From Helicobacteraceae bacterium (GTDB taxonomy: Bacteria; Campylobacterota; Campylobacteria; Campylobacterales; Sulfurimonadaceae), in the NCBI GenBank assembly GCA_013138865.1, contig WTBY01000030.1, forward strand, positions 1 through 33,126: a stretch of 33,126 nucleotides of DNA, given 5' to 3'. Position 1 is the first letter of the stretch; the number at the start of each line of letters is the position of its first letter. Made by a program: the position numbers and the translations under genes. This document shows positions 1-33,126 of the stretch, in pieces. Under the pieces are notes generated by a model. It saw only the letters and a list, made by a program, of their open reading frames with translations. It searched no databases and was not told where the DNA came from.

Positions 1-81
1 ATCTCTTACCAAAACTTAATGAATTCATATTTAACTGAGTGTGCCCATAAACATGTAAAACCTGAGTTAAAATGGGCTTAA
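1..81 (+). CDS. C-terminal end of an unknown protein, cut by the left window edge
   Basis: Frame 1 is open from the first base and ends with TAA at 79-81. It reads as a plausible soluble C-terminus of 26 residues ending in HVKPELKWA. Its beginning lies outside the window, so no family can be named. The stop codon sits five bases before the large hairpin at 87-156, and the RYYYAAC-type heptamer GCTTAAC at 76-82 overlaps the stop. Both are usual where an integron gene cassette ends in an attC site. The fragment is short enough that the open frame could be chance. Confidence 0.4.
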   Translation: MSYQNLMNSYLTECAHKHVKPELKWA

Positions 82-86
82 CAAAA

Positions 87-156
87 GTATAACAAATTCG
101 AGGAGACCAATAATTTACCCTAGCGGGAAAATTATGGCTCACGACTGCCGTTGTAT
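87..156. other. 70-base imperfect hairpin resembling an integron attC recombination site
   Basis: Outer arms GTATAAC (87-93) and GTTGTAT (150-156) pair with five Watson-Crick and two G-T pairs. Unpaired spacers follow (94-97 and 145-149). A second arm pair (98-105 with 138-144) contains TCG/CGA and GAG/CTC, with an A-A mismatch and one extra base on the left strand. The inner stem 107-120 with 125-137 includes CCC/GGG and ATAATTT/AAATTAT and closes on a TAGC loop. R box, spacer, L box with an extrahelical base, and variable terminal stem is the architecture of attC. The match to RYYYAAC / GTTRRRY is imperfect: the third base of the left box is A and pairs with T154. A structured RNA or a decayed mobile-element end are alternatives. 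No integrase is in the window. Confidence 0.35.
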
Positions 157-180
157 CTAAGTTGCCATTATATTTAGGAC

Positions 181-348
181 TTGAAAGAAGAGCAAATTAA
201 TAAATGGATAAAGAATGGTGCTAACTCTTTGGAAGCAGAGCAGCTTTTTGATGAAATGGTTAATGACCCATATTATTCAGATTCTGATATGGATGCACTT
301 TCAGATTACTCCATAAATGAAAGAATAAAACTATACACTAAAACTTAA
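181..348 (+). CDS. Small ORF or gene fragment, 55 codons, unknown function
   Basis: The frame opens with TTG at 181, two codons after an in-frame TAG (175-177), and ends with TAA at 346-348. AGGA at 176-179 is too close to the TTG to be a good ribosome site. The product is acidic, with LEAEQLFDEMV followed by a Tyr/Ser/Asp-rich stretch, and looks like genuine coding sequence. No family is recognised. It may be a whole small cassette gene or the surviving C-terminus of a larger one. Its last three codons form the left arm of the palindrome at 340-368. Confidence 0.35.
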   Translation: MKEEQINKWIKNGANSLEAEQLFDEMVNDPYYSDSDMDALSDYSINERIKLYTKT

Positions 349-368
349 GTGAACTTCACTTAAGTTTT
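340..368. terminator. Perfect 14-bp inverted repeat, probable bidirectional terminator
   Basis: AAAACTTAAGTGAA (340-353) and TTCACTTAAGTTTT (355-368) are exact reverse complements around one central base. Each strand ends the stem in a short T run. It overlaps the stop codon of the ORF ending at 348 and lies just before the antitoxin remnant, so it could also act as an operator for that locus. Confidence 0.5.
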
Positions 369-408
369 GTTATAATAATCTAATACTAACTGATTAATGG
401 AGAAAATT

Positions 409-647
409 ATGCAATTAGCAGTAAATATATCATTACCAAACATTTTAACCTTAATATCTCAAATGTCATTAAATGAAATTGAACAAGTTAAAAATAAAAT
501 AGTAGAAAAAGAGCTTTATTTTAAAACATTTAAAAAAGATAAAATTGAAGATGTTATGAGTGATTTTCAAAAGAATATTATTCAGATGACTTTCTAAAAG
601 ACTTGGAAAATGGCTTAAAAAAGAGTTCTATTTATAATGCAGATTAG
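409..647 (+). pseudogene. Frameshifted antitoxin-like gene of a type II toxin-antitoxin pair
   Basis: ATG at 409 is preceded by TGGAGAA and is a better start than the in-frame ATG at 397. The frame runs MQLAVNISLPNILTLISQMS and on to DVMSDFQK, then hits a stop at 595-597. Adding one base in the A run at 569-572 restores a continuous frame: E-YYSDDFLKDLENGLKK and then SSIYNAD, with TAG at 645-647. The restored protein would be about 80 residues, predicted helical and charged, as expected of a small antitoxin. Assignment as antitoxin rests on its size and on the toxin-like remnant that follows immediately. I cannot name the family with certainty. Confidence 0.5.
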
Positions 648-727
648 ACAAAAAATATAGAGCTATTTTTATTTATGTTGATGAGAATACGATTGAGATA
701 GTAATGTTTACAAATCATTACAAGTAG
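638..727 (+). pseudogene. C-terminal remnant of a RelE/ParE-like toxin
   Basis: In the frame ending with TAG at 725-727 the sequence reads RLDKKYRAIFIYVDENTIEI and then VMFTNHYK. An arginine-containing strand, a turn with acidic residues, a second beta strand and a terminal basic tail is the typical end of a RelE/ParE-superfamily toxin. The frame is closed by TAA at 635-637, so only about 28 residues remain of an expected 80-100. The N-terminal two thirds are missing. The remnant abuts the antitoxin-like stop codon, which suggests a deletion between the two genes. Confidence 0.45.
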
Positions 728-794
728 AAACTGCTTATAAGTTCAGATATAACAATGAAATGATTATCAGTTAATAAAATAACTGTACCAACAT

Positions 795-2108
795 TTAAGA
801 GTTTTCTATCAACTCCTTAGGTAACTCTTTTTTAGGCTTAATATTAGAAACTTTTTTAAGTTCAGTTGCTTGTGTAACTAGGTTTCCACTACCAGTGCTA
901 AGCTTTGAGAAAGCATCGTTATAACTTTTTGTAGAGACTTCTAAGCTTTTTCCTACTTTTTCAAGATCAGCTACAAAATTTACAAATTTAGTATAAAGCT
1001 TCTCAGCACGGTCATAAACATTAGCAATGTTTTGAGCCTGTTTTTCATACCTCCATGTATTCTCTACCGCACGAAGTGCAACAAGCAGGGTTGTGGGACT
1101 AACTAAAATTATTTTTTGTTTAAAAGCTTCATCATATAAGTTTACATCACTATCAAGTGCTAACATTAATGCACTCTCAATAGGCACAAACATAAAAATA
1201 AAGTCTAATGAATTTACATCTTTTAAATTTTCATATTTTTTAGCAGATAGTTTTTTAACATGATCATAAATAGCACTTACATGAGCTTTTAAATATACTT
1301 TTTTTTCATCTTCATCTTCACAAGCTATATATTTAGTATAAGCATTCAAAGAGTTTTTAGCATCTATAATAATATGGCGTTCATCAGGCAAGTTTACGAT
1401 CACATCTGGTCTGAAAGTGTTGTTATCTTCATCTTTTAGGCTAACTTCTCGTCTAAACTCATGACCTTCTCGTAGACCACTTGACTCTAAAACTTTTTCT
1501 AAAACCATCTCACCCCAAATACCTTGCTGTTTCGACTGACCTTTAAGTGCATTAGTTAAGTTAGTAGCGTCTGTACTTATTTTTAAGTTTAACTCTTTTA
1601 AAGACTTTAACTCATTTTGCAAGGCTGAACGATCTTTTGCCTCTTTCTCATAAACATCTTCAACTTTTTTCTTAAACTCATTAAGTTGTTGCTTCATAGG
1701 GTTTAAAATAAGTCCTAAACTCTCTTGATGTTGAGAACTGAACTTTTTTGAGTTACTATCTAAGATCTCAGTTGCAAGGTTTTTAAACTCTTTTTTTAGT
1801 TGCTCTTCATTCTCTTGTAAGAGTTGTAGTTTCTCTTGTGTAGAGCTTTGTTGCTCTTCTAGCTTAGTTTGAAGTGATGATATAGTTATATTTGCATCTG
1901 CAAGGGTATCTTTAAGGTCACTATATTCTGTATTTAACTCTTTTAACTCATCTTGTGATGAGAGTAAATTATTTACTCTCTCACTAAGTGTTGCACGATC
2001 CACATTTAGTAAGCTTAACTGCTCTTTTAAATTTACTACCTTATATATAGAAAAGCTCAAAATTATTAAACTTAGTGCTAATATGACTACAATTGTGATA
2101 CTTTCCAT
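795..2108 (-). CDS. rmuC: RmuC family DNA recombination protein
   Basis: 437 residues. An N-terminal membrane helix (about residues 4-24) is followed by a long coiled coil (about 25-170). The C-terminal domain begins with a GIWGEMVLEKVLESSGL stretch and continues with FRPDVIVNLPDERHIIIDAK, the D...DAK core of a PD-(D/E)XK nuclease-like fold. RmuC proteins limit rearrangements at inverted repeats in E. coli; the biochemical activity is not well defined. The start has an AAGGATTT ribosome site and a TATAAT box upstream on the minus strand (2133-2138). Length and domain order are normal for the family. Confidence 0.92.
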   Translation of the reverse strand: MESITIVVILALSLIILSFSIYKVVNLKEQLSLLNVDRATLSERVNNLLSSQDELKELNTEYSDLKDTLADANITISSLQTKLEEQQSSTQEKLQLLQENEEQLKKEFKNLATEILDSNSKKFSSQHQESLGLILNPMKQQLNEFKKKVEDVYEKEAKDRSALQNELKSLKELNLKISTDATNLTNALKGQSKQQGIWGEMVLEKVLESSGLREGHEFRREVSLKDEDNNTFRPDVIVNLPDERHIIIDAKNSLNAYTKYIACEDEDEKKVYLKAHVSAIYDHVKKLSAKKYENLKDVNSLDFIFMFVPIESALMLALDSDVNLYDEAFKQKIILVSPTTLLVALRAVENTWRYEKQAQNIANVYDRAEKLYTKFVNFVADLEKVGKSLEVSTKSYNDAFSKLSTGSGNLVTQATELKKVSNIKPKKELPKELIENS

Positions 2109-2132
2109 ATTAAATCCTTATTAAATTTATGT

Positions 2133-2138
2133 ATTATA
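2133..2138 (-). promoter_or_regulatory. -10 box for rmuC
   Basis: On the minus strand this is a perfect TATAAT, about 25 bases before the rmuC ATG. The -35 region is not conserved, as is common for the housekeeping sigma factor of Campylobacterota. Confidence 0.5.
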
Positions 2139-2171
2139 TCTCAACATAGGATAACTTGAAGTTAAGTTAGC

Positions 2172-2177
2172 TATAAT
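2172..2177 (+). promoter_or_regulatory. -10 box for the DEAD-box helicase, implying an approximately 80-base 5' leader
   Basis: TATAAT here would start transcription near 2184, leaving a leader of about 80 bases before the helicase. The leader carries a possible long-range pairing of GGACA (2195-2199) with TGTCC (2250-2254) just before the start codon. Long leaders are known for cold-shock helicase genes in other bacteria. Any such role here is inference. Confidence 0.4.
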
Positions 2178-2262
2178 CCGCACAAATATACTCTGGACAA
2201 CTGCGGAAAACTCCTTATACAACACAATTTGTAAGTACTTTTTTATAGCTGTCCTAACATGA

Positions 2263-3966
2263 ATGGATAACATAATGGAAAATGAACAACAAAACGTTGA
2301 AGTAGAAGCAGTTGAGGCAACAGAGCCTTTAGTAACATTTAATGACTTTGGTTTTAAGCCACAACTAATGAAAAGTATTGAGGACGCTGGTTTTAAAGTA
2401 CCAAGCCCTATTCAAGAAAAAGCTATGCCTTTTGTATCAGATGGTAGAGATATCGTTGCACAAGCACATACAGGTACAGGTAAAACTGCAGCATTTGGTC
2501 TACCAATACTTAACAAGATGACACTAGATGGTGGAGTTGAAACTTTAGTTATTACTCCAACTCGTGAGTTAGCTAACCAAGTTGCAGATGAACTATTTAA
2601 ATATGGTCGTAACTTAGGTATTCGCACTGTTACAGTTTACGGTGGTAGTTCATACAACCGTCAACTAGATATGATCAGTCGTGGTGCACAAGTTGTTATC
2701 GCAACTCCAGGTCGTCTTTTAGACATCTTAAAAAAAGGGTTAGTTAAAAACTTTAACCCAACTACAATTGTATTAGATGAAGCTGATGAGATGCTTGATA
2801 TGGGTTTCTTAGATGATATTAATGAAATATTTACTTATGTACCTAAAGTTCGTCAAACACTTCTTTTCTCAGCAACTATGCCAATGCCAATCAAGAAACT
2901 TGCAGAGCGTATTTTAGATAACCCTGAGTTTATTACGGTTACAAATAAAGAGACTACTAACAAAGATATTTCTCAAGAGTACTATGTGATTGATGAGCGT
3001 GAGCGTGATGATGCAATCATCAGACTTATGGACGCATCAAATGATTCTAAGAAAAGTATCGTATTTTGTCGTACTAAAAAAGAAGTTGATCGTCTAAGTA
3101 TTGTTCTTTCAGCTGCTGGTTATACTGCAAAAGGACTTCATGGAGATATGGAGCAACGATCACGCGAGAGTGTTATAAAAGGTCTTAAAGATGGAGCTAT
3201 TGATGTTCTGATCGCAACTGATGTTGCTGCTCGTGGTCTTCACATTGATGATATTAGTCATGTATACAACTACCATATTCCTTTTGAAGCAGAAGCTTAT
3301 GTTCACCGTATTGGTAGAACTGGCCGTGCAGGAACTAAAGGTCTTGCGATCACACTTGTTACTCCACATGAATTTCGTGAACTTCAAAGAATTAAATCAA
3401 AAGTTGGAACTACTATGGTTCACGCTTTTATACCTTCGAAGCATGATGTTAAAGAGAAAACTCTTAACAAGCTTATAGCTTCTATAGAGAACCAAAAAGT
3501 TTATGATGAAGCGCACAAAGTTCTTGATGCTTTAAAAGAAGAGTATGATCACGACAATATTGCTTATAAACTTATCTCTATGTTACTTGATAACCAAAAT
3601 ATTCAAGGTCCAAATCATATTGGTTTAGATCAAGCACGCTTAACTAAAATTTTAGAGAACTTAGACCGTAATGGTAGAAGTGGCGGCGGCGGTGGCGGTA
3701 GACGTCATGGTGGTGGCGGTGGTGGTTACCGTGGTAATAGAAGTCGTTCAGGTGGCGGTGGTGGTTACCGTGGTAATAACGATCGCAATAGCGGTGGTGG
3801 CGGTAGTGATCGTAATAGTGGCGGCGGTGGTTACCGTGGTAACAGCGATCGCAACAACAGCGGTGGAAATGGTGGCGGTGGTTACCGTGGTAAATCAGGA
3901 AGTTCTGATCGTCCAAGTGGTGGCGGTGGTAGAGATCGTAATTCAGAAAGACGTCCTCAAAACTAA
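2263..3966 (+). CDS. DEAD-box ATP-dependent RNA helicase with Gly/Arg-rich tail
   Basis: 567 residues, with all core motifs in order: Q motif (F30, Q51), AHTGTGKT (68-75), PTRELA (99-104), TPGR (148-151), DEAD (172-175), SAT (203-205), ARGLHID (323-329) and HRIGRTGR (348-355). In motif V a histidine stands where aspartate is common (ARGLDI). Residues 472-567 form a low-complexity tail of Gly runs with repeated YRGN units, an RNA-binding style of extension. Expected roles are ribosome assembly and mRNA turnover in the cytoplasm. It resembles the RhlE/DeaD group, but the subgroup cannot be fixed by eye. No strong ribosome site decides between ATG 2263 and ATG 2275. Confidence 0.93.
   Translation: MDNIMENEQQNVEVEAVEATEPLVTFNDFGFKPQLMKSIEDAGFKVPSPIQEKAMPFVSDGRDIVAQAHTGTGKTAAFGLPILNKMTLDGGVETLVITPTRELANQVADELFKYGRNLGIRTVTVYGGSSYNRQLDMISRGAQVVIATPGRLLDILKKGLVKNFNPTTIVLDEADEMLDMGFLDDINEIFTYVPKVRQTLLFSATMPMPIKKLAERILDNPEFITVTNKETTNKDISQEYYVIDERERDDAIIRLMDASNDSKKSIVFCRTKKEVDRLSIVLSAAGYTAKGLHGDMEQRSRESVIKGLKDGAIDVLIATDVAARGLHIDDISHVYNYHIPFEAEAYVHRIGRTGRAGTKGLAITLVTPHEFRELQRIKSKVGTTMVHAFIPSKHDVKEKTLNKLIASIENQKVYDEAHKVLDALKEEYDHDNIAYKLISMLLDNQNIQGPNHIGLDQARLTKILENLDRNGRSGGGGGGRRHGGGGGGYRGNRSRSGGGGGYRGNNDRNSGGGGSDRNSGGGGYRGNSDRNNSGGNGGGGYRGKSGSSDRPSGGGGRDRNSERRPQN
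3673..3945 (+). repeat. Degenerate GGT/GGC-rich tandem repeats encoding Gly-rich YRGN units
   Basis: About 270 bases made of GGTGGCGGTGG-like runs alternating with TACCGTGGTAA (Tyr-Arg-Gly-Asn/Lys) units and GATCGTAA/GATCGCAA (Asp-Arg-Asn) units. Base composition is far more G-rich than anywhere else in the window. Such repeats tend to change in copy number, so tail length probably varies between strains. Confidence 0.8.
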
Positions 3967-3979
3967 ACACCAAATTCTT

Positions 3980-4011
3980 AAGCTTTTAGATGTATATTAC
4001 TCTAAAAGCTT
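3980..4011. terminator. Terminator between the helicase and the nitrite reductase gene
   Basis: AAGCTTTTAGA (3980-3990) pairs with TCTAAAAGCTT (4001-4011) across a 10-base loop. A T-rich TCTTCTT follows on the plus strand. It lies between convergent genes ending at 3966 and 4017. Confidence 0.7.
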
Positions 4012-4016
4012 TCTTC

Positions 4017-5837
4017 TTAAAACTTTATTTGAACTAATTCCGAAAATACAACTGCTCTATTTTTATTATCTTTATTCATTTTAACTATTAAGTCTTTTAT
4101 TTTTTCATCTTCTAGCTCAGAACAATTATACTTTAGTGTCGTACCTATCTCTTCTATTTCAACCTCTTCAGTTGCACTTATTTTATCTTTAAAGCCAAAG
4201 CCTAACTCAATATTTTCTTTTTTAGCATACGCCAATAGAACCATCAGAAAGCCTATACTTGCATGTGAATAGTTTGAGAGTATACGATCGTAAAAGCTCT
4301 CAAATGTTTCATTCAAGTTTTTTAATCTTCTATATTCACTTACTATTGACTCTACATAAAAACGAGCAAATCTTAATGGCACGGACTTTAGTACACTATG
4401 TCCCTCTTTAGACTCACTACTTACTTTACCACCAAGCAGTATATTTACACCATACTCACTCACACCATCTACTTTAGCTTTACAGCCCTCAAAACCAATG
4501 TCTGCTAAACCATGAACACCACAACCTTTAACACAAGCTGACCAATACATTCTTACTCTTGAGTTTTCAGGAAGTTCTACATTTACGCTTAAGTACTCAG
4601 CCATCTCAATAGCATCACTCTTGTTAGGAATTACACCAAATGGGCAGTGTTCAACACCAGCACAAGCGATCAGATTATTAAAGTACGGAGTATTAACACT
4701 CTTAAACTCTTCAAATATCTCTTCTTTTAACAAAAGCTCTAGTGAGTTCTCTTGTACACCTAAAATATAGAGACTTTGAGTTGTATCTAAACGAATAAGT
4801 GAGTTACCATATTTTTTAGCCACTTCACTTACTTTTATCATAGCACCACCACTAAAAACTCCAGATGGAACTACCATATGAACAGCGTAACTACCATCTT
4901 TAAGAGCAATTTTTCCTTGATCGTTATCAGCGTTATCCAACTGAGTAAGAGTTATACCACAAGTTGCAAACTCTATTTTAGCTCGCTCTCTTACAGTTTT
5001 AGTAAACTCAGTCATTCCTACACTCTCTATAAGGAAATGAAGCCTATTTTTATTTCTATTGTCACGAAAACCATACTCTTTAAAGATCTCTAAAAGAGCT
5101 TGAAAACAGCTTTTAACCTCAGCCTCATCTTTTAAAAATAGATCAGCATTTTTTGCGATCACACCAACTTTTCCACCAAGATATAAGTTATAGCCATAAA
5201 TACCATCTTTTTGAGCTAAAACAAAACAGCAATCATTTCCAAAAACGTTACAACGGTTTGTGGTAGAACCTGTGATCGAAGCGTTAAACTTTCTAGGAAG
5301 AGTTGAGATCCACTCCCAGTTGTTTAAAAAATCATCTTGTAGATTTAAAAGTAGGTTTTGAGATGGTAAAATATTGTCAAATCCTAACTCATCAAGTGGA
5401 TCATTTAAAATATTTCTTACATTATCAACACCTGTTTGAAATGTACTCATACCAACAGCATTTAAAGCTTTTAAAATAGTAGGGATATTCTCAATAGAGA
5501 CAAACCTTAACTCACTTTGCGATCGTGTAGTTAGATCAATATAATCATTACCATATTTTTGTGCCATATAGCCAATAACACTAGCCTGTTCAGCATTTAA
5601 CTGACCACCGGGTATTCTGATCTTGATCATAAATTGTTCAGGTGTTGCTGGACGGTAGTAAATTCCAAAACATTTTAAGAAGTAGCTTTTGTCTTCATCT
5701 GGTATGCTATCAAATCCATTTTGTGCATAATAATCTAACTTATCAAATGAACTTTTTGCATCACCATCATTTTTTAGCTTCTCAATTTTATTTAGTTTTT
5801 TATTTCTCTCATTAAATGCTTCTTCCATTTTACTCAT
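4017..5837 (-). CDS. nirA: Siroheme / 4Fe-4S nitrite reductase, probably ferredoxin-dependent (NirA type)
   Basis: 606 residues. Two ferredoxin-like half domains occur (about 65-140 and 315-375). Cysteines for the coupled 4Fe-4S/siroheme centre are C392-x5-C398 (CAGVEHC) and C435-x3-C439 (CVKGC, followed by GVHGLADIGF). The KDGIYGYNLYLGG stretch matches the nitrite reductase side of the family. Expected reaction: six-electron reduction of nitrite to ammonium in the cytoplasm. Sulfite reductase is the main alternative, but the neighbouring siroheme synthase, nitrate reductase and nitrate transporter favour nitrite. The gene overlaps cysG by 8 bases, implying translational coupling. It is somewhat longer than common NirA proteins because of an extended C-terminus. 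Confidence 0.85.
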   Translation of the reverse strand: MSKMEEAFNERNKKLNKIEKLKNDGDAKSSFDKLDYYAQNGFDSIPDEDKSYFLKCFGIYYRPATPEQFMIKIRIPGGQLNAEQASVIGYMAQKYGNDYIDLTTRSQSELRFVSIENIPTILKALNAVGMSTFQTGVDNVRNILNDPLDELGFDNILPSQNLLLNLQDDFLNNWEWISTLPRKFNASITGSTTNRCNVFGNDCCFVLAQKDGIYGYNLYLGGKVGVIAKNADLFLKDEAEVKSCFQALLEIFKEYGFRDNRNKNRLHFLIESVGMTEFTKTVRERAKIEFATCGITLTQLDNADNDQGKIALKDGSYAVHMVVPSGVFSGGAMIKVSEVAKKYGNSLIRLDTTQSLYILGVQENSLELLLKEEIFEEFKSVNTPYFNNLIACAGVEHCPFGVIPNKSDAIEMAEYLSVNVELPENSRVRMYWSACVKGCGVHGLADIGFEGCKAKVDGVSEYGVNILLGGKVSSESKEGHSVLKSVPLRFARFYVESIVSEYRRLKNLNETFESFYDRILSNYSHASIGFLMVLLAYAKKENIELGFGFKDKISATEEVEIEEIGTTLKYNCSELEDEKIKDLIVKMNKDNKNRAVVFSELVQIKF

Positions 5838-7032
5838 AATTATTCTCCATATTTGGTAATATTTTTTGAAGCTCTACTACTTCTCCAAAAACTAAAATTG
5901 CTGGTCTATCAACCCCACTACAAAGCTCAACAAGTTCTTTTAAAGTTCCAACTCTTGTACTTTGATTTTCTCTTGAAGCATTAGAAATAATTGCAACTTT
6001 AGTACTCATTTGTACTTCTAACTCTGTTGCTCGTGAAAGGATCTCTTTAGCACGGCTTACACCCATCAAAACAACTGTTGTATGGTTTGGCATCTTCAGT
6101 AAATCTACCCACTCTAAGTTGACACTGTTACCTTTAAAGTGTGCAGATACTATGCTCATATTAGTTGCGTAACCTCTTGCAGTTGGTGCTATTCCTGCAG
6201 TCGCGCAACCTGCGATCGCAGAGCTTATACCTGGTATAACTTCAACCTTTATACCCTCATTAACAAGTGCGATCGCCTCTTCACTTCCTCTTCCAAATAT
6301 ATAAGGGTCACCACTCTTTAACCTTGCTATAACTTTACCTTTTAAAGCGTACTCTACAAGTAGTTTGTTTATTTCATCTTGTTTAATGGAGTGAAAGCCT
6401 TTTTGTTTACCTACCATTACTCTCTCACACTCGCTAGGAATTATCTCTATAATCTCTTGAGATATAAGATGATCTATAAAAACAACATCAGCTCTTTGAA
6501 TAATGTTATACGCTTTTATTGTTAAAAGTTCAACATCACCCAAACCACAACCCACTAAGTAGACTTGTGCAAGTGCTTTTTTGGTTTCAGGCAGGTCTAT
6601 AACTCCTGCTTTACGATCACTCATAGCTTTGTCACAAAACTCTTCTATATTTTTAGGCATGATCTTCTTTATACGATCACGAATTATCTGCGTTGCAGTG
6701 GGTGAGCTTCCAGCGGAGCTAACTGCTACTTTAAAGTTTCCATACTCTAAAAGTGAAGCAAAATAGAAGTCACAAAGTTCTGGTTTATCAACTACATTTA
6801 GTAAAAGATTAAACTTTTTTTTGTACGCTATTAAAAGATCACTTACCTCTTTAGAACCAGTTGCATCAACCACAATCTCATAATCTTCAAGATCAGTAAT
6901 TTTAAATTTAGTAACTACTGTTTTGAATTCGATCTCATTTCGTTTTAAAACAGATGCTTTGTGCTCTGCAACTACTCCATTTCCTATAAGTAATATTTTT
7001 TTATTATTTAAAACTATTGGTAATGTTTTCAT
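5830..7032 (-). CDS. cysG: Siroheme synthase (precorrin-2 dehydrogenase plus uroporphyrinogen-III C-methyltransferase)
   Basis: 400 residues. Residues 1-150 form a Rossmann-like CysG N-terminal domain with a nucleotide-binding GNGVVAEHK (variant of the usual GGGxVAxRK). Residues about 153-390 form a tetrapyrrole methylase with VYLVGCGLGDVELLTIKA, the RLKSGDPYIFGRG motif, a VIPGISSA stretch and TARGYA. It supplies the siroheme for the downstream nitrite reductase. It is shorter than E. coli CysG (457 residues), so the dehydrogenase/chelatase half is compact. It is preceded by its own predicted promoter and operator (7077-7131), so it can be expressed apart from the nitrate reductase genes. Confidence 0.9.
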   Translation of the reverse strand: MKTLPIVLNNKKILLIGNGVVAEHKASVLKRNEIEFKTVVTKFKITDLEDYEIVVDATGSKEVSDLLIAYKKKFNLLLNVVDKPELCDFYFASLLEYGNFKVAVSSAGSSPTATQIIRDRIKKIMPKNIEEFCDKAMSDRKAGVIDLPETKKALAQVYLVGCGLGDVELLTIKAYNIIQRADVVFIDHLISQEIIEIIPSECERVMVGKQKGFHSIKQDEINKLLVEYALKGKVIARLKSGDPYIFGRGSEEAIALVNEGIKVEVIPGISSAIAGCATAGIAPTARGYATNMSIVSAHFKGNSVNLEWVDLLKMPNHTTVVLMGVSRAKEILSRATELEVQMSTKVAIISNASRENQSTRVGTLKELVELCSGVDRPAILVFGEVVELQKILPNMENNYE

Positions 7033-7076
7033 AAACTAAGCCTTGTGAGTTTTATTGTCCTAACATATGTATGTGA

Positions 7077-7082
7077 ATTATA
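7077..7082 (-). promoter_or_regulatory. -10 box for cysG-nirA
   Basis: A perfect TATAAT on the minus strand, about 45 bases before the cysG ATG. The end of the hexamer (7077) is exactly 45 bases from the centre of the palindrome at 7113-7131. Confidence 0.5.
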
Positions 7083-7112
7083 TTACTTATTTTGTGGTAA
7101 TTAATTTTTGAA

Positions 7113-7131
7113 TTGATTAAAATTCAATCAA
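7113..7131. promoter_or_regulatory. Candidate operator 3 of the nitrate-assimilation regulon
   Basis: TTGATTA AAATT CAATCAA, with six of seven arm positions symmetric. It is the same size and half-site as the two sites at 11032-11088. It lies in the 104-base gap between nasA and cysG. A terminator role for nasA is less likely, because no T run follows the stem on the minus strand. Confidence 0.55.
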
Positions 7132-7136
7132 GTTTT

Positions 7137-9410
7137 CTATAAAGTTGCCTCTTTATCTTTGATCACTATATTTAGCTCTTCAACTTTTTGATGTACTAAC
7201 TGTACACTTACCTCAGCTTCACTTATTTTAATTCCTTCTGGAACTTTTATGGAGTGCAGTTGTATTGCGCTTTGTTTAAAGTTTGGCTCACCAGACTTTG
7301 GACAAAATTCTGAGTTAGTTAAAGTATTTACTAATTCTGTATTAAAATGAAATGGTACAAAGACACTTCCATCTTTAACTTTTTGAGTTACTTTTACAAT
7401 TACATTTTCTACTCTTCCATTAATAGAACTTAGAGCTATACGATCGCCACTTTTCACCTCTAATATTTGTGCATCTTTAGGGTTTAACTCAACCCATGCT
7501 TCTGGTGCTAAGTCATCTAAAATAGCTATACTTTTTGTTTTAGTTCTTGTGTGCCACTGCTCAACTGTACGACCTGTATTTAACATAAGCGGAAAGGCTT
7601 TACAAACATCACTTGCAAGAGGTAACCACTCAACACAAAGCAGATTTGCTTTTTTATTTGGTGTACTAAAAGGCATATTTTCACTATATAGTCTAGCTGT
7701 TCCTTTAGGTGAAGCTTCATTACAAGGCCACTGAATACCTTTTAACTCTTCGATCAGTTTATAACTCATTGCTGAGTAGTCACAAAGCTGATTTTTGGTT
7801 ACTCTTTTGAACTCTTCAAAAGCATCTTTAGGCTCACTCCAACTTGGATAAATAAGATCTTTAAAACCAAAATAACCTGAAAACTCTAAGAAAATAGCAA
7901 AATCGCTTTTAGAGTTACCAAAAGGTTCAACCGCTCTGTTTGCTTTGTTACAACGCCTCTCTGAGTTTGTGTAAGTTCCCTCTTTTTCACCCCATGTTGC
8001 AGCAGGAAAAATAACATCTGCTTCAAGTGCTGTGTCACTCATAAAAGCGTCTTGTACAACTAAAATGTCTAGCTTTTTAAGGGCTGAACGTAGCTTCTTT
8101 TGGTTTACAAAACTAACAAGTGGGTTAGTAGCTATGATCCAGAGTGCTTTAATCTCACCACGATCAATAGCATCAATAATCTCAGCATATTTATAACCAC
8201 GCTCAGTTGGAACTAGTTCAACTGGAACATTAACTAACTCTGCATACTCACGAGCTACTTCTTCATCTCCAAAAGGACGATAACCTGGTAGTGAAGATGT
8301 AAAACTACTCTCACGAGATCCCATAGCATTACACTGTCCTGTAATTGAGAATGGTCCAGTTCCTACTCTACCGATCTGTCCTGTTAAAAGGTGTAAGTTT
8401 ACAATTGCACTTACCGTGTCAGTTCCTAATGCTGACTGATTTACTCCCATAGTCCAAGCACTAAGTGCTGCTGGAGCTTTTACAAACTGACGAGCTAACT
8501 CATAAAGAGTCTCAACTTCTATGCCTGTTATGTTTGAAACTTCTTGTGGCGGGTAGTCTTGAAGATGTTTTTTAAGATCTGATAAACCATTAGTTGAAGC
8601 TGTTATATACTCAGTATTTTCCCAACCCTGTTCTAAAATAATGTACGCTAATGTGTTAAAAAGTGCTAAATCTGTTCGTGGATTTATAGGAATAAAAAGA
8701 TCAGCCATCTGTGCTGTTTTAGAGACTCTAGGATCAATCACAACTATAAAAGGTTTTTTCTTATTTTTATTTATATGAAGTTTTAAAATTGGGTGGTTGT
8801 CTGCTATATTCGCACCTACAAGTATGATCATATCTGCATATTCAAAATCTTCGTAAGAACTAGGAGGTCCATCACTTCCAAAAGATTGCTTGTATCCTGC
8901 AACAGCACTTGCCATACATAATGTTGTATTTCCATCAAAGTTATTTGTTTTAAGTCCTAGTTGAGCAAACTTACCAAGAGCATAAAACTCTTCAGTTAAC
9001 AGTTGCCCTGTTGATATGATCGCTACTGATTTACTTCCTTTCTCTTGTGCAACTCTTTTAAAAGTGTCACTTGTTTTTTTAAAAGCTTCATTCCAAGTTA
9101 CATCTTTTCCATCTATTTTAGGTTCACTTATACGATCAGGTGAGTTTATAAGTTGGTGTTCACTTAAACCCTTAGGACATAGTGTCCCTTTATTTACAGA
9201 GTGTGTAGGATTACCTTTAGTATAAACAGCTTTGCCATCTTTTACACCAATGTAAAGACCACAACCAACACCACAATAACCACAAGTAGAAAATACCCAT
9301 TTATCGGGCTTTTTATAATCACTTATCATTCCAAACTGCGGATCAGAACTTAGTTTGTACTTCTCTGCTTTAATATCAAAACCTAAAAAATCTTTTAATT
9401 TACTTATCAT
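7137..9410 (-). CDS. nasA: Molybdopterin-dependent nitrate reductase catalytic subunit, assimilatory NasA/NarB-like
   Basis: 757 residues. The N-terminal 4Fe-4S motif is C43-x2-C46-x3-C50-x27-C78. The probable molybdenum ligand is C165 in TTLCMASAVAGYK, followed by FGSDGPPSSYEDFEYAD, typical of nitrate reductases of the NasA/NarB/NapA group. The usual Asn-x-Arg before the Cys is Asn-Thr-Thr here. No twin-arginine leader is present, so the enzyme should stay in the cytoplasm, unlike NapA. It overlaps the FeS/anchor gene by 4 bases (ATGA), so the two are very likely one complex that reduces nitrate to nitrite. With NarK, CysG and NirA alongside, the function is most likely assimilatory. Confidence 0.85.
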   Translation of the reverse strand: MISKLKDFLGFDIKAEKYKLSSDPQFGMISDYKKPDKWVFSTCGYCGVGCGLYIGVKDGKAVYTKGNPTHSVNKGTLCPKGLSEHQLINSPDRISEPKIDGKDVTWNEAFKKTSDTFKRVAQEKGSKSVAIISTGQLLTEEFYALGKFAQLGLKTNNFDGNTTLCMASAVAGYKQSFGSDGPPSSYEDFEYADMIILVGANIADNHPILKLHINKNKKKPFIVVIDPRVSKTAQMADLFIPINPRTDLALFNTLAYIILEQGWENTEYITASTNGLSDLKKHLQDYPPQEVSNITGIEVETLYELARQFVKAPAALSAWTMGVNQSALGTDTVSAIVNLHLLTGQIGRVGTGPFSITGQCNAMGSRESSFTSSLPGYRPFGDEEVAREYAELVNVPVELVPTERGYKYAEIIDAIDRGEIKALWIIATNPLVSFVNQKKLRSALKKLDILVVQDAFMSDTALEADVIFPAATWGEKEGTYTNSERRCNKANRAVEPFGNSKSDFAIFLEFSGYFGFKDLIYPSWSEPKDAFEEFKRVTKNQLCDYSAMSYKLIEELKGIQWPCNEASPKGTARLYSENMPFSTPNKKANLLCVEWLPLASDVCKAFPLMLNTGRTVEQWHTRTKTKSIAILDDLAPEAWVELNPKDAQILEVKSGDRIALSSINGRVENVIVKVTQKVKDGSVFVPFHFNTELVNTLTNSEFCPKSGEPNFKQSAIQLHSIKVPEGIKISEAEVSVQLVHQKVEELNIVIKDKEATL

Positions 9411-10972
9411 CTTTGTCTCCCTACAAAAAAGCTACCTGCCATACCTAAACAGGTAGATGTTGCATAAAATAGCATTCGATCGATAAACTCACTTACACTC
9501 ATAATAATTAATGATATAGCCAAAATTATAATGGCATTTGAATACTCCCCTGCTCCAACTAAAATCGTTACAAAAAGTGGTAACGCTAAAGCACCTAAAA
9601 TAAAAGTAGTAACCCTAACTTTAGTATATATAGGAAAATATTCGTTATACAGTCTTAGTGTTTTAGCTATAGGCTCTTTATTAATTTTATGGTTATACAA
9701 ATCTCTTCTATCTTCATAACTAAAGAAACCATGAACAACTGCGATCATCATAGAGAGTGCTAAAAGTGAAATAGAGGCTGTATGATTTTGTGTCATAAGT
9801 GAAATAAGTGCTATTAAAAATAGTCCTATATAACCTGTTGAGAAAAACTTTAACATAGTAGTACGTCTATTCCAAGATGGACGAGCAGCTAACATATAGA
9901 TCTTAGACTGAGAATAGATCCCTGCAACACCGATCACTAAGGTTATAAACTCAAATAGTGTTCGTGTAAATATTGGCACTTCTAAAAAGTATAAAACTGT
10001 ATTAGCACTCATTAGTATGGTAAAAACTCCTAGTAAAATAGCCTCACGTGAAAGCCAACTTGTTTTATAGTTTTTCATAGCACTAAGTGCCATAAATGGA
10101 CGACCTAAGTGTAATGCAGATAGTGGTAATCCTAAAGCAGCAGGTACAACAACAGCAATCGCCATTAAAAAGTTAGGCTCTTCAAAACCTATATTTGACA
10201 GAAGTGTTCCTAGAAATAGTGCTAAAAAAGCTCCTAAAGATATTTGAGTTAAAACAGTCATAAAAACTAATGGCAACTCTTTGTGAAAAGGTTTTAAGTG
10301 GTGTTCATCTGCTGAGTTTAACTCTTCAGGTAACTCCTGAGGTAGTGTGTAGCGTGTTGTAGAGTTTGAAACACGTGCGTCTGTAAGGTTTGGCATATTA
10401 CCTTGAGTGTCTATGTCACCATCTAACCACTCTTCAACATTTACAGCCTCGATCTCAATTGCACCACTTGGACAAGCTTGAACACATGCTGGACTCTGCC
10501 CAACTTCAAGACGTTCATGACACATATGACACTTAGTAACTATATTTCTCTCTTCATGAAAAGTTGGAACTTCATAAGGACAGTTCCATGTACAGTATTG
10601 ACACCCTATACAGACATCATCGTTATGAAAAACGATCCCATTATCAAGCTTTATGTAACTGTTTGTTGGACAACCTTTAAGACACTCTGGATCTATACAG
10701 TGGTTACAACTCATTGAGTTAAAGAGTTGAGTAGTGTAAGGAAACTCTCCACCCTCCATCTCTCCAACACGACGCCACTTTATATCTGCTGGGTTATTAT
10801 TTTGTTCATTACAAGCTACTTCACAACAGCGACAACCTATACAAGCTATTGCATCAAAGTGAAAGCGGTACTGTTCATTATCTTGCAAAACTGGAAGCTC
10901 AATTGAGTAGTTACCACACTGCTTATCAGTCTCAGCCTTAAAATCTATAAAGCTCTCTAGTGGAGTTTTCAT
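9407..10972 (-). CDS. Fused 4Fe-4S electron-transfer and DmsC-like membrane anchor subunit of the nitrate reductase
   Basis: 521 residues. Residues 40-170 carry sixteen cysteines in the order expected of a DmsB/NrfC-type protein with four clusters: C44/47/50/54, C89/92/97/101, C121/124/127/131 and C148/151/163/167. After a linker (about 175-230), residues 233-520 are hydrophobic with about eight predicted membrane helices, like the DmsC quinol-oxidising anchor. No signal peptide or Tat motif is present, so the FeS domain faces the cytoplasm. The protein probably passes electrons from menaquinol to the catalytic subunit downstream. The B-C fusion in a single chain is unusual compared with the separate DmsB and DmsC subunits of enterobacteria. 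Confidence 0.85.
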   Translation of the reverse strand: MKTPLESFIDFKAETDKQCGNYSIELPVLQDNEQYRFHFDAIACIGCRCCEVACNEQNNNPADIKWRRVGEMEGGEFPYTTQLFNSMSCNHCIDPECLKGCPTNSYIKLDNGIVFHNDDVCIGCQYCTWNCPYEVPTFHEERNIVTKCHMCHERLEVGQSPACVQACPSGAIEIEAVNVEEWLDGDIDTQGNMPNLTDARVSNSTTRYTLPQELPEELNSADEHHLKPFHKELPLVFMTVLTQISLGAFLALFLGTLLSNIGFEEPNFLMAIAVVVPAALGLPLSALHLGRPFMALSAMKNYKTSWLSREAILLGVFTILMSANTVLYFLEVPIFTRTLFEFITLVIGVAGIYSQSKIYMLAARPSWNRRTTMLKFFSTGYIGLFLIALISLMTQNHTASISLLALSMMIAVVHGFFSYEDRRDLYNHKINKEPIAKTLRLYNEYFPIYTKVRVTTFILGALALPLFVTILVGAGEYSNAIIILAISLIIMSVSEFIDRMLFYATSTCLGMAGSFFVGRQR

Positions 10973-10998
10973 AAAAAACCTTTTATTTATATAGTTAA

Positions 10999-11004
10999 AG
11001 TATA
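10999..11004 (-). promoter_or_regulatory. -10 box for the nitrate reductase operon
   Basis: TATACT on the minus strand, 27 bases before the ATG at 10972. Its end (10999) is exactly 45 bases from the centre of the palindrome at 11032-11056. Confidence 0.45.
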
Positions 11005-11031
11005 TCTACTTAATTATCACTATTAATAAGT

Positions 11032-11056
11032 ATAATGATTAAAAAATAATCATTAT
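11032..11056. promoter_or_regulatory. Candidate operator 1 of the nitrate-assimilation regulon
   Basis: ATAATGATTA (11032-11041) and TAATCATTAT (11047-11056) are exact reverse complements around five A residues. The core TGATTA-N5-TAATCA is shared with the site at 11070-11088. It faces the leftward nitrate reductase promoter. FNR is unlikely, because TTGAT and ATCAA would be nine rather than four bases apart. A Fur-like box is a weaker alternative. Confidence 0.6.
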
Positions 11057-11069
11057 TTAAATTGTTCTA

Positions 11070-11088
11070 TTGATTATTTTTTAATCAA
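11070..11088. promoter_or_regulatory. Candidate operator 2 of the nitrate-assimilation regulon
   Basis: TTGATTA (11070-11076) and TAATCAA (11082-11088) are exact reverse complements around five T residues. The centre is 35 bases from that of operator 1. It faces the rightward narK promoter. Confidence 0.6.
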
Positions 11089-11118
11089 CAATTAGTAATT
11101 ATTCTCTATTTTAATATA

Positions 11119-11124
11119 TATAAT
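11119..11124 (+). promoter_or_regulatory. -10 box for narK
   Basis: A perfect TATAAT, 33 bases before the narK ATG. Its end (11124) is exactly 45 bases from the centre of operator 2. A second TATAAT at 11137-11142 would place the start of transcription inside the ribosome site and is less likely. Confidence 0.5.
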
Positions 11125-11156
11125 TCTCATAACAATTATAATTTCAGGAGAATATT

Positions 11157-12437
11157 ATGGCAGGAATTAAAGATTTAAAAGGTCAAGGACACACACCAAC
11201 GCTGTTTATGGCTTTTTTATATTTCGATATGAGTTTTATGGTTTGGACAATGTTAGGTCCATTAAGTACAGAGATTTCTGAGGCATTAGCTCTTGCTGGT
11301 CACATAATGAGTGCAGGTGAGAAAGCTACGCTTCTTTCACTTCCTATTTTATCAGGTGCAATTTTAAGAATTGTGTTAGGTTTTGGTGTTGATAAGCTTG
11401 GTGCTAAAATAACAGCAATGATGTCACAGATGGTTGTTATTGCTGCTCTTTTAACTGCCTATATTATGGGTGATAGTATAACTTATAACGCTCTTCTTTT
11501 AGTGGCACTTGGTCTTGGTTTTGCAGGGGCTTCTTTTGCTGTTGCACTACCACAAGCTGGTCAGTGGTATCCACCTCGCCTTCAAGGTGTCGTTCTTGGT
11601 ATTGCCGGAGCTGGTAACATAGGTGTTGTAATTGACTTTCTTTTTGCTCCAAAAATTGCTGAGATCTGGGGTTGGTCAGCTGTATTTGGTGTAGGTGCTG
11701 CAATGGCAATAGTTGTTTTAATAGCTTACGCATTTATAGCAAAAGATGCTCCTGAATCAGTTTACAAAGCTAACCCTAAAAAACTTAGAGATTATGCAAA
11801 ACTATTAAAAGATAAAGATACATGGTGGTTCTCACTATTTTACGCTATTAGCTTTGGTGGTTTTGTTGGTTTTGCAGGATACATGAAAGTTTACCTTATG
11901 AATACATATAGTGTTGATATGGGTGCTTTTGGTGTAGATGTTTTAGATGAGAGTAACGTTAAAGTTGTTGCTGGTTACTTTGGTGCTCTATGTATATTTG
12001 CAGGAGCAGTTCTTAGACCAGTTGGTGGAAGCACCGCAGATAAGATAGGTGGTATTAAGTCACTATACTTTTTTTACGGTATGGTTGCTTTATTTGTAAC
12101 AATTACGGCGACAGTTGAGTTACCATTTTTTGTAGCTATATTTGTTCTATTTTTAATTATGGCAAACCTTGGTATGGCTAATGGTGCAGTTTTTCAACTT
12201 GTTCCTCAACGTTTTGGTAAAGACATAGGTATTATGACTGGACTTGTTGGTTGTGCTGGTGGTCTTGGTGGAACTGCATTAATTAAAACTCTAGGATGGA
12301 GTAAAGGTGCATTTGATGGCTATACTGCAGGATTTTTAATATTCGCAGCTGTTGTTGTTATAGCACTAATAGGACTAGGTATGGTTAAGACAAGATGGAG
12401 AACAACATGGGGAGTACAAGCTGGTGGAAAAATATAA
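11157..12437 (+). CDS. narK: Nitrate/nitrite transporter, major facilitator superfamily NNP family
   Basis: 426 residues with about twelve predicted membrane helices. The GLGFAGASFAVALPQAGQWY and GVVLGIAGAGNIGVV segments in the first half are Gly-rich helices of the nitrate-nitrite porter type. The GGSTADKIGG loop is typical of the second half. An AGGAG ribosome site lies just before the ATG. It probably imports nitrate for the divergent reductase operon. It shares a control region with that operon, and its last 14 bases overlap the PP2C-kinase gene that follows. Direction of transport and substrate preference cannot be told from sequence. Confidence 0.9.
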   Translation: MAGIKDLKGQGHTPTLFMAFLYFDMSFMVWTMLGPLSTEISEALALAGHIMSAGEKATLLSLPILSGAILRIVLGFGVDKLGAKITAMMSQMVVIAALLTAYIMGDSITYNALLLVALGLGFAGASFAVALPQAGQWYPPRLQGVVLGIAGAGNIGVVIDFLFAPKIAEIWGWSAVFGVGAAMAIVVLIAYAFIAKDAPESVYKANPKKLRDYAKLLKDKDTWWFSLFYAISFGGFVGFAGYMKVYLMNTYSVDMGAFGVDVLDESNVKVVAGYFGALCIFAGAVLRPVGGSTADKIGGIKSLYFFYGMVALFVTITATVELPFFVAIFVLFLIMANLGMANGAVFQLVPQRFGKDIGIMTGLVGCAGGLGGTALIKTLGWSKGAFDGYTAGFLIFAAVVVIALIGLGMVKTRWRTTWGVQAGGKI

Positions 12438-14055
12438 CTCTATAATTAGTTCTTGCTTTGGTTTAGCCAAAGCAAATGAGCTTTTAAGTGATGATGCTTA
12501 TGAAGTCAAAAGTTTTAATAATACAACTGTGGCTGTTCTTTGTGATGGTGTTGGAAGTGCTGAGCATGGAAGAGAAGCGGCGCAACACATAGTAACTTCA
12601 CTTCTCACAAACTTTAAAAATAGACCAATGAGCTGGTCTATAGAAAAATCTCTCTTAACTTTTATAGAAAATATCAACCAAATCCTTTACAATGAATCAC
12701 AAGAGAAGTATGAAGCTATTGAGTATGTTTCAACTTTATGTATAGCTGTTATTGAGGATGGTAGACTTTACGGTGCCAACGTTGGTGATTCAAGAATTTA
12801 CCTACTTCGTGATGAAAAACTTACTCAATTAACACAAGATCACATTCTTAAAGAAGAGGGAATGGATCATGTACTTACTCGTGCTATGGGACTCTGCCTT
12901 GATACTACTGCTTACTACTTTGAAAATAATTTACTTGTAGGTGATAAACTTCTTTTATGTAGTGATGGTCTTTATAATACTCTCTCAGATGAAGAGTTGC
13001 AAAAAGGTATAGCATCAAATGCGACTACTTTAGTTAAAAAAGCTACTAATAGAATGAACGATGACTTGCATGATGACACATCAGCAATAACACTTTTTAT
13101 AGATGAGATAAGTGGAATCATCTCACTAAAATCACAGCCACTTCCTATACCTAAAACTTTAAAAAAAGGTGATCTTATAGATGGTTACACTCTTCAAAAA
13201 TCACTTATACAAAACGATCGTACTTGGTTAGTTTCAAAAGATAATGATGAGTTTGTACTTAAATTTCCACCTCTTGAAGCTATAGAGGATGAAATATTTT
13301 TAGATATATTTGTAAAAGAAGCATGGAATGCTTCACGCCTTAAAGCTGGTTTTTTTGCAAAAGCATGGATCCCTCACGATCGCAGTAGTCGCTACTATGT
13401 AATGGACTATGCACAAGGTGTGACACTAAAAGAGTATATAAAGAAAAAGCCTATTCATATTGATGACTCTATTTTACTAGCAAAGTTTCTTCTAAAAATG
13501 AATCAATTTTTATTAAAGTTTGATCTAGTTCATGGAGATATAAAACCTGAAAATATTATAGTTAACTCGCGTGATAAAAAACTAGTTTTTAAAATGATTG
13601 ACTATGGCTCGATCGTAGAGCTATTTTCTATAAACTCAAAAGCAGGCACTCCATCATACTTGGCACCTGAACGTTTTAAAGGAAGCTCCATAAATGAGCA
13701 GAGTGAAATTTTTTCTATAGGTGTTACACTTTATGAAGCACTAACTCTTAAGTACCCTTATGGTGAGATAGAGCCTTTTCAAAACCCTTATTTTAAAGAG
13801 GCTAAAAGTGTTAAAAAACTAAATAACAATATACCTCTATGGCTAGAGAGTATAGTCTTAAAATCAACTAGTGCTAAATGCGATGATCGCTATGGAAACT
13901 ATAGTGAGATGTTATATGATTTAGAACATAGCCAGAAGGTTAAACCATACTTTTTAAAAGAGACTCCACTTCTTCATAGAAATCCTCTTTTAGTATATAA
14001 AATTGGTTTTATTGCAATGCTTATAGTTAATGTACTTTTAATGATAAAGAAGTAG
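12424..14055 (+). CDS. PP2C-type protein phosphatase fused to a Ser/Thr protein kinase, C-terminal membrane helix
   Basis: 543 residues, starting with GTG inside the narK gene (14-base overlap). Residues 1-230 are a PP2C domain with DGVG (41-44), GDSR (121-124), SDGL (180-183) and DDTS (217-220), so the metal-binding aspartates are present. Residues about 255-505 are a kinase domain with Lys280, Glu299, the catalytic loop HGDIKPEN (370-377), DYG (393-395) and APE (414-416). The loop has HGD, not HRD, so this is a non-RD kinase. Residues 525-541 form a terminal membrane helix. A PP2C-kinase gene beside a nitrate transporter also occurs in Pseudomonas nitrate-assimilation clusters, from memory. 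Control of the transporter or reductase by phosphorylation is a reasonable but unproven role. Confidence 0.88.
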   Translation: MEKYNSIISSCFGLAKANELLSDDAYEVKSFNNTTVAVLCDGVGSAEHGREAAQHIVTSLLTNFKNRPMSWSIEKSLLTFIENINQILYNESQEKYEAIEYVSTLCIAVIEDGRLYGANVGDSRIYLLRDEKLTQLTQDHILKEEGMDHVLTRAMGLCLDTTAYYFENNLLVGDKLLLCSDGLYNTLSDEELQKGIASNATTLVKKATNRMNDDLHDDTSAITLFIDEISGIISLKSQPLPIPKTLKKGDLIDGYTLQKSLIQNDRTWLVSKDNDEFVLKFPPLEAIEDEIFLDIFVKEAWNASRLKAGFFAKAWIPHDRSSRYYVMDYAQGVTLKEYIKKKPIHIDDSILLAKFLLKMNQFLLKFDLVHGDIKPENIIVNSRDKKLVFKMIDYGSIVELFSINSKAGTPSYLAPERFKGSSINEQSEIFSIGVTLYEALTLKYPYGEIEPFQNPYFKEAKSVKKLNNNIPLWLESIVLKSTSAKCDDRYGNYSEMLYDLEHSQKVKPYFLKETPLLHRNPLLVYKIGFIAMLIVNVLLMIKK

Positions 14056-14122
14056 CTTTAAGAGAGTGGCATTTCATAGGAATATGAGAGTAAGTCCACT
14101 TCAACTCCTAACGATTTAAAGT

Positions 14123-14141
14123 AAAAAGATTTTATCTTTTT
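14123..14141 (+). terminator. Terminator-like hairpin after the PP2C-kinase gene
   Basis: AAAAAGAT (14123-14130) and ATCTTTTT (14134-14141) form an 8-bp stem with a 3-base loop and end in a T run. The stem is AT-rich, so it may work together with the stronger hairpin just downstream. Confidence 0.45.
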
Positions 14142-14142
14142 C

Positions 14143-14171
14143 TTCGTGCTAACACTTAGTCTTAGCACGAA
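14143..14171. terminator. 10-bp hairpin between convergent genes
   Basis: TTCGTGCTAA (14143-14152) and TTAGCACGAA (14162-14171) are exact reverse complements with a 9-base loop. It sits between the ends of the PP2C-kinase and diguanylate cyclase genes. The T run at 14137-14141 lies on its left, so on the minus strand the hairpin is followed by A residues rather than T. Termination efficiency is uncertain. Confidence 0.5.
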
Positions 14172-14186
14172 ATCACTTACTTAAGG

Positions 14187-16028
14187 TTAGTAGTTTTCAC
14201 TCTCTACCATGTCTTGTGTAAAGCGAATAGTTCTATCTCTACCAGTGTTTTTAGCTTTGTAAAGTGCCAAGTCCGCATATTTAATTGCTTGCCAGATCGC
14301 ATCTGCATCAGTTGGGAACATTGAGACACCTATACTTAAACTTTTACGGAATTTTTCATTATTACCAGTAAACTCTAGACTAAAGAATGTCTCTCTAATT
14401 TTTTCAGCAACTTCCATAGCGCCTTCTTCAGTTGGGTTATAAAGAAGAATAATAAACTCTTCCCCACCATAACGAATAGCTAAATCAGCGTCACGAACAG
14501 ACTCTTTTAAAATAATAGAGAGTTTCCTAATTACAGAATCACCTACATCATGACCATAAGTATCATTAACCATTTTAAAGTGATCAATATCAACCATAAG
14601 AACGCCATAACCAACGTTCATACGTAATGCTTGTTTTACAGAGTGATCTATATACTCTTCCATGTAACGACGGTTATAAAGACCTGTTAAAGGATCCTTT
14701 CTTGAGCTATCAAGAAGAATTTGCATAAGTAGCTTGCTCTCTAAAACAGGTTTAGCTGCTTGTAGAATATTTTTTATAGCAGGTAAGATAGTTTGTATAC
14801 GCTCTATCTCCTCTTTTGACTCACTACTAAATGAAAATAGAAGACCTTTTTGCTCATTAATTTGAAAAGGCAGACATAAGTACTCTATTGTCTCATCTAT
14901 ACAACCATTACAAACTTTATGAAAATCAGTAGATACTACATCATGACTTATTCGACAAGCTCTACATTTTTTAGAGTCTTCAAGTGTCTCTTCACTACAC
15001 CAACTCTCTCTACCATCATCAATATAGATTAGCACTCTCTCTTTAGTTGTTATATCTATTTCAAAAAGTGATACAGCCTCTATGTTAAACTCATTATGTA
15101 AAAGATAGATAATTCGGTCGTATATAGCCTCTTTATCGTTATCAAGTTCTATAGTCTTTTTAAATTTATATATATCTGAAAGCTCATCTATAACTATCTG
15201 TGCCTCTTGAAGTGGATCATGAATATTATCATGCGTAGGTGAAATGAAAACAGATAGTTTATTTTTAATTCCTCCAAATGTTCCATCCATAGTAGTTAAA
15301 AGTTGATTTAAATTCTTAGTAACTTCTCCTGCTTCATTAGAAAGTTTCGTATTTACAGTATGTGAAAAATCACCTGCAGAAGCTTTTTCTAGAGAGGTAT
15401 TAAGTTCACTAAAAAGTTGAAAGTATGGTTTTGAAAATCTATTAATTAAATATAGTGCAAACAACATAAAAAGTATATTCATCCCAAATATTTTTAAAAT
15501 ACTTATAATACCAATAGTTCTTGCGTTACTAACATCCATTTTAATAGTAATAGCACCTAATACATCACCTTGATTAACATTATGACATGTTAAACAATCA
15601 GGTGTAGAGTATGCTGATGCTATATAAGGAATAGTAATTCTTAATTCAGTCTCTTTTGCTGTTTCTGTAAATACTTTCTCTATTTTACCTGTTTGAAGTA
15701 CATGTTTATCAATAGCGTCCCTTGGTGATTCGTCTGGGAAACCAAGTCCATATTGTTCAGTTACTAGTTGTGATCTAACTAACCATAGTTCATTTACATC
15801 AGCGCGACCTGCAACATTTGAAAGAAATGATTTTCTTTGATCCATAATACCTTGAGCCATATGAATAGTTAAACCATCTCTAACATTTTCAGCCATTTGA
15901 ACAGCTTTTTCTTCTGCTGATTTATGTGAATATTCACGGAAGTTAAAACCAACATTAACTATAGTAGCTATCATTAGTAGCAGTAACATTAGTGCCACGT
16001 TGAAAAGAATCTTTTTTTGAGTATACAT
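14187..16028 (-). CDS. Membrane diguanylate cyclase with periplasmic c-heme sensor and cytoplasmic Cys-rich domain
   Basis: 613 residues. The order is: membrane helix (8-26), periplasmic DUF3365/Tll0287-like domain (about 35-170) with heme motif CLTCH (145-149), second helix (173-195), HAMP-like linker (196-250), and a GAF-like domain (about 290-425). The GAF-like domain contains C344, C355-x2-C358, C373-x2-C376 and C385. The GGDEF domain follows (about 440-605), with GGEEF at 521-525 and an RxxD inhibition site at 512-515. It should make cyclic di-GMP in response to a redox or gas signal sensed through the heme. The four-cysteine pattern in the GAF-like domain suggests zinc or an FeS cluster. 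The gene is convergent with the nitrate genes, so a functional link is only suggestive. Confidence 0.88.
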   Translation of the reverse strand: MYTQKKILFNVALMLLLLMIATIVNVGFNFREYSHKSAEEKAVQMAENVRDGLTIHMAQGIMDQRKSFLSNVAGRADVNELWLVRSQLVTEQYGLGFPDESPRDAIDKHVLQTGKIEKVFTETAKETELRITIPYIASAYSTPDCLTCHNVNQGDVLGAITIKMDVSNARTIGIISILKIFGMNILFMLFALYLINRFSKPYFQLFSELNTSLEKASAGDFSHTVNTKLSNEAGEVTKNLNQLLTTMDGTFGGIKNKLSVFISPTHDNIHDPLQEAQIVIDELSDIYKFKKTIELDNDKEAIYDRIIYLLHNEFNIEAVSLFEIDITTKERVLIYIDDGRESWCSEETLEDSKKCRACRISHDVVSTDFHKVCNGCIDETIEYLCLPFQINEQKGLLFSFSSESKEEIERIQTILPAIKNILQAAKPVLESKLLMQILLDSSRKDPLTGLYNRRYMEEYIDHSVKQALRMNVGYGVLMVDIDHFKMVNDTYGHDVGDSVIRKLSIILKESVRDADLAIRYGGEEFIILLYNPTEEGAMEVAEKIRETFFSLEFTGNNEKFRKSLSIGVSMFPTDADAIWQAIKYADLALYKAKNTGRDRTIRFTQDMVESENY

Positions 16029-16147
16029 TAGACATACCTTTAAAATTTTATAAAGTTCCTATTACTCTATCGAAAACAATCTTATTTTAAGATTTATCTT
16101 AATTAATAAATAAATAAAATCTACATGATATTCTTTACTTACTCATT

Positions 16148-16165
16148 TCATAAATATATTTATGA
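16148..16165. promoter_or_regulatory. Perfect 18-base palindrome in the divergent intergenic region
   Basis: TCATAAATATATTTATGA reads the same on both strands. It lies about midway between the diguanylate cyclase start (16028, leftward) and the small four-cysteine gene (16270, rightward). It could be a dimeric regulator site. The high A+T content lowers its weight. Confidence 0.35.
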
Positions 16166-16269
16166 TTAATTATTCATGTAATTAACATAGTTACTTAATT
16201 TAATTACATCAACGAATTGTAAGAAAAGTACAACTATAATGGCTTAAATTAATAGGATTGAGGTTAAAT

Positions 16270-16473
16270 ATGTCAGAAAAAGATAGTAAGAGTGATGAGT
16301 GTTTACATGATGAATTTTGTGGTTTTGCACATACAGTTTGTGAAACAACTGACTTTAAAGATAAGTGTAGACTAAAAGATACTGATATTTCAGAGATGCC
16401 TTTAATGGAAACTATTAAAGAGAGTTATGACAAGCATAAAGCTGAAGGTGTAGATCTACAAAAGAAAAAATAA
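16270..16473 (+). CDS. Small four-cysteine protein of unknown function
   Basis: 67 residues from ATG 16270, which is preceded by GATTGAGG. An in-frame TTG at 16258 falls inside that ribosome site and is unlikely. Cysteines are spaced C-x5-C-x6-C-x8-C in the first half (CLHDEFC, then TVC and DKC), followed by a charged helical C-terminus ending in lysines. There is no signal peptide or membrane segment. The cysteines could bind zinc or an FeS cluster. I do not recognise the family. It ends 6 bases from the convergent bpt gene. Confidence 0.7.
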   Translation: MSEKDSKSDECLHDEFCGFAHTVCETTDFKDKCRLKDTDISEMPLMETIKESYDKHKAEGVDLQKKK

Positions 16474-16479
16474 ATATCT

Positions 16480-17196
16480 TTATAGCCATACATCACTATC
16501 TTCTTCATGTGGACGACCTTGAAGAGTTAGGTATGGTTTATAATCTTTTTTATACTCTAAACTTTGACAACCTTCTACATAATAACCTAAATAGATCCAC
16601 TTAAGACCTTTTTGTTTGGCTAGAAGTATCTGTCTATATAAAGAGTAGTGACCAAGTGATCTTTTTTTAGAGTCTGGATCGTGATAGAAGTAGATAGAAG
16701 AGATCCCATTTGGCAAAATATCTATTAAATCAACTGCTATAAGTTTCTCATCTTCAAAGTACAAAATTTCATGTCCAAAATCTTCAAAACCTTGAACAAA
16801 CGAAGAATAGTAGTTGTTTGGTGTAACATTTTGCTTGTCCCAACCTCGCATATTTTGTTTGAACTCGTGGTACTTTTTAAATATATCTAGATGGTTTTGA
16901 GTTAGTGAGGGTTGGCGAATAATTAATTGAAGATCCTCATTTTTTTTAATTACACGTCTTTGAGACTTTGTAAATGTGAAATTATCTACATCAATTTTAA
17001 AACTTTCACAACTACTGCACTCTTGACAGATAGGACGAAAGAACATCTGCCCAAAACGTCTCCAACCACGCTCGATCATATTGTCACACTCTTCAGTTGT
17101 ACAATTCTCAATAATTTTGTAGTGAGTTTTTTGTTTAAAATTTTCTAGGTAAGAACATTTAGAATCTAAAACACACTCTTTTAATATTTCGCTCAT
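16480..17196 (-). CDS. bpt: Aspartate/glutamate leucyltransferase (Bpt), N-degron pathway
   Basis: 238 residues from the ATG at 17196. The N-terminal domain has Cys residues (CVLDSKCSYL) and the ERGWRRFGQMFFRPIC...CSSC segment. The C-terminal acyltransferase fold includes FKQNMRGWD and a GISSIYFYHDPDSKKRSLGH stretch. Bpt transfers leucine (or a related residue) from tRNA to proteins with exposed N-terminal acidic residues, marking them for ClpS/ClpAP. An ATG three codons upstream (17205) overlaps a perfect minus-strand TATAAT at 17204-17209, so the internal ATG is preferred. The transcript would then start at or next to that codon. Confidence 0.88.
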   Translation of the reverse strand: MSEILKECVLDSKCSYLENFKQKTHYKIIENCTTEECDNMIERGWRRFGQMFFRPICQECSSCESFKIDVDNFTFTKSQRRVIKKNEDLQLIIRQPSLTQNHLDIFKKYHEFKQNMRGWDKQNVTPNNYYSSFVQGFEDFGHEILYFEDEKLIAVDLIDILPNGISSIYFYHDPDSKKRSLGHYSLYRQILLAKQKGLKWIYLGYYVEGCQSLEYKKDYKPYLTLQGRPHEEDSDVWL

Positions 17197-17203
17197 GGGC
17201 TTC

Positions 17204-17209
17204 ATTATA
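17204..17209 (-). promoter_or_regulatory. -10 box for bpt, implying a leaderless message
   Basis: TATAAT on the minus strand ends 8 bases before the ATG at 17196. Transcription would then begin essentially at the start codon. Confidence 0.4.
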
Positions 17210-17254
17210 GCTTCTATATGTTAAAATAAATCTAATTTTATAAAAGGCTTAAAT

Positions 17255-18964
17255 GTGAAAGAGAGTTCTCAGGTATTAGCACGAAAATATAGACCTAAAC
17301 GCTTTGAAGATCTTATAGGTCAAGATACGATCACACAGACTCTTTCACTAGCCTTGGATTCAAACCGCCTATCTCACGCTTATCTTTTTTCAGGTTTAAG
17401 AGGTAGTGGAAAAACCTCTACTGCTCGTATATTTGCAAAAGCTTTAGTGTGTGATAATTCTCCTACTTCTAAGCCTTGTGAGGTTTGTGAGAACTGTGTT
17501 ACGGCAAACGAATCACGGCATATAGACATTATAGAGATGGACGCTGCTTCTAGTAGAAAAATAGATGATATTCGTGATTTAATCGAAGCTACAAAGTATA
17601 AACCCTCTATCGCAAAGTTTAAAATATTTATAATAGATGAAGTCCACATGCTTACTAAAGAGGCTTTTAATGCTCTTTTAAAAACACTTGAAGAGCCACC
17701 AGAGTATGTAAAGTTTATTTTAGCGACGACTGATCCTCTTAAACTTCCTGCTACTATTTTAAGTCGTACTCAACACTTTCGTTTTAAAAGAGTTTCAAAT
17801 GTAAACATAACGAACCACTTAATTCATATTTTAAACCTAGAAGAAGTGGAATTTGACAGACCTGCTTTAGAGATACTTTCTCGTAGTGGTGGTGGTAGTC
17901 TTCGTGACACTTTAACACTTCTTGACCAAGCGATCATTTACTCTAGAAATCATATAGATGTAAAAACTGTTACAGATATGTTAGGACTTATAGATCCTGA
18001 ATTTATAACAAATATTTTTAGTTCTATTTTTCAAAGAGATACAACAAGGCTTATAGCTTATGTAAAAGAGCTAGAAGATTATGAAGCAGAGATGGTTATT
18101 GATGAGTTTATAGCATTTTTACAAGAGAAACTTTATGAGAGCAACCCTACTTTCTCGATCCTAATACTTGAACGTTTCTTTAGAATTTTAAGTGAGTCAA
18201 AAGCACTCTTTGCAATCAATGCTGATGGATCTTTTGTCCTTAATTTAGTATTTTTTAAAATGATGGAAGCTCTTAAAATAAAAGAGATCGATCAGATGAT
18301 CGAGTCTTTAGAGTCTCAAATAACTAAAACAGTTATAAAACATGAGATGCCATCCCCTGCTCAGATAGTTCAAGATGCTACACAAGAGATGATCAAAAAA
18401 CAGAGTCTAGCTCAAACTAATGACGTTAGCTCTGAACAAGTTTCAACTCCTTACAAAGAACCAATATCAGTACCAGAACCTATTCAAACTAAACCAAACG
18501 AAGATCTTATAAAGTTCAACGCTCTTATAGATATGATCAGCGATCGCAGTGCAGATCTAGGTGAGTGCTTCAAGGTTAGTATAGAGTTTGTCTCATTAAT
18601 TGAGAATACTCTTACTTGGGAGAGTTGTGCAAACGAAGAGAACAAGGCAAAACTACGCCATGGGTATAGTGTTATTAAACAGTTTGTTCGCGAACTTTAT
18701 GGTTTTGAAACTAAAATAAAGTCACAAGCTTGCACTAAAGAGATAGTTGAAAAAAAAGAAGAAGTCATACCTCAAATTGAGCCTCAACCAGCATCTATGA
18801 CTGAAGATATTGAAACCTTTGGAGGAAGCTGTGTAACTGGTTGTACACCAGATGAATCAGCTCCAAAAGAGTTTGATCCTAGTGTTATAATGGATCAACC
18901 AATGATCAAAAAAGCTATAGAACTTTTTGAAGTTCGAGATGTTAAAGTGCAGTCAAAAGTATAA
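17255..18964 (+). CDS. dnaX: DNA polymerase III subunit gamma/tau
   Basis: 569 residues starting with GTG (17255), with AAAAGG about 8 bases upstream. AAA+ clamp-loader features are Walker A GLRGSGKT (47-54), the zinc-binding cysteines C66, C75, C78 and C81, Walker B-like DEVHML (about 127-132) and an SRT sensor. Residues 380-569 are a poorly conserved tail expected to contact the polymerase. It contains an eight-A run (18750-18757) and a CVTGC pair near the end. The protein loads the sliding clamp at the replication fork. It is convergent with the PqiB gene and separated by a shared hairpin. Confidence 0.95.
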   Translation: MKESSQVLARKYRPKRFEDLIGQDTITQTLSLALDSNRLSHAYLFSGLRGSGKTSTARIFAKALVCDNSPTSKPCEVCENCVTANESRHIDIIEMDAASSRKIDDIRDLIEATKYKPSIAKFKIFIIDEVHMLTKEAFNALLKTLEEPPEYVKFILATTDPLKLPATILSRTQHFRFKRVSNVNITNHLIHILNLEEVEFDRPALEILSRSGGGSLRDTLTLLDQAIIYSRNHIDVKTVTDMLGLIDPEFITNIFSSIFQRDTTRLIAYVKELEDYEAEMVIDEFIAFLQEKLYESNPTFSILILERFFRILSESKALFAINADGSFVLNLVFFKMMEALKIKEIDQMIESLESQITKTVIKHEMPSPAQIVQDATQEMIKKQSLAQTNDVSSEQVSTPYKEPISVPEPIQTKPNEDLIKFNALIDMISDRSADLGECFKVSIEFVSLIENTLTWESCANEENKAKLRHGYSVIKQFVRELYGFETKIKSQACTKEIVEKKEEVIPQIEPQPASMTEDIETFGGSCVTGCTPDESAPKEFDPSVIMDQPMIKKAIELFEVRDVKVQSKV

Positions 18965-18966
18965 CC

Positions 18967-18992
18967 ATGACCCTATGAACACATAGGGTCAT
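18967..18992. terminator. Shared hairpin between dnaX and pqiB
   Basis: ATGACCCTATG (18967-18977) and CATAGGGTCAT (18982-18992) are exact reverse complements with a 4-base loop. The stem includes the stop codon and last codons of the leftward gene. T tracts are weak on both sides. Confidence 0.55.
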
Positions 18993-21282
18993 CATTTATA
19001 AGTTCTGGAGAGTAATCTAACCAAATACCTGCTGGTTCATTATATAAAATAAATGAGTCTAACTCATCAGCTTTTTTCTTATATTTATTTGGTGTTACTA
19101 AATAGATCCCACCCTCAACCATCGTTTCTACTGTCTGCGTTTGTACTTTTATGCCTGTAAGTGAGACTTCCATTCCTAGAGCACCTGCATTATAAAATAG
19201 TGAACTATCTTTTACAAGGTATGCAAAACATGGTTCTACGTATATTAAAAAGTCAACACTTTTAGAGTCATCTGCTAACTTTACCTCTTCAACCTGACCT
19301 ATTTTAAACTGTCTATAGTAAACATAAGTTCCAACATCTAAAGAGCTTTTACGATCACCTTTGAGTATAAGACGAAGACCTTTTTTGTTAAATGTAAGAG
19401 GCGGTGCTTCCTTTTTTAATGCAAAGTTAGAGCTTCTTTTTTTAGATATTCCCTCTATAATTGCTATGTTTGTACCACCTATAATAGTATTTAAATTTTT
19501 TATACCATCAACACCAACACTTAAACTTTGAGTATATAAAACAGAATCCTCTTTTAGAAGGTGTTCAAAACTTCTTTTCACATAGGCTGTTGCTACTTTT
19601 TCACTATTTTTCAACTCTATTGTATCAACTTTTCCAACTTCTATATTTTTATAAAGAATTGATGCACCTTTTTTTAGATCACAATCATCTGCTAGTTCTA
19701 AAAATATTTTTTTACTCTCTAGTCTATATTTTTCATTTTCTAGATCCGAAAAGCAACTAAATAGGTGAAATCCTCGGAGCTTTTTAGTAGCTTCTTTACT
19801 TAAAGTAACAAAAGATATGGCTCCACTAAAGAGACTATTAAGCGGAGCTATTTTAACTGTTGTTTTGGCTAGGCTTGCTTCAACTTCTAAAGGATTATTC
19901 ATAAAAAATAGTGTTGTATCATTGATCATATTTTTATATTTTTCATATATAACTACCTCTATTTTTGAGTTTTGTAAATCTTTTGTGAAGCTAATATTAT
20001 AAACTTCTCCAACAGATATATTATTAAAATAGATCTCAGCACCCTCTATTAATGATAAGTTTTTAGTGGTATTTAATGATAGTTTAACTCCATTTTTTAA
20101 CTTTTTAGACTCATGAAGTTTAAACTCATATTTAGGTTTTGCATTAGTATTAGAAGTTTCAAATGAGATAAAAGAGCCACGGGTTAGTGCGTTAAGACCA
20201 CTTATACCTTTTAAAGAAAGTTTCGCAAATGTCACCCAATAGTAGGTACTTTCATTGTTTAGATGTTCAAACTCCTTGTAGAGCTCGATCTCTACTAGGT
20301 TTGAATCACTACTCATTTCATACTTGACACCTGTAACAACACCCGCTTCAACACCCTTGTAATAGACTTTAGAGTTTTTTTTGCTTAAGCCATGTGTATT
20401 TTCAGAGTTTAAATAGATCTTTTTACTTACTAAGTTTGATTCTTCAACAGAGTCAAAAAGTTTAAAGTCACTATTTTCAGTGTTTAGCTGTTTAGCATTT
20501 TCATCACTACTCATGGTGATACCACCTGTTATGATTTGTGAAAATGGTGGAACCTTAATTTTTAAACCTGAAATATTTGCACTAATACCAACATTGTCAT
20601 TAATATAAAACTTACTATTCTCTTTTAATAGGTATCTATATTTTTCATAAATTTTTGCTTTATATACAATATTTTTTTTAGTTAAAGTTTTTTTATAGAC
20701 TGATCCTATAATAAACTTTTTGTAAAGGATAGGTGTTTGTGATGTTATAGAGTTTTCCTTAGAGTTTAGGTTAATACCTATACCTGAAGCTGTAGCACTA
20801 AATGATACGTTCTCAATGGCATTAAATTTAAACTTATCTTCTCTCAATTCTAACTCTTCTAACGTTGTATTATGTGCTATAGGTTCTATGTAGTTACCGC
20901 TAACGAGTGTACCTAAGCCAGTAATCTCTGTTAAAGAGACTTTAGGTTGAACTAACCAAAACTCAACACCCTCTTTTGCAACTGCATCTATAGCTTTTCC
21001 ATAAACCTGTACAGTTACATCTACTTTTTTTAGATCATTCTCGTTTATCTCTATCGATTCAACGTGACCTAGTGTAACACCCTTGTAAAGAAGTTTAGTA
21101 CGTTCTTTTATAATACCTGCTGCATTATCAAAAGTTATAACTATTTTTCCACCTGAAAAATGTAAGTTTTCTACAACTAAAAAAGACGCTATTAATAGCG
21201 CTATAAGAGGTATTAACCAGACTATAAAAGTTGTACGTTTTTTAATTTTTATAGCTTTTTGTATATTTGTCTCATTGTTCAT
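18973..21282 (-). CDS. pqiB: PqiB/LetB-type MCE protein with six MCE domains
   Basis: 769 residues from ATG 21282, chosen because GGAG lies 5 bases upstream; further ATGs at 21285 and 21309 are possible. One N-terminal membrane helix (about 17-38) anchors the protein. It is followed by six MCE repeats, each recognisable by a Y(Y/K)G/N..xxG.V core: LLYKGVTLGHV, ILYKKFIIGSV, VYYKGVEAGVV, IYFNNISVGEV, ILYKNIEVGKV, VYYRQFKIGQV. Such proteins form a periplasmic tube that carries lipids between inner and outer membrane. E. coli PqiB has three repeats and LetB seven, so six is intermediate. The start overlaps the preceding pqiA-like gene by 11 bases. Confidence 0.9.
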   Translation of the reverse strand: MNNETNIQKAIKIKKRTTFIVWLIPLIALLIASFLVVENLHFSGGKIVITFDNAAGIIKERTKLLYKGVTLGHVESIEINENDLKKVDVTVQVYGKAIDAVAKEGVEFWLVQPKVSLTEITGLGTLVSGNYIEPIAHNTTLEELELREDKFKFNAIENVSFSATASGIGINLNSKENSITSQTPILYKKFIIGSVYKKTLTKKNIVYKAKIYEKYRYLLKENSKFYINDNVGISANISGLKIKVPPFSQIITGGITMSSDENAKQLNTENSDFKLFDSVEESNLVSKKIYLNSENTHGLSKKNSKVYYKGVEAGVVTGVKYEMSSDSNLVEIELYKEFEHLNNESTYYWVTFAKLSLKGISGLNALTRGSFISFETSNTNAKPKYEFKLHESKKLKNGVKLSLNTTKNLSLIEGAEIYFNNISVGEVYNISFTKDLQNSKIEVVIYEKYKNMINDTTLFFMNNPLEVEASLAKTTVKIAPLNSLFSGAISFVTLSKEATKKLRGFHLFSCFSDLENEKYRLESKKIFLELADDCDLKKGASILYKNIEVGKVDTIELKNSEKVATAYVKRSFEHLLKEDSVLYTQSLSVGVDGIKNLNTIIGGTNIAIIEGISKKRSSNFALKKEAPPLTFNKKGLRLILKGDRKSSLDVGTYVYYRQFKIGQVEEVKLADDSKSVDFLIYVEPCFAYLVKDSSLFYNAGALGMEVSLTGIKVQTQTVETMVEGGIYLVTPNKYKKKADELDSFILYNEPAGIWLDYSPELINDDPMCS

Positions 21283-21877
21283 CATTACTCCAAAGTAGTC
21301 TAGGGTCAAAATGTTCTACTGCTAAAATAGTCAGCACTACAGCTGTTGCAAATGCAAAAGAAGCAGGTCCTGCTATCATAAGTGCTAAATTGTTAAATTG
21401 TACTATTCCAACCATTATAGCAACCACAAATATATCTAACATTGACCATTTTCCTATAAAATCTATAATTCTATACAGTTTTATTCCAACGTGAGAGTAT
21501 CTTTGTTTTTTATATTTTGCTACATAAAGTAAAAAGGAGAGTGAAATTATTTTAAAAAATGGGATAACTATACTTGCTAAAAATATAAGTGTCCCTACAA
21601 AGTAGTCTTCTGCTTTAAAAAAGAAGAGTATTCCACCAAAAATAGTTTTAGAAGTTAGAGTACCTGCTTCAACTGAACTCATCATAATTAAAATATTAGC
21701 TGGTATTAAAAATAAAAATGCACTTATTAAAAAAATAAAAGATATTTTTAAAGAGTTAGGTTTTCTTTGGTGGATCTCATTATCGCAAACATAACAGTTA
21801 CTATTCTGCTCGAACTGAAGAGTGTGACATGACAAGCAAAGTGTCATTTTTTCATCTATATCACTTCTGTATTTCAT
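21272..21877 (-). CDS. PqiA-like membrane protein, second half
   Basis: 201 residues from ATG 21877, which gives an overlap of 17 bases with the upstream PqiA-like gene. A longer start at 21931 would overlap it by 71 bases and seems unlikely. A zinc-ribbon-like C-x2-C...C-x2-C (CLSCHTL and CYVCDNE) is followed by four predicted membrane helices. In E. coli PqiA both such modules are in one protein of about 417 residues. Here they are separate genes that probably pair. It likely works with the adjacent MCE protein in lipid or solvent-stress homeostasis of the envelope. Confidence 0.85.
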   Translation of the reverse strand: MKYRSDIDEKMTLCLSCHTLQFEQNSNCYVCDNEIHQRKPNSLKISFIFLISAFLFLIPANILIMMSSVEAGTLTSKTIFGGILFFFKAEDYFVGTLIFLASIVIPFFKIISLSFLLYVAKYKKQRYSHVGIKLYRIIDFIGKWSMLDIFVVAIMVGIVQFNNLALMIAGPASFAFATAVVLTILAVEHFDPRLLWSNDEQ

Positions 21878-22457
21878 ATTTCTGCCATATATCTTCAGGG
21901 TTAAACCAAATAATAGACGCATAAAATGCAACTAAAAAAAGTATAAAAAACAGTACTCCACTATGAAGAGTAAAAATTGCCACTGCTTTTAATTTTATAG
22001 CAGAGACTACGATCGCAAGCATGTAAACCTCAGCCATAGCCCAAGGACGAAGCATTGTATATACTTTCAAGTAAGCACGTTCAGAGTCTGTTGAATAGTT
22101 AAAACTACGTGGTACTAAAATAAGTATAATAAGTGATATAACTACCAAGGGTAAAACTACACCAACATATAAAGATAGAATACTAATAATCCAATAGCCC
22201 TCGTAACCCATCTTAGTAATAGCATCAATAACAGTCACACTAATACTAGAACCACCAATTTCAAAAGTCATTAGAGGTAAAAAACAAGCACTAATAAAAA
22301 ATAACAGAGCTGTAGCACTCATACTTAAAATATAACTAAACCTCTCACCAGAGCTAACTATTGTGTAGTTGCATCTTGGGCACTTGTAAGTGTATTTAGT
22401 ATTCAAATTTTTTATTTCGACTATTACACCACACTCGGCACATGCTTTATTTAGCAT
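21861..22457 (-). CDS. pqiA: PqiA-like membrane protein, first half
   Basis: 198 residues. Cysteine pairs CAEC (5-8) and CPRC (31-34) form a zinc ribbon ahead of four predicted membrane helices. The FEIGGSSISVTVIDA stretch after the first helix is typical of the PqiA module. It overlaps rsmE by 7 bases and the second PqiA half by 17, so all are probably translated from one message. Confidence 0.85.
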   Translation of the reverse strand: MLNKACAECGVIVEIKNLNTKYTYKCPRCNYTIVSSGERFSYILSMSATALLFFISACFLPLMTFEIGGSSISVTVIDAITKMGYEGYWIISILSLYVGVVLPLVVISLIILILVPRSFNYSTDSERAYLKVYTMLRPWAMAEVYMLAIVVSAIKLKAVAIFTLHSGVLFFILFLVAFYASIIWFNPEDIWQKYEIQK

Positions 22458-23140
22458 AATATTTTAGAAGCTATCACCATTACGGCACTCTCTGATCGTA
22501 ATATCATTGGAGTGTTTAACTTTATGACATCATTAGCTTTTAGAAGTTCTCTCTCTTCTTCACTAAAACCACCTTCACAACCTACTAAAATAGTCTCTAT
22601 TTTAGATACTTGCTCACTACTTAACACTTGATTAGAAAAATCAAAAACTGTAGTTTTTGGCTCATTTAATATAAATTTTTTGATCGAAGAAGATTGTGCA
22701 AACTCTATAGTAGAACTTCGTCCACACTGTTGAGATGAAGTAGTTAGCATTCTGTTAAAACGATCAAAGTCTAATTTAAAACTTTTTTGCGATCGAGAAC
22801 ACTCTATAAATGTTATTTTATTCACACCTATTTCATTTAATGAAGGTAAAACTTTCTCAATAGATTTAATATCAATTACGCACCAGCCAATATGAAGTTT
22901 TTTTACTGCTTCAACAATATTTTTATTAGAGCTTAATAGCTCTAATGAGCATGAGCGTCCATCTATGCTTTTTAAAATATATTTATATTCAATTCTATTT
23001 TCATTAGGGTTTCTAAAGCTTATAAGATCATCAACTTTATGACGACGTACCTTTATTAGGTACTTAAAAGTTTCATTTTTTAGAGTTAGACTTTGAGAGC
23101 CTGCACTCTCATTTAAAATATATGTCAAATAACCATCCAC
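22451..23140 (-). CDS. rsmE: 16S rRNA (uracil1498-N3)-methyltransferase
   Basis: 229 residues. The SPOUT-class C-terminal knot is visible as LVGCEGGFSEEE and the closing LNTPMILRSESAVMVIASKI, which are family hallmarks. The N-terminal PUA-like domain spans about 1-70. It methylates U1498 of 16S rRNA at the decoding centre. It overlaps the upstream membrane-protein gene by 16 bases and pqiA by 7. Confidence 0.92.
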   Translation of the reverse strand: MDGYLTYILNESAGSQSLTLKNETFKYLIKVRRHKVDDLISFRNPNENRIEYKYILKSIDGRSCSLELLSSNKNIVEAVKKLHIGWCVIDIKSIEKVLPSLNEIGVNKITFIECSRSQKSFKLDFDRFNRMLTTSSQQCGRSSTIEFAQSSSIKKFILNEPKTTVFDFSNQVLSSEQVSKIETILVGCEGGFSEEERELLKANDVIKLNTPMILRSESAVMVIASKILC

Positions 23141-23532
23141 AAAGTAATAGAGAGAGTTAGTGCAAACTCTATAAACATAATTTGATAAGCTCGTTTTCTA
23201 TACTCTTCAAAAATTCCATCTTTTTTAGGATTAATACTTTTAAATGAGTAAAAACGGTTAATTTCTAAAAGAATAAGTACAAGACCAATAATAATCATAA
23301 TAATATTCTCAACAGAAAACTGAAGGTGTTTAGCTGCCATCATAGTAGCACCTGTATAGAGCATTAAAAATAGTAAAGAGTAACCAATAGGTAGTGCTTT
23401 GCGTATTTTAGAGATATAAGCATAAGGCTCAATCGAATTTTTCAACATTACATAGTTGTAAATAAAATAAGCGATTAGAGCAAAAGTGCCAAGTAGGTGG
23501 ATGTCTATATTCATGTCATACATATAATTCAT
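23125..23532 (-). CDS. Small four-helix membrane protein, unknown function
   Basis: 135 residues with four predicted membrane helices (about 11-30, 47-66, 74-92 and 113-133) and charged loops. Initiation at M1 (23532) or M7 (23514) cannot be separated by a ribosome site; none is visible for either. A TAAAAT box on the minus strand (23539-23544) ends 7 bases before M1, which would make the message leaderless. I do not recognise the family. Overlap with rsmE suggests it is the first gene of the rsmE-pqiAB operon. Confidence 0.7.
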   Translation of the reverse strand: MNYMYDMNIDIHLLGTFALIAYFIYNYVMLKNSIEPYAYISKIRKALPIGYSLLFLMLYTGATMMAAKHLQFSVENIIMIIIGLVLILLEINRFYSFKSINPKKDGIFEEYRKRAYQIMFIEFALTLSITLWMVI

Positions 23533-23575
23533 GTAGTTATTTTACAATAAGTTTACATAAAAAATAATTTTTGAA

Positions 23576-23581
23576 TATAAT
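23576..23581 (+). promoter_or_regulatory. -10 box for moeA
   Basis: A perfect TATAAT, 27 bases before the moeA ATG, with AAAGG as ribosome site in between. Confidence 0.5.
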
Positions 23582-23608
23582 ACGTTAATTATTTACTAAA
23601 GGTTAATT

Positions 23609-24826
23609 ATGTCAGTAAGTGTAGAAGAGGCGTTAGAAGTAATATATAAAACTATAAAAGTAAAGTCAAAAAAGCTTATAAATATTGAGAATGCTTTGGG
23701 TTATATTTTAGCCGAAGATATTCAAGCAACTCACTCTTTACCGCCATTTAACAACTCTGCTATGGACGGTTTTGCCATTCAGTGTGAAAGTAAAGATAAC
23801 TCACTTAAAGTCACAGGAGCTATTTTTGCAGGTGATGACTTTAGTGGTAAAGTTGAGGCAGGTTGTGCTGTTAAAATAATGACTGGAGCAAAAGTTCCTA
23901 ATGGAGCAGAAGCTGTTGTACCCATCGAAGATGTTAGTGTTGATGGTGAACAAATCATACTAAATAGAGATATTAAACAAAATCAACATATACGCTTTTT
24001 AGGTGAAGATATTAAAAAAGGAGATAACCTTTTAAAAGATGGTGAAAAAGTAACTGCTTATACGATCACTCTTTTAGCTTCACAAGGTATTTCACATATT
24101 ACAGTCTATAAAAAACCATTGGTTACAGTTTTTAGCTCTGGGAATGAGCTGAAGATGCACTATGAGAACGTAGAGTCTTACCAAATTTATAATACTAACA
24201 CTCCTATGCTTGCTTCTCGTGCTCGTGAATTAGGCTGTGAAGTAAATGTTATTCATACAGTTGAGGACAACCTAGAGAGTATGAGTGAGACTATTAAAGA
24301 GCTTCTTGATAGTGATCTTATCATTACATCAGGTGGAGTTAGTGTTGGTGAAGCTGACTTTACTAAAGATGCTTTTAGATCTGTAGGTTGTGAAATTTTA
24401 TTCGATAAAATAGATATCAAACCTGGAAAACCTACAACTTTTGGCTTTATAGACAGTACATATGTTTTAAACTTACCAGGAAATCCACTAGCAGCAGCGT
24501 ACAACTTTGAGCTATTTGCTACAAGCATGATCTCTGCCATTAGTGGAGCAAATGAGAAGTATCTCTCTTCTATAACAACTACACTAAAAGAAGCTATTAA
24601 AATTAAACAAGGAAGAAGAACATTAGTTCCTGGTTTTTTTAATGGAGATAGTTTTCAAGCATGTGATAAGTACGCACCTGGAATGGTCTCACCGCTAAAT
24701 AAAACTAACTCTTTTATAATGATTAGTGAGGAAGTAGCAGAGCTAAAAAAGGGTTCTACTATTAAAGTAATGTCTACTCACTTTGAGCTAAGATCAAGTG
24801 AGCAAAACTCTTTAGTTACACTCTAA
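23609..24826 (+). CDS. moeA: Molybdopterin molybdotransferase MoeA
   Basis: 405 residues. The N-terminal segment has LPPFNNSAMDGFA, followed by VKIMTGAKVPNGAEAVVPIE. The MoaB/MogA-like central domain has SGGVSVGEADF and the LPGNPLAAAYNFE motif. MoeA inserts molybdate into adenylylated molybdopterin. The nasA product in this window is an obvious client. The TAA stop at 24824-24826 interlocks with the stop codon of the convergent queD gene. Confidence 0.94.
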   Translation: MSVSVEEALEVIYKTIKVKSKKLINIENALGYILAEDIQATHSLPPFNNSAMDGFAIQCESKDNSLKVTGAIFAGDDFSGKVEAGCAVKIMTGAKVPNGAEAVVPIEDVSVDGEQIILNRDIKQNQHIRFLGEDIKKGDNLLKDGEKVTAYTITLLASQGISHITVYKKPLVTVFSSGNELKMHYENVESYQIYNTNTPMLASRARELGCEVNVIHTVEDNLESMSETIKELLDSDLIITSGGVSVGEADFTKDAFRSVGCEILFDKIDIKPGKPTTFGFIDSTYVLNLPGNPLAAAYNFELFATSMISAISGANEKYLSSITTTLKEAIKIKQGRRTLVPGFFNGDSFQACDKYAPGMVSPLNKTNSFIMISEEVAELKKGSTIKVMSTHFELRSSEQNSLVTL

Positions 24827-25404
24827 ACACTTTTTGGATTTATAAAACTCTTTTTCTCTTTTATATTTTCAAATAGTTCTTTGTTACTCCAAGAGTTTAT
24901 AACCTCTTGTGAGAACTCTATGTTCTCTAGTTCTATTTCACCCATATTTTTGGAATATGCATCTTCACGAAAACCTTGTGCATAACCGCTCTGGGTTTCA
25001 TGTACGATCACACTATGAAGTTTTACATCTTTTTCACCATTTATAGTTGTTGTTAGTTTTAAAAGTGAATCTACTAAAATAAAAATAACTCGACTAAACT
25101 GTTCAGCTGAGGGTGAAACTGGTAAAACAACGTAACGAGAAGAGTGCTTTTTCATAGACTCTATATATTCACTGTTATCACCACTCCAAATTGTGATCGC
25201 GTGATCAAAACTCTCTATTAGATCTTTGATATTCTGTTTCATAAGACCAAAGTCATAAACCATAGCACCATGATCCAAAAAGTTACTTTCAAAAAGAAGC
25301 TCAACTTTGTATGAGTGTCCATGAATTGACTCTCTACACTTTACAGAGCTACATCCTCTAACTATATGAGCATTTTCAAATTTAAAAAGTTTACGAATAA
25401 TCAT
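24823..25404 (-). CDS. queD: 6-carboxy-5,6,7,8-tetrahydropterin synthase, queuosine pathway
   Basis: 193 residues. FKFENAH supplies the first zinc histidine and IHGHSYKVELLF the other two, with the catalytic Cys in CRES just before. DFGLMKQNIKDLIESFDHA is the usual second core motif, and HETQSGYA carries the late Glu. It converts dihydroneopterin triphosphate to 6-carboxytetrahydropterin. It follows queE with no gap. It is longer than the roughly 120-residue E. coli enzyme because of an insertion and a C-terminal extension. Confidence 0.9.
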   Translation of the reverse strand: MIIRKLFKFENAHIVRGCSSVKCRESIHGHSYKVELLFESNFLDHGAMVYDFGLMKQNIKDLIESFDHAITIWSGDNSEYIESMKKHSSRYVVLPVSPSAEQFSRVIFILVDSLLKLTTTINGEKDVKLHSVIVHETQSGYAQGFREDAYSKNMGEIELENIEFSQEVINSWSNKELFENIKEKKSFINPKSV

Positions 25405-26160
25405 CTATACACCTCTATTTTGATCCCAAATACGAATATGTAATCTATCACTATATATAAAATTTCTCTTTTTACATAGGTCTATAACTGCTTCAGTATT
25501 TTGGTTAATTTCCTCTTCTGAACCGCCAAGTGGCATACAGTAGGTTGTTGTTGATAGTGAACTGTTTATAATTTCGTCTATCTCATTTGTTGTCTCTTTT
25601 ATAGTTTTTTTATCAACACTAAACTTAAAAAAACTCTCTTTAGAGTTTTTTATAATATTTTCAAAAACTTCTCTTTTTACACGCTTTTCATACGGCTCGT
25701 CAGAGTTAGAGAGCTTTATAGATAACGCATAAATAGCCTCTTTAAAAATAGGATTTTTTTCAAAATTAACTTTTATAGTTGCATTCGTCTCAAATGTTAC
25801 ACGATGGTTATTCCTATGCAACTCTTTTAAAAAGGCTATAAATATTTGATCGTTTGCATATATAAGTGGCTCACCACCTGTTAAAACAACATCTACACCT
25901 TCTGGTGCATTAAACTTATCCAATATACTTAAAAGCTCATCTATGTTTTGGATCTGTTCCCATGAAGAGCTAAAGGCTTCACGATCAACTGCGTAGAGTG
26001 TGTCACAACCTACAAGTATAGAACCATCATCTAATCTCTCTTCACAACCAAAACCTTCACAGCGTAGATTACAACCACCAAAGCGAAAAAAAACTGATGG
26101 TGTTCCTACATATTTTCCTTCGCCTTGAATAGAGAAAAATGATTCAACTAAATATAACAT
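25405..26160 (-). CDS. queE: 7-carboxy-7-deazaguanine synthase, radical SAM
   Basis: 251 residues. SFFSIQGEGKYVGTPSVFFR and FGGCNLRC are the QueE opening. Likely cluster ligands are C30, C34 and C52 (in GCDTLYAVD), with about 17 residues between the second and third, compared with two in classical radical SAM enzymes; C39 is an extra cysteine in this loop. VVLTGGEPLIY is the SAM-binding GGE motif. The enzyme contracts carboxytetrahydropterin to 7-carboxy-7-deazaguanine. The gene shares one base with moaA upstream and abuts queD. Confidence 0.9.
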   Translation of the reverse strand: MLYLVESFFSIQGEGKYVGTPSVFFRFGGCNLRCEGFGCEERLDDGSILVGCDTLYAVDREAFSSSWEQIQNIDELLSILDKFNAPEGVDVVLTGGEPLIYANDQIFIAFLKELHRNNHRVTFETNATIKVNFEKNPIFKEAIYALSIKLSNSDEPYEKRVKREVFENIIKNSKESFFKFSVDKKTIKETTNEIDEIINSSLSTTTYCMPLGGSEEEINQNTEAVIDLCKKRNFIYSDRLHIRIWDQNRGV

Positions 26161-27125
26161 CAGCCACCTGTCTCATAAAAAGCTCTTTTAGAACTCTCAC
26201 CATCATCTTCACTCCAGCGGTTCTTCTCAGGTTTTTGTTTTACAACCTCTTTTAAAACGCTAAGTGCGCCATTTATGTCATCTCTTTTAATACTATCTTT
26301 TATACTCATAGCTTCATCAAAATACAAGCAAGGTATAAGATCACCCTCAGCAGTCATACGAATGCGGTTACAACTTTTACAAAAGTCATCTTCATAAGGC
26401 TCTATAATACCAAATTTATAACCATCATCAAGCTCATAATAGTGTGAAGGTGAGCTATCTTCTAAGCCTAGATCTTTAAAACTGTATTTACTTTTTATAA
26501 CTTCTAAAAGCTCACTACTTTTCATACCTTTTATATCTATAACAGCGTGCGCATTCTCCATGTACTCAATAAAGCGAATACTCATTTTACGATCGCGACA
26601 ATACTCTAAAATAGGTATGATCTCATTGTCATTAATTCCTTTCATAGGAACCATATTAACTTTTACTTTTAAACCAACACTTAAAGCTTCATTTACACCC
26701 TCTAAAACATTTTTTAAAACATTTTTAGAAGCTATTTTATGCGCTACTTCAGGTATAAGAGAGTCTATGGAAACGTTAATCCTTTTCAATCCTGCATCTT
26801 TTAATTTTTGTGCATGACCCTTTAAAAGGTAGGCGTTAGTTGTCATTGCAAGATCTATATTTGGAGCATAATCACAAATCATTTTTATAAATTTGTCTAA
26901 ATCAGCACGAAGTAGTGGCTCACCGCCTGTTAGGCGAATTTTATCTACTCCATGATCGATCGATAATTTTATAAAAGTAAACATCTCTTCAAAAGTTAAA
27001 ACATCCTCTTGAGGAACCCATGAAAATGGTTTCTCTGGCATACAGTATTGACATCTAAAGTTACATCTCTCGGTTACAGAGACTCTTAAATAGTTGACAC
27101 GACGTTCAAAACTATCTATTAACAT
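26160..27125 (-). CDS. moaA: GTP 3',8-cyclase MoaA, molybdenum cofactor biosynthesis
   Basis: 321 residues. The N-terminal radical SAM cluster is CNFRCQYC, with LTGGEPLLR as the GGE motif. The C-terminal second cluster is [11 protein letters not shown] followed by IPCLYF. The protein ends in Gly-Gly, required for activity in known MoaA. It performs the first step of molybdopterin synthesis. It lies directly after the ParA-like gene with no spacing. Confidence 0.95.
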
Positions 27126-27716
27126 TTAGTTCTTACCATCATCTATAAACTCTTCAATATGCCCTATAAGAGCATAAAAATCATTAATTATACCAGTATA
27201 TACGTGACGATTAAGCTTTGAAGACTTGTGTATATCAAAAATAGATTTGCCACTGTCTAGTGAGTGCAACATGACTTTAGAATCGCGTATTTGACAATAC
27301 TGTACACCAAAGTCTATATATTTTTCTAATGAAGCTTTTGCACTGTTTAACTGTTTTGAATCACCACTTCTTACTCTATTTATAGTTACTATTATATTGG
27401 CTTCAGGATTAAGTTTTTTTACTTTTCTTACAGTTCTTACTGTGTTTTGTAAGTCTGCTCTTGAGTAAAGAGTTGGAACTACTACAACATTTGAAGATGC
27501 TAATACTTCATGAATGCGTATATCATCAAATCCACCGAAATCATAGAGCCTGTCTTCATTGACCTCAATAGAACTATTACCTTTTAGTATTTTAATGTTC
27601 ATAATACCTGTATTAGCATCATTTGTGATCATTTTAAGTTTAAAAAACTGAGCTAACTGGAAACTTATAGAGCTTTTCCCAACACCACCTTTTAGATTCA
27701 TTACACTAATTATCAT
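27126..27716 (-). CDS. ParA/MinD-like ATPase, divergent
   Basis: 196 residues. The deviant Walker A motif is KGGVGKSS (about 9-16), but the usual second Asp motif is replaced by TNDANTG and the switch region reads DFGGFDD. SRADLQNTVRTVRKVKKLNP resembles the later ParA helices, and a family-like VTINRVRS follows. No ParB partner is nearby. It sits two bases after a response regulator and directly before moaA. It may position a protein complex or act in signalling. The specific role is unknown. Confidence 0.8.
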   Translation of the reverse strand: MIISVMNLKGGVGKSSISFQLAQFFKLKMITNDANTGIMNIKILKGNSSIEVNEDRLYDFGGFDDIRIHEVLASSNVVVVPTLYSRADLQNTVRTVRKVKKLNPEANIIVTINRVRSGDSKQLNSAKASLEKYIDFGVQYCQIRDSKVMLHSLDSGKSIFDIHKSSKLNRHVYTGIINDFYALIGHIEEFIDDGKN

Positions 27717-27718
27717 AA

Positions 27719-28405
27719 TTACTCAATTTTAAATCCTATTGATGAGATTGTTTTAATTAAATCTTGTGGAGCTTTTTTTCTTAATCTTGAAATAAAGTTT
27801 TTCAATGATGCTGCACTCATTTCTGCCCCAGAACATACATTAAACTCTATATCATTTTTTGAAACTACAGATCCTCTTGAGTTTAAAAGTAACTCTATAA
27901 AAAGGCTCTCTTTTAGTGTTAGTTCAACTAACTCGTTATCTATTAAAAAAGATTTTTTTGAGTATAAATATCTCTCATTTTTACTAAACTTTACCTCAAG
28001 TGTTCCATCTCTATCTATAGCCATTATGCACTCTTCAAGAGCATTCTCAATATCTATATATTTCACTGGTTTCGTTATGTAACTTACAAGTCGTAATTTT
28101 ACTGCTTTTATAAGAGTTATTTTATCATCTAGTGCTGATATTATTACTATAGGAGTTTTGGAATCTATCTCTCTTATATCTTCTATAAGCTCTAAACCAT
28201 TTTTATTTGGCATATTTATATCAGTAAATATTATAGTAGGTTTACACTGCTTATAACTCTTTAATGCTTCTATTCCATCCTCTACTAAAGTAATATTATC
28301 GCAAAAAGATGCAAATATTTCTTTGTATTGTTTTAAGAGAAGTTTACTATCTTCAGCTATTAGTATTGATGAATTTTTTAAAATTTTAGCATAGTTGTCA
28401 TTCAT
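27719..28405 (-). CDS. Response regulator, REC plus winged-helix (OmpR-like) domain
   Basis: 228 residues. The receiver domain (about 12-128) has the acidic pair ED (18-19), phospho-acceptor Asp in FTDINMPNKNG, a Ser/Thr position in VIISA and the Lys in ITKPV. The C-terminal DNA-binding domain (about 145-228) has LTLKESLFIELLLNSRGSVV and an ISRLRKK recognition region. No sensor kinase is adjacent. A TATAAT box ends 7 bases before the ATG, so the transcript is probably leaderless. It heads the ParA-like / moaA / queE / queD operon and could regulate those genes or others. Confidence 0.88.
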   Translation of the reverse strand: MNDNYAKILKNSSILIAEDSKLLLKQYKEIFASFCDNITLVEDGIEALKSYKQCKPTIIFTDINMPNKNGLELIEDIREIDSKTPIVIISALDDKITLIKAVKLRLVSYITKPVKYIDIENALEECIMAIDRDGTLEVKFSKNERYLYSKKSFLIDNELVELTLKESLFIELLLNSRGSVVSKNDIEFNVCSGAEMSAASLKNFISRLRKKAPQDLIKTISSIGFKIE

Positions 28406-28411
28406 TAAATG

Positions 28412-28417
28412 ATTATA
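28412..28417 (-). promoter_or_regulatory. -10 box for the response-regulator operon
   Basis: TATAAT on the minus strand ends 7 bases before the ATG at 28405. No ribosome site is present, and no other Met is available nearby in frame. Confidence 0.45.
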
Positions 28418-28456
28418 TCGAAGTTAAATAAAAATGTGTTGTTTTTTTAAAAGAAG

Positions 28457-28482
28457 AACTAAGAAGATTACTCTTCTTAGTT
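28457..28482 (-). terminator. Terminator of the petABC-cytochrome c operon
   Basis: AACTAAGAAGA (28457-28467) and TCTTCTTAGTT (28472-28482) form an 11-bp stem with a 4-base loop. On the minus strand it is followed by CTTCTTTT. It lies 5 bases past the cytochrome c stop codon. Confidence 0.75.
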
Positions 28483-28487
28483 TGGTG

Positions 28488-28883
28488 TTACCAACCTCTA
28501 ACTACAGAGTGGCAAGCGTTACAAGAGTTAAGAATTTCAGAGTAAGAAGCAAATGCTTTTGAGTACTCTTTATTATTTAAATAAGCTTTCATTTCATTTG
28601 CTGCACTATCCATTCTTTTAGAAGCATTAAAAGCTATATTGGCCATATGTTTCTTATTTTTAGGAAGGTACTTTGCAGTAGCTTTTTGATTATTGAAAAT
28701 ATCATTAGTAGTTTCAATTTGTTTTATACCAGCTTTTACCATATCTGGACTATTGTAAAGAAAACCTTTTTGAATAGTATTCAAAGCAGTTTCCATCTCA
28801 ATCATATTTTTTGTAAGAGTTTCGTTTGCACTAAGTGCAACTGTTACAGTTAATGAAGCTAATAGTAGTTTTAATAATTTCAT
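28488..28883 (-). CDS. Periplasmic monoheme cytochrome c, class II-like
   Basis: 131 residues. A signal peptide (about 1-19, ending ALSA) is followed by a helical protein with the heme motif CNACH ten residues from the C-terminus. A heme site at the end of a four-helix bundle is the arrangement of class II cytochromes c. It is the last gene after petABC, so it may accept electrons from the bc1 complex. A cytochrome c prime or c556 role is equally possible. Confidence 0.82.
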   Translation of the reverse strand: MKLLKLLLASLTVTVALSANETLTKNMIEMETALNTIQKGFLYNSPDMVKAGIKQIETTNDIFNNQKATAKYLPKNKKHMANIAFNASKRMDSAANEMKAYLNNKEYSKAFASYSEILNSCNACHSVVRGW

Positions 28884-28913
28884 ATTTATTCCTTAATTAA
28901 GAGGAAGCACACG

Positions 28914-29846
28914 TTAATGTACTTCACTCCATATTTTTCTTTTCCATAAGTAAGCTAAAATAGCGAAGATTAGTAGGTAAAGTAGAACTTTTGGTCCTAG
29001 CTCTTCACGTTCAGTTTTCTTAGGATCACCAACTTGAGTCATGTACTCTATAACTTCTGCTTGTGCTTGTTCACTTAAACCAACACGAGGCATACCTGTT
29101 CCATGTAAGTACTCTTGAGGGTTATTTATAAAACCATCTAAATAGTGTGAACCACGACTAATAATATACTGAGAAAGATCAGGTGGAGTTGAACCCATGT
29201 AACCTTGTATAGTAACCTTAGGAGTAGTTGCGCTTAAGCCACCATACTTCATGTCGTGACATCTACCACAAGCTGATTTAAATACTTCAGCATTTTGCTC
29301 ACGAGAAACATCAAACAGAGTTCTCTCTTCTTTAGCAGCTAATGAAGCAAGTCCAGCTTCATCAATAGCTTTAGGAGAAACACTCTCTAAGTAAGCAACG
29401 ATATTCATAATCTCTTGAGCACCCATCCAGCTATATGCAGGCATTGGGTAAACTTTAGAACCATTAGCAGGATATTTATGTTCAACTTTTGTAGCAGTAA
29501 CTGGGTCAAAGATAAAGTTAGCTAAAAAGTTTTTCTCATAAATACGACCCGCTAAAGATAAGTCTGGTGGAGTTACACCATAAGCAGCAGCTGAATCAGC
29601 GTCACTCATCATTGGGTCAAAACCATCTGCAGTCAGTGAGTGACAAGCAGTACAGTTGTTTACAAAAGACTCTTTACCAGCAGTAACATCACCCTTAAGT
29701 GATGTGTCTACATTTTTAAGGTCACTGAATTTAAAGTCAGCAGGTTTACCCTCAGGGTGCATTACATGATGAGCATATGGCTCAATTCCATAAAAAGTTA
29801 CAAGAACAAGAGAAGCAACTACTGCTAATATTTTTAACTCTTTCAT
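28914..29846 (-). CDS. petC: Diheme cytochrome c subunit of the cytochrome bc1 complex
   Basis: 310 residues. An N-terminal membrane segment (about 5-22) is followed by two heme motifs, CTACH and CGRCH, and a C-terminal membrane helix (about 285-302). MPAYSWMG and GTGMPRVGL supply likely Met ligands. This diheme form replaces cytochrome c1 in Campylobacterota. It passes electrons from the Rieske centre to periplasmic cytochromes. It shares one base with petB. Confidence 0.92.
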   Translation of the reverse strand: MKELKILAVVASLVLVTFYGIEPYAHHVMHPEGKPADFKFSDLKNVDTSLKGDVTAGKESFVNNCTACHSLTADGFDPMMSDADSAAAYGVTPPDLSLAGRIYEKNFLANFIFDPVTATKVEHKYPANGSKVYPMPAYSWMGAQEIMNIVAYLESVSPKAIDEAGLASLAAKEERTLFDVSREQNAEVFKSACGRCHDMKYGGLSATTPKVTIQGYMGSTPPDLSQYIISRGSHYLDGFINNPQEYLHGTGMPRVGLSEQAQAEVIEYMTQVGDPKKTEREELGPKVLLYLLIFAILAYLWKRKIWSEVH

Positions 29847-31096
29847 TATTTAGCTCCTAATTTTTTAGCTTCTAACGTTGTAATAACTGGTAGAGCAAGA
29901 AATAGTACTATAAATGATAAAGATGATGCAAAACCAACCCATGCATTTGCTCCAGTAGGAGGAAGTTTACCAAATATAGTAAGAACAATTAGGTCAATCA
30001 TTAATAACCAGAACCAAATTTTAAAGTATGGTCTTTGATTTGCCGGAGCAACAGTTGGTGAACGATCTAACCAAGGCATAACTAAGAATATACCATTAGC
30101 AAATGCAAATGCCATAAGACCTAGATCTTTACCACTAATACCGAACATTTCAAAGAAGAAGCCACGTAAAACTTCGTACGACCATAAAAAATACCATTCA
30201 GGGTAGATATGTGTAGGAGTTTTAAGCCCATCTGCTTTGTCAAAGTTTACAGGGTCCATTGCAAAACCATAGTAATAGAACACTAAGTAAAAGAAGAATA
30301 TTAAGAAAACACCCATTACAAAGAAATCTTTTGCTAAAAATACAGGCCAGAAAGGAATAACTTTAGAACCTTTTTTATCGCCAGCTAAATATTTTTCTGC
30401 TTCTACATCATAATCAAAAAATTCGCCTGCTTCGTTATTAACATGAGGAAAACGTAAAGAGTAGAAGTGAAAAGCAATAGCACCAAGCATAACTACCGGA
30501 ATTAGTAAAACATGTAGCATAAAGAAACGAGTAAGTGTAGAATCAGAAACATAAAAGTTACCACGAATCCATACAACTAAATCACCGCCGATTACAGGTA
30601 TACCACCAAAAATTTCAGTAATAACGTAAGCAGCCCAGTAACTCATTTGACCCCATGGAAGCATATATCCACTAAAACCCTCTGCTGAGAATAGTACAAA
30701 TAGTAACATACCACTTAACCAGATCATTTCACGACCTTTTTTGTATGAACCGTAGTAAATACCTGTGAACATGTGAATGTATATTACTAAGAATATAACA
30801 GATGCTCCAACAGCGTGAATATGTCTAAATAACCATCCATAAGCAACGTCATGCATGATCGTGTAGTTAACACTATCAAAAGCTAAAGCTACATCTGGCT
30901 TGTAGTACATTAAAAGGAAAATTCCAGAGATTAATAAAACTCCGAACATCATCATAAGGAGGGCACCCATAGCCCATAAGAAGTTAATATTCTTAGGAAT
31001 CCAGTATTCAGTCATCATTACTTTTGAAAAGTTGATAACACCTAAACGTTGATCAAACCACTCTAACATTGAGTCAGCTTTTTTAAATTCTGCCAT
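29846..31096 (-). CDS. petB: Cytochrome b subunit of the cytochrome bc1 complex
   Basis: 416 residues, highly hydrophobic with about eight or nine helices. Heme-ligand histidines appear in LFRHIHAVGASVIFLVIYIH and in FFMLHVLLIPVVMLGAIAFH. A PEWYFLWSYEVLRG segment supplies the PEWY quinol-site motif. It oxidises menaquinol and moves protons across the inner membrane. It follows petA by 10 bases. Confidence 0.96.
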   Translation of the reverse strand: MAEFKKADSMLEWFDQRLGVINFSKVMMTEYWIPKNINFLWAMGALLMMMFGVLLISGIFLLMYYKPDVALAFDSVNYTIMHDVAYGWLFRHIHAVGASVIFLVIYIHMFTGIYYGSYKKGREMIWLSGMLLFVLFSAEGFSGYMLPWGQMSYWAAYVITEIFGGIPVIGGDLVVWIRGNFYVSDSTLTRFFMLHVLLIPVVMLGAIAFHFYSLRFPHVNNEAGEFFDYDVEAEKYLAGDKKGSKVIPFWPVFLAKDFFVMGVFLIFFFYLVFYYYGFAMDPVNFDKADGLKTPTHIYPEWYFLWSYEVLRGFFFEMFGISGKDLGLMAFAFANGIFLVMPWLDRSPTVAPANQRPYFKIWFWLLMIDLIVLTIFGKLPPTGANAWVGFASSLSFIVLFLALPVITTLEAKKLGAK

Positions 31097-31106
31097 CTAT
31101 ATCACC

Positions 31107-31607
31107 TTACGCTTTTGCTACGAGAGCTCTATAAGCCTCGCCTTCTTCACCAAGAACTAGTGTTTCACCATCAAGATTGAATGGAGGAATGTCTAGTGGA
31201 CGTGGTGGAGGACCAAATGTTTCTTTACCATCAGCACTAAACTCACCACCGTGACAAGCACACTTGAAGTCTTTCTTAACTGTACGATAAGCTGGAATAC
31301 AACCTAAGTGAGTACATAAACCAATCATTACTGAGTAGTAGTGATCTCCAATTTTTATATTACGACCCTCTGTAGGTGTCATATCAGCACTATATTTTAA
31401 AATAAATATAGGCTTCCCACGCCATACAACGATCTCTAGTTTATTCTCTTCTAAACCAGATACATCTACTGTAGTAAAACCTGCTGACATAACGCTTGGA
31501 AGTGGATCCCAAGTTTTTTTCATTGCTATTAGTGAAGCTATACCACCAACTGCAGCGAATGCTCCGAAAGCTTTACCAATAAAGCCTCTTCTACTTTCAT
31601 CTGTCAT
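31107..31607 (-). CDS. petA: Rieske iron-sulfur subunit of the cytochrome bc1 complex
   Basis: 166 residues from ATG 31607, chosen because GGGAG precedes it by 6 bases; a longer frame to 31646 lacks such a site. A twin-arginine signal (SRRGFIGKA) leads into a membrane anchor. The 2Fe-2S cluster motifs are CTHLGC and CACHGG. It carries electrons from menaquinol at PetB to PetC. It is the first of the pet genes. Confidence 0.94.
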   Translation of the reverse strand: MTDESRRGFIGKAFGAFAAVGGIASLIAMKKTWDPLPSVMSAGFTTVDVSGLEENKLEIVVWRGKPIFILKYSADMTPTEGRNIKIGDHYYSVMIGLCTHLGCIPAYRTVKKDFKCACHGGEFSADGKETFGPPPRPLDIPPFNLDGETLVLGEEGEAYRALVAKA

Positions 31608-31649
31608 TTTTTCTCCCATTTTTAGATTTAAAAATTGCCATAGCATATA

Positions 31650-32510
31650 TTATTTTTGTTTAACAATAGCTTTATTAAGTATGTTTACAACGTCATTAAG
31701 GCGATTATTTACTTTTTGATACACATTTCTATCAATATTACTTAAGGTTAAAATTAACTGTTCTTTATCAAATTCTTTTAAGATTGGAATGTTTAAGTCA
31801 CTAAAAAGATCTAAATATTCACTCTCATAATCTTCTCTTTGGATATACACAGGTTTCCCACCACTAGCTAAATTTTGTAAAACTGCTTGAGGTGAACAAG
31901 TTACTAAAACTTCACTTTGAGTTATAACTTCATCATAATCTTCATTATCATAAATTTTTCCAAATGTGTCACTCATCTCATTAGCGTAACCCATAAAGTA
32001 GTAAAAACCATCAAGAAGATCAAATTCTAAACCATTAAATAGTGCAGAATTTTTTTGTAGGTCTTTTTCGTAATCATCATCACCAAAGAAAAAAGCTCTT
32101 TTTATAGTTTTCTCCTTTTGTTCAAAGTAAATAGGATCTAAGATTGCACTTTTTTGCTCAAATGCATTTAACAAAAGCTCATTTTTTAGTGCTTTATCAT
32201 CTTTATTTTCACTTATTCGTATAAAAGGAGAAAAAAAGTCACACATATCATTTAAAAGGGGTTCATTAAACTCATTAGAGTCAAAAATAATAGCATCACC
32301 ATACTCTGCAATTTGTGGAATATTTCTTACAACATCAACACCTACAGCTTTTGTAATTCCATACTCTTTTGCCTCACAACCTATTCGAAAGTCACTTGTA
32401 AGAACAGTTATCTCTATATTATCAAGAGCTTTTACGATCGCACTTGCACGACGAAATCTATCAAGTCCTATACGGTGACCTGTGTGAACATAGTAATAAT
32501 TTTTAAACAT
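31650..32510 (-). CDS. GT-B-like glycosyltransferase-family protein, function unknown
   Basis: 286 residues. The start, YVHTGHRIGLDRFRRASAIV, resembles the GHxxR nucleotide-sugar region of GT-B proteins such as PseG or MurG-like enzymes. The late stretch LVTCSPQAVLQNLASGGKPV resembles the sugar-nucleotide binding site of the same fold. There are no membrane segments. Its substrate cannot be stated. It lies between mnmG and petA on the same strand, 5 bases after mnmG, so it is probably co-transcribed with mnmG. Confidence 0.6.
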   Translation of the reverse strand: MFKNYYYVHTGHRIGLDRFRRASAIVKALDNIEITVLTSDFRIGCEAKEYGITKAVGVDVVRNIPQIAEYGDAIIFDSNEFNEPLLNDMCDFFSPFIRISENKDDKALKNELLLNAFEQKSAILDPIYFEQKEKTIKRAFFFGDDDYEKDLQKNSALFNGLEFDLLDGFYYFMGYANEMSDTFGKIYDNEDYDEVITQSEVLVTCSPQAVLQNLASGGKPVYIQREDYESEYLDLFSDLNIPILKEFDKEQLILTLSNIDRNVYQKVNNRLNDVVNILNKAIVKQK

Positions 32511-32515
32511 AATTT

Positions 32516-33126
32516 CTACTTTCTTTTATTAATTTTTATTTGCACATGAAGTATTTCAACAGCAGCTGGAGTTATACCACTTATTTGTGAAGCTGCTTGA
32601 AGTGTTGGTGGGTTAAACTTTTCTAGTTTCTCTACGATCTCTTTCGATAGTCCTGAAATACCTGAAAAATCAAACCCGACTGGAATTTTTATTTTAAGAT
32701 TTTTTTTCATTCTCTCTATTTCATACATCTGCTTTTTTATATAGTGCATATATTTAGCTTCAACTAAAATCTCTTCTTGAATATATTCACTAAAATTAGC
32801 TAAAGATGGAACAAGTTTGATCATTTTTTCAATTGTAAAACTTTTACGTGAAACTAACTGTTGAGCTGTTAATTTGTCCGATATTTTTTCTTCACCCATA
32901 GCTTCTAGTGTAGCTATAAACTCTTTATTTGGCGTGTACTCTATATTTTTAAGAAGCTCAAAACCATCATTTATTTGAGTTTTTTTCATGATCATTTTCA
33001 TATACGCTTCACTATTTATAAGTCCAAGTTGGTAACCATACTCACTTAAACGTGTATCTGCACTCTCTTCACGTAAAAGAAGTCTATACTCAGCGCGAGA
33101 AGTAAACATACGGTAGGGCTCTTTAG
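32516..33126 (-). CDS. mnmG: tRNA uridine-5-carboxymethylaminomethyl modification enzyme MnmG, C-terminal part, cut by the right edge
   Basis: 203 codons reach the window edge, with the gene beginning outside. [20 protein letters not shown] is the conserved MnmG motif, and the C-terminal helical domain ends with [12 protein letters not shown] and [17 protein letters not shown], the region that contacts MnmE. Together with MnmE it modifies U34 of several tRNAs, using FAD. The frame continues unbroken past the Met of the FTSRAEY motif to base 33126, so that Met is internal and not a start. Confidence 0.95.

Follow-up and report, generated by a model that had tools for sequence, protein, structure and literature searches.

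The nitrate assimilation locus described here raises the question of which regulator acts through the palindromes lying before its three promoters, and how far the control exerted by that regulator extends. The stretch of DNA analyzed as a whole, referred to as the window, comprises 33,126 nucleotides and corresponds to contig C29 of a 3.03-Mb genome (G000).

Palindromes at three promoters of the nitrate assimilation genes

Three palindromes had been proposed from the sequence alone, each 45 bases from the end of a -10 hexamer, and all three were found at the coordinates given for them (Table 1). The distance from the center of the site to the end of the -10 box is exactly 45 bases at all three promoters in the window. 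The 17-base core, allowing at most one mismatch, occurs four times in the window compared to an expected 0.35, and none of 100 shuffled sequences reached four matches. Moreover, when shuffled sequences were examined for the -10 spacing, the three promoters shared one offset in only 0.04% of cases. When the 19-base pattern was allowed 3 mismatches, there was no excess in the window (9 found, 8.7 expected). Since such a loose scan is uninformative, the case for the sites rests on their geometry and conservation.

Table 1. Sites, -10-like boxes and genes of the nitrate assimilation locus (window coordinates).
Feature	Coordinates	Strand	Remarks
Palindromic site before nas (nitrate reductase) operon	11032-11056		core TGATTAAAAAATAATCA at 11036-11052; center 11044; orthologous sites before nasB in relatives
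-10-like box TATACT, nas operon promoter	10999-11004	-	45 bases from site center
Palindromic site before narK	11070-11088		TTGATTATTTTTTAATCAA, perfect; center 11079; conserved before narK across the family
-10-like box TATAAT, narK promoter	11119-11124	+	45 bases from site center
Palindromic site before cysG-nirA	7113-7131		TTGATTAAAATTCAATCAA, one mismatch; center 7122; relatives with sites before cysG and nirA
-10-like box TATAAT, cysG-nirA promoter	7077-7082	-	45 bases from site center
NasB (name used here), iron-sulfur and DmsC-type membrane subunit of nitrate reductase, first gene of nas operon	9407-10972	-	Pfam PF04976, PF13247
NasA, molybdopterin catalytic subunit of assimilatory nitrate reductase	7137-9410	-	Pfam PF00384, PF01568; NasC/NasA models
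CysG, siroheme synthase, first gene of cysG-nirA operon	5830-7032	-	Pfam PF00590; TIGR01469 above cut-off
NirA, assimilatory nitrite reductase	4017-5837	-	Pfam PF01077, PF03460
NarK, nitrate transporter	11157-12437	+	TIGR00886

Two features of the genes themselves were observed. In the nas operon protein encoded at 9407-10972, a DmsB-like iron-sulfur domain and a DmsC-like membrane-anchor domain are fused, and full-length orthologues of the fusion occur in relatives having nasB. Directly 3' of narK, at 12424-14055, lies a gene for a PP2C phosphatase-protein kinase fusion with an orthologue in 33 of 40 narK regions.

Conservation of the site and its promoter geometry

Orthologues of NarK are present in 96 of 151 genomes of the family. 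Forty narK regions were taken from relatives, and nas, narK, cysG and nirA were mapped on them. The palindrome was present upstream of most of the narK and nasB genes. It is retained at orthologous promoters of relatives, and the proposal thus withstood the refuting condition set for it, a lack of the palindrome in related species. The geometry was evaluated in 122 promoters with a site scoring at least 12/14, taken from all loci and with no preselection on the -10 distance. A TATAAT-like hexamer ended 45 bases from the center in 47 of these promoters and 46 bases from it in 32, while the background averaged about 4 per offset and the best other offset gave 13. The proposal of one regulator common to the three promoters and acting with a fixed geometry is supported by this 45- or 46-base spacing in relatives.

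The site profile was derived from a second set of promoters, preselected for a -10 box at 44-46 bases. This analysis yielded TG-NN-TA-N5-TA-NN-CA with an A/T-rich center; the T-G is conserved at about 97-100%, the C-A at 100% and the inner TA mostly at 97-100%. A -35 element was not seen in the aligned promoter profile of this preselected set. The sites of FNR (TTGAT-N4-ATCAA) and CRP (TGTGA-N6-TCACA) have a different spacing, the half-sites here being arranged as TTGAT-N9-ATCAA with an odd overall length, and both regulators were rejected, in agreement with the sequence-only reading.

There are two flavors of the site with the same geometry, TTGATTA, which is the main one, and TTGTATA-N5-TATACAA. 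Both can co-occur in a single genome (G139), and they could belong to two regulators. The exact pattern TGATTA-N5-TAATCA is rare, with 0-6 copies per genome. The spacer served as an internal control: 18 of 19 sites with an A/T spacer were intergenic, and 5 of 6 matches with a GC-containing spacer fell inside genes.

Additional elements were observed upstream of narK. Many relatives (L036, L041, L042, L049, L054, L055, L070) have a pair of sites, or of palindromes resembling the site, separated by 33-34 bases, an arrangement that suggests tandem dimers. In three other regions (L047, L048, L061), the leader between the -10 box and the narK start contains a conserved inverted repeat of the type CTTAATGAAAAATTAAG. 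This repeat goes with genomes having the TTGTATA flavor and is possibly a further, RNA-level control.

A general nitrogen regulon

When relatives were scanned upstream of nas, narK, nirA and the glutamine and ammonium genes, as had been suggested as a check, the palindrome was found. Besides nas and narK, the site precedes amtB, glnK, amtB2, glnA and genes for outer-membrane porins and ABC transporters in relatives. In the genome of the window, it lies before glnA and before amtB (L104), the glnA site having only a weak -10 box at 44-46 bases. The core NtrC regulon consists of amtB, glnK and glnA, to which the alpha- and betaproteobacterial NtrC regulons add nas, narK and nirA (PMC5343134). 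Sites are found at the promoters of the core NtrC targets glnA, amtB and glnK. Because these three genes are preceded by the same site, the regulon is general and not specific to nitrate, and its initial description as a nitrate assimilation regulon was too narrow. The palindromes are control sites of a general nitrogen-starvation/assimilation regulon in sulfur-oxidising Campylobacterota.

An alternative considered was that the palindromes act in RNA, as hairpins or terminators. They are inverted repeats, and the copy at 7113-7131 directly follows the nasA stop codon. However, the stems would have just one G-C pair, the -10 box lies at a fixed distance, and the sites stand before amtB, glnA and narK whatever the upstream gene. 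The fixed geometry and the varied upstream genes led to the rejection of this explanation, which is hardly credible.

Genes for the outer membrane were also noted. A tonB-like gene lies 3' of amtB-glnK-amtB2 at five loci (L094-L097, L099), and outer-membrane protein genes are preceded by sites at three (L101, L105, L288), hinting at nitrogen-controlled uptake through the outer membrane.

A truncated NtrC as candidate regulator

The helix-turn-helix families searched in G000 gave three HTH_8 matches, one LysR protein and one MerR protein. One HTH_8 protein is encoded outside the window, between slyD and fabD (C39, 22163-22915), and its best NCBIfam score, obtained through the DNA-binding end, was to NtrC. 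The product has 251 residues and starts at the AAA+ domain; its HTH_8 match, a helix-turn-helix of the Fis/NtrC type, was above cut-off. Alignment to NtrC with hhalign gave an E value of 6e-31 over 239 columns and covered NtrC positions 149-479 only. The receiver and the L1 stretch are missing from the profile alignment, and an N-terminal receiver with a phosphorylatable Asp is absent from the candidate when it is aligned to NtrC. None of 37 sequences in one set and none of 28 in another had the GAFTGA loop, and the Walker A motif GxxxxGK was present in 35 of 37. The AlphaFold model had a pLDDT of 90, and its Foldseek neighbors were NtrX, NtrC1 and PspF. By the homology of its AAA+ and DNA-binding domains, the candidate is a member of the NtrC family.

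The recognition helix reads GLNRNTLRKKI, and its N, R, T, L and K are invariant in 37 sequences. The Asn-Arg pair of this helix presumably corresponds to Asn84-Arg85 of Fis. Arg85 of Fis contacts guanines at +/-7 (PMC4784862). Furthermore, the site fits the Fis core sequence, GNNNAWWWWWTNNNC (PMC12655184).

The nearest named relatives of the G000 protein are those of Sulfurimonas and Sulfuricurvum, followed by Sulfurospirillum and Sulfurovum, which places the source genome within the Campylobacterota and near Sulfurimonas; outside the Campylobacterota, the closest relatives found were mostly GAFTGA-less NtrC proteins of Rhodobacterales. The gene was found in 44 of 160 genomes of the class, 12 of them in the family of the window and the rest across many other families; no listed f2 or f3 genome yielded it. 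The exact site pattern occurred in 18 of 32 genomes with truncated ntrC and in 3 of 20 without it, a comparison confounded by the fact that genomes without the gene mostly also lack these nitrogen genes. The truncated NtrC is most likely the protein that binds the palindromes. As the sequence-only reading had stated, the regulator is not encoded beside the nas genes of the window; it had also been described as unknown, and for this the truncated NtrC now provides the best candidate.

Other binders of the Fis/NtrC type were considered, namely FlgR and an orphan response regulator adjoining ispF (L116 694-1581, contig C43 of G000), which we take from gene order to be HP1021/CemR-like. Both are present in G000 and have HTH_8-type C-termini. 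However, the helix-turn-helix match of the orphan regulator is partial and falls below the curated cut-off in the whole-protein scan, and none of the neighborhoods examined showed its gene next to nitrogen genes. At E 1e-40, neither FlgR nor any other complete sigma-54 activator was detected in G153, G240 and G161, all of which have sites before amtB, and FlgR was rejected on this basis. It is unlikely that either protein is the regulator.

The sites could also be bound by a LysR-type protein, as in the nitrogen LysR regulators elsewhere. The sole LysR protein found in G000 (L117) has a relative in 38 of 41 genomes tested, and the TTGTATA-N5-TATACAA flavor fits the LysR T-N11-A box. The earlier statement that no LysR box fits holds for the TTGATTA sites and fails for this second flavor. 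However, the main-flavor sites read A-N11-T, no nitrogen genes adjoined L117 in the neighborhoods examined, and its orthologue is missing from G249, G157 and G260. A perfect TTGATTAAAATTTAATCAA is nevertheless located 45 bases from the amtB -10 box of G249. The LysR protein was accordingly rejected and is very unlikely to be the regulator.

A MerR regulator of the GlnR/TnrA kind would resemble Bacillus TnrA, a nitrogen activator of the MerR family whose palindromic sites, TGTNANAWWWTNTNACA, are centered near -50; these are similarly AT-rich, of odd length and similarly placed. However, the sole MerR protein found in G000 adjoins dnaJ and is of the HspR type, so that this candidate was rejected as extremely improbable.

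Gene neighborhood and promoter of truncated ntrC

In other families, truncated ntrC adjoins amtB and glnK (L178-L181, L183-L186, L189, L196), and at one locus it occurs with amtB (L182). In G265 (L187 6133-9413), the gene directly precedes glnD, which encodes the PII uridylyltransferase, and overlaps its start. The order in Sulfurovum is site, regulator, companion, site, amtB, glnK. Clustering of the genes in the 40 narK regions revealed no recurrent regulator; G033 alone has truncated ntrC there, beside the nas cluster itself (L066 2794-3552). In Sulfurimonadaceae, including G000, the gene is flanked by slyD and fabD, with neither a site nor nitrogen genes next to it, and the link between regulator and regulon in this family therefore rests on orthology.

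The regions upstream of truncated ntrC, some from overlapping loci, contained a site scoring at least 12/14 in 8 of 51 cases, compared to 0.3 expected. All eight sites are centered 25-34 bases before the start codon of the regulator, while those of most target genes are about 70-100 bases away. The proximity of the site to the start of its own gene suggests that the regulator may repress itself.

A regulator of some other family could control the same target genes, the search in G000 having covered part of the helix-turn-helix families. The shape of the site, the gene linkage, the sites at the regulator's own promoter and the NtrC ancestry all favor the truncated NtrC, and a regulator of another family is unlikely.

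Three loci (L183 4615-5451, L187 5234-6097, L297 1248-2105) encode a membrane protein of some 285 residues whose gene adjoins truncated ntrC or is preceded by a site. One member has a weak Cache-like match, and the protein is possibly a sensor.

The companion protein

At the loci with nitrogen neighbors, truncated ntrC has a companion gene that overlaps it or faces it and encodes about 230 residues. The companion protein was found in all 20 genomes examined for it, G000 among them (C5, 30546-31220). Scans with Pfam and NCBIfam gave no match to it. The structure model had a pLDDT of 78, and Foldseek matched it to PAS and histidine-kinase catalytic domains, including those of NtrB (1r62). Comparison with NtrB by hhalign gave an E value of 8e-8 and a probability of 94.5 over 78 columns. 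There is no invariant His in two alignments of the companion (A2 and A4), and the model contains no DHp hairpin, the PAS domain running straight into the catalytic remnant. The companion thus appears to be a kinase-dead remnant of NtrB, made up of a PAS domain and a degenerate kinase catalytic domain.

Proposed mechanism

The sites, their geometry, the target genes, the NtrC ancestry of the protein and its gene neighborhood were established by computation. It is quite probable that the sites are bound by the truncated NtrC acting as a general regulator of nitrogen assimilation. The protein keeps the AAA+ scaffold of NtrC, the ATP-binding loop and the Fis/NtrC-type helix-turn-helix, while the receiver and the GAFTGA loop, the part in contact with sigma-54, have been lost. 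As a dimer, it would recognize TG-NN-TA-N5-TA-NN-CA from a predicted position near -52 of promoters of the housekeeping sigma-70 type, which have a good -10 box and no recognisable -35 element. Nitrogen limitation would then lead to the activation of nas, narK, cysG-nirA, amtB, glnK and glnA, and the site 25-34 bases before the start codon in the regulator's own promoter would allow autorepression. The nitrogen signal would probably come from PII (GlnK, GlnD) by way of the companion NtrB remnant, a route for which the gene neighbors are the evidence. A dimer at -52 of a promoter without a -35 element fits a direct activator of the sigma-70 type, and the activator near -52 postulated from the sequence alone is probable.

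In a bolder form, to which we give slightly less than even weight, environmental Campylobacterota may possess an NtrB-NtrC pair without any phosphotransfer, in which an NtrC lacking receiver and GAFTGA acts at sigma-70 promoters from -52 and is controlled by direct contact with PII and a kinase-dead remnant of NtrB.

Comparison with known systems

The NtrB-NtrC system of Escherichia coli shares the core regulon of glnA, amtB and glnK, the Fis-type DNA-binding domain and the G-N13-C frame of the site, the E. coli NtrC site being TGCACC-N5-GGTGCA. It differs in that the protein described here has no receiver and no sigma-54 contact loop and is associated with promoters of the sigma-70 type having one proximal site. 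Bacillus TnrA works alike but belongs to an unrelated protein family, of which no such member was found here. Vibrio VpsR is an NtrC-family protein without GAFTGA that acts at sigma-70 promoters. Caulobacter NtrC is likewise of the NtrC family, lacks GAFTGA and uses sigma-70 promoters (PMC10274813). Unlike the candidate, the two have retained a receiver or a domain resembling one, and VpsR is not a nitrogen regulator.

A close likeness is that to the NtrC of Rhodobacter capsulatus and other Rhodobacterales, an NtrC-family protein that has lost L1/GAFTGA and controls a nitrogen regulon at housekeeping promoters. In Rhodobacter as in Caulobacter, NtrC without GAFTGA works at sigma-70 promoters (PMC10274813). 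Compared to R. capsulatus NtrC, the receiver is also gone here, the length is about 250 residues instead of 455, the site has its center near -52, and a partner kinase carrying a histidine for phosphorylation was not detected. A receiver is retained in the NtrC proteins without GAFTGA that have been described to date, a point against the proposal.

A 2016 survey of regulons omitted the epsilonproteobacteria because it detected in them no orthologue of the regulators it targeted, NtrC included (PMC5343134). In the literature searched on nitrogen control in Sulfurimonas and Epsilonproteobacteria, which largely excluded subscription journals, no description of this regulator was found. The regulon is real and wider than first claimed, and its regulator is most likely a novel form of NtrC.

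With one protein, one 19-base site and one fixed promoter distance, the question is directly testable. If the proposal is right, the missing nitrogen regulator would be named for Sulfurimonas, Sulfurovum, Sulfurospirillum and their relatives, some of which are abundant at hydrothermal vents, and a two-component system would have been cut down to apparently non-phosphorylating remnants while its regulon was kept.
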